64,000 nt of DNA from contig NZ_CP128540.1 of the NCBI RefSeq assembly GCF_021283545.2, forward strand, positions 4,499,501 to 4,563,500. Direction: 5' to 3'. Under the pieces are notes generated by a model. The model ran no database searches, was not told the origin of the DNA, and worked only from the letters and a program-made list of their open reading frames with translations. Shown here in pieces: positions 1 to 64,000 of the stretch. Made by a program: the position numbers and the translations under genes. The DNA is from Pseudomonas alloputida (GTDB lineage Bacteria; Pseudomonadota; Gammaproteobacteria; Pseudomonadales; Pseudomonadaceae). The first letter of the stretch is position 1. Every line of letters starts with the position of its first letter.

Positions 1-402
1 TTCAGTCAGGGCGAAGCACACGGCCTTTTCGGCACGGCACACCGGCTGCAGGAACGCCTCGATCTGGGTCGGGCTCGCCACCTTGAACAGATGGCCGATA
101 CGGGGCGGCCCGGAAAGCTCGCCGAGAATATGCGGCGCCAGCATCGAGCCGGTGAGCACCGTGGCTTCCTTGACCGCACACAGGTCTGACACGCTCAACC
201 CGGCGCCACCTATCGCCTCGGGCAGCATGATGTTGTAGAAGCCCTGCTCGCACGAGCGCTGCCATACCTGCTGCAGCACCGCCCGCGGGTGCGGCTCTGC
301 CCAACTGAGACCGGCTTGCTGTTCCAGGGGCAGGATTTCGTTGCGAACGAAGCCACTGATGGCCTCGATGATCTGCTGGGCCTTTTCGCTTGGCTGATAC
401 AT
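1..402 (-). CDS. Acyl-CoA dehydrogenase, N-terminal part (cut by window edge)
   Basis: The 134 visible codons start at ATG 402-400 (MYQPSEKAQQIIEAISGF) and run off the left edge. The sequence fits the N-terminal helical domain of acyl-CoA dehydrogenases: an amphipathic start, then GFYNIMLPEAIGGAGLSVSD, which resembles the 'lPe.yGG.Gl' segment of the family. Members are FAD enzymes that make the alpha-beta double bond in acyl-CoAs. It lies 14 bp downstream of the acyl-CoA synthetase on the same strand, so the two are probably co-transcribed and act one after the other on the same carboxylic acid. Substrate chain length cannot be judged without the missing C-terminal half. Confidence 0.85.
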   Translation of the reverse strand, partial: MYQPSEKAQQIIEAISGFVRNEILPLEQQAGLSWAEPHPRAVLQQVWQRSCEQGFYNIMLPEAIGGAGLSVSDLCAVKEATVLTGSMLAPHILGELSGPPRIGHLFKVASPTQIEAFLQPVCRAEKAVCFALTE

Positions 403-416
403 GGTCGTTCCTCGTG

Positions 417-1964
417 TCAGATACGGCGTTCGCTGTTTTGCCAGTAGGCGTCACGGATCAACCGGCGCACCACCTTGCCGTTGGGGTTTTTCGGCAGCTC
501 GCTGACGAAGTCCACGGCACGTGGTTTCTTGAAACCGGCCAGGGCCTGGGCGCAATGTTCGATGACGTCCTGCTCCTGCAGCGCCATGCCCGGCTTGAGC
601 ACGATCACCGCCCGCACCGCTTCGCCCCACTGCTCGTCAGGCACCCCCACCACCGCCGCCTCGAACACCTGCGGCATGCTGTAGAGCACCTGCTCGACCT
701 CGCTGGGGTAAATGTTGAAACCACCGGAAATGATCATTTCTTTCTTGCGGTCGACGATGAACACATACCCCTGCTCATCCACCGTGGCCAGGTCGCCAGT
801 CAGGTAGTAGCCGTCGCGCATCACCTCGGCGGTGAGGTGGGGTGCGCGCCAGTAGCCCTGCATGATGTCCGGGCCCTTGACTACGATTTCGCCCACCTCT
901 CCCGGCTGGACGTCCTGGAAGTGGTCGTTCACCACGCGCAGGTCGGTTTCGAAGTAGCAACGCCCGCATGAGGCCAGGCGCCGGTAGTCGCCGCCCTCGC
1001 ACAAATGGTCCTGTTCGGTCAGGACGGTTACCAGCGAGCAGGTCTCGCCAGCACCGTAACCCTGGGCCAGGATCGGCCCGAAGACCTCGATGGCCCGCTT
1101 CACCAGCGCTGGTGCCATCGGCGCGGCACCGTACATCACCAGGCGCAAGCTGCTCAGGTCGTAGCGCTCGACATCGGGGAAGTTGACCAGGCGATTGATC
1201 ATGGCAGGCACCAGGAACAAGCGGGTTACGCCTTCGCGCTGGATGGTCTCGAGCAACAGCTGGTCGTCGTAGCGCTCCAGCAGCAGGTTGCAGGCACCGA
1301 CCGCCAGCAGTGGCATCAGCTGCATGCCGCTGGCATGGGTGATAGGCCCGACGTGAGCCATGACATCGCCCGGGGCGGCGCGACGGGTAGGGCTGGCGAG
1401 GCTCTTGCGGATAAGCGCCTTGCGGTTGCCCACGCTGAGCATCGCAGCCTTGAGCACACCAGAGCTGCCAGAGGTGTAATGCAAAACGGCGAGGGCGTCG
1501 TCAGGCAGGTCGCAGCTGATTGGCTGGCTACTGCCTTGGGCCAGCAGTGCGGCATAGGTGATGTCACCGCCCCGCTCACCCAAGGTCACGATCAAGCGTA
1601 ACGCAGGTACCTCCTGCCTGCGGGCCAGCAACGCCTGGGCGAGTTGCGCATCGGCGATCAGCGCGACACTGCAGGCGTCGTTGAGCACCTGAATCACTTC
1701 ATCCGGTGCCAGGCGCGCATTGACCGGTACCTTGACCAGGCCGGCCTTGTAGAAAGCCACCTCTGCTTCCACCAGTTCGGCGCGGTTGGGCGCCAGGATG
1801 GCGACATGCTCGCCCGTGGCGATGCCCTGTGCCAGCAAGGCCGAGGCCAGCTGGTTGGCCCGTTGTTCGAGCTGAGCGAAGGTCAGCCGGGTGTGGCGGT
1901 CGATCACCGCCAGACGTTCAGGCCAGTATCTGGCACTTCGACTGGATAGGGTTCCAAGGTTCAC
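417..1964 (-). CDS. AMP-dependent acyl-CoA synthetase/ligase
   Basis: This is an ANL-superfamily acyl-CoA ligase of 515 aa from GTG 1964 (VNLGTLSSRSARYWPERLAV), which is the usual family length. The frame is open for 67 more codons upstream, but that part is low quality and overlaps the divergent promoter region, so the GTG is preferred. Visible motifs are the AMP/P-loop LHYTSGSSGVLKAAML, the adenylation motif GYGAGET, the hinge YYLTGDLATVDEQGYVFIVDRKKEM, and PKNPNGKVVRR with the catalytic Lys near the C-terminus. It activates a carboxylic acid to its CoA thioester through an acyl-adenylate. With the following acyl-CoA dehydrogenase it forms the first two steps of a beta-oxidation-like route. 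The substrate is unknown. Confidence 0.88.
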   Translation of the reverse strand: MNLGTLSSRSARYWPERLAVIDRHTRLTFAQLEQRANQLASALLAQGIATGEHVAILAPNRAELVEAEVAFYKAGLVKVPVNARLAPDEVIQVLNDACSVALIADAQLAQALLARRQEVPALRLIVTLGERGGDITYAALLAQGSSQPISCDLPDDALAVLHYTSGSSGVLKAAMLSVGNRKALIRKSLASPTRRAAPGDVMAHVGPITHASGMQLMPLLAVGACNLLLERYDDQLLLETIQREGVTRLFLVPAMINRLVNFPDVERYDLSSLRLVMYGAAPMAPALVKRAIEVFGPILAQGYGAGETCSLVTVLTEQDHLCEGGDYRRLASCGRCYFETDLRVVNDHFQDVQPGEVGEIVVKGPDIMQGYWRAPHLTAEVMRDGYYLTGDLATVDEQGYVFIVDRKKEMIISGGFNIYPSEVEQVLYSMPQVFEAAVVGVPDEQWGEAVRAVIVLKPGMALQEQDVIEHCAQALAGFKKPRAVDFVSELPKNPNGKVVRRLIRDAYWQNSERRI

Positions 1965-2209
1965 GTTGTTGTTCTCGTCGACGGTTAAGACCCGATCGAT
2001 GCTAAACAGCGTGAAGCCGGGGCAAGTAATACCAGTTGCGTATGCACGCCATAACAGATTGCGCTGGCACTGATAGGTTGACGCCCTGAGGCAAGGATGA
2101 CACATCGCTTGCATATGACACTTTGTGTCATTATGATCAACGCCGTGTCCTGGCGTCGCCTCCACGCCGATCAGCCATTCCTAGTCTCAACCCCCTGCAG
2201 GTACCGCCT
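1965..2209. promoter_or_regulatory. Divergent control region between the ligase and aldolase arms
   Basis: The 245 bp separate two divergently read gene sets. The region is richer in A/T than the flanking genes and contains the perfect palindrome at 2115-2131. No convincing -35/-10 pair was fixed by eye. The arrangement suggests shared control of both arms by one regulator, but no regulator gene is present in this part of the window. Confidence 0.5.
2115..2131. promoter_or_regulatory. Perfect palindrome, candidate operator
   Basis: The sequence ATGACACTTTGTGTCAT is a 7-bp perfect inverted repeat around TTT. It lies about 80 bp upstream of the class II aldolase start and 150 bp upstream of the ligase start. 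The size and symmetry fit a binding site for a dimeric helix-turn-helix regulator (GntR, MarR or similar). The cognate regulator is not known from this window. Confidence 0.5.
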
Positions 2210-2992
2210 ATGACGACCACCATGCACACCCCCAAGGACCAGCTTGTCAAACTCGCCCAGCAACAGATGCTGACGGCGCTGACCGACAACACCTACACCG
2301 TGCGACAAAAACTCGCCCTCACCTGCCGTATCCTGTTCGACGGCGGCCACGACTCTGGCCTGGCCGGGCAGATCACTGCGCGTGCGCAGGAGCCTGGCAC
2401 CTACTACACCCAACAACTGGGGCTTGGCTTCGACGAAATCGCCGCTTCCAACCTGCTGGTGGTGGACGAAGACCTGACGGTGCTGCAAGGCCATGGCATG
2501 GCCAACCCGGCCAACCGCTTCCACAGCTGGCTGTACCGCGCCCGCCCCGACGTCAACTGCATCATCCACACCCACCCGCTGCACAGCGCCGCCTTGTCGA
2601 TGCTGGAAGTTCCGCTGGCCATCTCGCACATGGACCTGTGCCCCCTGTTCGACGACTGTGCATTCCTCAAGGAATGGCCCGGTGTACCGGTGGGCAACGA
2701 AGAAGGCGAAATCATCGCGAACGCGATTGGCGACAAGCGCGCAATCCTGCTTTCCCATCATGGCCTGCTGATCGCTGGGCGTTCGATCGAGGAAGCCTGC
2801 GTGCTCGCTCTGCTGTTCGAGCGCGCAGCAAAGATGCAACTGCTGGCCATGGGCGCCGGTGACATCCGCCCCATCCCCGAAGCACTGGGCAAAGAGGCCC
2901 ACGACTGGATTTCCACCCCCAAACGTCACGGTGCTGCCTTCAGCTACTACGCGCGCCGTGCCTTGCGTGCCCATGGCGACTGCCTGGGCTGA
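2210..2992 (+). CDS. Class II aldolase/adducin-family protein
   Basis: A 260-aa protein of the class II aldolase/adducin fold (fuculose-phosphate aldolase-like). Metal ligands are visible as IIHTHPLHSAAL near residue 120 and LLSHHGLLIAG near 183, the usual HxH...H arrangement for a divalent metal. The start is ATG 2210 (MTTTMHTPKDQLV), where similarity to the family begins; the frame is open upstream but rich in spurious residues. Known members cleave aldols or decarboxylate small hydroxy/keto acids. The gene is followed 44 bp later by a DapA-family lyase and then by two transporters, so it probably works on a small keto or hydroxy acid. The exact substrate cannot be read from the sequence. 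Confidence 0.85.
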   Translation: MTTTMHTPKDQLVKLAQQQMLTALTDNTYTVRQKLALTCRILFDGGHDSGLAGQITARAQEPGTYYTQQLGLGFDEIAASNLLVVDEDLTVLQGHGMANPANRFHSWLYRARPDVNCIIHTHPLHSAALSMLEVPLAISHMDLCPLFDDCAFLKEWPGVPVGNEEGEIIANAIGDKRAILLSHHGLLIAGRSIEEACVLALLFERAAKMQLLAMGAGDIRPIPEALGKEAHDWISTPKRHGAAFSYYARRALRAHGDCLG

Positions 2993-3036
2993 TCGAAGCT
3001 GTACTCTTTCCTCAACAACGGCAAAGGTGCCTGGTC

Positions 3037-3924
3037 ATGTCTACACCTGTAATTCGCGGCGTTATCGGCTACACCATCACTCCCTTCACGGCAGACGGCA
3101 CACTCGACCTGGATGCCTTGGGCACGTCCATCGATAGCCTGATTGCAGGCGGCGTGCACGCCATCGCGCCGCTGGGCAGCACCGGCGAAGGGGCTTACCT
3201 GTCCGACAGCGAATGGGAAACCGTGGTGCGCTTCAGCCAGGCACGCATTGCCGGGCGCGTACCCAGCGTGGTCAGCGTCTCCGACCTGACCACCGCCCGC
3301 ACCGTGCAGCGTGCCCGCCTGGCACAGGCCTGCGGTGCTACGGCGGTGATGGTGCTGCCCATCTCTTACTGGAAGCTCACCGAAGCCGAAGTGGTCGCCC
3401 ACTACAAGGCGGTCGGCGCCGCCATCGACATTCCGATCATGCTCTACAACAACCCGGGCACCAGCGGCACCGACCTGTCGGTGGAGCTGATCCTGCGTAT
3501 CCTCGGCGAGGTGCCCAATGTGACCATGGTCAAGGAAAGCACCGGTGACATCCAGCGCATGCACCGCCTGTTCACGGCTACAGATGGGCAGGTGGCGTTC
3601 TACAACGGTTGCAACCCGCTGACCCTGGAAGCCTTGGTGGCCGGCGCCACGGGCTGGTGTACCGCCGCGCCCAACCTGATCCCGGCACTCAACCTGGCGC
3701 TGTGGGACGCCGTACAACAAGGCGATCTGGCCGAAGCCCGTGCGTTGTTCTACCGCCAGTACGAGCTGCTGGAGTACATCACCCGCCGTGGCCTGCCGAC
3801 CACCATCAAGGCCGGCCTGAAAATGCTCGGCCAGGATGTCGGCGCCCCACGCCTGCCCCTGCAGCCGCTGGATGCGCAAGGCAGCAACCACCTGAAAAGC
3901 CTGCTGGTGGCGCTGACCAACTGA
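3037..3924 (+). CDS. DapA-family (dihydrodipicolinate synthase-like) lyase/aldolase
   Basis: A 295-aa TIM-barrel protein of the DHDPS/NAL family, full length. The Schiff-base lysine is in VTMVKESTGD (Lys166), the catalytic Tyr is in IMLYNNPGTSG (Tyr137), and the carboxylate-binding loop is PLGSTGEG. The family makes or breaks C-C bonds with pyruvate or removes water from sugar acids. This copy is not the lysine-biosynthetic dapA by context: it sits in a catabolic cluster between a class II aldolase and a BenE-type symporter. A strong intrinsic terminator follows at once, so the transporter genes may have their own promoter. Confidence 0.85.
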   Translation: MSTPVIRGVIGYTITPFTADGTLDLDALGTSIDSLIAGGVHAIAPLGSTGEGAYLSDSEWETVVRFSQARIAGRVPSVVSVSDLTTARTVQRARLAQACGATAVMVLPISYWKLTEAEVVAHYKAVGAAIDIPIMLYNNPGTSGTDLSVELILRILGEVPNVTMVKESTGDIQRMHRLFTATDGQVAFYNGCNPLTLEALVAGATGWCTAAPNLIPALNLALWDAVQQGDLAEARALFYRQYELLEYITRRGLPTTIKAGLKMLGQDVGAPRLPLQPLDAQGSNHLKSLLVALTN

Positions 3925-3933
3925 CGCCCAAAC

Positions 3934-3970
3934 CTGCCCGGCAGCCTGTCGCTGTCGGGCAGCCTTTTTC
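3934..3970 (+). terminator. Intrinsic terminator after the DapA-family gene
   Basis: An 11-bp stem (CTGCCCGGCAG with CTGTCGGGCAG, one G-U pair) around a 7-nt loop is followed by CC and TTTTT. It starts ten bases after the stop codon and is the clearest rho-independent terminator on the plus strand here. Confidence 0.85.
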
Positions 3971-4073
3971 TTCAGGAACAGCCTTGGGCTGCGAAAGGGC
4001 CAATGACGCTGCAGTCGGATTACCCCTTCGCCGCACAAAACTGCTCCTCATCTGACCATTACCAGAGGCAACC

Positions 4074-5288
4074 ATGGACGCGCCTGCTCAAAGCTCTGCA
4101 ACCCCGCTCAGGCTGACAGACATCCTTCACCCGGTGATTGCCGGACTCGTTTCGGTGATCGTCAACTACGGCGGCACGTTCATCCTGGTGTTCCAGGCGG
4201 CCAAAGTGGCCGGGCTGAGCCCGGAGCTGACGTCATCGTGGGTCTGGGCGGTGTCGATCGGCGTCGGCCTCAGCGGCCTGGCATTGTCCTGGTACAGCCG
4301 CGAGCCGGTCATCACAGCCTGGTCCACGCCAGCCGCCGCGTTCTTGGTCACCGCCCTGGCCAGCGTGCCCTACAGCGAGGCCATAGGTGCCTACCTGCTG
4401 TCGGCCGCCGGCTTCGTGGTGCTGGGGCTGAGCGGGTGCTTCGAGCGGCTGGTGCGCGTAGTGCCCGGCGGCATTGCCGCCGGCCTGCTGGCCGGCATCC
4501 TGCTGCAGTTCGGCATCGGTGCCTTTGCCAGCCTGTCGGTCGACCCCAGCCTCGCCGGGTTGCTGATTGCAGCGTATGTGGCTTTCAAACGCTTCACCGC
4601 CCGTTACGCCGTGGTCGCCATACTGCTGCTGGGCCTGGGGTACCTGTTGCTGCAGGGGCAAGTAGGCCTGACCACGTTGCGGCTGGAATTTGCCTCCCCG
4701 GTTTTCACAGCGCCCACCTTCTCCCTGAACGCGGCCCTCAGCGTGGCCCTGCCCTTGTTCCTGATCACCCTCACCGGCCAGTACATGCCCGGCATGCTGG
4801 TGCTGCGCAACGATGGATTCAAGACCAGCGCCAACCCGATTGTCGCCGTCACCGGCATGGGCTCGTTGCTGATGGCGCCCTTCGGTTCACACGCGTTCAA
4901 CATCGCGGCCATCACCGCGGCCATCTGCACCGGCAAGGAAGCCCATGAAAACCCGGACAAGCGCTGGGTGGCGGGTATCGCCGCCGGTGTCTGTTACATC
5001 CTCGTCGGGGTGTTCGGGGTCACGCTGGCGAGTGTCTTCATGGCCCTGCCGGGCACCTTTATCACCACCCTGGCGGGCCTTGCCCTGCTGGGCACCATCG
5101 GCGCCAGCCTGGCCAGCGCCCTGGCCGATGCCCGTTCACGCGAGTCAGCACTGATCACCTTCCTGGCGGCGGCGGCCAACATCAGCCTGTTGGGTATTGG
5201 CGGGGCTTTCTGGGGCCTGGTCATTGGTCTGCTGGCCCACGTTGTCCTGAACGGTCGCCTGCCCGGTTTGCGCGGCGCCTCCCGCTAA
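4074..5288 (+). CDS. Benzoate/H+ symporter, BenE family
   Basis: A 404-aa very hydrophobic protein with about 11-12 membrane segments and the BenE-family start (SVIVNYGGTFILVFQAAK) and internal GREPVITAWSTPAAAFL-like segment (SREPVITAWSTPAAAF). BenE proteins take up benzoate or related aromatic acids with protons across the inner membrane. There is no ben catabolic operon beside it; the neighbours are a class II aldolase, a DapA-family lyase and an MFS carrier, so the substrate may be a different carboxylic acid. The start at 4074 gives the expected N-terminus. Confidence 0.88.
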   Translation: MDAPAQSSATPLRLTDILHPVIAGLVSVIVNYGGTFILVFQAAKVAGLSPELTSSWVWAVSIGVGLSGLALSWYSREPVITAWSTPAAAFLVTALASVPYSEAIGAYLLSAAGFVVLGLSGCFERLVRVVPGGIAAGLLAGILLQFGIGAFASLSVDPSLAGLLIAAYVAFKRFTARYAVVAILLLGLGYLLLQGQVGLTTLRLEFASPVFTAPTFSLNAALSVALPLFLITLTGQYMPGMLVLRNDGFKTSANPIVAVTGMGSLLMAPFGSHAFNIAAITAAICTGKEAHENPDKRWVAGIAAGVCYILVGVFGVTLASVFMALPGTFITTLAGLALLGTIGASLASALADARSRESALITFLAAAANISLLGIGGAFWGLVIGLLAHVVLNGRLPGLRGASR

Positions 5289-5347
5289 GCGAGCTTTCCA
5301 CCACCTTGCCGTGCGCCAGGGGCGCACGCTGTTCAACAGGTATCGAC

Positions 5348-6565
5348 ATGCCCCACGCTGGCCCCAAGCTGCTGACCCAAATTGCTGCCGTGCACTTCGT
5401 CAGCCATGTGCACATCATGCTGATCCCGGCGCTACTGCCCGTGCTGCCCGGCCTGCTGGGCGTAGGCTTCGTAGAGCTGGGCGTAGCCCTGGCGGTGTTC
5501 AACATCGTCTCCGCGCTGGTACAGGCCCCGCTGGGTTATGCCGTCGACCACTATGGCGCACGTAAAGTGCTCAAGGCCGGGCTGTTGCTGGGCAGCCTCA
5601 GTTTCGTGCTACTGGCGGCCAGCCCCGGGTATGCGGTATTGCTGGTGGCGATGGCCATGGCTGGCCTGGCCAATGGTGTGTACCACCCGGCCGACTATGC
5701 GCTGCTGGCCAACGGCATCGAGCCCGCACGCCTGGGGCGGTCGTTCTCTATACATACCTTTGCCGGTTTCCTCGGTTCGGCCGTTACCCCAGCCGTATTT
5801 CTCGGCATCGCCGCGGCGCTCGGCACGCGGGCAGCCCTGGCGGCGGGCGCCGTATTCGGGGTAGCCGCGCTACTGCTGATATCGATACCAGGCAGTGGCG
5901 TTTACCGGGTCGCCAGGCCTGCCAACAAACAAGATACAGGCCCGACCGCAGCAACAGGCCGCGTACGTTTGTTCACCCCCATGATCGGCGTGCTGACGGT
6001 GCTGTTCATCCTGCTCAACCTGAGCACCAGTGCCATCGAGAAGTTCTCCGTAGCCGCCCTGGTCCAGGGCCAAGGCCTGACACTGGCCTGGGCCAACGCC
6101 GCGCTCACCGCTTTCCTGCTGAGCAGCGCAGCCGGCGTGCTGTGCGGAGGCGCTTTGGCCGACCGTACCCGGCGCCATGGCCTGGTGGCGGCACTGGCCT
6201 TCGCGCTGGCGGCTGCGCTGACTGCACTGGTGGCGCTGGGGCTGCTGCAGGGCTGGGCATTGGTGGTCGTACTGGGTGCCATCGGCTTGCTCACCGGGGT
6301 CATCGCCCCATCACGGGACATGCTGGTCAAGGCGGCAGCGCCACCCGGGGCCGAGGGCAAAACCTTCGGCCTGGTGTCGACCGGGTTCAACGTCGGCGGT
6401 GCCATCGGGCCGGTGGCGTTCGGCTGGATGCTCGATCAGCGCCTGCCCAACGGGATTTTCGTCGCATCGGTGGTGTTCATGCTGCTGACGGTGCTGCTGA
6501 CCCTGGCACAGGAGATGTATTCAGCCAGAAGGCGCGCGACTGAACAGCTGGCGCGCGCCCTGTAG
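5348..6565 (+). CDS. Major facilitator superfamily transporter
   Basis: A 405-aa protein with about 12 membrane segments. The start is ATG 5348 (MPHAGPKLLTQIAAVHFVSH), preceded by AACAGG. The MFS signature is recognisable in the loop between helices 2 and 3 (YAVDHYGARKVLKAG) and in the second half (ADRTRRHG). The amino half HFVSHVHIMLIPALLP resembles the fosmidomycin-resistance (Fsr) subgroup of exporters and sugar-acid carriers. It follows the BenE-type gene by 59 bp in the same direction, so the two transporters are probably expressed together. The substrate is unknown. Confidence 0.83.
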   Translation: MPHAGPKLLTQIAAVHFVSHVHIMLIPALLPVLPGLLGVGFVELGVALAVFNIVSALVQAPLGYAVDHYGARKVLKAGLLLGSLSFVLLAASPGYAVLLVAMAMAGLANGVYHPADYALLANGIEPARLGRSFSIHTFAGFLGSAVTPAVFLGIAAALGTRAALAAGAVFGVAALLLISIPGSGVYRVARPANKQDTGPTAATGRVRLFTPMIGVLTVLFILLNLSTSAIEKFSVAALVQGQGLTLAWANAALTAFLLSSAAGVLCGGALADRTRRHGLVAALAFALAAALTALVALGLLQGWALVVVLGAIGLLTGVIAPSRDMLVKAAAPPGAEGKTFGLVSTGFNVGGAIGPVAFGWMLDQRLPNGIFVASVVFMLLTVLLTLAQEMYSARRRATEQLARAL

Positions 6566-6600
6566 GCCCGGTACAACATTGCCAGGCCAGGATCAGTCAT

Positions 6601-7911
6601 TCATTGCGCCGGGTTGGCATGCACCACGCGCCCGCCTGCCCCCGGCCGATTGACGAACAGCACATCAAGCACACTGTTGCGCAAGCCCTTCAGGGCGTTC
6701 CAGTTCGCTGACGCATGCACGTATCTGTCGCGCAGCAGCCGCTGTTCTTCCTCGCTCAACCCCACCTGGCCAGTTTCCCCCAAGGCGAACGCATGCAATT
6801 TGCGGCTAATGCCCGACAACTCATCCGGCAGCCGATGCTCAGCCTGCGCCCCCAACGGCGCAAACGGCACGCCAGCGCGCACCGCCAACGCCCGCATCAC
6901 GCTCAAGTACACCCGGGACAAGTGCCCCGCCACGTGCCGCTCCCGGTACACCGCCGCATAGACCTGCTTTTGCGCCTCGTCCCGCCGCCCACCGGCAATC
7001 GGCTCCTCCCAGGTCATCACGCGCGGCCTGGGTTCGCCCATATCGGCAAACGCCGAAGCCAGCAAGGCACTCACCTTGGCATGTACGCGGCACTGCTCGA
7101 CACGCGTGCCTACAGGCACGCACTGGGACTGCGGCTTGCACAGCAACACCTGCTCCAGAAGGGTCTCCGGGTAACCACCCCCAATATTCGAGTGCACGCC
7201 CGGCAGCACGATGTCGTGGCCACTGCGCACCAGCGGGAAGTTATGCCGCCGCTCGTCCTCGGCCACCAGCTGCACCACGTGCCGGGCAATATCCGCACCC
7301 AGGCCCAGGCGCAGGCCACCGTGGCGGCCGTCTGCAGGGTCGAAGTCACCCTGTAAGGGCGCAATGATCGCCGCCACGGTGTCGAACAGGCCGATAAAGT
7401 TGATTGAGGTTTCGCACGCCACCGACAACAGCCCGCCCGCGCCATCGTGCAGCAGGTTGGCCAGATGCCGCACCGCTGCCGCGCCGCGGCTGAAACCGAA
7501 AAGATCGAACTCGACCCCTTCCAGCGTCGCCTGCGGATGCGCCTGGCGCCATGCCCGCAGTTGCTCGGCCATTCCCTGCAACGCCTCGGCAACCCGGGCC
7601 TCTGCCCCTGTGCGCCCATGCCCGGTGGCCGAGGCGTAGACATGGTCGGCTTCACCCGCCAGCGTGCCCACGCCTTCCACATAGCGCTTCAAGAACGCCT
7701 GCGGCCCGTCGGCACCGGCAGCATCAGCCGGATACAACGCATGCAACAGGGCCACATTGCTCAAGGCGTTGCCATAGCTGCCACCCTTGTCACCCTGCTC
7801 ACCCTCCGCCGTGGCATTGTGCAGGTTGTTTCCGGTGCCATCGAAGAACACGCCAAAACGCAGGGTGACCGGCGTAAGGTTTGCCGTGCTGGCGCTGCTC
7901 ATTTTCATCAT
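6601..7911 (-). CDS. DUF2235 alpha/beta-hydrolase (Tle1-like phospholipase family)
   Basis: A 436-aa protein from ATG 7911 with AGGAG seven bases upstream. The frame is open further upstream but without a ribosome site. It opens with the DUF2235 hallmark RFGVFFDGTGNN, has the nucleophile elbow FGFSRGAAAVRHL (Ser near residue 141) and a late VHSNIGGGYPE segment carrying a probable acid and His region. DUF2235 contains the type VI secretion phospholipases Tle1. There is no vgrG, PAAR or immunity gene beside it, so it may be an orphan effector or a cellular lipase; the sequence does not decide. It converges on the MFS gene and is divergent from the MoxR operon. Confidence 0.8.
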   Translation of the reverse strand: MMKMSSASTANLTPVTLRFGVFFDGTGNNLHNATAEGEQGDKGGSYGNALSNVALLHALYPADAAGADGPQAFLKRYVEGVGTLAGEADHVYASATGHGRTGAEARVAEALQGMAEQLRAWRQAHPQATLEGVEFDLFGFSRGAAAVRHLANLLHDGAGGLLSVACETSINFIGLFDTVAAIIAPLQGDFDPADGRHGGLRLGLGADIARHVVQLVAEDERRHNFPLVRSGHDIVLPGVHSNIGGGYPETLLEQVLLCKPQSQCVPVGTRVEQCRVHAKVSALLASAFADMGEPRPRVMTWEEPIAGGRRDEAQKQVYAAVYRERHVAGHLSRVYLSVMRALAVRAGVPFAPLGAQAEHRLPDELSGISRKLHAFALGETGQVGLSEEEQRLLRDRYVHASANWNALKGLRNSVLDVLFVNRPGAGGRVVHANPAQ

Positions 7912-8139
7912 CGTGTCTCCTGCTTGTCCGAAAAGCACAAGCAGGCGCCAGCACGCCGTCACGGACCATCAGGCAAAGGCCAGCCATGCGTGGGACATTT
8001 CTTTGCCCGCAGGCCCGTCTGCAACGATAAATTTACCCGCCGCCATTGGTGGTCGCCCCCCCGGATAGATTAAAGTATCCCCCCTTGCCAAGGCTGCTGC
8101 CTCGCGCCGCCTCAGGCCCCCTACCAGGAACCGTCGCCG

Positions 8140-9099
<960 letters not shown>

Positions 9100-9103
9100 A
9101 CCC

Positions 9104-10048
9104 ATGCCCACTGCGCAGCTGGCCGAACACGGCATCCGCATTGGCCTTGCCGAGCTGATCGACATGCGCCACCGCGTGCGCGAAATCCAGCTGTTTTCCA
9201 AGCCCGGCCAGCGCAGCCCACTGGTGGGCCTGCACCATTCCAAGCTGCGCGGGCGCGGCGTGGACTTCGACCAGGTGCGCGTTTACCAGGCCGGCGATGA
9301 TGTGCGCAACATCGACTGGCGTGTCACTGCGCGTACCCAGGAGCCGCACACCAAGCTGTTCCACGAAGAACGCGAGCGGCCGATCTTCATCCTCGTCGAG
9401 CAAAGCCAACGGCTTTTCTTCGGCTCAGGGCTGATGTTCAAGTCCGTGCTGGCGGCCCAGGCTGCGGCGCTGTTCGGCTGGGCAGCGCTGGGCCACAACG
9501 ACCGCATCGGCGGCCTGGTGTTCGGCGACAACGAACACCACGAAATCAAGCCCCGACGCAGCAAGCAAAGCCTGCTGCAACTGCTCAACCGCTTGGCAAA
9601 GGTCAACCAGTCACTGCACACCGAAGCCATACCCGGGGCCGACAGCCTCGGCCTGGCCCTGCGCCGCGCCCGCGAAGTGCTGCGCCCCGGCAGCCTGGCC
9701 ATCGTGATCTGCGATGAACGCTCGCTCAGCGCCCAGGTGGAACAGCACCTGGCCATGCTCTCACGGCATTGCGACCTGCTGTTGCTGCCGGTATCCGACC
9801 CGCTCGACCACGCGTTGCCTGCCGCCGGCCTGCTGCGCTTCGCCCAGCGCAGTGCCCAGCTGGAGCTCGATACCCTCGACGCCAACCTGCGCCAGGCCTA
9901 CCGCCAGCAGGCCGAAGCCCGCATCGAGCGCTGGGAGCTGATGGCGCAAAAGCTGAGGGTGGTGCTGATGCCTCTGAGCACGCAAAGTGAAATGGTCGAA
10001 CAACTGCGCGAGTACCTGAACGCCCAGCGGCCACGGAGCGCGTCATGA
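9104..10048 (+). CDS. DUF58 domain protein (MoxR partner)
   Basis: A 314-aa protein that starts 4 bp after the MoxR stop at ATG 9104 (MPTAQLAEHGIRIGL). The DUF58 signature is clear in the first third: GRGVDFDQVRVYQAGDDVRN followed by IDWRVTARTQEPHTK. The rest resembles a von Willebrand A-like fold (FILVEQSQRLFFGSG, SLAIVICDERSLSA). DUF58 proteins accompany MoxR ATPases almost everywhere and are presumed to be direct partners. The stop codon overlaps the next start (ATGA at 10045-10048), so the products are made together. Confidence 0.88.
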   Translation: MPTAQLAEHGIRIGLAELIDMRHRVREIQLFSKPGQRSPLVGLHHSKLRGRGVDFDQVRVYQAGDDVRNIDWRVTARTQEPHTKLFHEERERPIFILVEQSQRLFFGSGLMFKSVLAAQAAALFGWAALGHNDRIGGLVFGDNEHHEIKPRRSKQSLLQLLNRLAKVNQSLHTEAIPGADSLGLALRRAREVLRPGSLAIVICDERSLSAQVEQHLAMLSRHCDLLLLPVSDPLDHALPAAGLLRFAQRSAQLELDTLDANLRQAYRQQAEARIERWELMAQKLRVVLMPLSTQSEMVEQLREYLNAQRPRSAS

Positions 10049-10539
10049 ACCCGCTCGACCAGTTGCACCCACTGATCGCCCCGGCACCGGTCAGCCTGTG
10101 GCCACCCGCACCAGGCTGGTGGCTGCTGCTGGCCGTCCTGCCACTCCTGGGCTGGGGCCTGTGGCGGCTGCGCCGCTGGCGCCCGGGCAAACGCCGCATC
10201 GTGCGCGCCGAACAACCCCTGGACCCGGTGCGCCTGGAGGCCTTGGCCGAGCTGGCCCGCCTGCCACGCCCGTATGACGGCGCCCCGGCCGGCGCCTGGC
10301 TGCAACAGATCAACGCCCTGCTCAAGCGCCTGTGCCGCAACCACTACCCAGGCGCCAACAGCCACACCCTCAACGGCCGCGAGTGGCTGGCCTTTCTGGA
10401 TAACCGCTGCCCGGCCGCCGGCCTGACCCGCTGGATGGTACTGGTAGAAGGCGCCTATAAACCCGAGTGCAAGCTCGACGACAAGGCCATCGCCGGGCTC
10501 AGCCAAGCCGTCGAAATCTGGATCCGCAAGCATGTTTGA
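10045..10539 (+). CDS. DUF4381 membrane protein
   Basis: A 164-aa protein with one clear transmembrane helix near the N-terminus (WWLLLAVLPLLGWGLWRL) followed by a basic stretch RRWRPGKRR and a cytoplasmic tail of about 120 residues. Size, membrane topology and position between DUF58 and BatA match DUF4381, a constant member of MoxR/Bat operons. It overlaps the DUF58 stop (ATGA) and its own end overlaps the BatA start by 8 bp. It has no known enzymatic motif and probably acts as a membrane anchor in the complex. Confidence 0.8.
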   Translation: MNPLDQLHPLIAPAPVSLWPPAPGWWLLLAVLPLLGWGLWRLRRWRPGKRRIVRAEQPLDPVRLEALAELARLPRPYDGAPAGAWLQQINALLKRLCRNHYPGANSHTLNGREWLAFLDNRCPAAGLTRWMVLVEGAYKPECKLDDKAIAGLSQAVEIWIRKHV

Positions 10540-11608
10540 ACTGGCCTGGCCGTGGGTCTTCGCCCTGTTGCCGCTGCCATGGCTGGCGCGCCTGCTGCTG
10601 CCCGCTGCCGACAGTGGTGAACCGGTGCTCAAGGTGGGTTTCCTCAACGAGCTGGAAGGCCTGGCCGGGCGCCGCGCAAGGCTCAACCTGCCCACCTGGC
10701 GCCAGCAGGCACCGTTCGTCGTCATCTGGCTGTTGCTGCTGTGCGCCGCCGCTCGCCCGCAATGGCTGGGCGAACCGGTGCCGATCGCCGCCAGCGGCCG
10801 CGACCTGCTGGTGGCGGTGGACGTGTCCGGGTCGATGGACTTCCCCGACATGCAGTGGCAGAACGAGGACATCAGCCGCCTCGACCTGGTCAAGGCGCTG
10901 ATGGGCGACTTCCTGCAAGACCGTGAAGGCGACCGCGTGGGCCTGATCCTGTTCGGCAGCCAGGCCTACCTGCAGGCGCCGCTCACCTTTGACCGGCGCA
11001 CCGTGCGCACCTTCCTCATCGAGGCGCAGATCGGCATCGCAGGCAAGAACACCGCCATCGGCGACGCCATTGGCCTGGCGGTCAAACGCCTGCGCGAACG
11101 CCCGGCACAAAGCCGGGTGCTGGTGCTGATCACGGACGGCGCCAACAACGGCGGGCAGATTCACCCGCTGACAGCCGCCCGCCTGGCGGCCCAGGAAGGC
11201 GTGCGCATCTACACCATCGGTATCGGCGCCAACCCCGAAGCCAGTGGCACCCCAGGCCTGCTCGGCCTCAACCCGAGCCTGGACCTGGACGAAGCCGCGC
11301 TCAAGGAAATTGCCGACATCACCCACGGCGCCTACTTCCGTGCCCATGACGGCGCCGAACTGGACGCTATCGGCGATACCCTCGACCAGCTGGAGCCAGT
11401 AGCCCAGCAACCGACCCAGGCGCGCACAGCCCAGGCCCTGTACGCCTGGCCGCTGGCGCTGGCGCTGCTGCTCAGCGTGCTGCTGGTGGTGGCCGTGCAG
11501 TGGCCCGACAACCTGTTGCAGCGCCTGCTGCGCAAGCCGCGCTTCCTGCAGCCGCACCCGGAATGGCGCCAGCGCTTGAAGCGCCTGCGTTTAAGGAGAC
11601 GGCGATGA
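10532..11608 (+). CDS. BatA-like von Willebrand factor A membrane protein
   Basis: A 358-aa protein with two N-terminal hydrophobic segments, a vWA domain and a C-terminal helix (LYAWPLALALLLSVLLVVAV) with a very basic tail. The MIDAS metal site is intact: LVAVDVSGSMDFPD (about residues 94-107), and further along LITDGANNGG. This is the BatA type of the aerotolerance operon, with the vWA domain facing the periplasm between membrane helices. It is presumed to bind a partner through its metal site under MoxR control. It overlaps the next gene by ATGA at 11605-11608. Confidence 0.88.
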   Translation: MFELAWPWVFALLPLPWLARLLLPAADSGEPVLKVGFLNELEGLAGRRARLNLPTWRQQAPFVVIWLLLLCAAARPQWLGEPVPIAASGRDLLVAVDVSGSMDFPDMQWQNEDISRLDLVKALMGDFLQDREGDRVGLILFGSQAYLQAPLTFDRRTVRTFLIEAQIGIAGKNTAIGDAIGLAVKRLRERPAQSRVLVLITDGANNGGQIHPLTAARLAAQEGVRIYTIGIGANPEASGTPGLLGLNPSLDLDEAALKEIADITHGAYFRAHDGAELDAIGDTLDQLEPVAQQPTQARTAQALYAWPLALALLLSVLLVVAVQWPDNLLQRLLRKPRFLQPHPEWRQRLKRLRLRRRR

Positions 11609-13323
11609 TCGACTTGTGGCCCCAATGGCTGCGCCCGCTCTGGCTGCTGGCGGTTCCCGTGCTCGGCTGGCTGCTGTACAAACTGTGGCACCGGCGCAAG
11701 CGCGCCGGGCGCTGGCAGATGATTCTGCCGCCAGCCTTCCACGGTGTACTGCTGGGTGGCGGCAGCGGCAGCACCAGCAAACTGCCGTGGGTGGCGCTGG
11801 GCCTTGCCTGGTTACTGGTGATCCTGGCGCTGCTCGGGCCCAGCTGGCAGCGGCTGGAAGAAAGCCGTCAGCGCCCGGCCGACCCGCTGGTGATCCTGCT
11901 CGAACTGACCCCGCAAATGCTCGCCGAGGACAGCCCGCCCAACCGCCTGGAACAGGCCCGGCGCAAGATCCTCGACCTGCTTGAACACCGCCGCGACAGC
12001 CAGACGGCGCTGGTGGTGTATGCCGGCTCCGCGCACACCCTGGTGCCGCTGTCCGACGACCTGGCCACCACCCGCAATTTGCTCGAGGCCATCGACCCGT
12101 CGATCATGCCCAAACCCGGCCAGCGTGCCGACCTGGCCGTGCAAAAAGGCCTGGCGCTCCTGGCCCAGAGCGGCCTCGGCCAAGGCCGCCTGCTGCTGGT
12201 AGGCTCAGCGCTCAGCGCCGCCGAGCGCCAGGGCATCACCCAGGCCCTCGGCCGCCAGGGCCCAAGCCTGCTGATGCTGGGCATCGGCAGCCGCGAAGGC
12301 GCCCCGGTGCGCCAGGCCAATGGCGAATACCTTAAAGACGACCAGGGCGGCATCCTCTTGCCTCGCCTGGACAGCGCCAGCCTGAAGGGTTTTATCAGCG
12401 GCACGGGCGGGCGCTACCGGCACGCCCGCATCGACGACCTCGACCTGCGTGGCCTGGGCCTGTTCGACAACCCGCGGAGCGGGCGCAATGACGGCCAGAC
12501 CCTGCAACTGGACAGCTGGGCCGACCAAGGTTACTGGCTGCTGATTCCGTTGTTGCTGCTGGCCGCCTGCGCCGGCCGGCGCGGCTGGCTGTTCTGCCTG
12601 CCGCTACTGCTGGCCTTGCCGCAGCCTGGCCAGGCTTTCGAGCTCAACGACCTGTGGCTGCGCCCCGACCAGCAAGGCCAGAAGCTGCTGGAGCAAAACC
12701 GCCCGGCCAGCGCTGCGCGTCACTTCCAGAACCCGCAATGGCGCGGCATGGCCCTGTACCAGGCCGGCGACTATGCCGGTGCCGCCGAGGCATTTTCCCA
12801 AGGCGACACTGCAGCAGCCCACTACAATCGAGGCAATGCCCTGGCCCGCAGTGGCGAGCTGGAAGCCGCCCTGGATGCCTACGAGCAAGCCCTGGAGCGT
12901 CAGCCCGACCTGCAGGCCGCGCTGGACAACCAGGCGCTGGTGCAGCAACTGCTGCAACAACGTGAAGCCAAGGCCGAGGAACAACCGCCCGGCAGCGATG
13001 CCCAAGACACGCCCGGCAGCGAAACCGAAGGCAACAGCAGCTCGGCCAGCAGCCCGGCCCAAGGCACACCCGGCGACGACCAACAGGCCAGCCCCGAACA
13101 ACCCGGCGAAAGCAGCAGCAACAGCCAGGCCGCCCCCGGCAACCAGGCCGGGAGCGACGACAGTGTCATCCAGCCGCCACAGCGCCCGGTGTCGACCAGC
13201 CTCGACGGCGAACAGCGCCAAGCCCTGGAGCAATGGCTGCGGGAAATCCCCGACAACCCGGCAGAGCTGCTGCGACGCAAATTCTGGTATGAACAGCAAT
13301 TGCATCAGGAAAAATCACAATGA
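11605..13323 (+). CDS. BatB/BatC-type fusion: vWA membrane protein with TPR repeats
   Basis: A 572-aa protein starting at ATG 11605 behind AAGGAG. Order: two N-terminal membrane helices, a vWA domain, a third helix pair (WLLIPLLLLAACAGRRGWLF), then a TPR region around residues 370-460 (ALYQAGDYAGAAEAFSQGD, HYNRGNALARSGELEAALDA) and a Ser/Gln/Asn/Pro-rich low-complexity linker of about 70 residues. It combines the BatB and BatC roles of other bacteria. The MIDAS position reads VILLELTPQMLAED instead of DxSxS, so metal binding of the usual kind is probably lost, unlike BatA before it. Confidence 0.86.
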   Translation: MIDLWPQWLRPLWLLAVPVLGWLLYKLWHRRKRAGRWQMILPPAFHGVLLGGGSGSTSKLPWVALGLAWLLVILALLGPSWQRLEESRQRPADPLVILLELTPQMLAEDSPPNRLEQARRKILDLLEHRRDSQTALVVYAGSAHTLVPLSDDLATTRNLLEAIDPSIMPKPGQRADLAVQKGLALLAQSGLGQGRLLLVGSALSAAERQGITQALGRQGPSLLMLGIGSREGAPVRQANGEYLKDDQGGILLPRLDSASLKGFISGTGGRYRHARIDDLDLRGLGLFDNPRSGRNDGQTLQLDSWADQGYWLLIPLLLLAACAGRRGWLFCLPLLLALPQPGQAFELNDLWLRPDQQGQKLLEQNRPASAARHFQNPQWRGMALYQAGDYAGAAEAFSQGDTAAAHYNRGNALARSGELEAALDAYEQALERQPDLQAALDNQALVQQLLQQREAKAEEQPPGSDAQDTPGSETEGNSSSASSPAQGTPGDDQQASPEQPGESSSNSQAAPGNQAGSDDSVIQPPQRPVSTSLDGEQRQALEQWLREIPDNPAELLRRKFWYEQQLHQEKSQ

Positions 13324-14951
13324 GTCGCTTCGGCGTCTTTCTCCTCACCCTGCTGTGGGCCGTGCTGGCCCAGGCCGAACCGCTGCTGCAGGCCAGCGTC
13401 GACCGCACCCGCCTGGAAGCTGGCGAAAGCCTGGAACTGACCCTGGAAAGCCAGGACGTCACCCAGTTCGGCAAGCCCGACCTGCGCGCCCTGGAAGGTG
13501 ACTTCGAAGTGCGCGGCACGCGACAGCTGAACAGCCTGCACACCCTGGACGGCGAAACCCGTGCCAGCACCCGCTGGATCATTACCCTGCTGCCACGGCG
13601 CAGCGGTACCCTGCGCATCCCCGAGCTGCGGCTGGGCCAGTCGCACAGCCAGGCCATCGAACTGCAAGTGCTGCAGGCCGATGCCAACCGCCAGGACAAC
13701 GCTCAGGTATTCATCGAAGCCACCCTCGACAGCCACGACGTCTATGTCCAGGCCCAAGCCGTGCTGACCCTGCGCATCTACCACTCGGTAGCGCTGTACG
13801 ACGACAGCAGCCTCAGCTCCCTGCAACTGGAGAACGCCAAGGTCGAGCCGTTGGGCGAGTCGCGCACGTATGAAAAGGAAATCAACGGCGTGCGTCATGG
13901 CGTGATCGAAACCCGCTATGCGGTGTATGCCCAGCAAAGTGGCACCCTCGACATCCCGTCGCTGACGTTCACCGCCACGGCAGCTGCCAGCAGCGACGAA
14001 GCAGCGCAGGCCAATGGCACGGCCCGCGCCGGCCACCAGGTGCAGGTCAGCTCGCTGCCCTTGCGCCTCACGGTACGGCCGATTCCGGCAGCCTGGCCGG
14101 CTGGCTTGCCGTGGTTGCCAGCCAGCAGCCTGACCCTGGAAGAGCACTGGAGCCCGGACCCCGGCAGCCAGCAGGTACAGATTGGCGACTCGCTGACGCG
14201 CAACATCACCTTGCGTGCCGAAGGCTTGTCCAGCACCCAACTGCCGCCGCTGCCGGCTACGGAGATCATCGGCCTGCGCCGTTACCCTGACCAGCCGCTG
14301 CTGCGCAACGAAATCAGCGAACGGGGCATGACCGCCAACCGCGAAGAGCGCGAGGCCCTGGTGCCGACCCACAGCGGCACGCTGGCGTTGCCGGCGCTGG
14401 AAGTGGCCTGGTGGAACACCCGCGAAGACCACCTGGAGCACAGCAGCCTGCCGGCGCGCACGCTGAACGTGCTGGACAACCCGGCACTGAGCGCCGACAC
14501 CCCGGTGGGCGACAACAGCAGCGCCAGCACCCTGCTGTGGCCCTGGCAGCTGTCCACACTGGTGTTTGCCCTGACCACCGTGCTGGGCTTTGCCCTGTGG
14601 TGGCGCGCCCGTTCGCGGCCAGCGGTGCTGCGCACGGCGCAGAACGGGCCAAGCCCACGCACCTTGCTGGACGACCTCAAGCGCGCATGCCAGGCCAACG
14701 ACCCCCAGGCTACGCGCCAGGCGCTGGATGCCTGGGCCCGGCAGCAACCGGAAACCCTGGCCGAGATGGCGGCGCGCTTCGTGCCGTTGTCGGATGCGCT
14801 GGATGGTTTGAACGGGGCGTTGTACAGCGAGAGCGGGCAGTATTGGCAGGGGGAGGATTTGTGGCGGGCGATTGGTACCATTCCGCCAGCTGAGCAGGTG
14901 TTGCTGCCGGCGGGCGAGAACGGCAGCTTGCCGCCGCTCTATCCCAAGTAA
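13320..14951 (+). CDS. BatD-like (oxygen-tolerance) protein
   Basis: A 543-aa exported protein: signal peptide MSRFGVFLLTLLWAVLAQA, several beta-rich domains with the BatD start (LLQASVDRTRLEAGESLELT), one transmembrane helix near residue 410 (LSTLVFALTTVLGFALWW), and a cytoplasmic tail of about 110 residues. BatD is the last constant member of the MoxR/Bat operon and presumably the periplasmic part of the complex. It overlaps the BatB/TPR stop (ATGA at 13320-13323). The operon ends here; a REP pair follows. Confidence 0.86.
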   Translation: MSRFGVFLLTLLWAVLAQAEPLLQASVDRTRLEAGESLELTLESQDVTQFGKPDLRALEGDFEVRGTRQLNSLHTLDGETRASTRWIITLLPRRSGTLRIPELRLGQSHSQAIELQVLQADANRQDNAQVFIEATLDSHDVYVQAQAVLTLRIYHSVALYDDSSLSSLQLENAKVEPLGESRTYEKEINGVRHGVIETRYAVYAQQSGTLDIPSLTFTATAAASSDEAAQANGTARAGHQVQVSSLPLRLTVRPIPAAWPAGLPWLPASSLTLEEHWSPDPGSQQVQIGDSLTRNITLRAEGLSSTQLPPLPATEIIGLRRYPDQPLLRNEISERGMTANREEREALVPTHSGTLALPALEVAWWNTREDHLEHSSLPARTLNVLDNPALSADTPVGDNSSASTLLWPWQLSTLVFALTTVLGFALWWRARSRPAVLRTAQNGPSPRTLLDDLKRACQANDPQATRQALDAWARQQPETLAEMAARFVPLSDALDGLNGALYSESGQYWQGEDLWRAIGTIPPAEQVLLPAGENGSLPPLYPK

Positions 14952-14960
14952 GTGGTTGCC

Positions 14961-15064
14961 TGTGCGGGCCTCTTCGCGGGCATGCCCGCTCCCACTGACC
15001 GCGTACGCCGAGAACCTTGCGCCGTACCTGTGGGAGCGGGCGTGCCCGCGAACACCGGCGCAGC
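14961..15064. repeat. REP pair (inverted, BIME-like)
   Basis: Two copies of the P. putida-type REP core face each other: one near 14966-14995 (CTTCGCGGGCATGCCCGCTC) and one near 15030-15060 (GTGGGAGCGGGCGTGCCCGC). They lie just behind the MoxR/Bat operon. REP pairs usually sit at 3' ends and can stabilise mRNA or bind gyrase. Confidence 0.85.
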
Positions 15065-15190
15065 TACCACCGTAAGATATTTCTGAACCTGCAACCCAAT
15101 GCTTCAGAATCAACCCGCTTAGGAATTACCCTACGCGCGCTGCCGAACTATCGCTGTTGTCGGGGAAACACCTCACGGATAACGTTTCCG

Positions 15191-15348
15191 GGTCGCTTCG
15201 GTGACCGGGTGTGAGAACCCGACAGAGATTTTACGCAGCACCTCTAATGGCGGCCGTACGTGGGCAGGCTTCGGCCTGGCCGAGTCATTGCGTATTTCTC
15301 CTCGGTTTCTCACCCCGCGTACGGCTGCCACCCTCGATCCGTGAGAAA
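15191..15348 (+). promoter_or_regulatory. Structured 5' leader RNA of the DUF3077 gene (unrecognised family)
   Basis: Read by eye, the leader contains: hairpin P0 15191-15196/15201-15206 with a UUCG tetraloop; a 16-bp helix P1 15249-15264/15314-15329 (two G-U pairs); inside it hairpin P2 15265-15269/15274-15278, again with UUCG; and hairpin P3 15280-15284/15301-15305. The junction strand 15306-15313 (TTTCTCAC) can pair with GTGAGAA at 15211-15217 as a pseudoknot or with GTGAGAAA at 15341-15348, not both at once. The amount of matched pairing is far above what is expected for an intergenic stretch. No known riboswitch class was recognised. It may control translation of the gene 41 bp downstream. 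Confidence 0.6.
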
Positions 15349-15389
15349 GATTCAGGTGGCAGTGCCCTTCTGTTTCAGAGGAATACGCC

Positions 15390-15656
15390 ATGAAGAAGAT
15401 CGTCCCCGATCCTCCTGCAATCCTGACAGCCCGCCCCTTCTACACCATCAACCAGGACACGCCTTCGGTTGACGCCCTGACCCACACCCTCCAGTTGATG
15501 GCCGGCATCGAAGACTCGCTGGACGAATACATCTGCGCCAATGCCGGTGAACCCGGTATCAACATGCTGGTCAACGCAGTGCATCACGTGCAGATGACCA
15601 GAGCGCTGGCCGAGTTGCTGCTACACCGGCAGACCGGGGAAATCACCCTGCGCTGA
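15390..15656 (+). CDS. DUF3077 domain small protein
   Basis: An 88-aa protein starting MKKIVPDPPAILTARPFYT, with a good ribosome site (AGAGG). It matches the DUF3077 small-protein family, which in Pseudomonas occurs in several copies per genome. The central part (ALTHTLQLMAGIEDSLDEY) and the end (MTRALAELLLHRQTGEI) are amphipathic helices; there is no signal peptide, membrane helix or catalytic motif. The function is unknown. It is a single-gene unit between REP elements with an elaborate leader, suggesting post-transcriptional control. Confidence 0.75.
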   Translation: MKKIVPDPPAILTARPFYTINQDTPSVDALTHTLQLMAGIEDSLDEYICANAGEPGINMLVNAVHHVQMTRALAELLLHRQTGEITLR

Positions 15657-15666
15657 TTGCAGCCTT

Positions 15667-15787
15667 TGTAGGAGCGGCCTTGTGTCGCGATCGGGGTGCG
15701 AAGCGCCCCCAGGGTCTTCGCATCACAGCCAAATCGCCGGGCCATGTTGCGGCCCTCTGCGACCGGTCCGGCAAGGCAGCTCCCACA
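15667..15787. repeat. REP-type repeat, second family
   Basis: The unit starts TGTAGGAGCGGCCTTGTGTC and ends, inverted, with GGCAGCTCCCACA. It contains an inner hairpin GGGGTGC-GAA-GCGCCCC. This is the other common P. putida intergenic repeat, here between the DUF3077 gene and the converging RHS-tip gene. Confidence 0.7.
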
Positions 15788-15820
15788 ATGAACCGAACCG
15801 CAAACCCTTGATGATCGTGC

Positions 15821-16474
15821 TTAAAACCATTCTGCTTTACGCAGCCGTGAAGCCGACTGAGCGGGCTGCTCTGCGACTGCCTCGGTTGGCCCTGGCTTGG
15901 GCGGGAAGGGATCGTTCGGATTCAGAAGCGCGTCGATCATTGGCGTTGCACTGGATGCATCACCTTGTGGACCGCTCAGCAGTGGTTTGAGGCTCCTTTT
16001 ATCCTGCCTGGATGCCAATTCACTGATCAAAAGCATTTGTTGCTCGTGCAACGCGTAATGCGTTCTCTTGGACTTCGAAATCATACTGTCGACCATTTGC
16101 GAACCTAGTGTGTTGTACCGTTCAACCAACTGATCTGTAGTTAGCTGCTGAACTTTCTTCACGGAGACTGGCTTGATCCGCACGGGTCGCCGTGAAAGAG
16201 CATTTCTCTCGAACCCATGCCCACTTGGATCCTGCCGATTAACAGGATCATTCGAACAAAAGGCGTAGCTGTTCACCCCACCCTCACCAAACGGGCTGAA
16301 GCTGTCCGCCGACAGAAAGCGCATCAGAGCCGGGCTGAATGCACGATACCCGTTGCCCAATAGGTAACTCGTCAACTCAACGGCCAGCCGTTCGCCGTTG
16401 AAACCGAGTAGCGTGCTTTTCGATGGCCGCTTGGAGTACCCGTATGCTGTATAGACCTGTGCCAAGGTCGCCAT
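15821..16474 (-). CDS. Orphan RHS repeat-associated core/tip protein
   Basis: A 217-aa protein with no upstream RHS shell. The first 80 residues hold the RHS core signature: GYSKRPSKSTLLGFNGERL, then YLLGNGYRAFSPALMRFLSA and SYAFCSNDPVNRQDPSGHG. In full RHS toxins this core closes the shell and is followed by a variable toxin tip. Here the tip is about 130 residues (from GFERNALSRRPVRI to the C-terminus), highly polar, with no motif I recognise. The start MATLAQVYTAYGY looks like the middle of an RHS strand. The region is A/T-richer than its neighbours, in line with transfer. No cognate immunity gene is seen. It may be a displaced tip cassette or a small stand-alone protein. Confidence 0.72.
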   Translation of the reverse strand: MATLAQVYTAYGYSKRPSKSTLLGFNGERLAVELTSYLLGNGYRAFSPALMRFLSADSFSPFGEGGVNSYAFCSNDPVNRQDPSGHGFERNALSRRPVRIKPVSVKKVQQLTTDQLVERYNTLGSQMVDSMISKSKRTHYALHEQQMLLISELASRQDKRSLKPLLSGPQGDASSATPMIDALLNPNDPFPPKPGPTEAVAEQPAQSASRLRKAEWF

Positions 16475-17152
16475 CGCCTAGCCTCATACAAGTGAGCCAG
16501 TTGTAGTTTGCTCGAACACAATTTTTCCGCCGCAATCAACGGCGAGACAACTGACAAAAATGCCAGGCAAGCGTGGTCCATGTGGGAGCGGGCGCGCCCG
16601 CGAACACCGGCGCAGCCGGTGCCATGCACCGCGTTGGATTCTTCGCGGGCACGCCCGCTCCCACAGGGTCCCTGCTAAATCAGTAAGTGATGCGCAGTTC
16701 TATGAGAGATCACCCAGCCCTTCCGGGCTGCGCTGTCGCACAGCAAACAGGATGCGCATGACGTCAGATCTGCACTGACATCGAGATCTAGAAAAGCATT
16801 CGCCGACTGATCCGGGTAGGTCAGCCGCCGAATACTTTGCTATGGTTCCCAATGCGCGGGAAAGAGGCCGTAGACCGCACTGGTGTGCTGCTTTGCTCCC
16901 GAATGAGAGAGTGGCCCAAATGGCATCGGCGTTAATCCCTGTCGGCACAGCTTGCTGTGACCACGTATAGAAGAGTGAACACTTCGCCGCCATTGACCCC
17001 GCGCGCCTGTTTTTTTCGCTAGAAAGAACAGTGGGTTATCTTTTGTTTGATAGAAGCTGGCTTGCCCGCGATCGGGCCGCACAGCGGCCCCACGCTTGGG
17101 TTACCATACCGCCCTTTCCCCGCTTGCCCGACTCGACACCAACAGGTCATCC
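16475..17152. other. Gene-free 678-bp stretch: REP pair plus unexplained sequence
   Basis: A REP pair occupies 16581-16666. From about 16680 to 17060 the DNA is unlike its surroundings (lower GC, short overlapping reading frames on the minus strand). Frames there (for example YTWSQQAVPTGINADAIWAT) remind me of short spurious ORFs annotated in other P. putida genomes, which suggests a dispersed repeat rather than a gene. 17060-17152 leads into sbcD and ends in the ribosome site AACAGG. Confidence 0.5.
16581..16666. repeat. REP pair (inverted)
   Basis: GTGGGAGCGGGCGCGCCCGC near 16582 faces TTCGCGGGCACGCCCGCTCC near 16642, with a short hairpin (CACCGGCGCAGCCGGTG) between them. Same REP family as 14961-15064. 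Confidence 0.85.
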
Positions 17153-18391
17153 ATGCGTCTGTTTCATACCTCCGACTGGCACCTGGGCCAAAGCCTGCAC
17201 GGCCAGGAACGCGACTTCGAACACGCCTGCTTCCTCGACTGGCTGCTCGGCCAACTGCGCCTGCGCCAGCCGGATGCGCTGCTGATTGCGGGCGACATCT
17301 TCGACACCGTCAACCCGCCCGTCAAAGCCCAGGAACGCCTCTACGACTTCATCGTCCAGGCCCACGAGCAACAGCCCAAGCTGGACATCGTGATGATTGC
17401 CGGCAACCACGACTCCGGTTCGCGCATCGAGCTGCCGGCCGCACTCATGCGCCGCCTGCGCACCCATGCGTTGGGCCGTGTGCACTGGCTGGACGAGGGC
17501 CAGCTGGATGCCGAACGCCTGTTGATTCCGCTGACCAACGGCCGTGGCAAGGTGGCCGCCTGGTGCCTGGCCCTGCCGTTCCTGCGCCCGGCCGAAGTGA
17601 CCGGCCCGCAGCTGGGTGACGACTACCTGCAAGGCATCACCCAGGTGCATCAGCAACTGATCGCCGCCGCCCTGAAGAAACGCAAGAAAGACCAGGCGCT
17701 GATCGCCATCAGCCACGCGCACATGGCCGGTGGCGCGGTATCGGAAGACTCCGAACGCAGCCTGATCATCGGCAACGCCGAGGCGCTGCCGGCCAAGCTG
17801 TTCGACAAGGCTATCAGCTACGTCGCCCTGGGCCATCTGCACAAGCCGCAGAAGGTCAACCGCGAAGAGCGCATCCGCTACAGCGGCTCGCCAATCCCGC
17901 TGTCGTTCGCCGAAATCAACTACCCGCACCAGGTCCTGGAAGTGGAGTTGGACGGTAACGGCCTGGTCAGCGTCGAGCCACGCCCCGTACCACGCGCCGT
18001 GGCCCTGCAACGGGTGGGCCCGGCACCGCTGGGCGAGCTGTTGCAGCAACTGGCCGACCTGCCCGTGGTCGACCTGCTTGAAGACCCCAACCGCCAGCCC
18101 TGGCTGGAGGTGCGGGTGTTGCTCGACGAGCCGCAACCCGACCTGCGCCAGCAGATCGAAACCGCGCTTGAAGGCAAGGCGGTACGGCTGATTCGTATCA
18201 GCGCCGAGTACGCCGGCCGCAACAACGCCGAAGACGATGACCTGGCCTTTGTCGAACTGGCCCAGATGACCCCGCAAGACCTGTTCAGCCGCGCCTGGGA
18301 ACAAGCCTACGGCAACCCCGCCGACGATCAGGCGCTGGCCGACTTCGCCCTGCTGTTGCAGGACGTGCAGCAGGAAGAGGAACAGCCATGA
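17153..18391 (+). CDS. sbcD: Exonuclease SbcCD, subunit D
   Basis: A 412-aa Mre11-type nuclease. Phosphoesterase motifs appear in order: HTSDWHLGQ (residues 5-13), AGDIFDTVNPP (about 45), IAGNHDSGSR (84-87 NHD) and a late ISHAHMAGG and ALGHLHKPQ. These bind two Mn ions and cleave DNA ends and hairpins. It works with the SbcC ATPase, whose gene follows with an ATGA overlap (18388-18391), to open hairpins at palindromes and trim blocked ends. The start is ATG 17153, preceded by AACAGG; the length is typical of the family (E. coli about 400). Confidence 0.95.
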   Translation: MRLFHTSDWHLGQSLHGQERDFEHACFLDWLLGQLRLRQPDALLIAGDIFDTVNPPVKAQERLYDFIVQAHEQQPKLDIVMIAGNHDSGSRIELPAALMRRLRTHALGRVHWLDEGQLDAERLLIPLTNGRGKVAAWCLALPFLRPAEVTGPQLGDDYLQGITQVHQQLIAAALKKRKKDQALIAISHAHMAGGAVSEDSERSLIIGNAEALPAKLFDKAISYVALGHLHKPQKVNREERIRYSGSPIPLSFAEINYPHQVLEVELDGNGLVSVEPRPVPRAVALQRVGPAPLGELLQQLADLPVVDLLEDPNRQPWLEVRVLLDEPQPDLRQQIETALEGKAVRLIRISAEYAGRNNAEDDDLAFVELAQMTPQDLFSRAWEQAYGNPADDQALADFALLLQDVQQEEEQP

Positions 18392-21300
18392 AGATTCTCG
18401 CCATCCGCCTGAAGAACCTGGCATCGCTGGCCGGCCCGATCGACATCGATTTCACCGCAGAACCCTTGGCCAGCGCTGGCCTGTTCGCCATCACCGGGCC
18501 TACCGGTGCCGGCAAGAGCACCCTGCTTGACGCCCTGTGCCTGGCGCTGTTCGGCACCGTGCCGCGCCTCAATGCCATTGGCCGTGAGGCCAAGGTGCCG
18601 GATGCCGACGGCGACATCCCCACCTCCGACCCGCGCAACCTGCTGCGCCGTGGCACCGGCAGCGGTTTTGCCGAGGTCGATTTCGTCGGCATCGACGGCC
18701 GCCGCTACCGCGCCCGCTGGGAAGCCAACCGCGCCCGCGACAAGGCCAACGGCAAACTGCAGCACAGCCGTCAAAGCTTCTACGACCTCGACAGCGAGCA
18801 AGTGCTCGGCAGTGGCAAGAACGAATACAAGCAACTGGTCGAAGCCCGTCTGGGCCTGAACTTCGAACAGTTCACCCGTGCGGTGATGCTGGCCCAGAGC
18901 GAGTTCGGCGCGTTCCTCAAGGCCGACGACAAAGACCGTAGCGAGTTGCTGGAAAAGCTCACCAACACCGCGATCTACACCCGCCTGGGCCAGCGTGCCT
19001 TCAGCAAGGCGCGCGAAGCCGGCGAGGCGCACAACGCCCTGAAAGAACGCGCCAGCCATCTACTGCCGATGGCTGCCGAGGCCCGTGCCGAGCTCGACCA
19101 GCGCCTGGAGCAGGCGCAACAGCAGTTCAAGGCCGACCAGGCCGGCGAGCGCCAGCTGGAGCAGCAACGCAACTGGCTGAATGAACAACGCCAGCTTCAG
19201 GCCCAACACACCGAAGCCGGCACCACGCTGCAGGCCGCCGAACTGGACTGGCAACAGCTGGCCGAACCACGCCTGGACCTGGCACGCCTGGAGCGCCTGG
19301 CCCCACAGCGTCACCAGTTCCACCGCCGACAGGCCCTGAGCGCACAGCTGGCGCCAGTGGCCGCGAAAATTGCCGAACAGCAACAGCAGCAAGCCGAACT
19401 GCAGGTGCGCACCCGCGAACTCGAACAGGCGCTGGACACTGCGCGCCAAGCGCTTGCCGACCGCCAGGCCGAGCACGGCGAGAATGCGCCGCGCCTGCGC
19501 CAGGCCTTTGCCGCTCAGGATACGCTGGCACGCCTGGACCAGGAGCTGGCCGCCCAGCGCAGCATCAGCCAGCAGGCGCAACAGCAGGTTGCTGACGGCC
19601 AGCAGCAACTGCAGCAGCTGGAAGACAACCAGCAGCGCAGCGTGCAACAACTGGCGCTGATCGACACCGCGCTTGCCGACAGCCAGCACCTGGCGGGCCT
19701 GGCCAATGCCTGGCACGCCTACCTGCCGCAACTGAAGCAGGTGATGCTGATCGGTGGCCGGCTGACCAAGGGCCGAGAAGAGCTACCCGGCCTGCAGGCC
19801 CAGGCCAGCCAGGCCAATGCGCGCTTGCAGGCCGAGCGCGACGCCTACGACCTGTTGTTCCGTGAAGCCAAGGCCGAACCCCAGGCCCTGGCCGAGCAGA
19901 TCGACCTGCTCGGCGGCATGTTGCAGGACAACCGCAAACAGCAGCGCGCCGTAGAGGAAATGTCACGCCTGCACGGCCGTGAACAGGAGCTGCGCCAGCA
20001 GCTGGATGCCCTGCGCGAACGGCAGCAGCAGGCCATGCTGCAACGCCAGCAACTGATTACCGAAGGCACCGCCGCCAAGGCCGAGCTGGAGGCCGCCGAA
20101 CAGGCGTTGACGCTCACCCGTCAACTGCTGGAACGCCAACGCCTGGCACGCAACACCAGCGTCGAAGAACTGCGTAACCAACTGCGTGACGGCGAACCCT
20201 GCCCGGTCTGTGGCAGCGCCGAACACCCCTTCCATCAGCCAGAAGCGCTGCTGCAGAGCCTGGGCCGCCATGACCAGGCCGAAGAGCACGCCGCCCAGAA
20301 GCAGGTCGAGACGCTCAACAGCAAGCTGGTGGAGCTGCGTACCCAGCTGGGTGTGGTCAATGCCCAGCTCAAGGACTTCCAGCAACAGCAGCAGCGACTG
20401 GGCGAACAGTTGCAACCGCTGGTGGCTCAGGTACAGGCACACAGCCTGTGGCCAGCCCTCGCCCCGCAGGACGACAAGGCCCGTAGCGCCTGGCTCGACA
20501 GCCAGCTGCGTCGCCTGGATGAAGAAATCAGCCAGGACGAGAAACGCCAGAGCGCCCTGCTCGCCCTGCAACGGGACGCGGCCCGCCTCAACCAGCAATT
20601 GCAGGCTGCCCACGACGCCCAACAACAGGCCCAGCGCCACCTGGAGCAACAGCACCAAGCCCTGGCCAACGACGAGCAGCTGTTGCAGCAAGGCCTGAAC
20701 GACCTGGCCGGCGTACTACCAGAGGAAGCGCTCAAGGCCCTCAACGACGACCCGGCCAATGCCTTCCTCGCCCTCGACCAGCAGATTGCCCAGCGCCTGC
20801 AGCAACTGGAACAGCGCAAGGACGAACTGGAAGAGCAGCAAGCCCGCCAAACCCAGCTGGACAAGCTGCGTGACCAACAGCAGGCGCGCGTGCAAGGCCA
20901 GCAGCAGTTACAGCAGAAACTGGCCGCCCTCGACGAGCAACGCCAGCAAGCCCTGGCCTCACTCGCCGAACTGCTCGGCGAACATGCCAGCGCCGAAGCC
21001 TGGCAGCAGCACATGGACACCGCGCTGGAGCACGCCCGCACCCTTGACGCCGACACCGCCCAGCGCCTGCAAGATCTGCGCACCCAAGGCGTGCAACTGG
21101 CCAGCGAGCTCAAGGCCAATACCCAGCAACAACAGGCACTGGATGCCGAATGCCAACAGTTGCAGGCCCAGATCGCCCAGTGGCGCAGCGAGCATCCGGA
21201 ACTGGACGATGCCGGCCTCGATCGCCTGCTGGCCATGGATGACGCGCAAGTCAATGAATTGCGCCAGCGTTTGCAAGGCGCGGAAAAAGCCATCGAGCAG

Positions 21301-22032
21301 GGCCGCGTCCTGCTGCAGGAGCGCGAACAGCGCCTGCAGCATCACGCGGCACAGATGACCGTGGACACCACGGTCCAAGCCCTGGAGCAAGCCTTGGCCG
21401 AACTGCGCGAACGCCTGGCAAACCACGAGCAGCAATGCGCCGAATTGCGTGCACAACAGGCCGACGACCAGCGCCGCCAGCAGGCCCACCAGGCGCTGGC
21501 GGCAGAAATCGAACAGGCCCACCAGCAGTGGCAACGCTGGGCCCGCCTCAATGCCCTGATCGGTTCGGCCTCCGGTGATGTGTTCCGCAAGATCGCCCAA
21601 GGCTACAACCTTGACCTGCTGCTGCACCACGCCAACGCCCAGCTACGTCAGCTGGCCCGTCGCTACCGCCTCAAGCGCGGCGGCAGCGCCCTGGGCCTGC
21701 TGGTGCTGGACACCGAGATGGGCGACGAACTGCGTTCGGTGCACTCGTTGTCGGGCGGGGAAACCTTCCTGGTGTCGCTGGCCCTGGCCCTGGGCCTGGC
21801 GTCGATGGCGTCCAGCACCTTGCGTATCGAGTCGCTGTTCATCGACGAAGGTTTCGGCAGCCTCGACCCCGAGTCGCTGCAACTGGCAATGGACGCCCTC
21901 GACGGCTTGCAAGCCCAGGGTCGCAAAGTGGCGGTGATCTCCCACGTACAGGAAATGCACGAGCGCATCCCGGTGCAGATCCAGGTGCGGCGCCAGGGTA
22001 ATGGCCTCAGTGACGTGGAGGTGTGCGGGTGA
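18388..22032 (+). CDS. sbcC: Exonuclease SbcCD, subunit C (Rad50-like ATPase)
   Basis: A 1214-aa SMC-type ATPase, longer than the E. coli protein (about 1050). Walker A is ITGPTGAGKSTLLD (about residues 35-48). Two very Gln-rich coiled-coil arms flank the zinc hook CPVC at about residue 604 (DGEPCPVCGSAEHPFH). The ABC signature is LSGGETFLVSLALALG near 1120 and Walker B is LFIDEGFGSLDPES near 1150. ATP binding clamps DNA and gates the SbcD nuclease. The extra length lies in the coiled coils. It overlaps the sbcD stop and the following transferase start. Confidence 0.95.
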   Translation: MKILAIRLKNLASLAGPIDIDFTAEPLASAGLFAITGPTGAGKSTLLDALCLALFGTVPRLNAIGREAKVPDADGDIPTSDPRNLLRRGTGSGFAEVDFVGIDGRRYRARWEANRARDKANGKLQHSRQSFYDLDSEQVLGSGKNEYKQLVEARLGLNFEQFTRAVMLAQSEFGAFLKADDKDRSELLEKLTNTAIYTRLGQRAFSKAREAGEAHNALKERASHLLPMAAEARAELDQRLEQAQQQFKADQAGERQLEQQRNWLNEQRQLQAQHTEAGTTLQAAELDWQQLAEPRLDLARLERLAPQRHQFHRRQALSAQLAPVAAKIAEQQQQQAELQVRTRELEQALDTARQALADRQAEHGENAPRLRQAFAAQDTLARLDQELAAQRSISQQAQQQVADGQQQLQQLEDNQQRSVQQLALIDTALADSQHLAGLANAWHAYLPQLKQVMLIGGRLTKGREELPGLQAQASQANARLQAERDAYDLLFREAKAEPQALAEQIDLLGGMLQDNRKQQRAVEEMSRLHGREQELRQQLDALRERQQQAMLQRQQLITEGTAAKAELEAAEQALTLTRQLLERQRLARNTSVEELRNQLRDGEPCPVCGSAEHPFHQPEALLQSLGRHDQAEEHAAQKQVETLNSKLVELRTQLGVVNAQLKDFQQQQQRLGEQLQPLVAQVQAHSLWPALAPQDDKARSAWLDSQLRRLDEEISQDEKRQSALLALQRDAARLNQQLQAAHDAQQQAQRHLEQQHQALANDEQLLQQGLNDLAGVLPEEALKALNDDPANAFLALDQQIAQRLQQLEQRKDELEEQQARQTQLDKLRDQQQARVQGQQQLQQKLAALDEQRQQALASLAELLGEHASAEAWQQHMDTALEHARTLDADTAQRLQDLRTQGVQLASELKANTQQQQALDAECQQLQAQIAQWRSEHPELDDAGLDRLLAMDDAQVNELRQRLQGAEKAIEQGRVLLQEREQRLQHHAAQMTVDTTVQALEQALAELRERLANHEQQCAELRAQQADDQRRQQAHQALAAEIEQAHQQWQRWARLNALIGSASGDVFRKIAQGYNLDLLLHHANAQLRQLARRYRLKRGGSALGLLVLDTEMGDELRSVHSLSGGETFLVSLALALGLASMASSTLRIESLFIDEGFGSLDPESLQLAMDALDGLQAQGRKVAVISHVQEMHERIPVQIQVRRQGNGLSDVEVCG

Positions 22033-22622
22033 TCCTCTACTCGTTCCGCCGCTGCCCGTGGGCCATGCGTGCGCGCCTGGCCCTGCGCTATGCCGGCTGC
22101 GAGGTGGAAATCTGCGAGGTGGCGATGAAGAACAAGCCGGCAGAGCTGCTGGCCTTGTCGCCCAAGGGCACGGTACCGGTGCTGGACACCGGTGCCGAGG
22201 TACTGGAAGAGAGCCTGGACATCATGCGCTGGGCGCTGACGCAAAACGACCCGCAGGATTGGAGGCTACAGGCCAACCCTGCGGCTGCGCAGCAGGCTGA
22301 AACGCTGATTGCGCGCAATGACACCACGTTCAAGGCGCACGTGAACCTGTACAAGTATGCCGAACGTTACCCGGAGCATTCCCGCGAGCATTACCGCCAG
22401 CAGGCCGAGGCCTGGCTGGCGGAGCTCGAAGGCTTGCTGGCGGGGCGGGCTTACCTGCTGGCCGACCACCCGAGCATGGCCGATGCCGCGTTGCTGCCCC
22501 TGATGCGCCAGTTTGCCGGGGTCGAACCGCAGTGGTTCGCCGAGGCGGCTTATCCGCGTGTGCGGAGCTGGCTGGAGGGGTGGCTGGCTTCGGAGCTGTT
22601 CAAGGCAATCATGGTCCGCTGA
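22029..22622 (+). CDS. Glutathione S-transferase-family protein
   Basis: A 197-aa protein with a thioredoxin-fold N-terminus MILYSFRRCPWAMRARLALR. The CPWA tetrapeptide (Cys near residue 9) is a CPxA-type active site, so a thiol-transferase or glutaredoxin-like GST (omega/beta type) is likelier than a Tyr/Ser GST. The motif GTVPVLDTGAEVLEESLDIM is the glutathione-binding cis-Pro and ES region. GTG 22029 is chosen because GGAGG lies 7-8 bases upstream and the codon overlaps the sbcC stop (GTGA); GTG 22023 is closer to the ribosome site. It is probably co-translated with sbcC, but a functional tie is not established. Confidence 0.85.
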   Translation: MILYSFRRCPWAMRARLALRYAGCEVEICEVAMKNKPAELLALSPKGTVPVLDTGAEVLEESLDIMRWALTQNDPQDWRLQANPAAAQQAETLIARNDTTFKAHVNLYKYAERYPEHSREHYRQQAEAWLAELEGLLAGRAYLLADHPSMADAALLPLMRQFAGVEPQWFAEAAYPRVRSWLEGWLASELFKAIMVR

Positions 22623-22649
22623 TTAAACATCGGGCTGCACATGGGTCCG

Positions 22650-22734
22650 TGTGGGAGCGGGCATGCCCGCGAAGCGGGCACCGCGGTGGATGGCACCGGC
22701 TCTGCCGGTGTTCGCGGGCATGCCCGCTCCCACA
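22650..22734. repeat. REP pair (inverted)
   Basis: GTGGGAGCGGGCATGCCCGC near 22651 and its reverse complement near 22715-22733 form a long imperfect palindrome with a small hairpin (ACCGGCTCTGCCGGT) between them. It lies between two converging genes and may act as a bidirectional 3'-end structure. Confidence 0.88.
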
Positions 22735-22754
22735 AGGACCTCACACAAGCCAGA

Positions 22755-22931
22755 TCAGTGGTGGTGCTTGCCACTCAGGGCCGCATGGAAATTGGCGCTC
22801 TGGCGCAGGTACTGCTCGGTGTAGCTGTGGGTGGCAGAAGCCTTGCTGCTGTCGGCATGGGCATGCGCTGGCAGTACGACCGATGCGGAAATGGCGGATG
22901 CGGCAATAACCGGGAAGAGATTGAAGTTCAT
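22755..22931 (-). CDS. Small exported protein, 58 aa
   Basis: An ORF of 59 codons including stop. It begins MNFNLFPVIAASAISASVVL and continues PAHAHADSSK, a textbook signal peptide with a likely cut after AHA near residue 24-26. The remaining 30-odd residues are polar (SYTEQYLRQSANFHAALSG) and end in Lys-His-His-His. A GAGG ribosome site lies about ten bases upstream. Codon use is like that of the neighbours. The mature product would be a periplasmic peptide of about 32-34 residues with a possible metal-binding His end. I do not recognise a family. Short length makes it easily missed by automatic annotation. Confidence 0.7.
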   Translation of the reverse strand: MNFNLFPVIAASAISASVVLPAHAHADSSKASATHSYTEQYLRQSANFHAALSGKHHH

Positions 22932-23053
22932 CTGGGCTTACCTCGACGGCGGTGGTTTGACGGTGGCCCTTTTGGGCCTTGGGTCAAACTTACGCCGCCG
23001 AGGCCGCACGCAAAAATTCATTGCAGCAGTACCGATTATCACGCTGATCGATA

Positions 23054-24184
23054 TCACTCGATGAACTTGAGGTCCGAGGGTGCATCCTGCTTCAGCGTCT
23101 GCACCGTCTCCAGCAGCTTGCCACTGCGCGGATCGCGACGTATCACCACGATCTGGTTGCTCTTCTGGTTGGCCACCAGCAGGAAGTTGTCACTCGGGTC
23201 CAGGGCAAACTCCCGAGGGTGATCACCTTCTGCCGGGCGACGCTGCAGGAACGTCAACTGGCCGTCCTGCTTGCCCACGCTGAACGCCACAATTTCATTG
23301 GCCGTGCCACGGTTGCTCACGTACAGGAAGCGCCCGTCCGCCGACAGGTGCAAGCCACCTGCTGCCTTCGCTGCGGCCTCCTGGCGCTCGGTCAGGGGTA
23401 AGCGCTGGCGTTCAACCAGGTTGCCGTCCTGCACATCGAACATCACCACCTCGGCGTTCATTTCCAGGGTGAGGTAGGCGTGCCGGCCCTTGGCGTCGAA
23501 CAGCAAGTGACGCGGACCGCTGCCCGGCGGCAAGGCCACGGACGCAGGTATCGCCGCTGTCAGCGGGTGGTCCGCACTGGCACCGTCGTAGCGGTAGATG
23601 AACACCTTGTCGGCACCCAGGTCGCTGGCATACAGGTGCTGGCCATCCGGCGACAGCACCAGCGAATGCACGTGGGCACCGGCCTGGCGCTCAGGGTTGA
23701 CCCCACTCGCCTTATGCCGGGCCTGTTGCACCACGGGCTTGAGCGTGCCGTCCTTGGCCACCGGGATCACCACCAGGCTGCCACCGGGGTCGGGGTTGAC
23801 CGCGTAGTTGGCCACGAACAGGTAGCGCTGGTCACGGCTGAGGCTGGCGTGGGTGGGCTCGTCGCCCTGGGTGACCACTTGGTTGAGCGGCTTGATTTCG
23901 CCTTTGCTGCTGATGCTGAAACTGCTGGCATGGCCCTGCGGGGTCTCATTCACCGCGAACAGCTGACGCTGGTCGGCCGACAGCACCAGCCACGAAGGGC
24001 TGACGCTTTTCACCACCTGCAGAGGTGTGGGGCCGATTTGGCCGGCCTTGTCGTCGAAATGGTAGCGGTAGATACCCTGGCTGGCGCCATCGGTGTAGCT
24101 GCCCACCAGCAAGGTGGCAGCGTGGGCAGAGATTGTCAGGCTCATCAGGCTAGCGGTCAGCAGGCTCGTCCAGGTCCGGTTCAT
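23054..24184 (-). CDS. Periplasmic lactonase-type seven-bladed beta-propeller
   Basis: A 376-aa protein from ATG 24184 with a signal peptide (MNRTWTSLLTASLMSLTISA, HAA cut). The mature part matches the YbhE/6-phosphogluconolactonase-like propeller family: LVGSYTDGASQGIYRY at the start, repeated blades such as LVLSADQRQLFAVNE, LSPDGQHLYASDLGADKV and GSGPRHLLFDAKGRHAYLT, ending FLLVANQKSNQIVVIRRD. Family members hydrolyse sugar lactones; this one is predicted to be exported, so it may act on an external lactone rather than in the pentose phosphate pathway. ATG codons at 24193 and 24196 are alternatives. The start overlaps the preceding gene by about 35 bp. Confidence 0.82.
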   Translation of the reverse strand: MNRTWTSLLTASLMSLTISAHAATLLVGSYTDGASQGIYRYHFDDKAGQIGPTPLQVVKSVSPSWLVLSADQRQLFAVNETPQGHASSFSISSKGEIKPLNQVVTQGDEPTHASLSRDQRYLFVANYAVNPDPGGSLVVIPVAKDGTLKPVVQQARHKASGVNPERQAGAHVHSLVLSPDGQHLYASDLGADKVFIYRYDGASADHPLTAAIPASVALPPGSGPRHLLFDAKGRHAYLTLEMNAEVVMFDVQDGNLVERQRLPLTERQEAAAKAAGGLHLSADGRFLYVSNRGTANEIVAFSVGKQDGQLTFLQRRPAEGDHPREFALDPSDNFLLVANQKSNQIVVIRRDPRSGKLLETVQTLKQDAPSDLKFIE

Positions 24185-24452
24185 CTTGGTCATCATCCGG
24201 GGCGCGAAAGGCACTCATACAGACTAGCCGATGCGCGCCGTTGGCATCGTCGAGTTGCCACTCGTCTCCGGTGGCGATGGCGGCAGCGATTTGCTCAGGG
24301 GTGAACGACCAGCGACGCAATTGGCGGCCGTCCATGCATTCGACAGTGAGGCCGGCTTCATCAACGGTGAAATCGAAGGCGTGCAGGCCGTCGATCAAAA
24401 GCATATCGCAGGACTGCAGGGCGGTAGCGAGGGGGGACATAGGGGTACCCAT
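24150..24452 (-). CDS. Small acidic protein, DUF5629-like
   Basis: A 100-aa protein, MGTPMSPLATALQSCDMLLI at the start and a very acidic end (APDDDQDEPDLDEPADR). The middle (DGLHAFDFTVDEAGLTVECM, then DGRQLRRWSFTPEQIAAA) resembles the Pseudomonas DUF5629 family as I remember it. No signal peptide or membrane segment. The gene overlaps the lactonase start by about 35 bp, so both are probably translated from one mRNA. ATG 24440 is an alternative start; neither has a strong ribosome site. Function unknown. Confidence 0.65.
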   Translation of the reverse strand: MGTPMSPLATALQSCDMLLIDGLHAFDFTVDEAGLTVECMDGRQLRRWSFTPEQIAAAIATGDEWQLDDANGAHRLVCMSAFRAPDDDQDEPDLDEPADR

Positions 24453-24503
24453 CTGAAATGAGCTGGCAGTATAACCGGGGGGCCGCAATGCGGCCCCCTC
24501 CAA

Positions 24504-26903
24504 TCAATGGGCGAAGATCGACCCACCCTCCTTGCCCACCATCTTCTCAGGCTTGATCAGGAACCGCGCCAATGCCGGTAGCAGCCACAGCGCACCAAAC
24601 ATGTTCCAAAGCAGCATGAAGGTCAGCATCAGGCCCATGTCCGCCTGGAACTTGATCGCCGAGAAGATCCAGGTGCATACACCAATAGCCAGGCACAACC
24701 CGGTGAACAGCACCGCCTTGCCGGTCGAGCGCAGGGTCTGGTAATACGCCTCCTGCAACGGCAAACCGGCACGCAGGAAGCTTTCCAGGCGGCTGTAGAT
24801 ATAGATGCCATAGTCCACGCCAATGCCCACCCCCAACGCCACCACCGGCAAGGTCGCCACTTTCACCCCGATACCCATGTAGGCCATCAGCGCGTTGCCC
24901 AGCACCGAGGTCAGCACCAACGGTAGCACGATGCACAGCGTGGCGGCGAACGAGCGGAAGGTGATCAGGCACATCACGGCCACGCAGATGTACACCAGGA
25001 TCAGGATGGTCAGCTCGGCCGACTTGATCACTTCGTTGGTCGCTGCCTCGATGCCGGCGTTGCCCGCCGCCAGCAGGAACTGCAGGCCTTCCTTGTCATG
25101 GCTGTCGGCAAATGCCTTGGCCACGGCGGTGACGCGCTCCAGCGTTTCAGCCTTGTGGTCATTGAGGAACACCAGCACGGGTGCCAATGAGCAGTCGCCG
25201 TTGTAAAGGCCGTCGGCCCGGGCGATGGAGTTGTTGAGGATGTCCGGGTTGCGCGACAGGGTTTCCCATTTCAGGCTGCCCTCGTTCATGCCCTTGATCA
25301 CCTGTTTGGAAACGGTGACCAGGGAAATCGCCGACTGCACGCCTGGGGTGTTTTCCATGGTCCACATCAGCTCGTCGATCGGCGCCATGGTCGAGTGGAC
25401 CGAGCACTTCTCCGACGGCGTCTTGACCATGATCACCAGCACATCGGAACTGGTCGAGTAGTTGCTGATGATGAAGTTGTTGTCCTGGTTGTAGCGCGAG
25501 TCGGGGCGCAGCTCCGGTGCGCCCTGGTCGAGGTCGCCGATCTTCAGGTTCTGGCTGTACCACAGGCCACCGGCGAAGGCGAGCAGTGCCAGCACCACCG
25601 ACACCGGCGCCACCTTGGCACTGGCGAAGTTCGACAACAGGCGCCAGAACGGGTGCTCGCAGGTTGCGTCTTTCTTGCTGCGCTCGATGGCCTTCTTGCT
25701 GATGCCGACATAGGAGATGGCCACCGGCAACAGGATCAGGTTGGTGAACACGATCACCGCCACGCCGATGGAGGCGCCGATGGCCAGTTCGCGAATCACC
25801 CCGATGTCGATGATCAGCAGGGTAATGAAGCCCACTGCGTCGGCAAGGATGGCGATCATTCCCGGCAGGAACAACTGACGGAACGTGCGCCGGGCAGCGG
25901 TAAGGGCGTTGTCGGCATCACTCGACTGCAGGGCGATGCCGTTGATCTTCTGCACCCCGTGGGAAATGCCGATGGCGAAGATCAGGAACGGCACCAGCAT
26001 CGAATACGGGTCCAGGCCAAAGCCTACCGCATGCATCAGCCCCAGTTGCCAGACCACCGCCACCAGCGTGGTGATGAGCACGGCGACAGTGCTGCGGATG
26101 CACCAGGTGAACCAGTACAACAACACCAAGGTGATCACCAGGGCGACGCCGAAGAACATCGCCACCATCACCAGGCCATCGATCAGGTCACCGACCTTCT
26201 TTGCAAAGCCGACGATGTGGATTTTTACATTGGGGTTCTGCGCCTGGAACTTGTCGCGGATCTTCTCTTCCAGCAGGTGAGAGAACTGCTGGTAGTCCAG
26301 CTTCACCTGTTTGCCCGGGTCCTGCGGGTCGGGGTAGCTCTCCAGCAGCGGCACGTCGACGATGCTGGACTTGAAGTTGTTGCCTACCAGGCGCCCCACC
26401 TGGCCTGACTTGAGCACGTTGTCGCGCAGGGTATCGAGGCTGTCCTGCGACCCGTTGTAGGTGTTAGGGATGACCTCGCCACCGGAAAAACCCTCTTCGG
26501 TGACCTCGCTCCAGCGCACGCTGGGGCTCCACAGTGACTTCAGCCCGGCCCGGTCGACACCGGGGATGTAGAACACCTCGTCATGGATCTGACGCAGGGT
26601 CTCCATGTAGTCCTTGTCGAAGATGTCACCGTTCACCGCCTCCACCGAGATGCGCACGGTGTTGCCGAGGTTGGCCAGGTCGTTGCGGTGCTCCATCATC
26701 TGCTCGATGAACGGATGCTGCAGCGGGATCATCTTCTCGAAGCTGGTGGACGGGCGAATCTGCGTGGCCTGCCAGAACAGGAAAATGCTGACCAGCACGC
26801 ACAGGGCGATGACCACTGGGCGGTTGTTGAAGATCAGGCGTTCGAGCAGCGTGGCTTTATCCTGGTGATGCGGGTGCATGGTAATGCTCTCCCTGCTGGT
26901 CAT
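24504..26903 (-). CDS. RND/MMPL-family exporter
   Basis: A 799-aa membrane protein of the MMPL/'predicted exporter' RND branch: about 12 helices in two halves (each one helix, a large periplasmic loop, five helices). Diagnostic stretches are VGFAKKVGDLIDGLVMVAMF, HGVQKINGIALQSSDADNAL and GVDYGIYIYSRLESFLRAG. The branch exports lipids or other hydrophobic compounds using the proton gradient. The start at 26903 has GGAGG seven bases upstream and forms ATGA with the stop of the upstream YCF48 gene; a second ATG at 26879 also has a fair ribosome site. No membrane-fusion or outer-membrane partner is adjacent. Confidence 0.88.
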   Translation of the reverse strand: MTSRESITMHPHHQDKATLLERLIFNNRPVVIALCVLVSIFLFWQATQIRPSTSFEKMIPLQHPFIEQMMEHRNDLANLGNTVRISVEAVNGDIFDKDYMETLRQIHDEVFYIPGVDRAGLKSLWSPSVRWSEVTEEGFSGGEVIPNTYNGSQDSLDTLRDNVLKSGQVGRLVGNNFKSSIVDVPLLESYPDPQDPGKQVKLDYQQFSHLLEEKIRDKFQAQNPNVKIHIVGFAKKVGDLIDGLVMVAMFFGVALVITLVLLYWFTWCIRSTVAVLITTLVAVVWQLGLMHAVGFGLDPYSMLVPFLIFAIGISHGVQKINGIALQSSDADNALTAARRTFRQLFLPGMIAILADAVGFITLLIIDIGVIRELAIGASIGVAVIVFTNLILLPVAISYVGISKKAIERSKKDATCEHPFWRLLSNFASAKVAPVSVVLALLAFAGGLWYSQNLKIGDLDQGAPELRPDSRYNQDNNFIISNYSTSSDVLVIMVKTPSEKCSVHSTMAPIDELMWTMENTPGVQSAISLVTVSKQVIKGMNEGSLKWETLSRNPDILNNSIARADGLYNGDCSLAPVLVFLNDHKAETLERVTAVAKAFADSHDKEGLQFLLAAGNAGIEAATNEVIKSAELTILILVYICVAVMCLITFRSFAATLCIVLPLVLTSVLGNALMAYMGIGVKVATLPVVALGVGIGVDYGIYIYSRLESFLRAGLPLQEAYYQTLRSTGKAVLFTGLCLAIGVCTWIFSAIKFQADMGLMLTFMLLWNMFGALWLLPALARFLIKPEKMVGKEGGSIFAH

Positions 26904-27940
26904 GGGCGCACCTCCGGGGCAGGCTGATCAGCCCCTTCGGCGCTGGCCAGGTGCACACCACCCTGCCCCACCAGCAGCAGGCCGCCGTTGGCCAGGCCAC
27001 TGACGCCGGCCAGGGCCAGGCGGTCGGCGCGGTTGTACACGCTGAAGGTCTGGCCGTCGTCCGTGCTGCGCAGCACGCTGCCACCATTGCCGACCAGCAC
27101 CAGGGTGCCATCATCGACAAGCGTAGCGCCTGCCAGGCCGAACTCCAGGGTACCGCGTGCGGCCTTGAGTTCGATCGGCTGCCAGTTGTCACCGAAGTCG
27201 CTGGAGCGGAACAGGTTGCCGCGAAGGCCGTAGGCCAGCAGGGTCTGCGGCCTGGCGGTGCCGATCACGCCGAACAGCGAGCCCTCGTAGGGGCCCTGGA
27301 CCTTGGCCCAGGTCTGGCCGTTGTCGGTGGAGCGGAACATGCCGCCCTGCTCACCCACGATGAACAGGCCGGCATCGCGCACTTGGGCGATACCGTTCAG
27401 GTGCAGCTGGTCCGGGTTGTCCAGCCGCTCGGCCACATCCTGCCAGTGCTGCCCACCATCGGTGGTTTCCAGCAAGGCACCATAGGCCCCCACGGCAAAG
27501 CCGTGCTGGGCGTCGAGGAAGGTGACATCGAGCAAGGGTGCTTCACGGGCGAGGTCTTCGAACTGCTTGCTCCAGGTGGCGCCGCCGTCGGTGCTGGCGA
27601 GGATCTGCGCGTCATGGCCGACGGCCCAGCCACGCTTGTCGTCGAGGAAAAACACGGCAGTGAGCAATTGCCGGGTGGGTACCCGAGCCTGGGTCCAGGT
27701 ACTGCCCTGGTCGTCGGAGAACAGAATGTGGCCGCGATCACCCACCACCACCAGGCGCTTGCCGGCATGGGTGGCGTCGATCAACAGGCTTTGGCTGGCC
27801 TTGGCCGATTCGGTGGAGTATTGGTCGGCTGCTGCGGCCTGGGCGCTGTCGGCCCACACCCCCAATGCCAGTGCCAGCATCGCGCTGGCTGCCCATGGCC
27901 AGGCACCACGCCTGGCTGACGTACGTAACTGTTCCCTCAT
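26900..27940 (-). CDS. YCF48/BNR-repeat periplasmic propeller, RND partner
   Basis: A 346-aa exported protein (signal peptide RRGAWPWAASAMLALALGVW..AQA). It carries regular Asp-box/BNR repeats: SDDQGSTWTQA, STDGGATWSKQ, TTDGGQHWQD, STDNGQTWAKV, SSDFGDNWQP and STDDGQTFSV. This is the YCF48/'photosystem stability factor-like' propeller, which in proteobacteria is regularly encoded beside MMPL-type RND exporters. Translationally coupled to the exporter by ATGA at 26900-26903. It probably binds the exporter or its substrate in the periplasm; that is inference from conserved pairing. Confidence 0.85.
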   Translation of the reverse strand: MREQLRTSARRGAWPWAASAMLALALGVWADSAQAAAADQYSTESAKASQSLLIDATHAGKRLVVVGDRGHILFSDDQGSTWTQARVPTRQLLTAVFFLDDKRGWAVGHDAQILASTDGGATWSKQFEDLAREAPLLDVTFLDAQHGFAVGAYGALLETTDGGQHWQDVAERLDNPDQLHLNGIAQVRDAGLFIVGEQGGMFRSTDNGQTWAKVQGPYEGSLFGVIGTARPQTLLAYGLRGNLFRSSDFGDNWQPIELKAARGTLEFGLAGATLVDDGTLVLVGNGGSVLRSTDDGQTFSVYNRADRLALAGVSGLANGGLLLVGQGGVHLASAEGADQPAPEVRP

Positions 27941-28102
27941 GACTGCCCCCTTGTTGTGTTCTTTTTTGGTGGGTCAATGCATTGCAGGCTTTGCAGAAAG
28001 CCTGATCTAGAGGCCTGCAATAGCTTGAGGAGATCGTAGCGGGGATGTTTGCGGGAGTACAACGGGCGGGGTGTTATGTTTTGTTGTCGGCCGGGGAAAG
28101 CC

Positions 28103-28121
28103 GGGGCCGCTGGGCGGCCCC
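28103..28121 (-). terminator. GC-rich hairpin downstream of pepN (weak terminator candidate)
   Basis: GGGGCCGC and GCGGCCCC enclose a 3-nt loop 13 bp after the pepN stop. There is no run of T on the transcript side, so it may be only an mRNA-end structure. Confidence 0.4.
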
Positions 28122-28133
28122 AATTCACCAGAA

Positions 28134-30791
28134 TTACGCCAGACTCTTGCTCACAACCTCATACACATCACTGGACAACTCACCCGAAGCCAGAATGCGC
28201 TCCAGCTCACCCTTCATCAGCGCCTGACGCGCATCGTCATACTTGCGCCAGCGTGTCAGCGGCGCCAGTTGCCGCGAGGCAATCTGCGGATTCAGCGCAT
28301 TCAGCTCGATCACCAGGTCCGCCAGGAAGCGATACCCGGAGCCATCGGCAGCATGGAAGTTGACCAGGTTCTGCCCGGCAAAGGCGCCGATCAGCGCACG
28401 CACCTTGTTCGGGTTCTTCAGGGTGAAGGCCGGGTGCTGCATCAACGCCTTGACCCGCGCCAGCCCGCCCGGCAGCGTGCTGGCCGCCTGCACGCTGAAC
28501 CATTGGTCCATGACCAGCGGGTTGTCCTTGAAGTGCTCGGCAAAGGCCTCCAGCGCTTTGGCGCGCTCGGCCTCGAACGGCGAGTTGACCAGTACCGCCA
28601 GCGCGGTAAGGCGCTCGGTCATGTTGTCGCAGTGCTCGAACTGCTCCAGGGTCGCGTCCAGTACCTGTTGCTTGCCACTCTGCATCAGGTACGACAGGGC
28701 GATGTTCTGCAGGCTGCGGCGGGCAAAGTGCTCGGCCGAGGCCACATAGGCAGTGCTGCGCGACACTTCACGGTTGGCCTGGTAACGCGCCCACAGGGCG
28801 TCGAACAGGTGTTCGGCGATCTGCTGGCGTGCGAACTCGCGGGCGGCGTGGATGGCGTCGACGTCGGCCACCTGGCTGATCTCGGTAAGGTACGCCTCAC
28901 CTGGCAGCGAGAGCATTTCGGCCACCATGGCCGGGTCCAGCGATACATTGCCCAGCACAGTGCCCAGGGCGGTGATCAGGCGCTGGTCGAGCTTCAGGGC
29001 TTCGCCGCGTTGATGCTGGCCGATCAGTTCCTGCAGTACCTGCACCGACAGCTGCTGGCCCGCTTCCCAGCGGTTGAAGCCGTCGCTGTCGTGCTGCATC
29101 AGGAACATCAGCTGGTCGCGGTCATACGGGAAGCTCAGCTTCACCGGGGCGCTGAAGCCACGCAGCAGCGACGGCAGCGGCTTGGCCTGGATGCCCTGGA
29201 AGGTGAAGGTTTGCTCGGCTTCGGTTACCGACAGCACGCGGCTGGTTCCTTGAGCAGCGTCTTCGCCAGTCAGTTGCAGCGGCAGGTCGTTGCCGTCGGC
29301 ATCCAGCAGGCCCAGCTCCACCGGGATCACGAACGGCAGTTTCTCGGCCTTGTCCGGGGTCTGCGGGCAGCTCTGGCGGAACGTCAGGCTGTAGGTCTGC
29401 GCGGCGGCGTCATACGCCTCGCTGACCTCCAGGCGTGGGGTGCCCGCCTGGCTGTACCAGCGCTTGAACTGGGTAAAGTCGACGCCGTTGGCGTCTTCCA
29501 TGGCCTTGATGAAGTCGTCGGTGGTTACCGCCTGGCCATCATGACGTTCAAAGTACAGGTCGCTGCCCTTACGGAAGCCTTCGCTACCCAACAGGGTACG
29601 GACCATGCGCACCACTTCGGCGCCCTTCTCGTAGACGGTCAGGGTGTAGAAGTTGGAGATTTCGATGAAGCTGTCCGGGCGCACCGGGTGGGCCATGGGG
29701 CCCGCGTCTTCGGCGAACTGGTGGGTGCGCAGGTAGGCGACGTCTTCGATGCGCTTGACCGTGCGCGAGTTCATGTCGGCACTGAACTCGGCATCGCGGA
29801 ATACCGTGAAGCCTTCCTTCAGCGACAGCTGGAACCAGTCACGGCAGGTGACGCGGTTGCCCGACCAGTTGTGGAAGTACTCGTGGGCGACCACCCCTTC
29901 GACGCGCTGGTGCGCAGCATCGGTGGCGGTTTCGGCACGGGCCAGCACACAGCTGGAGTTGAAGATGTTAAGGCCCTTGTTTTCCATGGCGCCCATGTTG
30001 AAGTCATTGACCGCAACAATCATGAAGATGTCCAGGTCGTACTCGCGGCCATAGACTTCTTCGTCCCAGCGCATGGACTTTTTCAGGCTGACCATGGCGT
30101 GGTCGCACTTGTCGATGTTCTCGGGTTCGACGTAGATGCGCAGGGTCACCTCACGGCCGGACTGGCGGGTGAAGCTGTCTTCAACGCACCACAGGTCACC
30201 GGCCACCAGGGCGAACAGGTAGGCCGGCTTCATGAACGGGTCTTCCCAGGTCGCCCAGTGGCGGCCATCTTCGGCCGGCCCGCTGCCGATCGGGTTGCCA
30301 TTCGACAGCAAGACCGGGTAGCGATGCTGCTCGGCGATGACCGTGGTGGTGAAGGTGCTCATCACGTCCGGGCGGTCGAGGTAGTAGGTGATCTTGCGGA
30401 AGCCCTCGGCCTCGCACTGGGTGCAGAACATCTTGCCCGACTTGTACAGGCCTTCCAGGGCGGTGTTGCTTTCCGGGTGGATCTTCACGCTGGTGTCGAG
30501 GGTGAAGCGCTCGGCCTTGGGCTGCACGGTCAGGCTGTCGGCGTCGAGTTGGTACTCGCCTGGCTGCAATTCCTGGTCATCCAGCGAGGCGCGCAGCAGT
30601 TCCAGCTGCTGGCCATCGAGTTCCAGTGGCGGCAGGCCGGCACCGCGTGCCGGGTTGCGGCGCATGACCAGTTGCGCGTGAACCAGCGTGTGGTCCTCGA
30701 ACAGCTCGAAGGTCAGGTGCGTCTCGTCGATCAGGTACTCCGGCGCCTGGTAATCCTTGAGGTAGATCACTTGCGGTTGTTCGGTACGCAT
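28134..30791 (-). CDS. pepN: Aminopeptidase N
   Basis: An 885-aa M1 metallopeptidase, as long as the gamma-proteobacterial PepN (E. coli 870). The substrate-gripping GAMEN is in MGAMENKGLNIFNSS (about residue 265), and the zinc site HEYFHNW (about 303-309) with the third ligand Glu in LSLKEGFTVFRD about 20 residues later. It removes N-terminal residues from peptides in the cytoplasm; no signal peptide is present. It is followed downstream on the same strand, after a 193-bp gap with a hairpin at 28103-28121, by the YCF48 gene. Confidence 0.96.
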   Translation of the reverse strand: MRTEQPQVIYLKDYQAPEYLIDETHLTFELFEDHTLVHAQLVMRRNPARGAGLPPLELDGQQLELLRASLDDQELQPGEYQLDADSLTVQPKAERFTLDTSVKIHPESNTALEGLYKSGKMFCTQCEAEGFRKITYYLDRPDVMSTFTTTVIAEQHRYPVLLSNGNPIGSGPAEDGRHWATWEDPFMKPAYLFALVAGDLWCVEDSFTRQSGREVTLRIYVEPENIDKCDHAMVSLKKSMRWDEEVYGREYDLDIFMIVAVNDFNMGAMENKGLNIFNSSCVLARAETATDAAHQRVEGVVAHEYFHNWSGNRVTCRDWFQLSLKEGFTVFRDAEFSADMNSRTVKRIEDVAYLRTHQFAEDAGPMAHPVRPDSFIEISNFYTLTVYEKGAEVVRMVRTLLGSEGFRKGSDLYFERHDGQAVTTDDFIKAMEDANGVDFTQFKRWYSQAGTPRLEVSEAYDAAAQTYSLTFRQSCPQTPDKAEKLPFVIPVELGLLDADGNDLPLQLTGEDAAQGTSRVLSVTEAEQTFTFQGIQAKPLPSLLRGFSAPVKLSFPYDRDQLMFLMQHDSDGFNRWEAGQQLSVQVLQELIGQHQRGEALKLDQRLITALGTVLGNVSLDPAMVAEMLSLPGEAYLTEISQVADVDAIHAAREFARQQIAEHLFDALWARYQANREVSRSTAYVASAEHFARRSLQNIALSYLMQSGKQQVLDATLEQFEHCDNMTERLTALAVLVNSPFEAERAKALEAFAEHFKDNPLVMDQWFSVQAASTLPGGLARVKALMQHPAFTLKNPNKVRALIGAFAGQNLVNFHAADGSGYRFLADLVIELNALNPQIASRQLAPLTRWRKYDDARQALMKGELERILASGELSSDVYEVVSKSLA

Positions 30792-30804
30792 GTGCAGGTC
30801 CTTT

Positions 30805-31635
30805 TTACTGGAGCACGGCCAACTGGTAGGCCGTGTACTTGCGAATATTGATCACACCGGTGTCGAAGATCAGGTACTGGCCCTTGATGCCCAGCAGCGT
30901 GCCCTCGGCCACCGGGTCCTTGTCGAGGTTGAAGCTGACAATCTTCTTCGGGTACGCCTCGACCGGGTAGTTCATCTGCACCACTTCGGCGTCCGGCAGC
31001 GGCTGGATCGCCTGCAGGCCAAAGCGCCCCTGCAGCTCGCGCAGGCCGTCGGCGCAGGCTTCGAAGACCTGCTCCCGGATGGCCGGCAGGTCGAGCACCT
31101 CGGCATCGCCCTTGAGCAGCGCGCGCCAGTTGGTCCGGTCCGGCACCTGGCTGCGCAGCACGTCTTCGACCAGGCCCGATTGCTGCCGGGTGGCCACGCG
31201 CATGATCGGCAACGCCTGGCTGGCGCCCTGGTCGAGCCAGCGGGTGGGCAGCTGGGTGGCACGGGTGATGCCGACCTTGATCCCCGACGAATTGGCCAGG
31301 TAGACGACGTGGTCGGTCATGCAGAACTGTTCGCCCCACGACGGTTCGCGGCAGGTGCCGGCGTCGTAGTGGCATTTTTCCGGGGCCATGATGCACACGT
31401 CGCACTGAGCCAGCTTGGTCATGCACGGGTAGCAGTAACCCTGGCTGAAGCTGGTCTTGGTGCGCTTGCCGCAATGGCTGCAATGAATGGCGCCGAGGTA
31501 TTCCAGGCGCAGACGCTGGCCGATCATGGGGTTGACCGGCACCTGGGTGTCATCCAGGCGGAAGCTGTACTGCACCACCGGTGCCTGCAGGCTTACGGCC
31601 ATCTTGCTCAACGAGCCACGTGCGAGTTCGATCAA
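30805..31635 (-). CDS. DUF2797 Cys-rich protein
   Basis: A 276-aa protein if read from TTG 31635, which overlaps the DUF1315 stop (TTGA); ATG 31602 is the next choice. It has a cluster of Cys pairs in residues 40-95 (IHCSHCGKRT, GYCYPCMTKLAQCDVC, APEKCHYDAGTCREP) that looks like a zinc-binding domain, then HVVYLANSSGIKVGITRA and TRWLDQGA, which resemble the GIY-YIG/T5orf172 nuclease core. DUF2797 is conserved but uncharacterised. Co-transcription with DUF1315 and pepN is likely (14 bp to pepN). Confidence 0.78.
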   Translation of the reverse strand: MIELARGSLSKMAVSLQAPVVQYSFRLDDTQVPVNPMIGQRLRLEYLGAIHCSHCGKRTKTSFSQGYCYPCMTKLAQCDVCIMAPEKCHYDAGTCREPSWGEQFCMTDHVVYLANSSGIKVGITRATQLPTRWLDQGASQALPIMRVATRQQSGLVEDVLRSQVPDRTNWRALLKGDAEVLDLPAIREQVFEACADGLRELQGRFGLQAIQPLPDAEVVQMNYPVEAYPKKIVSFNLDKDPVAEGTLLGIKGQYLIFDTGVINIRKYTAYQLAVLQ

Positions 31636-31892
31636 TGTACCGAGTCCGACTTGAACAGAATGTTGGCGATGGGCGCGGACTTCGACGCACATTCCTGTGG
31701 GCCCATGTAGCCGGTGCGCTGGTCTTCGGGCAGGTTCTTCATCTCCCAGGCGATGACCGCCTGCAGCGACAGCTCTTTCTGCTCGGCGGTGAGCTTGCGG
31801 CCGTCGGACCATTTGCCGATTTCCACGGCCAGTTTCAGGCTCTGGTAGATTTCCGGGGTGATGTTTTCAATCATTTGCGCGAAAGTGGACAT
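31632..31892 (-). CDS. DUF1315 (YeaC-like) protein
   Basis: An 86-aa protein from ATG 31892 with CAGGAG about six bases upstream. It matches the short YeaC/DUF1315 family in length and sequence (MSTFAQMIENITPEIYQSLK, AVEIGKWSDGRKLTAEQKEL). No membrane segment or catalytic motif. Its stop overlaps the probable start of DUF2797, and it follows the rhomboid gene by 13 bp. Function unknown. Confidence 0.82.
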   Translation of the reverse strand: MSTFAQMIENITPEIYQSLKLAVEIGKWSDGRKLTAEQKELSLQAVIAWEMKNLPEDQRTGYMGPQECASKSAPIANILFKSDSVH

Positions 31893-31905
31893 AGTGTCTC
31901 CTGAT

Positions 31906-32793
31906 TCAAGCCGACAGTTTACGCCGGGCCAGCGCCCCACCCAAGAGCCCGGTCAGGCATCCGATGAGCAGCCCGCCGACGTGGGCGGCATTGGCGATCT
32001 GGCCAAGGCCGAGCGTGCCGACCACGCCGGTCAGGCATACCACCAGCCAGATCAGCATCATCACCAGCACGCCCTTGGGCAGGTTGAAGTAACGGTCAGG
32101 CGCCAGCCACTGGTACAGCCAGATATGCCCGAGCAGGCCGTACAGCACGCCGGACAGGCCGCCAAACAGGCTCGGCCCGCTGGTGTAGTGCTGGGCCAGG
32201 TTGGAGACCAGGCTGAACAGCAGGGTCAGGCCCAGCAACGCCCACGGGCCCTGGCGCAGTTCGATGCGTTTGCCCAGCTCCCAGTACCACAGGCTGTTCA
32301 TGGCCAGGTGCAGCACACCGAAATGCAGCAGCATGGGCGATACCAGGCGCCACCACTGGCCTTCATCCAGGCTTTGCGCCAACGGGCTGAAGTACAGGTA
32401 GTCGCCCTGGACACGGAAGTCGAGGAAGGTGAACCAGCTGATGGTGGTGAAGTTGTCGCCAAGGCCCGTGAGGCCGGCGACGATGAAGCACAGCAGCAGG
32501 GTCAGGGTGGTGATCTTGCAGGCCTTGGCCTGGGCTGCCAGGGAAGGTTGTGTGGGGGCATTCGCCGGTGCCCCCGCCCCTACAGGGTCAGCGGTGGCCG
32601 GCAGGTCGGCGTTGCCGTCGGGGTAGCGCTGGTAGAGCTGCAGCACATCTTCGGCCAGGGTGTCGGGGGCCCAGAGGACCTGGGCATCACCCTCCTCGCT
32701 GACCCGGTGCGGCACCTGCAGGCGTTGCAACAGGTGGACGAAGCCGCTGAGGTCAACCGACAGCGGCAGGCGCATCACTTCGATAATGTTCAT
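31906..32793 (-). CDS. Rhomboid-family intramembrane serine protease
   Basis: A 295-aa protein: a soluble N-terminal domain of about 95 residues (MNIIEVMRLPLSVDLSGFVH), a Pro/Ala linker, then six membrane helices. The catalytic dyad is visible as Ser in FGGLSGVLYGLLGH (about residue 210) and His in NAAHVGGLLIGCL (about 270). The HFGVLHLAMNSLWYW segment is the oxyanion/His-Asn region of GlpG-type rhomboids. It cuts transmembrane substrates within the inner membrane. The start overlaps the upstream phosphoesterase stop by ATGA (32790-32793). Confidence 0.9.
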   Translation of the reverse strand: MNIIEVMRLPLSVDLSGFVHLLQRLQVPHRVSEEGDAQVLWAPDTLAEDVLQLYQRYPDGNADLPATADPVGAGAPANAPTQPSLAAQAKACKITTLTLLLCFIVAGLTGLGDNFTTISWFTFLDFRVQGDYLYFSPLAQSLDEGQWWRLVSPMLLHFGVLHLAMNSLWYWELGKRIELRQGPWALLGLTLLFSLVSNLAQHYTSGPSLFGGLSGVLYGLLGHIWLYQWLAPDRYFNLPKGVLVMMLIWLVVCLTGVVGTLGLGQIANAAHVGGLLIGCLTGLLGGALARRKLSA

Positions 32794-33761
32794 TGATTGG
32801 CCTGTGGGCGGTCGACGTCGACCCAGACGAACTTGTGTGGGTCGATACGGGTTTCATCATCCAGCCGGTAGGCGACCAGCTTGCCGTAGAGCACGGCGCT
32901 GTAGTCCAGGCAGGCCAGGTTGGCGCGGATCGGTGCCGGGCGGCCGCTGCGCCAGTAATGCCCGACGAAAAGCATCGGCTGGTCTTCGTCATAGCGCAGC
33001 AAGGCGTTCTTCTGGCTGTGGCTGAGCGGGGTGCTGGCCACTTCCTCGGGCAGGGCATCAGGCTGGAACACGATGTCACCGTAGGTTTTCGGGTCTTCTT
33101 CCCAGAACTTGGTGCGGAAAAACGCGCGGGTCAGGCCGTCGCCGCCGGTCAGCGTCAGCCCGTCCGGCAGGCGCATGTCGGTACCGCGCAACAGGCGGTT
33201 GCACACTGTGTCGGCAAAACTGCCACTGACCGCCGAGGCCTGGATGAAGTGTTCATCGATGCGGCCGTCGGGGTATTGCTGGCGCAGCGGCTCGATCAGC
33301 CGCGGGTCCCAGCAGGCGTGCACCAGACGGAAGCGCCCTGCGTCGATGAACAGCGGCAGCTGGTAGAACCAGTTGACGAAATCGTGCCAATCGCCGGGGT
33401 GCTGGGCAAACTGAGTCAGGGTTTCGTCGATCAGCCGGGCATGCCGCGGCGTGTGTTCGCGGACATAGGCCTTGCCGCTGCCAGGCAGCGCCGGGGTGAC
33501 CCAGCCCAGGGCATTGTATTCGTGGTTGCCCATGATGCAGAACGCCTGGCCGGCTTCGACCATGTCGTGGACGATGTGCAGCGCCTCGCGAATGCGTGGC
33601 CCGCGGTCGACGATATCGCCAAGGAACAGCGCCTGACGTCGCGGGTGGCGCCACACGCCGGCCACGCGCTTGTATCCGAGGGCGTCGAGCAGGCGTTCAA
33701 GGGTCAGTGCACAGCCGTGCACGTCGCCGATGATGTCAAAACTTCGCGCCGGATCGAGCAT
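32790..33761 (-). CDS. Metallophosphoesterase (PPP-type)
   Basis: A 323-aa calcineurin-like phosphoesterase with the three metal motifs FDIIGDVHGCALTLERLL (about residues 9-26), LFLGDIVDRGPRI and IMGNHEYNALGW. These resemble the bacterial PPP/PrpE-like phosphatases or diadenosine polyphosphatases. It sits between nadK (stop and start share one base, TGATG at 33759-33763) and the rhomboid gene (ATGA), so it belongs to a tightly coupled nadK-phosphatase-rhomboid unit. Substrate unknown. Confidence 0.85.
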   Translation of the reverse strand: MLDPARSFDIIGDVHGCALTLERLLDALGYKRVAGVWRHPRRQALFLGDIVDRGPRIREALHIVHDMVEAGQAFCIMGNHEYNALGWVTPALPGSGKAYVREHTPRHARLIDETLTQFAQHPGDWHDFVNWFYQLPLFIDAGRFRLVHACWDPRLIEPLRQQYPDGRIDEHFIQASAVSGSFADTVCNRLLRGTDMRLPDGLTLTGGDGLTRAFFRTKFWEEDPKTYGDIVFQPDALPEEVASTPLSHSQKNALLRYDEDQPMLFVGHYWRSGRPAPIRANLACLDYSAVLYGKLVAYRLDDETRIDPHKFVWVDVDRPQANQ

Positions 33762-34651
33762 CAGTCGTCACTGCTCCCCAGGCGGCTGCCCCAACCCAGT
33801 TTGGTGCGGCAGACCTCGTAGTAATTGTGGTCCAGCGGGTGGATCAGGCGCAGCTTGTGCGGCTTCTTGCTGACCGTGATGGTGTCGCCGGGGGCACAGG
33901 TGAAGTGGTTCTGGCCGTCACAGGACACCTGCGGGTAGATCTGCAGGTCCTTGGACACCACGATCTTCAGCTCGCTGTTGCCGTCAACCACGATCGGCCG
34001 ACCCGACAAGGTGTGCGGGTACATCGGCACGATGACGATGGCATCGAGCTTGGGGTGCATGATCGGGCCACCGGCCGACAGCGCATAGGCGGTGGAGCCG
34101 GTGGGGGTGGCGACGATCAGGCCGTCGGCCTTCTGGCTGCAGACGAACTGGCCGTCGATGTAGATCTCGAACTCGATCATGCGAGTGGACTTGCCCGGGT
34201 GCAGCACCACGTCGTTCAGCGCATCGCCCTGGCCGATGGCCTCATGGTGGCGACGCACCTCGGCCTGCAGCAGGAAACGGTTTTCTACCAGGTAGTGGCC
34301 GTCGAGCACTTCGGCGACCTTCTGTTCCAGCTCGTCGGGACGAATGTCGGTGAGAAAACCCAGGTTGCCACGGTTGATACCCAGCACCGGAATGTTGTGC
34401 CGGGCCAGCGCGCGGGCAGCACCCAGCAGGCTGCCATCGCCGCCGACCACGATGACCAGGTCGCAGACCTCGCCCAGCAGCTTGCGGGTGGACGTCTGCA
34501 AGCCGTGGCCGGGCAGCACTTCGGCAATGGTGTCCTCGAGGATCACGTGCAGGTGGCGATCGAGGAGGAATTTTTTCAGTCGGCGAATGGTGTCGAGCAC
34601 CTGCGAGCTGCCAAGGCGACCGATGATACCGATATTGCGAAATTGCTCCAT
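33761..34651 (-). CDS. nadK: NAD kinase
   Basis: A 296-aa NAD(+) kinase, full family length, from ATG 34651 (MEQFRNIGIIGRLGSSQVLD). The diacylglycerol-kinase-like GGDGS motif is in VIVVGGDGSLLGAARALA (near residue 70), followed by NLGFLTDI, and the NAD site TPTGSTAYALSAGGPI. It makes NADP from NAD and ATP (or polyphosphate) in the cytoplasm. Divergent from the DUF1853 gene with an 88-bp shared upstream region. Confidence 0.95.
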   Translation of the reverse strand: MEQFRNIGIIGRLGSSQVLDTIRRLKKFLLDRHLHVILEDTIAEVLPGHGLQTSTRKLLGEVCDLVIVVGGDGSLLGAARALARHNIPVLGINRGNLGFLTDIRPDELEQKVAEVLDGHYLVENRFLLQAEVRRHHEAIGQGDALNDVVLHPGKSTRMIEFEIYIDGQFVCSQKADGLIVATPTGSTAYALSAGGPIMHPKLDAIVIVPMYPHTLSGRPIVVDGNSELKIVVSKDLQIYPQVSCDGQNHFTCAPGDTITVSKKPHKLRLIHPLDHNYYEVCRTKLGWGSRLGSSDD

Positions 34652-34739
34652 GGGGCTCCTGCAAGGCTCTGCGGCGGGTGACGATGCGCCGATTATGGGC
34701 GAAACCACCGGGCAGCGGCAAACCGGCTATGCTCGCAGG

Positions 34740-35672
34740 ATGACGCCATTCGCCCAGCTTCACGACCTGCCCCGACAACTGCAGCACTCCACCGTGCGTG
34801 ACCTGGCATGGGCCTTGTTGTCGCCGCCCCTGCTCAGCGCCCCGCCCTGCCCCCAGCGACACCCGCTGGCGGGCAGCCTGTGGGCGCAGCAGCCGCAACG
34901 CCTTGAACAATGGTTGCGGGCCCTGGATGCCGATGACCGACCGTTGCGCGCCTGGCTGGCGCAATTGGGCAGCCGGCGCCTGGGGCATTACTACGAACGC
35001 CTGTGGCAATTTGCCCTGAGCCAGGCGCCAGGCATCGAGCTGCTGGCCGCCAACCTGGCGATTCGCGACGGCGGGCACACCCTGGGCGAGCTCGACGTGG
35101 TGCTGCGCGACCGCGACGGCGTGCACCACCTGGAACTGGCGATCAAGCTGTACCTGGGCCCGGAAGACGCCGGGCACGATCCCCATGCCTGGCTGGGGCC
35201 AGGTTGCCATGACCGGCTGGGGACCAAGCTTGCGCACCTGGCGGGGCACCAGTTGCCCATGTCCACGGGAGCGCACAGCCGTCAGGCGCTGGCGCAGCTA
35301 GGGGTGGAGCAGGTGCAGGCGCAAATGTGGCTGGGTGGTTACCTGTTCTATCCACGGCCTGGGCATGCCGAGGCGCCGGAGGGCGCCAACCCGCAACATT
35401 TGCGGGGGCGCTGGCTTCGTCGGCGGGACTGGGTGATGGCCGAGGGCGAGCGTTGGCAACCGCTGCAGCGGCATGCCTGGCTGGCGCCGGCAAGGGTGGA
35501 GTCAGGTGAGTGCTGGCAGGCGGAGCAGTTTGCAGCCTGGCTGCATGTGCTGGAGCAGCAGGCACCGGCGCACTTGCTGGTACGACTGGTGCCTGATGCC
35601 GATGGTGCCTGGCAGGAGGCAGAACGGGTGTTTCTGGTGGGTGATGACTGGCCCTATCTGCCCGGTAACTGA
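34740..35672 (+). CDS. DUF1853 protein
   Basis: A 310-aa protein from ATG 34740 (MTPFAQLHDLPRQLQHSTVR), where family similarity begins. The frame is open far upstream, but that part is antisense to nadK. DUF1853 has a nuclease-like core: here NLAIRDGGHTLGELDVVLRD followed by HHLELAIKLYLG, a pattern (D...ExK) reminiscent of PD-(D/E)XK enzymes. That resemblance is my inference. No membrane segments. A REP pair follows. Confidence 0.8.
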   Translation: MTPFAQLHDLPRQLQHSTVRDLAWALLSPPLLSAPPCPQRHPLAGSLWAQQPQRLEQWLRALDADDRPLRAWLAQLGSRRLGHYYERLWQFALSQAPGIELLAANLAIRDGGHTLGELDVVLRDRDGVHHLELAIKLYLGPEDAGHDPHAWLGPGCHDRLGTKLAHLAGHQLPMSTGAHSRQALAQLGVEQVQAQMWLGGYLFYPRPGHAEAPEGANPQHLRGRWLRRRDWVMAEGERWQPLQRHAWLAPARVESGECWQAEQFAAWLHVLEQQAPAHLLVRLVPDADGAWQEAERVFLVGDDWPYLPGN

Positions 35673-35683
35673 TGTCGCCTGCT

Positions 35684-35785
35684 CCGGCCCCTTCGCGGGC
35701 ACGCCCGCTCCCACAGTCCAACTGCACAGGCTTCCAAGACTGTGCAGTTGGACTGTGGGAGCGGGCGTGCCAGCGAAGAGGCCGG
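35684..35785. repeat. REP pair forming a 32-bp perfect inverted repeat
   Basis: Positions 35698-35729 are an exact reverse complement of 35740-35771, with a 10-nt loop; outside that the pairing continues with a few mismatches to the REP ends (CGGCC...). This is longer and more perfect than the other REP pairs because the inner unique arms (GTCCAACTGCACAG) are also inverted. Confidence 0.9.
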
Positions 35786-35900
35786 TGGCTGGCAACACAT
35801 TTTTCACAGACCTGGCGCAAAGATCTGTTTCCGGTAGCCATTAAAATGACTCCTGAGCGCCAGCAAGAGCGCCATTCAGACCTGATGACGAGGACCAATC

Positions 35901-36446
35901 ATGGTTTCATCCCCCCCCACCACCCATTACGCGCGCCTGTCCATCGCCCTGCATTGGCTGATGCTGGTGCTGCTGGCCGCTGTCTATGCACTCATCGAAC
36001 TGCGTGGCCTGTTCCCCAAGGACAGCGCCGAACGCAACCTGATGAAAGACCTGCACTTCATGCTCGGGCTCAGCGTGTTCGTGCTGGTCTGGCTGCGCCT
36101 GGCCATGCGCCTGAGCCGCCCGACTCCGCCCATCGTGCCCAAACCACCGGCCTGGCAGACCGGCCTGGCGCACCTGATGCACCTGGCACTGTACCTGATG
36201 ATGATCGGCCTGCCGCTGGCCGGCTGGCTGATCCTCAGTGCCGCCGACAAACCGGTGCCGTTCTTTGGCCTGGAGCTGCCACACCTGATCGGCCCGAACC
36301 CGGACCAGGCCAAGTTCATCAAAGGTTGGCATGAGCGTATTGGCAGCTGGGGCTACTGGCTGATCGGCTTGCATGCACTGGCCGGGCTATACCATCACTA
36401 TGTGCAGCGCGACAACACGCTGTTGCGCATGCTGCCTTACAAGTAA
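35901..36446 (+). CDS. Cytochrome b561
   Basis: A 181-aa inner-membrane protein with four helices and the haem-ligand histidines of the bacterial cytochrome b561 family: SIALHWLMLVLL (helix 1), KDLHFMLGLSVF (helix 2), and LIGLHALAGLYHHYVQRD (helix 4). It carries electrons from ubiquinol, as in the YodB/CybB superoxide:ubiquinone oxidoreductases. The end converges on and overlaps the PLP gene by 10 bp. Confidence 0.9.
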   Translation: MVSSPPTTHYARLSIALHWLMLVLLAAVYALIELRGLFPKDSAERNLMKDLHFMLGLSVFVLVWLRLAMRLSRPTPPIVPKPPAWQTGLAHLMHLALYLMMIGLPLAGWLILSAADKPVPFFGLELPHLIGPNPDQAKFIKGWHERIGSWGYWLIGLHALAGLYHHYVQRDNTLLRMLPYK

Positions 36447-37330
36447 CCGCGTCGCCCCTGCAGGCCACCCGTGTGTACGAAGATCAGGCGGCTGCCGGGC
36501 TTGAACAGCCCGGCAGCAACCTGATCACGCAAGGCCAGCAGAGCCTTGCCGGTATAGAGGGCTTCGAGCGGCACGCCAGTGCGCCGCTCGCAGTCGGCGA
36601 TGAAGGTCAGTAGCTCATCGTCGAATTTTCCGAAACCGCCACGGCAGGCGTCGTGTAGCTGGTAGCCGTGCGTGCCGGCCAGTGCTGCCACCGTCTCTGG
36701 CACCCCATGATCCCTGGGCACTGCCAGCGCGCCATGCACGGCATGTGCACCCGCCTCGGCCAGTACAAGGCCGGCCAAGGTAGTCCCCGTTCCGGCAGCC
36801 AGCCACCAGGCGTCATGGTCTGACCAGCCCAATCCCGCGATCTGCGCGCGCGCCTGCTGCATGATCAGTGCGCAGCCCTGCGCACCGGCCAGCCCGCCGC
36901 CCCCTTCGGGGATGCAGTGCCAGCCTGGATAGCGCGCTTGCCAAGGTTCCCAGAAGCCGGGTTCGTTGCGTGCACGGTAGCCGCCGTAGCCTAGCCAATG
37001 CAGTTCCATGCCCAGCGCCTGCAGGTCACGCACGGTTGGCGTGTCCTGGGCATGGCCGCGTAACAGGCCGACGGTGGCGAAGCCGAAACGCTTGCCGGCA
37101 GCGGCCAAGGCGTGCAGATGGTTGGAATGGTTACCGCCGAGGCTGATCAGGCCTGGAGCGTTGCTGGCGCCGGCCTGTTGCAGGTGGTGGCGTAGTTTGA
37201 ACCACTTGTTGCCGCTGATCAGCGGGTCGATCAGGTCCAGGCGCAGAGTGGCGGCCTGGACCTGGGCTTGTTCCAGCCAGGGCAAGTCCAGAAAATGCAG
37301 CGGGGCTTGGGGGAGGTCGAATACATGCAT
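36437..37330 (-). CDS. PLP-dependent D-cysteine desulfhydrase/ACC deaminase-family protein
   Basis: A 297-aa fold-type II PLP enzyme. The PLP lysine is in LISGNKWFKLRHHL (about residues 38-51), followed by the substrate/PLP contact SLGGNHSNHLHALAAAG. The GTGTTLAGLVLAEAG segment is the phosphate-binding loop. Family members open 1-aminocyclopropane-1-carboxylate or remove H2S from D-cysteine. Sequence alone does not separate the two; most Pseudomonas proteins of this type are D-cysteine desulfhydrases. It has no operon partner. Confidence 0.85.
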   Translation of the reverse strand: MHVFDLPQAPLHFLDLPWLEQAQVQAATLRLDLIDPLISGNKWFKLRHHLQQAGASNAPGLISLGGNHSNHLHALAAAGKRFGFATVGLLRGHAQDTPTVRDLQALGMELHWLGYGGYRARNEPGFWEPWQARYPGWHCIPEGGGGLAGAQGCALIMQQARAQIAGLGWSDHDAWWLAAGTGTTLAGLVLAEAGAHAVHGALAVPRDHGVPETVAALAGTHGYQLHDACRGGFGKFDDELLTFIADCERRTGVPLEALYTGKALLALRDQVAAGLFKPGSRLIFVHTGGLQGRRGYL

Positions 37331-37446
37331 GGATCGCAGTTTACAGGGTAATCCCGCAAGCGCTTGTAATCGATGACCCGCCCCCGCCGAGGCATCACAG
37401 TGCCAGGGTGGCTCGACACAGGCATCGATGCCCCGGCACAGCCCGT

Positions 37447-37531
37447 CGTAGGAGCGGGTTCACCCGCGAACACCGGCAATGCCGGTGCCATCCACCGCGT
37501 CACCTGTTTCGCGGGCATGCCCGCTCCCACG
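37447..37531. repeat. REP pair (inverted)
   Basis: GTAGGAGCGGGTTCACCCGC near 37448 and TTTCGCGGGCATGCCCGCTC near 37507 face each other around a small ACCGGCAATGCCGGT hairpin. Located between fadH and the PLP gene, on the 3' side of fadH. Confidence 0.85.
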
Positions 37532-37566
37532 CGTGCAGGTGTCGGGCTCACGCAGCCCCGACAACC

Positions 37567-39929
<2,363 letters not shown>

Positions 39930-41162
39930 ATGCTGACAAAAGGATGGGACACCATCAGCATCGTTCGCCAGGACAGCGTGAACAGTGACCTGGCAGCCAG
40001 CTGGAACAGCCTCGACCACGAATTTTCCTACACCTCGGATGAAGGCTACGCCTGCCACGGGGTGTTCGACTGCTGGTCGGTCATCAACGGTGGTGGCGGT
40101 CGCTTGCTGCGCCTGCGCATGCCTATACGCTCAGGTTTTTTCGAGGCCAGTGGCACCAGCCGCTCGCTGGCCGGCGCGGTTGCCATCATCGAGGTCACCC
40201 TGTCGCTGTTGCCACAAGGCAACGGCCAGGTGCAGTTGAAGTCGGCCTTCCTGCACAAGGCCGGAGCCACTCAACCCCTGCAGGGCGACGAAGGCGGCTG
40301 GCTGCGCGGCATTACCCTGCAAGACCCCGACGGTTCGCTAGGTCCTTTCGCCTCCGTGGTGTTGGACTGCATCTGCAACTACCTGGTCGAGCATCCCCTA
40401 CAGTTCACCCATACCTTCGCGACCATCAACTTCAGCAAAGCCACTGCCCCGGAATGGGCCAGACCGCGAAAATGTACCTATGCGTACCTCGATTCAGGTT
40501 TCCTGGCGATCATGGCCGTATGTACCGAACGCGACATCAGTGGGCTGCCACTGGATATCGATGTGTCGGGTATCAGCCAGGGTGGACAGTCGAGCTATGT
40601 GCTTTCTCCACGCATGGTCCTGGAGCATCTGGTACTGCCCGGGCTACTTCAGCTTTACCAGGGTGCCACGGCGCAGGACTACCGCTTGGACAATACGCAA
40701 ATGGTCAACATACCGACCTTGCGCATGAAGGCCATCAAATCAGGGGCGATCTGGTACACCCCCGTTGTCTTCGCCGGTTGCAACCCTGCACGAATGCTCG
40801 GTGACTTCATCACCGTCGACTATAAGGGCGACTGTGACCTGCACGCAGGTATCGACATGAAGTGGAACGGCTGGCTGAGGATGAAGCTGGTGCTCGATGG
40901 CAACACCATCAACTTCGTCAAGCAATCGTCCGACTTCAGAAAGGAAGTGCATATTCCCTGGTACCTGGCCTGGCTCTCGCCCATCGTCAGCCTGATCACC
41001 CACATCGTCGCCGCTGTGATCTCCGATGACCTGATCAGCGCCATCGCCGCGCGTGGCGGCTCGGTCAAGGCCGACACCATCGATTGCGTGTCCTGGAGCA
41101 ACGACACCCATACCGCTTCGTCGAGCTACCTCGCCGAGGCCCTTGTCATCAACTACGTGTGA
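39930..41162 (+). CDS. P47-like TULIP-family protein (first copy)
   Basis: A 410-aa protein from ATG 39930 (MLTKGWDTISIVRQDSVNSD), with GGAGG eight bases upstream. The start fits the P47 family, in which GWD.v...R..vN is the first strand/helix of the lipid-binding TULIP fold known from botulinum neurotoxin orfX/P47 clusters. Other markers are FDCWSVINGGGGRLLRLRMP, MKAIKSGAIWYTPVVFAG and, near the end, a hydrophobic hairpin (YLAWLSPIVSLITHIVAAVI). No signal peptide. It is paralogous to the next gene. TULIP proteins bind lipids in a hydrophobic groove; the role in Pseudomonas is unknown. ATG 39888 is an alternative start. Confidence 0.7.
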   Translation: MLTKGWDTISIVRQDSVNSDLAASWNSLDHEFSYTSDEGYACHGVFDCWSVINGGGGRLLRLRMPIRSGFFEASGTSRSLAGAVAIIEVTLSLLPQGNGQVQLKSAFLHKAGATQPLQGDEGGWLRGITLQDPDGSLGPFASVVLDCICNYLVEHPLQFTHTFATINFSKATAPEWARPRKCTYAYLDSGFLAIMAVCTERDISGLPLDIDVSGISQGGQSSYVLSPRMVLEHLVLPGLLQLYQGATAQDYRLDNTQMVNIPTLRMKAIKSGAIWYTPVVFAGCNPARMLGDFITVDYKGDCDLHAGIDMKWNGWLRMKLVLDGNTINFVKQSSDFRKEVHIPWYLAWLSPIVSLITHIVAAVISDDLISAIAARGGSVKADTIDCVSWSNDTHTASSSYLAEALVINYV

Positions 41163-41187
41163 CCCCACCAACACAAGGAGCCGTATC

Positions 41188-42831
41188 ATGAGCAATGAAA
41201 GCAAGGTCATGCTGTCCGGGTTTGCCCAACCCATCTCGCTGCGCCTCGATCACCTCAATGAAACCGCGCGCCAGACCCTGCGCGAATCGCCCCTGTACCG
41301 CAACGCGGCGTTTGTACACAGTTCCGAAGACACCTTGCGCGCCGCGCAGCTACTGACCAATGCCGGAACACTGGCCAGTACGGTCACGACCAATGGCTGG
41401 GATACCGTGAGCATCTGCCGGGTCTCTGCGCTCAACCAGCGCATCGCCCTGGAAAAAACCTACCCCGCCAACATCGACGCCGGGGTCGACAGCTTCTCGC
41501 TCAAGGCCGACTTCGACGCCTGGTCGATTACCACCGGCGGCGACGGACGCAACGTCAAGGTACGCATCCCCTTCGGCTCAGGGACATACAAGGGCCTGAA
41601 CGGCAAAACCTACCAGATCCAGGGAATGTCTGCGGATGTCTACGTCAAGCTCAGCTACTTCCCGGCGCCCAATCCAGTATCGGCTTCAGACGGCACGTAT
41701 GAACTGCAAGTCAACACCCAGGCAACGGACCCGGATGACCCGATCGCGGCGGTGATTGCCCTGAGGGACCCGAACAACGTCTTGAGCGGCATTGACCAGA
41801 GCGTGATGCGCGGCGTACTCGAAGACTGGCTGAACCAGCCCGAGAACCTGAAGAAGTTCGACACCCTGTTCAGTACCGTACTGATCAACAACATGGGCAA
41901 GGAAAGCGAGGAATTCAAATGGCTGCGGGCCACCTCCATGAGCTATGCCTATACCGACAAGAACAGTGAGGAAAGCAGCATCTTCGGGGTGCTGGCCATG
42001 ACCAACGAGCGTGACTCCACGGGATTGCCGAACCAGTTGCCTGCCGTGATGCTGGCTGCGGACAACAATGCCAACTTCCTCATCAGCCGGGAGATCTTCG
42101 TCAAGTACCAGTTGCTGGCGGCATTGCCGTTCATCTTCGAGGGTACCACCGAGGCCAACTTCACCCTGGATGCAGCGGGCACGTCCATCACTGCCAACGA
42201 CCTGAAGCTCGATAGCGTCAAGTTTGGAGCCATCACCTATCACCCCGTGGCCGAAAAGTTCGATATCAACTTCGACGAGTCCTATATCCGCACCGAATGC
42301 AAGGTACGCACCGATATCTCACCGGGTGTCGTGGCCTATACCCGTATCGTCACCAAGCAGACGCTGCAACTGGGCGTCAACGACAAGGGCGAACAGGTGA
42401 TGGTATATGCCATGGTCGGAGACCCGGATGTCCAAAACACGACAGACATCGCCACCTGGGTGGTCATCACCGAAGCCATCCTGGGCGCAATTGCCGCCGT
42501 GGCCACCGCCGTGGCGGGTGGCGTGGGCGGCAAGGTGATGGCGTTGATCGTCGGCATCATCGCAGCGTTGGTGGTGGCCATTGTCAGCATCGTCATCCAC
42601 GTGATCATCGAGCGCGTGGTGGCGGGTGGGGTAACCAACAACATTCCGTCCATAGCGCCCATGGTCAAAGTGGCGGCGAACCAGGTCAAATGGCCATTCA
42701 GTGAACCGGATGCCTTTGTCCTGACCGACATCACCTACTCCGGTGCCCTGATATTCGGTGGCTCGCTGAAGTTGCTCGAGAAATTCTGCATCCAGGACAA
42801 ACGTCTCGCCCTGGCGACGCTGGCCGCCTGA
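41188..42831 (+). CDS. P47-like TULIP-family protein (second copy)
   Basis: A 547-aa protein with AAGGAG ahead of ATG 41188. About 70 extra N-terminal residues precede the P47 start TTNGWDTVSICRVSALNQRI. The paralogous blocks of the first copy recur: FDAWSITTGGDGRNVKVRIP and KLDSVKFGAITYHPVAE. A striking hydrophobic Ala/Gly/Val segment of nearly 60 residues lies around 423-481 (AILGAIAAVATAVAGGVGGK, MALIVGIIAALVVAIVSIVI), long enough for a helical hairpin that could enter a membrane or line a lipid groove. The gene starts 25 bp after the first copy, so both are one operon. Function unknown. Confidence 0.7.
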   Translation: MSNESKVMLSGFAQPISLRLDHLNETARQTLRESPLYRNAAFVHSSEDTLRAAQLLTNAGTLASTVTTNGWDTVSICRVSALNQRIALEKTYPANIDAGVDSFSLKADFDAWSITTGGDGRNVKVRIPFGSGTYKGLNGKTYQIQGMSADVYVKLSYFPAPNPVSASDGTYELQVNTQATDPDDPIAAVIALRDPNNVLSGIDQSVMRGVLEDWLNQPENLKKFDTLFSTVLINNMGKESEEFKWLRATSMSYAYTDKNSEESSIFGVLAMTNERDSTGLPNQLPAVMLAADNNANFLISREIFVKYQLLAALPFIFEGTTEANFTLDAAGTSITANDLKLDSVKFGAITYHPVAEKFDINFDESYIRTECKVRTDISPGVVAYTRIVTKQTLQLGVNDKGEQVMVYAMVGDPDVQNTTDIATWVVITEAILGAIAAVATAVAGGVGGKVMALIVGIIAALVVAIVSIVIHVIIERVVAGGVTNNIPSIAPMVKVAANQVKWPFSEPDAFVLTDITYSGALIFGGSLKLLEKFCIQDKRLALATLAA

Positions 42832-42843
42832 CCCTGCCAACAC

Positions 42844-42868
42844 AACCCCGGGCTCAACGCCCGGGGTT
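42844..42868 (+). terminator. Hairpin after the P47 pair
   Basis: AACCCCGGGC and GCCCGGGGTT form a 10-bp perfect stem around TCAAC, 12 bp after the second P47 stop. The following CGTTGC has only a weak T content, so it may be a partial terminator or an mRNA-end structure. Confidence 0.55.
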
Positions 42869-43019
42869 CGTTGCACGCCCATCGCCATTCCTTTGGTATG
42901 ATCAAAAGTCGATTGTGCATGGATCCATGCAGTGCGCTGCTCAAACCGATCACAAGGCGCGAGATTGCGGCTGCATCGCTCCGTATGGCCACTCCACTTT
43001 TAGCGAATACCCACGCTTG

Positions 43020-44138
43020 ATGCGAAAACTCCTGGCAAGCGCCCTGGCGCTGGTGATGATCGCCGCCCTCTGCGGCTATGGCTTCTGGACCCAACAGCGC
43101 CCGGAAGGCCACTACCTGTCCGACCTGCGCATCGAACTGGCGCTTAACCATGGCGTACCGGGCGAGCACGGCAACCTGCTCGGTGTCGAACCACTGCTGT
43201 ACCCCGGCGACTATCAAAACCTGCAACGCCTGCACCGCAAGCTCGCAGCCTATCTGGAGCAAGCCCGCGCCCAAGGCCTGGTGAACCCGCGCACCGTGGT
43301 GGTGCTGCCGGAACACATCGGTACCTGGCTGTGGGCGCGCGGAGAGAAGAACGAGCTGTATCAAGTCACCCAAAGCCACGAAGCCCGACAATGGCTGGAA
43401 CTGAGCAACCCGCTGCGCTATGGCCTCGCGGTTCTTGGCGCTGACGGCGACGACTGGCGCGCCGATGCGCACTTGCGCATGAAGGCCGAGCAGATGGCCG
43501 CAGACTACCAGCAGCTGTTCGGCGGCCTGGCCAGGGAATTTGGCGTCACCTTGGTGGCCGGTTCGATCGTGCTGCCCGAACCTTATGTGAAACAAGGCGT
43601 ACTGCATACCGGCCGTGGCCCGCTGTTCAACAGCAGTGTGGTGTTTGCCGGAGACGGCTCGCTACTGGGGCAGCCCCAGCGCCAGCAATATCCCGACAGT
43701 GAAATGCGCCGCTACGTCCACCACGGCCGCCAGCACCCGCTGCAGGTCGTGCAGACCCCGGCCGGGCGCCTCGGGATACTGGTGGGCAGTGACAGCTGGT
43801 ACCCGGAAAACCACCAGCAACTGACTGAACAAGCCGTACAACTGGTCGCCAACCCGGCGTTTCTCAGTGGCAAGGGCAGCTGGCAAGCACCCTGGCGGGG
43901 AAATCGCCATCAGGATGCCAGCGCCGGGCTGGCCTTGCAGCGCGGCGAAGTCAGTGAACAGACGGCTTGGCAACGCCTGACCGAAGTGGCCGGAACCGGC
44001 ATCAGCAGCATGAGCGTGTTCATGCGCGGGCAGTTCTGGGAACAGGGCAGCGATGGCCAGGGCTTTGCTCGCCAGTCGGGAGCGTTGCTCGCCGGCCCCC
44101 CCAGCCCAGGCGCCCGCCTGTTGAATGTGTGGTTGTAA
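43020..44138 (+). CDS. Membrane-anchored nitrilase-fold protein lacking the catalytic Cys
   Basis: A 372-aa protein: one N-terminal helix (RKLLASALALVMIAALCGYG) as a signal anchor, then a carbon-nitrogen hydrolase domain. The first catalytic residue is kept (VVVLPEHIGTWLWA, Glu98). At the Lys position the family 'G.l.g.YRK' reads GSLLGQPQRQQYP, so Lys is replaced. At the nucleophile the family 'CYD..FPE' reads GSDSWYPE: Cys is Gly256, with Ser257 next to it. The usual amidase chemistry is therefore unlikely. The domain faces the periplasm if the anchor is a signal helix. ATG 43020 has no strong ribosome site; upstream codons are open but unconvincing. Confidence 0.75.
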   Translation: MRKLLASALALVMIAALCGYGFWTQQRPEGHYLSDLRIELALNHGVPGEHGNLLGVEPLLYPGDYQNLQRLHRKLAAYLEQARAQGLVNPRTVVVLPEHIGTWLWARGEKNELYQVTQSHEARQWLELSNPLRYGLAVLGADGDDWRADAHLRMKAEQMAADYQQLFGGLAREFGVTLVAGSIVLPEPYVKQGVLHTGRGPLFNSSVVFAGDGSLLGQPQRQQYPDSEMRRYVHHGRQHPLQVVQTPAGRLGILVGSDSWYPENHQQLTEQAVQLVANPAFLSGKGSWQAPWRGNRHQDASAGLALQRGEVSEQTAWQRLTEVAGTGISSMSVFMRGQFWEQGSDGQGFARQSGALLAGPPSPGARLLNVWL

Positions 44139-44142
44139 ACCC

Positions 44143-45183
44143 ATGGCCCGCCCCCGCGTGCGCCTGGGCGAACTGTCGGTTGGTTTTGTCCAGCCTTTGA
44201 GCGAAGCCCTGCGCGAGCTGGGCCACGACCCTGAACCATTGCTGCGCCGCTACGGCCTGGACGCGACCCGCCTGAGCGAAGCCGGCGCACGCCTGTCCAT
44301 ACCCCGCTACATGCACATGGGCCACGCAGCCATCGAAATGAGCGGTGAGGCCGCTTTAGGTCTGCGTATGGGGCGCCTCAGCCGGCTGGCGCATACGGGC
44401 CTGGCCGGGGTCACTGCGGCCCAGGCCCCCACCCTGGGCGAGGCCGCGCGTACCCTGCTGCGTTTCGAGCCGCTTTACGCGGCCAACTACCGCGGCCATT
44501 CCCGCTTTGAGGAAGATGCCCAGGGCGCCTGGCTGCGCTTCTATTCCATCAGCCCCTACAACGACTACAACCGCTTTGTGGTCGACTCACTGCTGGCCGG
44601 CTGGCTGGCCCAGTTGGCCGAGCTGGCCGGCACCCCGGTGCAGGCCGATCGCCTGGAGATCGAGTTTGCCGCGCCCTCCTATGCCGCGCGCTATCAACCG
44701 CTTTGCAGCACGCCTGTGCAGTTCGCCGCCGACGGCAATCAGCTGCGTCTGAGCCGCGCTACCTTGCAACTGGCCAACCCCGGGCATTGCCCGAGTACCT
44801 GGCAGCACCTGTTGCAGTTGTGCGAAGCAGAGCTGCTGCAGCGCACGCGGGTGCGCAGTCTGGGTGAGCGCATCACCCACCTGCTGGGCCCGCTGCTCAA
44901 TGGCGGCCGTGAACCGGACCTGGAAGAAGTGGCGCTGCACTTGCAGCTACCAAGCTGGACCTTGCGCCGCAAGCTCGCGGAGGAAGGCACGCGCTTTCGC
45001 GACCTGCTCAACGAAACCCGGCGCGACCTGGCCGAGACCTACATCCGTGACACGGCGCTGGCCTTTGGCGAGATAGCCTATCTGTTGGGGTTTGCTTCGG
45101 CCGAGGCCTTCCAGCGCGCATTCAAGCGCTGGACGGGCCTCACGCCGGGGGAGTTCCGCCGCAGCCAGCGGCAGCCGAGCTAG
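44143..45183 (+). CDS. AraC-family transcriptional regulator (OruR/AdpA-like, Arabinose_bd type)
   Basis: A 346-aa regulator starting 4 bp after the nitrilase-fold gene (MARPRVRLGELSVGFVQPLS). The N-terminal two-thirds match the ligand-binding domain found in Pseudomonas AraC regulators such as OruR (PLSEALRELGHDPEPLLRRY, PRYMHMGHAAIEMSGEAAL). The C-terminal double helix-turn-helix is clear: LEEVALHLQLPSWTLRRKL and FGEIAYLLGFASAEAFQRAFKRW followed by TGLTPGEFR. Close linkage suggests it controls, or is controlled with, the nitrilase-fold gene, and perhaps the P47 pair. Confidence 0.88.
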   Translation: MARPRVRLGELSVGFVQPLSEALRELGHDPEPLLRRYGLDATRLSEAGARLSIPRYMHMGHAAIEMSGEAALGLRMGRLSRLAHTGLAGVTAAQAPTLGEAARTLLRFEPLYAANYRGHSRFEEDAQGAWLRFYSISPYNDYNRFVVDSLLAGWLAQLAELAGTPVQADRLEIEFAAPSYAARYQPLCSTPVQFAADGNQLRLSRATLQLANPGHCPSTWQHLLQLCEAELLQRTRVRSLGERITHLLGPLLNGGREPDLEEVALHLQLPSWTLRRKLAEEGTRFRDLLNETRRDLAETYIRDTALAFGEIAYLLGFASAEAFQRAFKRWTGLTPGEFRRSQRQPS

Positions 45184-45266
45184 AGTTCGGTGGCGTCGTC
45201 GGCCGGTTCCGGGGTGTCCAGTTCGTAAGCCTGGGTTTCGAGTAGTTCTTCCTGGTATTCATCCAT
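45180..45266 (-). CDS. 28-aa acidic micro-ORF
   Basis: The frame ATG 45266 to TAG 45180 encodes MDEYQEELLETQAYELDTPE followed by PADDATEL. Eleven of 28 residues are Asp or Glu. GAGGA lies about nine bases upstream of the ATG. Its stop codon overlaps the stop of the converging AraC gene. I have an impression that similar peptides occur in other Pseudomonas species near this gene, but I cannot confirm it here. Function unknown; a chance ORF is possible. Confidence 0.5.
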   Translation of the reverse strand: MDEYQEELLETQAYELDTPEPADDATEL

Positions 45267-45419
45267 TGCCCTGCGTCCTCTTTGCTCATTTTGCCTTTGT
45301 AGGTATCGCCTTCAGCCTAAGCAGGTGGGATGAAGGGATGATGACAAGCTTATGAGTGGTAAACGTAGCAGGTGTTCAGAAAGTTATCGCGGGGCGTCTG
45401 TAACAGGGGATGTTTACAG

Positions 45420-45466
45420 CCTGAACCGGCCCTTTCGCGGGCTGCCGGCGAAAGGGTCGGTTCAGG
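45420..45466. repeat. 19-bp inverted repeat downstream of the lipoprotein gene
   Basis: Positions 45420-45438 pair with 45448-45466 with one mismatch (CCTGAACCG.CCCTTTCGC), 9-nt loop. It starts 8 bp beyond the stop of the DUF2242 gene on its transcript side. No T-run follows, so a simple intrinsic terminator is not certain. Confidence 0.7.
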
Positions 45467-45473
45467 CGACCCA

Positions 45474-46298
45474 TCAAAGGGAGGGGGCGGCGGCCTCGGC
45501 CGGCTGGGCATCCTGCTGCACCTGAATGGGTGCAGCTTCGGCCGGCGGGGCCACAGGCTGCGAACCCTGGCTGTCATCCACCACCGGCGCCGCTGGCGCC
45601 TCGCTGGCCGGGGCTACCCCCGCAGATGCAGGCGCCGCGTCAACCAACGGCGCAGCTGCCGGGGCCGGCGCCACCGGGTTCGCCGCAGCTTGCTCCGGAA
45701 GCCCAAGGTCAGCCGCCGGTTTTTCAACCTTCGGCGCTGGCTCTTCGACCTTGGCCTTGCTCACTTTTTTCGGCTTGGGCAGGTAGCTCTCCACCAAGGC
45801 GAAATAGCGGTCATAGAACTGCACCGCGGTCACCGTCTCACTGGCCACCTTGACCATCGAGTCGTCACTGGAGCCGATCGGCATTGACACCGAACCCAGC
45901 ACCCCCACACCCAGGCTGGCGGAGGTGTTGGACTTTTTCAGCGCATAGCGGTCCTGGAGGGCGTTGGCGAACATGGTCGAGCGCTGATCGTCGCTCACGT
46001 CCGGTGCACAGGTGACATTGAAGCTGATCTGCAGGTGGTTCTCGCTGTTTTGCTGAAAGCTCTTGTTACCCACCACCTGGTTGGCGCCGCTGCTGGTGAT
46101 GATGTACCCCTGGCTGAGCAAAGCACGCCGGGCGGCCTCGCAAGAGCCGGCATCGCTCACCGGAAAGCTGCGCGAGAAGGTACCCGAGTCATCGAAGTTC
46201 TCGTGCTCGTAGACGGCCGCTTTTTTCGAGGAACAACCGGTCACGCCCGCCAGCACCAGGGCCAGCCCGAGCGCACCAAAGACGGAAGATCTGGTCAT
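45474..46298 (-). CDS. DUF2242 lipoprotein
   Basis: A 274-aa lipoprotein from ATG 46298 (MTRSSVFGALGLALVLAGVT, then GCSS): the lipobox VTGC places the lipid-bearing Cys near residue 22. The first 170 residues match DUF2242 (YEHENFDDSGTFSRSFPVSD, SCEAARRALLSQGYII). The C-terminal 100 residues are Pro/Ala-rich low complexity (PVAPAPAAAPLVDAAPASAG), probably an extended linker reaching from the outer membrane. Function unknown. Upstream lie the tRNA-Asp genes, separated by a terminator. Confidence 0.8.
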   Translation of the reverse strand: MTRSSVFGALGLALVLAGVTGCSSKKAAVYEHENFDDSGTFSRSFPVSDAGSCEAARRALLSQGYIITSSGANQVVGNKSFQQNSENHLQISFNVTCAPDVSDDQRSTMFANALQDRYALKKSNTSASLGVGVLGSVSMPIGSSDDSMVKVASETVTAVQFYDRYFALVESYLPKPKKVSKAKVEEPAPKVEKPAADLGLPEQAAANPVAPAPAAAPLVDAAPASAGVAPASEAPAAPVVDDSQGSQPVAPPAEAAPIQVQQDAQPAEAAAPSL

Positions 46299-46433
46299 TG
46301 CGAATTCCGGGTATGTCGGGAAAGTGCCTATTGTGCAACACAGCAGGCAGGCACAGGAACCGCTGGTCGGTGAAGAATCTGTCAGGTTGGTGCAAATCTG
46401 GGTAAAGGCAGGCACTTGTCAGGCGCACCAACG

Positions 46434-46458
46434 AAAAAAGCGACCCGAAGGTCGCTTT
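46434..46458 (-). terminator. Intrinsic terminator of the tRNA cluster
   Basis: Read on the minus strand, AAAGCGACC-TTCG-GGTCGCTTT followed by TTT is a 9-bp stem with a tetraloop and T-run. It lies 40 bp downstream of the last tRNA-Asp gene. Confidence 0.85.
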
Positions 46459-46498
46459 AACGTTGCGTCAAGGCGTTCATGGGGCCTTGAAGCGAAGA

Positions 46499-46575
46499 TG
46501 GCGCAGCGGACGGGACTCGAACCCGCGACCCCCGGCGTGACAGGCCGGTATTCTAACCGACTGAACTACCGCTGC
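46499..46575 (-). tRNA. tRNA-Asp (GTC), copy 1
   Basis: A 77-nt cloverleaf with a 7-bp acceptor stem (GCAGCGG/CCGCTGC), D arm TAGTTCAGTCGGTTAGAA, anticodon loop CTGTCAC (GTC) and T arm GGGTTCGAGTCCC. CCA is encoded. Identical by eye to the two copies upstream. Confidence 0.97.
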
Positions 46576-46646
46576 GTATCATTCAGGCTTGCGCCCGATT
46601 GAAACCTGGGTCTACCCTTCCGGCGCGATGGCCTCAGGGCAGGCAC

Positions 46647-46671
46647 AAAAAAAGCGATAACGCGATCGCTT
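46647..46671 (-). terminator. Intrinsic terminator between tRNA-Asp copies
   Basis: On the minus strand AAGCGAT-CGCGTT-ATCGCTT followed by TTTTT. It lies 45 bp after copy 2 and 70 bp before copy 1, so copy 1 may partly depend on read-through or its own promoter. Confidence 0.75.
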
Positions 46672-46716
46672 CTCTTGTGTTTGCTTCAAGGTGTTCTAGG
46701 GACCTTGAAACGAAGA

Positions 46717-46793
46717 TGGCGCAGCGGACGGGACTCGAACCCGCGACCCCCGGCGTGACAGGCCGGTATTCTAACCGACTGAACTACCGCTGC
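46717..46793 (-). tRNA. tRNA-Asp (GTC), copy 2
   Basis: Same 77 bases as copy 1, CCA included. The 3' flank (CAGGCTTGCGCCC side) and the 5' flank also match copy 1, giving a repeat period of 218 bp. Confidence 0.97.
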
Positions 46794-46892
46794 GTATCGT
46801 TCAGGCTTGCGCCCGATTGAAACTGGGATCAGCCCAAGGCATGTGCCTTGTGGCTTCAGACCGGTGCCAGGCACCCATCTGTTACTGAAAAA

Positions 46893-46969
46893 TGGCGCAG
46901 CGGACGGGACTCGAACCCGCGACCCCCGGCGTGACAGGCCGGTATTCTAACCGACTGAACTACCGCTGC
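46893..46969 (-). tRNA. tRNA-Asp (GTC), copy 3
   Basis: Same 77-nt gene with encoded CCA. The flanks differ from those of copies 1 and 2. First tRNA-Asp of the cluster in transcription order, after tRNA-Val. Confidence 0.97.
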
Positions 46970-47034
46970 GCAGTGCGTTCCTCTCTGGCTATCGGCTTCT
47001 TGCGAACCCGAAGCTCCAGGAACATCTCAGGAAG

Positions 47035-47110
47035 TGGTGGGTGATGACGGGATCGAACCGCCGACCCTCTGCTTGTAAGGCAGATGCTCTCCCGGCTGAG
47101 CTAATCACCC
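47035..47110 (-). tRNA. tRNA-Val (TAC)
   Basis: A 76-nt cloverleaf: acceptor GGGTGAT/ATCACCC, anticodon loop CTTACAA (TAC), T arm GGCGGTTCGATCCCGTC, CCA encoded. First gene of the tRNA-Val/Asp/Asp/Asp cluster. Confidence 0.97.
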
Positions 47111-47229
47111 TCGCGATGTTGCTTGTTGCGTTTGCTTCGCTGAGGCCGCGAAATTTACGCAGGTGGCGAAGCTAAGTCAATAGCCCCATTGAATTTTTTT
47201 CAAAAAGGCAACGTGATGTGATTGCCTGT

Positions 47230-47311
47230 GCCGGCCTCTTCGCGGGTAAACCCGCTCCTACAGTCGGACATTAACCGTTGTAGGAGCGGGTTTAGCCGCG
47301 AAGAGGCCGGC
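47230..47311. repeat. REP pair (long inverted repeat)
   Basis: GCCGGCCTCTTCGCGG and CCGCGAAGAGGCCGGC form the outer arms; AAACCCGCTCCTACA and TGTAGGAGCGGGTTT the inner arms. It lies 18 bp beyond the stop of the SDR gene, on its transcript side, and 120 bp upstream of the tRNA genes. Confidence 0.9.
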
Positions 47312-47329
47312 GCAGTTTAAACAAGGTGC

Positions 47330-48103
47330 TCAGGTATAGATCATCTTGCGGGTCATGCCGCCATCGACCACAAACTCCTGGCCGGTGACAAATGCCGCCT
47401 GGCGTGACAGCAACCAGGCAACCATGGCCGCGACATCTTCCACGGTCCCTACCCTGCCCGTTGGATGCTGGGCATGGTCAGCTTCGCTCAACGGCTCGGC
47501 ACGGCGCTGCGACGGATCACGGGCATCGATCCAGCCCGGGCTCACCGCATTGACGCGAATCTCCGGGCCCAGGCTCATGGCCAGGGCATGGGTCAAAGCC
47601 ACCAGGCCGCCCTTGCTTGCCGCGTAAGCCTCGGTGTCGGGTTCGGACTGCCGAGCACGGGTAGAGGTCAGGTTGACGATCGCCCCATTGTGCGCACGCA
47701 GGTACGGCGCACAATGCTTGGCCAGCAGCATGGGGCCGCTGAGGTTGACCCCCAGCACCCGGTTCCATTGTGCCAGGCTCAGGCTTTCCAGCGTCTGGTT
47801 GTGCGGGTTGGCAATGGCCGCATTGCACACCAGCGCGTCCAGCCGGCCGAACTGCCCGAGCACTTCGGACACGCCGGCACTGACCTGGGCCTCGTCGGCA
47901 ACGTCCATGGTGATGAACCAGGCGTTGTCGCCCAACGCCTTGGCCACTTTGGTACCACGCTGGCGGTCCAGATCACTCAGCACCACTTGCCAGCCTTCGC
48001 AGATCAGCCATGCGGCAATGCCCAGACCGATGCCGCGGGCGGCGCCCGTGACCAAGGCTACCCGGCCATTGTGGCCCGGGGTGCTGCCGCTGATTTCGAT
48101 CAC
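47330..48103 (-). CDS. Short-chain dehydrogenase/reductase
   Basis: A 257-aa classical SDR. The cofactor site is [20 protein letters not shown] is changed to CNAAIANP, the catalytic Ser is at LTSTRARQ, and Tyr/Lys are in [16 protein letters not shown]. The end [18 protein letters not shown] is typical. Asp in [11 protein letters not shown] suggests NAD rather than NADP. The gene overlaps the metZ stop (ATGA at 48100-48103), so it is co-translated with the sulfhydrylase. Its substrate is unknown. Confidence 0.9.
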
Positions 48104-49311
48104 AATGCCGCCAGCCCGCGCGCCAGGTCAGCCTGCAGGTCAGCCACGTCTTCCAGACCCACGGCAACACGGATCAGGCTGTCGCGGATACCAGCCGCTT
48201 CACGCTTCTGCGGCGACAGACGACCGTGTGAGGTGGTCGCCGGATGAGCGATGGTGGTTTTGCTGTCACCCAGGTTGGTCGTGATGGAAATCACTCGGGT
48301 AGCGTCGATGAAACGCCAGGCGCCCTCTTTGCCCCCCTTGACTTCAAAGCTGACCACTGCACCAAAACCGCTCATCTGGCGCTTGGCCAGTTCGTGCTGC
48401 GGGTGGCTGGGCAGGCCGGCGTAATGCACCTTCTCCACGCCGTCCTGCTGCTCCAGCCATTCGGCCAGGGCCTGAGCGCTTTCGCAGTGCGCACGCATAC
48501 GCAGGCGCAGCGTTTCCAGGCCCTTGGTGAAGATCCAGGCGTTGAACGGGCTGAGGGTTGGACCTGCGGTTCGCAGGAAACCCACCACTTCTTTCATTTG
48601 CTCAGTACGGCCGGCAACCACACCGCCCATGCAGCGGCCCTGGCCGTCGATGAACTTGGTGGCCGAGTGGAACACAATGTCGGCACCCAGCTTCAGCGGC
48701 TGCTGCAACGCCGGGGTACTGAAACAGTTGTCCACCACCAGCATGGCACCCTGAGCATGGGCGATTTCGCTGAGCGCGGTGATATCGACCAACTCGGCCA
48801 GCGGGTTGGAGGGCGATTCGACGATCAGCAGCTTGGTGTTGGCCTTGATGGCCTTTTCCCAACCGGTGAGGTCGACCAGTGGCACGTAGTCCACTTCTAC
48901 ACCAAAGCGCTTGAAGTACTTCTCGAACAGGCTGATGGTGGAGCCGAATACGCTCTGCGACACCAGCACATGGTCACCGGCGCTGCACAGCGACATGACC
49001 ACGGCCAGGATCGCCGCCATGCCGGTGGACGTACCCACGGCCTGTTCGGCACCTTCCATGGCCGCCAGGCGCTCCTCGAAGGCACGCACCGACGGGTTGG
49101 TGTAGCGCGAGTAGACGTTGCCCGGCGTTTCGCCGGCAAAGCGCGCAGCAGCATCGGCTGCCGTGCGGAACACATAGCTGGAGGTCAGGAACAGCGCTTC
49201 GCTGTGCTCGCCTTCCGGGGTACGGTTTTGGCCAGCGCGTACCGCCAGGGTGTCGAAACCGACACCCTCGAGGTCACTGTCCAGTCGCCCGGCATCCCAT
49301 TGATCCGTCAT
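48100..49311 (-). CDS. metZ: O-succinylhomoserine sulfhydrylase
   Basis: A 403-aa Cys/Met-metabolism PLP enzyme from ATG 49311 ([20 protein letters not shown]). The PLP lysine is in [18 protein letters not shown] (about residue 218). Early markers are [20 protein letters not shown] and [18 protein letters not shown]. In Pseudomonas this enzyme makes homocysteine directly from O-succinylhomoserine and sulfide. It follows purF by 16 bp, as in other pseudomonads, and may share its transcript. Confidence 0.93.
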
Positions 49312-49327
49312 GCCGTCGCTCCCAAAA

Positions 49328-50833
49328 TCAGTTGTTGTAAAGGTCGATGATCGCGCTGACGGCCTGGTTCTTGACCTTGGCCAAGTCGTTACGGGCCTGC
49401 TCGATGCGGTCGAGGTAGGCTTCGTCGATATCGCCAGTGACGTACTCGCCGTTGAACACCGCACAATCGAACTGCTCGATCTTGATCTTGCCGCCGCCGA
49501 CCGAGTCGATCAGGTCTGGCAGGTCCTGATAGACCAGCCAATCGGCGCCAATCAACTCACCCACCTGTTCGGTGGTGCGGTTGTGGGCGATCAGTTCGTG
49601 AACACTCGGCATGTCGATGCCGTAGACGTTGGGGTAGCGTACTGCAGGCGCTGCGGAGCAGAAGTAGACATTCTTGGCGCCGGCTTCGCGGGCCATCTGG
49701 ATGATCTGCTTGCAGGTGGTGCCGCGCACGATCGAGTCGTCCACCAGCATCACATTCTTGCCGCGGAACTCCAGCTCGATGGCGTTGAGCTTCTGACGCA
49801 CCGACTTCTTGCGCGCGGCCTGGCCGGGCATGATGAAGGTACGGCCGATGTAACGGTTCTTGACGAAACCTTCGCGGAACTTGACGCCCAACCGGTTGGC
49901 CAGTTCCAGCGCGGCAGTACGACTGGTATCCGGGATCGGGATGACCACGTCGATATCATGATCGGGGCGCTCGCGCATGATCTTGTCGGCCAGCTTTTCA
50001 CCCATGCGCAGACGCGCCTTGTACACCGAGACCCCATCGATGATCGAGTCCGGACGCGCCAGGTAGACGTGCTCGAAGATGCACGGCTGCAACTTTGGCG
50101 ATTCGGCGCACTGCTTGGTGAACAACTGGCCTTCTTCGGTGATGTACACCGCTTCGCCCGGCGCCAGGTCGCGGATCAGGGTGAAGCCGAGCACGTCCAG
50201 GGCGACGCTTTCCGAGGCGATCATGTATTCCACACCTTCGTCGGTGTGACGCTGACCGAACACCACCGGGCGAATGCCATGGGGGTCGCGGAAACCGACG
50301 ATGCCGTAGCCGGTGATCATGGCCACCACGGCGTAACCGCCAACGCAGCGGCTGTGCACATGGGAGACCGCAGCGAACACGTCTTCTTCGGTCGGCTGCA
50401 GCTTGCCGCGCACTGCCAGCTCATGGGCGAACACGTTCAGCAGCACTTCCGAGTCGGAGTTGGTGTTGACGTGGCGCAGGTCGGACTCGTAGATCTCCTT
50501 GGCCAACTGCTCGACATTGGTCAGGTTGCCGTTGTGAGCCAGGGTGATGCCGTAAGGCGAGTTGACGTAGAACGGCTGGGCCTCGGCCGAGGTCGAGCTG
50601 CCCGCAGTCGGGTAGCGCACGTGGCCGATACCGATGTTGCCAACCAGGCGCTGCATGTGGCGCTGCTGGAACACGTCGCGCACCAGGCCATTATCCTTGC
50701 GCAGGAACAACCGGCCGTCATGGCTGGTCACGATACCGGCAGCGTCCTGGCCGCGGTGCTGGAGGACCGTAAGCGCGTCATACAGCGCCTGATTGACGTT
50801 CGACTTACCGACGATACCGACGATGCCACACAT
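49328..50833 (-). CDS. purF: Amidophosphoribosyltransferase
   Basis: A 501-aa enzyme. The start is ATG 50833, giving [20 protein letters not shown], so Cys2 becomes the N-terminal nucleophile after Met removal. An upstream ATG in frame would block this and is rejected. The phosphoribosyltransferase PRPP loop is [13 protein letters not shown] (about residue 370). It makes phosphoribosylamine from glutamine and PRPP, the first committed step of purine synthesis. The cvpA gene lies 42 bp upstream on the same strand, as usual. Confidence 0.97.
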
Positions 50834-50875
50834 GCGACGCAACCCCTACTTTGATGAAACTTGAGTGAATAGCGC

Positions 50876-51433
50876 TCAGGGCTTGGACGGCCCGAGCAAC
50901 TGTTCCTTGAACGGAAGATCAGCCGGAGTGCTGATCAGCCCACTGGGCGTCCATTGGTCGGTGAAACCCAGAATCAGGTTTTTCGACCAGTCGGCGACCA
51001 AGAGAAATTGTGGTATCAGGCGTGATTCCTGCCACCAGGTGTCTTGTTGAACCGGCCCCAGGCTGATCAGGCCTATGGCCACCACTACCAGCAAGGCCCC
51101 GCGCGCAGCGCCAAAGGCCATGCCCAGGAAACGATCGGTGCCGGACAGCCCGGTCACGCGGATCAGCTCACCGACAAGGAAGTTGACCATGGCCCCCACC
51201 AGCAAGGTGGCGACGAAAAGAATGGCGCAACCAGCGATGATGCGCATCGATGGCGTCTGGATATAGCTCTCAAGATACACCGAGAGCGAACCGCCGAACA
51301 TCCAGGCAACCGCACCGGCAATGATCCAGATGAGCAAGGACAAGGCCTCCTTGACGAAGCCGCGCTTGAGACTGATCAGTGTGGAGACGGCGATGATCGC
51401 GATGATCGCCCAATCAACCAAGGTAAATGCCAC
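50876..51433 (-). CDS. cvpA: CvpA-family membrane protein
   Basis: A 185-aa inner-membrane protein with 4-5 helices, starting MAFTLVDWAIIAIIAVSTLI. The motif LKRGFVKEALSLLIWIIAG and the later GTDRFLGMAFGAARGALLVV are the family signature. CvpA was named for colicin V production and is nearly always just upstream of purF, as here; its molecular role is unsettled (envelope homeostasis). Confidence 0.93.
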   Translation of the reverse strand: MAFTLVDWAIIAIIAVSTLISLKRGFVKEALSLLIWIIAGAVAWMFGGSLSVYLESYIQTPSMRIIAGCAILFVATLLVGAMVNFLVGELIRVTGLSGTDRFLGMAFGAARGALLVVVAIGLISLGPVQQDTWWQESRLIPQFLLVADWSKNLILGFTDQWTPSGLISTPADLPFKEQLLGPSKP

Positions 51434-51629
51434 GGTGTTGCCTGCAGACGTTTGAGGCGGCGCATTTTACCAGAGCAGAGGGCCGGGAGTAAGCGGAATG
51501 TCAGCTGGATTGGTGTTGGGCCATTGGCAGGCAAACCCGCCCCGACAGGTTCCGGGTAAGCCTTGCAGCGGCAAAGTACCTGCAGGCGCGGGCTCACCCG
51601 CGAATGGGCGGCCTAGCCGCCCCGGGGAA

Positions 51630-52274
51630 TCAGCTGCGCTCAGGCTGGAAGCGCACCACGAAGCCCTTGAGGCTGTTCTGACGGTTGATGGCGTCACGCA
51701 CGCGCTCGGCCTCGGCGCGCTCGATCAACGGCCCCACGTAAACGCGGTTCATGCCACCCGCCGTACGGATATAGGCGTTGTAACCCTGGCTACGCAGGGT
51801 TTGCTGCAGCTTTTCGGCTCCTGCGCGGTTGGACAGACTGGCCAGCTGGATCGACCAACTGACGGGCAGGCCATTGGCGTCGATCTTCGATGGCGCGGCA
51901 GGTGCTGGTGTTGCAGCAGCTTTGGCCTCCACCTTGGGCGCGGGCGCCTGGGGCTTGGGTGGCTGAACCTGAGCCTGGGTCTGTGGCGACGGGGTGATTG
52001 GCTGGCTGGGTGTACTCGCCGGCGCAGTGGCCTCGTCGATCACCACCGGCGCCTGCTGCGCCTCCTGCGCAATAACCTGTGGCTCCGGCACGGCAACCGG
52101 CTCCACCTTCACTTCCGGCAGGCTGGGCATGGCCGGTGCCTGCGGGGCTTCGACGTGCACCTGGCGCATCTCGTCCTGGCGGGTAAACAGCATCGGCAGG
52201 AAGATAACCGCCAGCGCCACCAGCACCAGCGCACCCACCATGCGCTGTTTCATCCCTTTATCCAGCACAGCCAT
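51630..52274 (-). CDS. dedD: SPOR-domain protein (DedD-like)
   Basis: A 214-aa protein: short cytoplasmic start, one membrane helix (MVGALVLVALAVIFLPMLF), a Pro/Ala/Gln-rich periplasmic linker of about 110 residues, and a C-terminal SPOR domain (VSWSIQLASLSNRAGAEKLQ, YIRTAGGMNRVYVGPL). SPOR domains bind denuded peptidoglycan at the division septum. The position between folC and cvpA is that of dedD. The start overlaps the folC stop by 17 bp. Confidence 0.9.
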   Translation of the reverse strand: MAVLDKGMKQRMVGALVLVALAVIFLPMLFTRQDEMRQVHVEAPQAPAMPSLPEVKVEPVAVPEPQVIAQEAQQAPVVIDEATAPASTPSQPITPSPQTQAQVQPPKPQAPAPKVEAKAAATPAPAAPSKIDANGLPVSWSIQLASLSNRAGAEKLQQTLRSQGYNAYIRTAGGMNRVYVGPLIERAEAERVRDAINRQNSLKGFVVRFQPERS

Positions 52275-53568
52275 CTATTCCACCCTCCTGGGCGTGCCGC
52301 TCCAGCCATTCCAGCGCCTGGGCGACACAGAAAAACGAACCGAACAGCAGGATCTGATCATCCGCCGTCGCCTGCGCACATTGCCCTTCAAGGGCGGCGT
52401 CGACGCTGACATAAGACTTCACCGTGGCACCGAGGTTCGCCAAGGACGAGGCCAGTTCTGCGGCCGGGCGACTGCGCGGGGTATCCAGCGGCGCCACCGC
52501 CCAGTCGTCGATGAGGCCCTGCAGCGGCGCGATGACGCCCTCCAGATCCTTGTCGGCGAGCAGGCCAAAGACCGCGAGGCGGCGCCCCTTCAGCGGCCGG
52601 GCCGCCAGGCGCCTGGCCAGGTACTGCGCCGCATGCGGGTTGTGCCCGACATCCAGCAGCAACGCTACCGGTTTGCCCTGCCAGTTCACATTACGGAGGT
52701 CGAGACGCCCAGTGATACGGGTATCCAGCAGCGCCTGGCGGACTTGCGCCGCGTTCCACGGCAGCCCCATCAGCAGGAAAGCCTGCAAGGCCAGCGTGGC
52801 GTTTTCCATGGGCAGGTCCAGCAAAGGCAGGTCGCGCAGCTCGACCTGCGCACCATCAGCGGCAGTACCACGCCAGCTCCAGCAGCCTTCGGCACTGGCC
52901 AGGTCGAATTCCCGACCGCGCAGGAACAGTGGCGCGGCCAGTTCGGCGGCCTTGTCCAGCAACGGCCCGGGCGGATCCAGATCACCGCACAGGGCCGGCT
53001 TGCCCGGGCGGAAGATGCCCGCCTTCTCGAAGGCCACCAGCTCGCGGGTATCACCCAGGTAATCAACATGGTCGACACCGATGCTGGTCACCAGGGCGAA
53101 GTCGGCATCCACTACGTTGACGGTATCCAGGCGGCCACCCAGGCCCACCTCCAGCACCACCGCATCGAGCTGCGACTGGTAGAACAACCAGAACGCGGCC
53201 AACGTCCCCATCTCGAAGTAGGTCAGGGAAATATCGCCCCGCGCCGCCTCGACGGCGGCGAAGGCTTCGCACAGGCGCTCATCGCTGGCCTCTTGGCCAT
53301 CGATCACCACCCGCTCGTTGTAACGTAGCAGGTGCGGCGAACTGTACACGCCGACCTTGAGCCCCTGGGCACGCAGCAACGACGCCACGAAGGCGCAGGT
53401 CGAACCCTTGCCGTTGGTGCCGGTTACCGTCACCACGCGCGGCGCCAGCTTGCCCAGCGCCAAGCGGGCAAGCACCTTCTGCGACCGCTCCAGGCCCATG
53501 TCGATGGCCGAGGGGTGCAACTGCTCGAGGTAGGCGAGCCATTCGCCCAGGGATCGTTGTTTCATCAC
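52258..53568 (-). CDS. folC: Folylpolyglutamate synthase/dihydrofolate synthase
   Basis: A 436-aa Mur-ligase-type enzyme. The ATP loop is [20 protein letters not shown] (about residues 43-62). Further markers are [12 protein letters not shown], the [12 protein letters not shown] segment, the [13 protein letters not shown] motif and [17 protein letters not shown]. It adds glutamate to dihydropteroate and folates. The start forms ATGA with the accD stop (53565-53568). Confidence 0.95.
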
Positions 53569-54458
53569 GCGACGGCAGCCGCCTCACGCGCTTCTTCCGG
53601 CGTTTGCTGACCGGTCATCTGCGCCAGCAGGCGGGCCAGACGCGGGCGCAATTCGCCACGGGAGATGATCAGGTCGATGGCACCGTGCTCCAGCAGGAAC
53701 TCGCTGCGCTGGAAGCCTTCAGGCAGCTTCTCGCGTACGGTCTGCTCGATCACGCGTGGACCGGCGAAACCAATCAGGGCCTTCGGCTCACCGACGATGA
53801 CGTCGCCGAGCATCGCCAGGCTGGCGGAAACACCGCCATACACCGGGTCGGTCAGTACCGAGATGAACGGGATGCCTTCTTCGCGCAGGCGCGCCAGCAC
53901 GGCAGAGGTCTTGGCCATCTGCATCAGCGAGATCAGCGCTTCCTGCATGCGCGCACCGCCCGAAGCGGAGAAGCAAACCATTGGGCAGCGGTTTTCCAGG
54001 GCATAGTTGGCCGCACGGACGAAGCGCTCGCCGACGATGGCACCCATGGAGCCGCCCATGAACGAGAACTCGAAGGCGCTAACCACGATCGGCATGCCCA
54101 TCAGGGTGCCGCTCATGGAGATCAGCGCGTCCTTTTCGCCAGTCTGCTTCTGCGCAGCGGTCAGGCGGTCCTTGTACTTCTTGCCATCACGGAACTTCAG
54201 GCGGTCGACCGGTTCCAGGTCAGCGCCCAGTTCGGCACGGCCTTCGGCGTCAAGGAAGATGTCGATGCGCGCACGTGCGCCGATGCGCATGTGGTGATTG
54301 CACTTGGGGCAGACATCCAGGGTCTTTTCCAGCTCCGGACGATACAGCACGGCCTCGCAGGACGGGCACTTGTGCCACAGGCCCTCAGGCACCGAGCTCT
54401 TTTTCACCTCGGAACGCATGATCGAAGGGATCAGTTTGTCGACTAACCAGTTGCTCAT
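53565..54458 (-). CDS. accD: Acetyl-CoA carboxylase carboxyltransferase subunit beta
   Basis: A 297-aa subunit. The N-terminal zinc ribbon uses Cys31, Cys34, Cys50 and Cys53 ([17 protein letters not shown]). The crotonase-type core follows ([60 protein letters not shown]). With AccA it moves carboxyl from biotin to acetyl-CoA to make malonyl-CoA. The start [17 protein letters not shown] is that of the family. 222 bp separate it from trpF; no gene was found there. Confidence 0.97.
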
Positions 54459-54680
54459 GCTTTCTTTCTCCAGTATTGGCAGGCGGGGGACGGCGTCACC
54501 GGCCCTGCCCTGCCCTTGAGCTCAAAATCTTTTATGAAACGATGGTGGACCGGCCGCCGGGGCTTCCAGCGCGCCACTCCACCGCTAATGTGTTTTTTTG
54601 CCGCCACAGGTGCTGGCATGCGGCCCGCAGGGCTGCGAAAGCTATGGACGATGGCGCGCAGCCAGCCGTCACATCTGCCA

Positions 54681-55301
54681 TCAAGCCTGTTTCACCGCAC
54701 GCATGAAGGCCTCGATCTTCGCCGCATCCTTGATGCCCTTGGCCTGTTCCACGCCACCGCTGACATCCACCGCATAAGGCTTTACCTGGGCAATGGCCTG
54801 GCCAACGTTATCGGCCGACAGCCCGCCCGCAAGGATGATCGGCTTGCCAAGACGCGCCGGTACCAATGACCAGTCGAACGCCTCGCCGGTTCCCCCTGGC
54901 ACGCCCGGTACATAGGTGTCGAGCAAAATGCCGCGGGCACCCGCGTAAAGCCGACAGGCCGCCTCCAGGTCATCGCCAGGGCGCACACGCAGGGCCTTGA
55001 TCCAGGGGCGGTGGTAGCCTTCACAGTCCTGCGGGGTTTCATCGCCGTGAAACTGTAGCAGGTCCAGCGGGACCACTTCGAGGATCTCGTTCAGCTCGCA
55101 GCGCGAGGCATTGACGAACAGCCCGACCGTGGTCACGAAGGGCGGCAACTCGGCAATGATCGCCCGCGCCTGGCGCACGTCCACCGCCCGCGGGCTCTTG
55201 GCATAGAAGACGAAGCCGATGGCATCGGCCCCCGCTTCGGCAGCGGCCAGTGCGTCTTCGATGCGGGTAATCCCGCAGATCTTGCTGCGAACATTGCTCA
55301 T
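54681..55301 (-). CDS. trpF: Phosphoribosylanthranilate isomerase
   Basis: A 206-aa TIM-barrel enzyme. The catalytic Cys is in [17 protein letters not shown] (Cys9) and the Asp in [10 protein letters not shown] (about residue 130). The phosphate loops [10 protein letters not shown] and [15 protein letters not shown] close the barrel. It performs the third step of tryptophan synthesis. Its place between truA and accD, away from other trp genes, is usual in Pseudomonas. Confidence 0.96.
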
Positions 55302-55362
55302 GGAACAAGAACCCTGATTGTTGCGGCGAAAGGGCGGATGTTAGCAAATGGCTTTTCGCTCG

Positions 55363-56223
55363 TCAGTCTGCCAACGCCTCGTAACCACTCAAAAAGTGTG
55401 GGCCGATGTAACGCTTGGGCAACGCAAACGCTTCGGGGTACTCCACCTGCACCAGGTAAAGCCCGTATGGGTGGGCCGTTACCCCACCTTCACGGCGGTT
55501 GCGCCCTTCCAGCACCTCGCGTGCCCAGGCAACCGGACGCTCGCCGGCGCCGATGGCCATCAGCACACCGGCAATGTTACGCACCATGTGGTGCAGGAAG
55601 GCGGTGGCACGCACGTCCAGCACGATCATCTGGCCATGGCGGGTAACACGCAGGTGGTAGATGTGCTTGATCGGTGACTTGGCCTGACACTGGCTGGCAC
55701 GGAAGGCGCTGAAGTCGTGGGTACCGAGCAGGTACTGCGCCGCCTCGGCCATGCGATCGACGTCCAGCGGACGGTGGTTCCAGGTCACTTCTTCGGCCAG
55801 GTGCGCCGGGCGAATCGGGTCGTTGTAGATGACATAGCGGTAACGCCGGGCGCAGGCCTTGAAGCGGGCATGAAAGTCGGCCGGCATTGGCCGCGACCAG
55901 ACCACGCTGATGTCGTGCGGCAGGTTGAAGTTGGTGCCCATGGTCCAGGCGCGCTCGTCACGCACGGCACGGGTATCGAAGTGCACGACCTGCCCGCAGC
56001 CGTGAACGCCGGCGTCGGTACGCCCGGCGCAGACCACCGAAATCGGCTCGTTGGCGACCTTGGACAGCGCTTGCTCCAGGGCTTGCTGGACACTCGGCAC
56101 GCCGCTGGCCTGACGTTGCCAGCCGCGGTAGCGCGCGCCTTTGTATTCCACGCCCAGGGCGATGCGGGAGTAGCCTTCGGCCGCGGATTCGGCGGTAGCG
56201 GTGTCGATGATGTCCAAGAGCAT
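55363..56223 (-). CDS. truA: tRNA pseudouridine synthase A
   Basis: A 286-aa protein from ATG 56223 (MLLDIIDTATAESAAEGYSR). The catalytic Asp is in VCAGRTDAGVHGCGQVVHFD (Asp70). Later markers are HHMVRNIAGVLMAIGAGERP. It makes pseudouridine at positions 38-40 of the tRNA anticodon arm. The extra N-terminal 15 residues before YSRIALGVEYKG are longer than in E. coli; an alternative later start cannot be excluded. Confidence 0.95.
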   Translation of the reverse strand: MLLDIIDTATAESAAEGYSRIALGVEYKGARYRGWQRQASGVPSVQQALEQALSKVANEPISVVCAGRTDAGVHGCGQVVHFDTRAVRDERAWTMGTNFNLPHDISVVWSRPMPADFHARFKACARRYRYVIYNDPIRPAHLAEEVTWNHRPLDVDRMAEAAQYLLGTHDFSAFRASQCQAKSPIKHIYHLRVTRHGQMIVLDVRATAFLHHMVRNIAGVLMAIGAGERPVAWAREVLEGRNRREGGVTAHPYGLYLVQVEYPEAFALPKRYIGPHFLSGYEALAD

Positions 56224-56310
56224 GAAACCTGTGGGGTGTACGGAATGGCGGGGATTATAACGACAACGGCAGCCTCGTAGGGCTGCCGCTGATTGCGCAC
56301 TGCATGCGCG

Positions 56311-56347
56311 GGCCTCTTCGCGGGCGCGGTCAGCCCGCCAAGAGGCC
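56311..56347. repeat. Single REP-like hairpin downstream of fimV
   Basis: GGCCTCTT.GCGGGC and GCCCGC.AAGAGGCC form a 14-bp stem with one mismatch around GCGGTCA. It lies between the fimV stop and the truA start; without a T-run. Confidence 0.7.
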
Positions 56348-56360
56348 TGACCTGCTTGCA

Positions 56361-59096
56361 TCAGACCAGCCGGGAGAGCATGTCCTCGGCTTCCTGACGC
56401 TGGCTGTCGTCGCCATCCTTGACCACTTCGTCGAGGATGTCGCGCGCGCCCTGGCTGTCACCCATGTCGATATAGGCACGGGCCAGGTCGAGCTTGGTGG
56501 CGACTTCGTCACTGCCGGAGAAGAAGTCGAAGTCCAGGTCGTCCAAAGGCTCAGGCTCTGGTTGCGCCACCGCGTCTTCGCTGGTGAAGTGCGGCTCCAG
56601 CGATGGCGTTTCGAGGCTCTGCGACAGCTTGTCCAGCTCGGCGTTGACGTCATTGAGCTCCGAGGCAAAGCTCTTGGCGGCTGGCGAATCGTCTTCCAAC
56701 GACAGGGACAGGTCGAAGTCCGATGGCAAGTCGAACTCGGAGACCGGATCAAACTCCGGTTCGCTGTCGAAGGCAGCCAGTTCGGCGGTGACATCCAGCG
56801 GATCTTGCTCCAGCGCCTCAGGGGCAGCCGGGGCAACCGGCTCGCTGACGTCGAGGTCGAAATCAGACAGGTCCACGGCAGGCTGAGGCTCGGCCTGAGC
56901 CAGCATGGCCTCGAAATCGGCGTCGGCGTCGGCTTGCAGCTCGGCATCCACGGCAAAGGGCTGTTCTTCCGGCTGAGCTTCTTCCTGTACGGGCTCATCG
57001 AGCACAGGCTCAGCGATTATCAGTTCGTCGGGTACGCCCCCCTGCGCCATCGGCTCGTCCAGCACGGACGCGGCCAGCGGGTCTTGATCGGCCAGGTCTT
57101 CACCCAGGCTCAGGTCGAAGGCGCTGTCCAGATCCTGCTCGGCCAGGTCCGTTGCATCGAGCGTTGGCACATCATCGAAGGCGTCCAGCTCAGCGTCAGG
57201 CGCTGCTTGCGCGACAACCTCTGGCTCAGCCTGCTCTTGCGGCTCGAACCCGGACAACTCGTCAGGCACCACATCGGCAACCACTGGCGCTTTGGGCTCA
57301 TCGTGCAGCAGCTCTTGCACGTACTGCTCATCCATTTCGGCAGCCAGCGCCGCCGCACCCAGGCCGGCAGCGGCCAGGCCGAGCATGGCGGGGTAACGCT
57401 CTTTCAGGCCGGCGACTTCAGCAACGTTCTGCTCGCTGGCCGGCAACTGACGCTCCTGTTCGGCGAACGCGCTCTGGTCACCCTGGCGGGCGTACACGTC
57501 CATCAGTTTCAGGCGCAGGTCGTCACGCTCCGGTGCGGCGGCCACGGCGGGCTCCAGCAGCTCGGTGGCACGATTAAGGCGGCCTTCGGCCAGGCATTGG
57601 TCGACTTGCGCCAGCAGCGCGGCGTGCGGGTCTGCTTGTGGTTCAGGCTCGGGTGCTGCCTCGGCGACCGGTTCTGCCACTTTTTCCGCAGCGACGGCAG
57701 CTGCAGCCGAAGCGGCAACCACAGCCGGCGACAGGGTTACACCCGGCTCGGGGGCTTCGACGCCGCCGAAGCTCTCGATATCGCTGTCGAAACCTGCGCC
57801 CTGCTCTTCTTCCAGCGCCCGCGCCATGCGCAGGTGCTTCTCGGCTTCTTGCTGGGCCTTGCGTTTGCGCGCCAGCAGCCACAGCAGCAGTGCCAGCACC
57901 AGGATGCTGGAACCGGCAATCACGCCCAGAAGCCACGGGTTGCCCAGGACCGAGTCGAGCGCCCCCTTCGGCTGGCTGGCGGGTGCTGGCTGGGTGTCCG
58001 GCACAGGCTGGGGTGCGGTATCGGCAGCAGCAGGTGCCGGATTGACCACGGGCTGCTCCGGGGTATCGGCAGCCGCTGCCGACGCGGCTGCGCCCTGGCC
58101 TTCCAGGCGTGCCAACTGGTTGTTCTTCAGCTCGATCAGGCGCTGCAGCTTGTCCAGCTGGCTCTGCAGGTCGGCCATGCGGCTTTTCAGTTCTTCGTTG
58201 TCGCGACGGCTGGTGTCCAGGCTTTCCTGGGCCATGGCCAGCTCGTCATTCAACGCCTTGGCCTGGCCTGCACCGGCCTGGTTGCCCGGGCTGACCAGGC
58301 GCAGGTTGTCGCCCTGGGCGATACGCGACGGTGCAGCCTCGGCGGCGCCACGGCGAGTGGCATCCAGCTGGCGGGCACGCGGTCCCAGGCGACGGCCTTC
58401 ACGCCAGGCCGCATACTGCTCGGCCACCTCGCGGTTCGCCTCGCCCTGGGCGATGCTCTGGATCTGCTGCTGGTCGGGCAGGCGCAGTACCTGGCCAACC
58501 TTCAGCTGGTTGATGTTGTTGCCGATGAAGGCATCCGGGTTCAAAGCCTGGATCGCGATCATGGTCTGCTGGATCGATCCACCCTGGGTGTTACGCGCGG
58601 CAATCTGCCACAAGGTGTCGCGACGCTGGGTGGTGTAGCTGCTGGCACCGGTGATGGCCGGTGTGACATTGCCTGCCGCCGGCTGTTCGCCCTGTGCCTT
58701 GGCCTGGTCGAGCAGCACGCTATAGTCACGCAGCAGGCGGCCCTGCGGCCACATCACCTGCACCAGGAACTTGACCACCGGACCTGGCAGCGGCTGACTG
58801 GAGGTCACGCGCAGCACACTTTTGCCGTTGGGGTTGATCACCGGTGTGAAGGTCAGGTCTTCGAGGTAGGTCGGAAACGCCACCCCGGCCTTGCTGAACT
58901 CTTCCGGTGGCGCCAGGCTCGGCGCCACTTCGGCGGCTTTGAGGTCGCGCACGTCGAGCAATTCGATCTCGGCGTCCAGCGGCTGATTCTGTGCCGACTT
59001 CAGGGTCAGCTCCCCCAGGCCCAGCGCATTCGCCATGCCAGACGACAGCGCGGATGCTGCAGCCATGGCCAGAACCAGTTTGCGAATTCGAAGCAT
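56361..59096 (-). CDS. fimV: FimV-type motility/polarity protein
   Basis: A 911-aa protein: signal peptide (RKLVLAMAAASALSSGMANA), a FimV N-terminal domain (LGLGELTLKSAQNQPLDAEI), a LysM peptidoglycan-binding domain around residues 155-215 (RRDTLWQIAARNTQGGSI, LKVGQVLRLPD), a coiled coil near 270-320, one membrane helix near 385-405 (LLGVIAGSSILVLALLLWLL), a long acidic cytoplasmic part with TPR-like pieces, and the conserved C-terminal FimV domain (KLDLARAYIDMGDSQGARDI). It organises type IV pili and polar signalling in Pseudomonas. It is followed upstream by usg. Confidence 0.95.
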   Translation of the reverse strand: MLRIRKLVLAMAAASALSSGMANALGLGELTLKSAQNQPLDAEIELLDVRDLKAAEVAPSLAPPEEFSKAGVAFPTYLEDLTFTPVINPNGKSVLRVTSSQPLPGPVVKFLVQVMWPQGRLLRDYSVLLDQAKAQGEQPAAGNVTPAITGASSYTTQRRDTLWQIAARNTQGGSIQQTMIAIQALNPDAFIGNNINQLKVGQVLRLPDQQQIQSIAQGEANREVAEQYAAWREGRRLGPRARQLDATRRGAAEAAPSRIAQGDNLRLVSPGNQAGAGQAKALNDELAMAQESLDTSRRDNEELKSRMADLQSQLDKLQRLIELKNNQLARLEGQGAAASAAAADTPEQPVVNPAPAAADTAPQPVPDTQPAPASQPKGALDSVLGNPWLLGVIAGSSILVLALLLWLLARKRKAQQEAEKHLRMARALEEEQGAGFDSDIESFGGVEAPEPGVTLSPAVVAASAAAAVAAEKVAEPVAEAAPEPEPQADPHAALLAQVDQCLAEGRLNRATELLEPAVAAAPERDDLRLKLMDVYARQGDQSAFAEQERQLPASEQNVAEVAGLKERYPAMLGLAAAGLGAAALAAEMDEQYVQELLHDEPKAPVVADVVPDELSGFEPQEQAEPEVVAQAAPDAELDAFDDVPTLDATDLAEQDLDSAFDLSLGEDLADQDPLAASVLDEPMAQGGVPDELIIAEPVLDEPVQEEAQPEEQPFAVDAELQADADADFEAMLAQAEPQPAVDLSDFDLDVSEPVAPAAPEALEQDPLDVTAELAAFDSEPEFDPVSEFDLPSDFDLSLSLEDDSPAAKSFASELNDVNAELDKLSQSLETPSLEPHFTSEDAVAQPEPEPLDDLDFDFFSGSDEVATKLDLARAYIDMGDSQGARDILDEVVKDGDDSQRQEAEDMLSRLV

Positions 59097-59167
59097 GACC
59101 TCTTCCCTTGTATGAATCGTCCCGAAACCTGCATGCGGAGCAGGACAAAAGTGCTCGCCAGTATCTT

Positions 59168-60172
59168 TTACGGCATGTGTTTAATCAACAATTGCGCCAC
59201 TTGCACGGCATTGAGCGCGGCGCCTTTGCGCACGTTGTCGGTGGTTAGCCAGAGGTTGAGTTGCTGGTCTTCATCAACACCGTGACGTACACGTCCAACA
59301 TAGACCACGTCTTGGCCCACTGCGTCACCTACCGGGGTCGGATAATCATCGTTTTCCACCCGCTCGATGCTGTCGGCTGCCTCCAGGGCCTGGTTGACCG
59401 CTGCCAGGTCTACCGGGCGACGGCTTTGCACGGCCACACTGAAGCTATCGCCGAAAAACACCGGGACTTGAACACAGCTCACGGAAATCTTCAGTTCAGG
59501 CAGGCCCAGCAGTACGCGCAGTTCGCTGACCAGGCGGCGCTCCAGCGCGGTATGGCCCTGCTCGTCGGCAGCACCGACCTGGGCCAGCAGGTTGAATGCC
59601 ACCTGGCGGTCGAAGAAGCGCGGCTCCAGCGGGCGGGCATTGAGCAGTTCGGCGGTTTGCCGGGCCAGCTCGCTGACCGCTTCACGGCCTTGCGCAGACA
59701 CCGCCAACGCGGCCATCACTTGCACCCGCTCGATGTCCAGCAGGCCTTTGAGCGGCGCCAGCGCGACGGCCAGGGCTACTGCGGCCGAGCATGGGCTGAC
59801 GATACGCGCTGGCAACGACAGGCTGGCCAGGCGTTCGGCGTTGGCTTCCGGCACCAGGGCCAGGGCGTCGTCCAGGCCGCCGGACAGGTCGATGACCGTG
59901 CAGCCCGCCTGCAGCGCCTTGCCGGCAAAGCTGCGGCTGACGGCGGCGCCGGTGGCGAAGAAGGCCAGCTTGACCTGGGCGAAGTCGAAGCTGTCGACTT
60001 CGCGCACCTTCAGTTTCTTGCCAGCGAACATCACGCTGCTGCCCGCCGATTCCATGCTGGCCAGCAGGTGCAGAGTGGCAACCGGGAATGCCAGTTCTTC
60101 GAGGATCTGCACCAAGGCTTCACCGACGCTGCCGGTGGCGCCGACGACGGCGATATCCAAAGGGTGTGTCAT
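59168..60172 (-). CDS. usg: Usg-type aspartate-semialdehyde dehydrogenase homologue
   Basis: A 334-aa protein of the ASADH fold: nucleotide loop VVGATGSVGEALVQILEE, the Cys region RIVSPCSAAVALAVALAP and the dimer/catalytic part CVQVPVFFGDSFSVAVQ. In true ASADH the latter motif ends in GHS with the catalytic His; here it is GDS, so normal dehydrogenase activity is doubtful. This is the Usg subfamily, encoded near asd and truA in gamma-proteobacteria, of unknown function. The real asd gene lies 2.4 kb further along the same strand, separated by repeats and an IS element. Confidence 0.85.
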   Translation of the reverse strand: MTHPLDIAVVGATGSVGEALVQILEELAFPVATLHLLASMESAGSSVMFAGKKLKVREVDSFDFAQVKLAFFATGAAVSRSFAGKALQAGCTVIDLSGGLDDALALVPEANAERLASLSLPARIVSPCSAAVALAVALAPLKGLLDIERVQVMAALAVSAQGREAVSELARQTAELLNARPLEPRFFDRQVAFNLLAQVGAADEQGHTALERRLVSELRVLLGLPELKISVSCVQVPVFFGDSFSVAVQSRRPVDLAAVNQALEAADSIERVENDDYPTPVGDAVGQDVVYVGRVRHGVDEDQQLNLWLTTDNVRKGAALNAVQVAQLLIKHMP

Positions 60173-60282
60173 GGAAGGGATCCTTTTGCTGTAAACGGCG
60201 GGGGCGGCACTTTACTCGGATTGTAGGGTTTTGTCTGTGCCTCCCCCAGCGTTGCCTATTGCTGTAGCTATTGCTGTTGCTG

Positions 60283-60320
60283 TTGATCTTGATCTTGATC
60301 TTGATCTTGATCTTGATCTT
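60283..60320. repeat. Hexanucleotide tandem repeat (TTGATC)6
   Basis: Six perfect TTGATC units plus two bases. It directly abuts the left inverted-repeat arm and is preceded by degenerate TTGCTG hexamers (about 60257-60282). Number of copies may vary between strains. Confidence 0.95.
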
Positions 60321-60321
60321 C

Positions 60322-60542
60322 GCGACTTCAGGAGGCCGAACGCAGGCCTTGCGGAGGCAGGTGACGGGCATGGATGCCCGTCAAGCGCTGAGGCCCCAGG
60401 ATGGGGCCTTCGGCGCGGTCCTGCCGGGAGCAAGGCCGGAGTGAGGGGACCCCGGAGCGCAGCGCAGGGGCCGGATGATGGGAGCGCAGCGTTTTTTGGT
60501 TACTTTTTGTCGCGTTTGACAAAAAGTGACTCGCCGTAAGGG
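60322..60542 (+). repeat. Left arm of large inverted repeat (outer part)
   Basis: Begins GCGACTTCAGGAGGCCGA and runs to CCGTAAGGG at the IS edge. It matches the reverse complement of the right arm (62095-62342) along its length with scattered substitutions and a few small indels. The arm resumes after the IS at 61973-62005. Confidence 0.88.
60534..60542. repeat. IS target-site duplication, left
   Basis: CCGTAAGGG directly before the left end of the IS; identical to 61964-61972 directly after its right end. The uninterrupted site is still present in the right arm of the inverted repeat. Confidence 0.85.
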
Positions 60543-61963
60543 CCATCCCTTTCAAGGTCTTTTGGTTTTGGCGGCTTTGATGACCCGATCCGTCGAAACA
60601 TGAGCATGTACAGCCGTCCCTTGCACCCAGGCCTTCGCTTTGAGCACCTTGGGGCCTCGTGGGCTTTTCGCAACCTGTCTGGGCTGGATGTTTCTGGCCA
60701 GCTCCAGCAGGCGCTGAGCCAGGTTTTCCATCGGAACAACGGGCATGTACTCGGATGGCAGGGCAATCTGCATGCCTTCGTAACCCCCTCTGATCTGCAC
60801 CGCCAAGTGATAGATCGAGGCTTCCCAATTCTCGGGCAAGGCATCGCGGTGAGCCTGTTCAACACTTCGCTTGAGCAAGGCCAGAACGTTGTATGCCAGC
60901 ACGGCAGTGGTGAATCCAAGCAAGGCGGCTCGCGGACTGCCGAGGGTTTCAATTTCACTTTCCAGAATTGCTTCCAACCGCTGGAACATCCCTTCAATGC
61001 TCCAGCGGCGCCGATAGAAGTCTGCGATCTGTTGCGCACTGATGCTCTCGGGCAGGTTGCTCCAGAACATCAAGCTGTTATCACCTGAGTCGTTTGGTGA
61101 ATGAAGCGTTAACTCGACACGTCGCCAGCGGTGCCCGCCTTTTACTTCGATGGATTGCTCGCGCACAGTGCCTGTGGCGACGGGCATCGGTGCTTGCCAC
61201 TCACCTTCCTGGATCAAGCGTGGATGCTTGGCCTGCTGGCGAATGACAAATGATGTCTTCACCTGTTCGCACGCCTCCATTACAGGCAGCGTGCAGTAGA
61301 GACGGTCAGCGATCCAAACCTGATTGGTCTTTGCTTCAGCCAGCAACGGCAAAACACAAACTCGTTCGCTTGCGTAGGCGTCCTCGCACGGCTGGAGGTC
61401 AATTACCTGATCCAGGTCGGGGTCGTAAACCACCACCGAAAACCCGGGGCGAGCCGCTCCGCGCTCTTGGCGCAACGCGCCAAGACGCTTTTCGGTAGAG
61501 GCCAAGTGGCTGCCATCGACCACCCGAACTTGCCAATCAGGAAGCATGGCTGAGCAGCCCAACTCATGGATTGTCGGCGCCAAGCGCTGCGCGCAGCCTG
61601 TCACCAGAGCACGCAACAGGGCAGGTTCGGTTCGACTGATCTTGTCGTACAGAGCTGCCAGGCTGACGGGAAGGTCGTCCAGTTGTCTTGCCGCAGCATG
61701 CAGCGATGGCTTCAAGCCCAATGAAACAAGCGACATCAACTTGATAATGGTCGAGAACAGCAGCTCGCGAGAATACTGCCGTTGGCGGTGCTCCTCGAAA
61801 ACCTGATCGACCCACTCCGGCGCAATGGCCTGCTCCAAGGCAAGTTTGGCCATTACGCTGGCGGGTGCTTTTTTCTCGAATCGCGCTAGTACATCAGCCC
61901 ACATCGCTCGGGTCTTCCTGACTGGATTTCAGCGAATTCTACCGAAGACCTTGAAAGGGATGG
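60543..61963 (-). mobile_element. IS4-family insertion sequence, complete, 1421 bp
   Basis: The element is bounded by a 19-bp perfect terminal inverted repeat, CCATCCCTTTCAAGGTCTT at the left and its reverse complement at the right, and by the 9-bp direct repeat CCGTAAGGG. It carries one transposase gene read leftward. Intact ends, target duplication and an open transposase frame suggest recent insertion. It lies inside the left arm of a large inverted repeat between usg and asd, with no gene broken. Confidence 0.9.
60552..61904 (-). CDS. IS4-family transposase
   Basis: A 450-aa DDE transposase. Acidic residues are visible in VRVVDGSHLAS (first D), WIADRLYCTL (second D) and in the IS4 YREK-like box FYRRRWSIEGMFQRLEAIL (E). 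Its stop lies inside the left terminal repeat. It cuts and pastes the element through a hairpin intermediate. The frame is undamaged over its whole length. Base use is slightly less GC-rich than the flanking genes. Confidence 0.93.
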   Translation of the reverse strand: MWADVLARFEKKAPASVMAKLALEQAIAPEWVDQVFEEHRQRQYSRELLFSTIIKLMSLVSLGLKPSLHAAARQLDDLPVSLAALYDKISRTEPALLRALVTGCAQRLAPTIHELGCSAMLPDWQVRVVDGSHLASTEKRLGALRQERGAARPGFSVVVYDPDLDQVIDLQPCEDAYASERVCVLPLLAEAKTNQVWIADRLYCTLPVMEACEQVKTSFVIRQQAKHPRLIQEGEWQAPMPVATGTVREQSIEVKGGHRWRRVELTLHSPNDSGDNSLMFWSNLPESISAQQIADFYRRRWSIEGMFQRLEAILESEIETLGSPRAALLGFTTAVLAYNVLALLKRSVEQAHRDALPENWEASIYHLAVQIRGGYEGMQIALPSEYMPVVPMENLAQRLLELARNIQPRQVAKSPRGPKVLKAKAWVQGTAVHAHVSTDRVIKAAKTKRP

Positions 61964-61972
61964 CCGTAAGGG
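61964..61972. repeat. IS target-site duplication, right
   Basis: CCGTAAGGG, identical to 60534-60542. Confidence 0.85.
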
Positions 61973-62005
61973 CGAAAAGGTGAGTATGTGTCGCCATCGT
62001 GAATG
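61973..62005 (+). repeat. Left arm of large inverted repeat (inner remainder)
   Basis: CGAAAAGGTGAGTATGTG and what follows, to CGTGAATG, matches the reverse complement of 62095-62127 in the right arm. Joined to 60322-60542 it restores the pre-insertion arm of about 250 bp. Confidence 0.8.
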
Positions 62006-62034
62006 GACTGTTCGCTGAGTCAAAACAGACGAAT

Positions 62035-62062
62035 TTGCTTCTTGCTTCTTGCTTCTTGCTTC
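62035..62062. repeat. Heptanucleotide tandem repeat (TTGCTTC)4
   Basis: Four perfect TTGCTTC units in the spacer between the two arms of the large inverted repeat. Confidence 0.95.
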
Positions 62063-62094
62063 TTGGATGTGGGCATTCACACCGAGTAGGTATT

Positions 62095-62342
62095 CATTCA
62101 CGCAGGTGGCGCATAGTCACCTTTCCGCCCTTACGGCGGGTCCCTTTTTGTCGTGGCAAAAAGGAACCAAAAACCGTCGGCTCCCATCATCCGGCCCCTG
62201 CGCTACGCTCCGGGGTCCCCTCGCTCCGGGCTTGCTCCCGGGAGGACCGCGCTGCAGGCCCCATCCTGGGGCCCAGCGCTTGACGGGCATCCATGCCCGT
62301 CACCTCCCTCCGCAAGCCCTGCGCTCGGCCTCCTGAAGTCGC
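62095..62342 (-). repeat. Right arm of large inverted repeat
   Basis: Starts CATTCACG and ends CCTGAAGTCGC. It contains the unbroken form of the IS target (CCCTTACGG on this strand), a GACGGGCAT/ATGCCCGTC palindrome and several other small hairpins, all shared with the left arm. Small frames in it (for example RLTGIHARHLPPQ) occur in both arms and are repeat-derived. Confidence 0.88.
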
Positions 62343-62376
62343 AATCTGCGTCGCCTGAACTACCGCGCACTTAGAA

Positions 62377-62406
62377 GCAAAAGCAAAAGCAACGGCAACG
62401 GCAACG
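62377..62406. repeat. Hexanucleotide tandem repeat (GCAAAA)2(GCAACG)3
   Basis: Five hexamers of the form GCAAMR lie 34 bp outside the right arm, mirroring the TTGATC tract at the outer edge of the left arm. Confidence 0.92.
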
Positions 62407-62494
62407 GCTCTGTCAGAGCAGACATTTCGCCATTAAACAGCGGCATGAATTATCCGGCGATTAGGCCCGCGACCCAAATGCATACTTTCAGGCA

Positions 62495-62528
62495 TAAAAA
62501 AATACCGCACTGTCACCAGTGCGGTATT
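62495..62528 (-). terminator. Intrinsic terminator of asd
   Basis: On the minus strand AATACCGCACTG-GTGA-CAGTGCGGTATT followed by TTTTTT. A 12-bp perfect stem 21 bp after the asd stop; a textbook rho-independent terminator. Confidence 0.93.
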
Positions 62529-62549
62529 TTTCAGGTGAAGCCTGAACGA

Positions 62550-63662
62550 TCAACGCTCCAGCAGAATCCGCAACATGCGGCGCAGCGGTTCGGCGGCGCC
62601 CCACAGCAGCTGGTCACCCACGGTGAACGCGCCCAGGTACTGCGACCCCATGTTCAGCTTGCGCAGACGGCCAACCGGGATGTTCAGGGTGCCGGTAACC
62701 TTGGTCGGGGTCAGCTCCTGCATGCTGATTTCACGCTGGTTCGGCACCAGCTTCACCCAAGGGTTGTGCTGGCTGATCATGCCTTCGATGTCGGCGATCG
62801 GCACGTCCTTGTTCAGCTTGATGGTCAGCGCCTGGCTGTGGCAGCGCATGGCGCCAATGCGCACACAGATGCCGTCGACCGGGATCGGGCTCTTGAAGCG
62901 ACCGAGGATCTTGTTGGTTTCGGCCTGGGCCTTCCACTCTTCGCGGCTCTGACCGTTCGGCAGTTCCTTGTCGATCCATGGGATCAGGCTGCCCGCCAGC
63001 GGCACGCCGAAGTTCTCGGTCGGGAACGCTTCGCTGCGCATGGTCTCGGCAACCTTGCGGTCGATATCGAGAATGGCGCTGGCCGGGTTGGCCAGGTCAT
63101 CGGCCACTGCCGCGTGGGTAGCACCCATCTGCTTGATCAGCTCGCGCATGTTCTGCGCGCCGGCACCCGAAGCCGCCTGGTAGGTCATGGCGCTCATCCA
63201 CTCGACCAGACCGGCCTCGAACAGGCCACCCAGGCCCATCAGCATCAGACTGACGGTGCAGTTGCCACCGATGTAGTTCTTGGTACCGGCATCCAGCTGC
63301 TGGTCGATGACCTTGCGGTTGACCGGGTCGAGGATGATCACCGCGTCATCCTGCATGCGCAGGGACGAAGCGGCGTCGATCCAGTAACCCTGCCAGCCGG
63401 CTTCACGCAGCTTGGGGAAGACCTCGTTGGTGTAGTCGCCACCCTGGCAGGTCAGGATCACGTCGAGGGTCTTGAGTTCTTCAATCGAATAAGCGTCCTT
63501 GAGGGGCGCTGTATCCTTGCCCACGTTCGGACCCTGGCCACCAACATTGGAGGTAGTGAAGAACACCGGCTCGATAAGGTCGAAATCCTGCTCCTCCAGC
63601 ATCCGCTGCATGAGCACGGAACCGACCATACCGCGCCAACCGATCAGACCTACACGTTTCAT
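62550..63662 (-). CDS. asd: Aspartate-semialdehyde dehydrogenase
   Basis: A 370-aa gamma-proteobacterial ASADH. The NADP loop is [20 protein letters not shown], the catalytic Cys is in [20 protein letters not shown] (about residue 134), and the His is in [18 protein letters not shown]. It reduces aspartyl phosphate to the semialdehyde for lysine, threonine and methionine synthesis. Monocistronic end by the strong terminator; leuB lies 63 bp upstream on the same strand. Confidence 0.96.
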
Positions 63663-63725
63663 CGCAACTACACCTTTGCTAAAAGTGGGCCGCCACCGGG
63701 AATTTTGGGGGGCGGGCCAGAGAGA

Positions 63726-64000
63726 TTACAGATTCCGCAGCGCTGCGACTACTGCGTCGCCCATTTCCTGCGTACCAACTTTGCGGCAGCCTTCCGAGAA
63801 GATGTCGCCGGTACGCAGCCCCTGGTCCAGAACCAGGCTCACGGCCTTCTCGATCGCCTCGGCGGCAGCCGACTGATTGAAGCTGTAACGCAACATCATC
63901 GACACCGACAGGATGGTCGCCAGTGGGTTGGCGATGCCAAGGCCGGCGATGTCCGGTGCCGAGCCGTGGCAAGGCTCGTACATGCCTTTGTTGTCGGCAT
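63726..64000 (-). CDS. leuB: 3-isopropylmalate dehydrogenase, C-terminal part (cut by window edge)
   Basis: The last 91 codons before the stop are visible. [18 protein letters not shown] is the conserved nucleotide-binding segment of the isocitrate/isopropylmalate dehydrogenase family, followed by [19 protein letters not shown], and the protein ends [11 protein letters not shown]. It oxidises and decarboxylates 3-isopropylmalate in leucine synthesis. The start lies beyond the right edge. Confidence 0.95.

Follow-up and report, generated by a model that had tools for sequence, protein, structure and literature searches.

A chromosomal C4 antisense RNA cassette with a small DUF6124/DUF3077-related gene in Pseudomonas alloputida

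The locus and its gene

The window, a stretch of 64,000 nucleotides from the chromosome of Pseudomonas alloputida (contig NZ_CP128540.1), contains a structured leader followed by a gene for an 88-aa protein; VWA/TPR and BatD genes lie on one side of the pair, and a Rhs-like ORF and SbcD/SbcC on the other (Table 1). The Rhs-like ORF, located before sbcD on the minus strand (15821-16474), codes for 217 aa with a Rhs-like core that is visible by eye, has no Pfam hit, and appears to be a fragment. REP-like inverted repeats flank the leader and its gene (14968-15050 and 15670-15790), and four consecutive tRNA genes are found elsewhere in the window, also on the minus strand (46502-47110).

The initial annotation called the downstream gene a DUF3077 gene (a gene of this type is mentioned in PMC9630843), but the Pfam DUF3077 model (PF11275) gave no hit to the window protein at E-values up to 10. 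Pfam and NCBIfam searches as a whole were likewise without a hit up to E 10, and PHROGs returned nothing. Profile–profile comparison with hhalign placed the window family close to two small alignments, one of 6 DUF6124 sequences (probability 99.3) and one of 4 DUF3077 sequences (probability 96.4). We found 116 relatives of the gene in genome contigs and kept 80 loci, all titled Pseudomonas. The gene is under purifying selection, with dN/dS between 0.07 and 0.18 in 10 pairs, and residues M1, K2, P6, and P8 are invariant in 59 sequences (alignment A6, for which 61 of the 80 loci were tested and 58 used; L135, L136, and L148 were omitted because stops interrupt their ORFs, and the shorter ones among L131-L210, at contig ends, lie outside it). 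The protein is predicted to fold into a helical hairpin (pLDDT 86, pTM 0.67). A Foldseek search of the PDB gave nothing at E 0.001, the best match having an E-value of 1.0, and the weak matches to Tsi2 and Vs.4 are no evidence of a relationship.

Table 1. Features of the leader and gene (window coordinates)
Feature	Position	Strand	Basis or remark
C4 cassette shared with relatives at unrelated chromosomal places	15071-15650	+	blastn
Possible promoter, TTGTCG - 16 nt - ATAACG	15157-15184	+	by eye, upstream alignment; inferred transcript start ~15190
5′ UUCG hairpin	15191-15206	+	sequence; a similar one in most upstream alignments
a1 target site, GTGAGAA	15211-15217	+	complement of a′; covaries with a′ in 81 leaders
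b1 target site	15225-15238	+	4 + 7 bp with b′, internal loop between
C4 antisense RNA	15243-15335	+	Rfam RF01695, 70.3 bits (cut-off 45)
Inferred mature C4 RNA	~15249-15332 (84 nt)	+	homology with P1 c4 coordinates
UUCG hairpin of C4	15265-15278	+	sequence
Second hairpin (P3)	15279-15306	+	sequence
b′ recognition loop of hairpin P3	15284-15301	+	pairs with b2, more weakly with b1
a′ recognition strand, TTTCTCAC, P3-P1 junction	15306-15313	+	complementary to a1 and a2
a2 target site, GTGAGAAA	15341-15348	+	8-nt complement of a′; 99.3% of cells paired in 81 leaders
b2 target site	15378-15392	+	with b′: 11 bp over Shine-Dalgarno GAGG and 3 bp over ATG
Putatively silenced gene, 88-aa protein MKKIVPDPP...	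15390-15656	+	related to DUF6124/DUF3077

A C4 RNA with two recognition arms

All the elements described in the initial annotation (the helix, the hairpins, the junction strand, GTGAGAA, and the 8-nt site downstream of the fold) were recovered where it had placed them. The long closing helix joins 15249-15264 with 15314-15329, and the C4 model extends it to 17 pairs (15248-15264 with 15314-15330). The leader folds strongly, as the energy of 231 nt (−97.7 kcal/mol, z −4.12) was equalled by none of 200 shuffles. While the initial annotation had recognized no known family, an Rfam search identified the leader, above the cut-off, as a C4 RNA, and the covariance model matched over its entire length (positions 1-87 of 87). 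We conclude with high confidence that the chromosome carries here a copy of the C4 antisense RNA of phages P1 and P4. The idea of a new riboswitch or ribosomal-protein leader was rejected, as no such Rfam family was matched either at the gathering cut-off or at E-values up to 1. The GG expected at the 5′ end of a processed RNA of ~77 nt that represses in trans is present, although the predicted end reads GGC where most processed C4s have GGT or GGA, which counts against the silencing mechanism proposed below. Across 13 paralogous C4 copies of the same genome the three-way junction P1-P2-P3 covaries, with both sides changed in 12 of the 27 pairs; 97.7% of the cells are paired, and the covariation score was reached by none of 500 shuffles.

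Two unpaired parts of the fold carry complementarity to sites outside it. The competing partners of the junction strand (a′), which the initial annotation had pointed out, are the C4 target sites a1 and a2. That annotation had described a′ as the only free junction strand; the loop of P3 (b′) is also free, and it pairs with b2 at the ribosome site. Matches of this length are infrequent by chance, since shuffled a′ strands reached the 8-nt match to a2 in 35 and the 7-nt match to a1 in 34 of 5000 trials. For the second arm, the b′/b2 duplex (−17.6 kcal/mol) was matched by 6 of 2000 shuffled loops, and the b′/b1 duplex (−12.5 kcal/mol) by 444 of 2000, so the latter is not significant alone. The Rfam model of the upstream target region, c4-a1b1 (RF03163), scores 25.9 bits at 15179-15225, below its cut-off of 46.7.

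The candidate promoter listed in Table 1 was chosen by eye, and a consensus scanner found no sigma-70 site in the window leader. Upstream of it, the conserved stretch 15071-15160 contains a TTCTGAA/TTCAGAA inverted repeat and a ATCCTACG-like box, a box of the same kind being seen in several C4 groups. This stretch may be the binding region of a regulator.

Copies, matching sites, and specificity in Pseudomonas

The genome of origin (G000) contains 14 matches to the Rfam C4 model, 13 of them above the cut-off; by eye, the elements are arranged alike in all 14. In 13 of the 14 copies, a′ has a complement over its full length no more than 30 nt downstream, and the 14 copies have 6 different a′ strands and 14 different b′ loops. 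Furthermore, a C4 is located within 600 nt upstream of 6 of the 7 DUF3077 hits and 2 of the 4 DUF6124 hits of this genome. In the genus, we found a C4 match in 54 of 59 sampled genomes (above the cut-off in 53, none in 5), with 0 to at least 54 copies per genome and a median of 14 when up to 61 candidates were scored per genome; in a sample of the phylum, with up to 10 candidates scored per genome, C4 was present in 62 of 398 genomes and 41 of 212 genera. The initial annotation had suspected that the leader may belong to a family, and it does: a conserved, structured RNA family with many copies. Another genome, G049, has 55 copies (52 above the cut-off) with 36 different a′ strands, b′ loops that differ in all 55, and a full-length a2 in 41. 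Here, C4 precedes 35 of the 41 DUF6124 hits and 5 of the 6 DUF3077 hits within 600 nt, and a DUF6124 or DUF3077 gene comes next after 40 of the 55 copies.

The association also holds when the gene is taken as the starting point. A C4 lies 44-62 nt upstream of the gene match in all 80 fetched loci, and in an independent sample relatives of the window gene were found at 25 places in 14 of 119 genus genomes, with a C4 upstream in 22; L124, one of the three places without it, starts 30 bases from a contig end. Other ORFs also follow C4 copies, namely Bro-N/antirepressor-like proteins (2 of 10 proteins scanned), a 52-aa family, and an 89-aa family without hits. Bro-N antirepressor-like proteins occur after C4 at L031 and L084, where there are Pfam hits, and by likeness at L033, L055, and L104; the one at L084 begins with a TPNPP motif of the DUF6124 type. 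Another arrangement is seen at L146:3853-6721, where three C4 copies lie within 3 kb, and two of them, with different recognition sequences, precede proteins that are 99% identical.

When positions 11400-19700 were compared with 21 loci by blastn, 19 matched from ~15068-15079 to ~15607-15651 (L138 to 15741), some of them also matching short repeats outside these limits, and the two exceptions were L106, which is the locus of the window itself, and L107, which is syntenic with it. Queries with BatD, Rhs, and SbcD found matches at these two alone among the 21. Of 25 genus genomes with a BatD match in the stretches covered, 1 had a C4 beside it, that of the window itself, and in 12 of the 24 others the start or a piece of SbcD was found by eye within ~0.8 kb of BatD (380 bases only at L327). 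In one further genome, G057 (L107), the cassette lies beside BatD, and its start codon looks lost. Because the shared stretch is limited to 15071-15650 and C4 is found at batD in few genomes, we regard the cassette as a sporadic insert between batD and sbcD.

Across 81 leaders, those of the window and the 80 loci, a1, a′, and a2 change together. The a1-a′ cells are 97.2% paired, with both sides changed in 58 (shuffle mean 9.7), and a′-a2, paired as given in Table 1, has 67 such cells (shuffle mean 10.5). The commonest a1/a′/a2 triplet, GTGAGAA/TTCTCAC/GTGAGAA, is present in 43 leaders, followed by GTGAGAG/CTCTCAC/GTGAGAG (10), GTGGAAA/TTTCCAC/GTGGAAA (5), GTGGTAA/TTACCAC/GTGGTAA (5), GTGAGAC/GTCTCAC/GTGAGAC (3), and rarer ones, while a few rows are mismatched. 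Covariation was therefore found at the paired positions and in both alternative pairings; neither its absence nor a loss of the GTGAGAA/TTCTCAC complementarity, which the initial annotation had named as findings that would speak against its proposal, occurred. All the changes in the a-site cells are Watson-Crick, and since none of the 81 leaders has a one-sided (G-U) change there, some constraint at the level of DNA is conceivable. The three sites could in principle act as DNA, each being one copy of an operator to which a repressor protein binds, with a1 and a2 as direct repeats and a′ as the inverted one, a layout that the missing G-U cells would suit. We consider this most improbable, as b′ with b1 and b2 provides a second locus-specific complementarity in which b2 sits on the Shine-Dalgarno site, a′ and b′ occupy exactly the unpaired parts of a covarying RNA fold, and the same sites are annotated in P1 as binding sites of the C4 RNA.

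The position of b2 points to the ribosome site in general, its median extending from −18 to −7 relative to the start codon and its span overlapping −12 to −7 in 78 of 91 cassettes. Among 86 cassettes, which carry 72 distinct b′ loops and 19 distinct a′ words, the own b2 pairs with a mean energy of −13.9 kcal/mol and those of other cassettes with −8.2 (z −24.0); the own b1 pairs with −12.1 against −9.0 kcal/mol (z −14.9). Within genomes (G000, n=14; G049, n=55; the antisense hit L040 and the duplicate rows L077/L078 were left out), the own a1, a2, and b2 beat those of other copies so clearly that none of 2000 permutations was as good, and for b1 between 0 and 9 of 2000 were. Even among ordered pairs of copies sharing the same a′, the own b2 was the better one in 33 of 38 cases in G000 and 79 of 80 in G049. 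With both arms summed, 11 of 14 RNAs in G000 and 41 of 55 in G049 paired best with their own target; conversely, 11 of 14 targets in G000 and 33 of 55 in G049 paired best with their own RNA, so the separation is strong, yet incomplete. Some of the failures involve apparently decayed copies (L014, L102, L105). As the family members carry different recognition sequences, each may silence mainly its own gene.

These data bear on the switch proposed in the initial annotation, in which the junction strand pairs with either a1 or a2 of the same molecule and a ligand or the temperature decides on access to the ribosome site. Its core observation stands, for the strand has two conserved partners that show compensatory changes and compete for it. 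What we expect from them, however, is an antisense RNA acting in trans and not a signal-driven flipping in cis. A cis switch leaves the cognate second arm, b′ with b2, unexplained over the 86 cassettes, as well as the match to a known trans-acting RNA; besides, no riboswitch family was matched, and a′ sits in a closed three-way junction. As the main mechanism we find it very unlikely, while a contribution in cis could accompany the action in trans.

The recognition sequences often differ even between cassettes with closely related proteins. In 85 pairs of cassettes with proteins at least 75% identical (drawn from 60 cassettes, and hence not independent), b′ is shared in 8 and lies at least 5 edits apart in 55, and all 55 of the latter show a better fit of b′ to its own b2, and 54 of the 55 to its own b1. 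In six pairs picked from the top of the list, the ORF DNA is 93-99% identical, the stretches flanking C4 51-72%, and C4 itself 69-85%; upstream DNA differs too in L184/L185 and L147/L149. The address (b1, b′, and b2) apparently undergoes re-coding or exchange next to a protein that stays conserved. L164 illustrates the point: its ORF is nearest to that of L168 (93%), and its leader to those of L134/L132 (91%), where the ORF downstream belongs to another subfamily. After removal of the antisense hits of the independent genus sample, the strong ORF partner lay outside the five best leader partners in only 59 of the 168 cassettes that have such a partner, so in the remaining ones leader and ORF go together or are indistinguishable, which counts against this reading. 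Discordant identities like those of L164 are to be expected if the address is exchanged as a block; rapid change in single steps could also produce them.

Phage relatives and the proposed silencing

What is known of C4 was established with the phages P1 and P7 and the satellite P4. The P1 GenBank record annotates a1, b1, c4, a2, and b2 before icd, in the same order as in the window, and its note on a2 and b2 reads 'repression of icd ant translation'. The Rfam model scores 68.8 bits in P1 and 74.9 in P4, and a covariance model built from the 13 own-genome copies alone finds both. The a′ of P1, CTGTCAA, equals that of the L001 group in this genome, and the a′ and a2 of P4 (TTCTCAC and GTGAGAA) are identical to those of the window. 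Unlike P1, the window cassette is not in a phage but between batD and a Rhs-like ORF, its gene is neither icd nor ant, and there are many copies per genome. In P4, the CI RNA pairs with the upstream seqA and the downstream seqC and causes transcription termination (PMC4825925); P4 thereby acts before its replication genes, whereas in the window b2 covers the ribosome site from which a small gene would be translated.

The C4 motif was defined in PMC2864571, and C4 has been reported in Burkholderia and Xylella (PMC4603805, PMC12189769) and, by citation in PMC5320573, in Pseudomonadales. In Acinetobacter baumannii AB5075, PMC5320573 describes ~21 chromosomal Group 1 C4-like sRNAs with a variable recognition loop that are expressed according to RNA-seq, with an apparently RNase P-like processing pattern. 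In the sections consulted, that account left the targets open, whereas here each C4 has its own a1, b1, a2, and b2 and a gene directly downstream. IsrK of the Salmonella Gifsy-1 antirepressor operon is described as a structural homologue of P4 SeqA (PMC4825925). Matches to isrK (RF01394) just below its cut-off of 50 overlap the a1-b1 region of the cassettes in three of 13 loci scanned, with scores of 48.8 (L023:1603-1689, minus), 43.1 (L052:1602-1690, minus), and 38.2 (L043:1406-1487, plus), and no isrK match is listed in the window (E up to 1) or at L106. In several C4 leaders, e.g., L003 and L054, a T-run after a GC-rich repeat lies between b1 and C4, which looks like an attenuator.

As regards mobile elements, no phage or satellite setting, antirepressor, or replication gene lies beside the window cassette as in a phage immunity region. 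Its DNA matched nothing in 50,697 phage or 72,556 plasmid records by blastn at E 1e-3, and three short, chance-like stretches only at E 10. The window protein had no match in the same 50,697 phage records by tblastn, and a protein alignment search of viral contigs gave no relative of it. A phage origin of this very cassette could not be demonstrated by the phage, plasmid, or viral-contig searches. C4 itself does occur in viral contigs, where 87 stretches match a strict C4 pattern, and scanning 47 of them gave 50 C4 hits, with a full a2 in 47 and a full a1 complement in 48. One such contig (L284:950-5230) shows by eye a P4-like order of integrase, AlpA-like ORF, C4, 52-aa ORF, and primase/helicase-like gene; in the genome of the window, an AlpA-like ORF lies directly upstream of the C4 at L003. 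The occurrence of C4 in phage-like and satellite contexts would suit a decayed prophage remnant whose C4 and gene are functionless leftovers, as would the loss of the gene or a2 in some copies (L014), the apparently absent start codon in L107, and the stops in L135, L136, and L148. Nevertheless, the window gene retains an uninterrupted frame and shows purifying selection, and a1, a′, and a2 stay matched in the 81 leaders, which makes such a remnant unlikely.

Judging from the sequence, it is very probable that the window holds a solitary chromosomal C4 cassette whose processed RNA silences the translation of the adjacent gene in trans. Family membership, the conserved structure, the complementarity and covariation of the two arms, the position on the ribosome site, and the conservation of the coding gene are direct observations, from which we infer transcription, processing, and repression at this locus. 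One transcript would carry a1-b1, the C4 RNA, a2-b2, and the 88-aa gene, and C4 would be excised from it, as P1 C4 is cut at its 5′ end by RNase P. The RNA would then act on further copies of the same messenger, pairing a′ with a2 and b′ with b2, and as the latter duplex covers the Shine-Dalgarno sequence and the start codon, the gene would be kept off. Upstream, binding to a1-b1 may in addition end transcription early, as happens in P4. More speculatively, a cassette that arrives in a cell lacking its address would be expressed for a time, until enough C4 has accumulated, and cassettes with a common address would silence one another, so new addresses would be favored.

By analogy with the Bro-N antirepressor-like proteins encoded in some C4 cassettes, and with icd and ant in that of P1, the 88-aa protein may have an anti-repressor or growth-affecting role. 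A further possibility, which we consider clearly less probable than not, is a module resembling type I toxin-antitoxin systems, whose protein would damage its own cell or act in competition with others once C4 is lost. The targets of P1 C4 likewise include icd, which is annotated as inhibiting cell division, and a small protein kept off by a regulator of the unstable type is a toxin-like layout; against this, there is no hit to a toxin family, nothing was retrieved from the PDB at E 0.001, and the toxin and C4 would come from the same transcript.

The C4 family is already known; its many-copy, self-targeting, re-codable form is a variant that we did not find described, and a literature search, with most subscription journals outside its reach, returned no account of Pseudomonas C4 cassettes or of address re-coding. 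Tentatively, and with more doubt than conviction, we propose that Pseudomonas has turned the phage C4 into genome-wide silencing cassettes in which a′ is a group word and b′ is unique to each copy, the address block being swapped by recombination around a constant protein under selection against cross-silencing. If so, the evolution of addresses would resemble the diversification of incompatibility groups, and entry into a cell without the address would give a burst of DUF3077/DUF6124-type protein, while a cell with the address would stay silent. C4 would be a large family of chromosomal regulators in Pseudomonas whose targets can be read from the sequence and, as far as the literature searches show, a first handle on the control of DUF3077 and DUF6124 genes. 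The cassettes would also offer natural sets of related antisense address pairs in which to follow how RNA-RNA specificity evolves when three sites have to change together.
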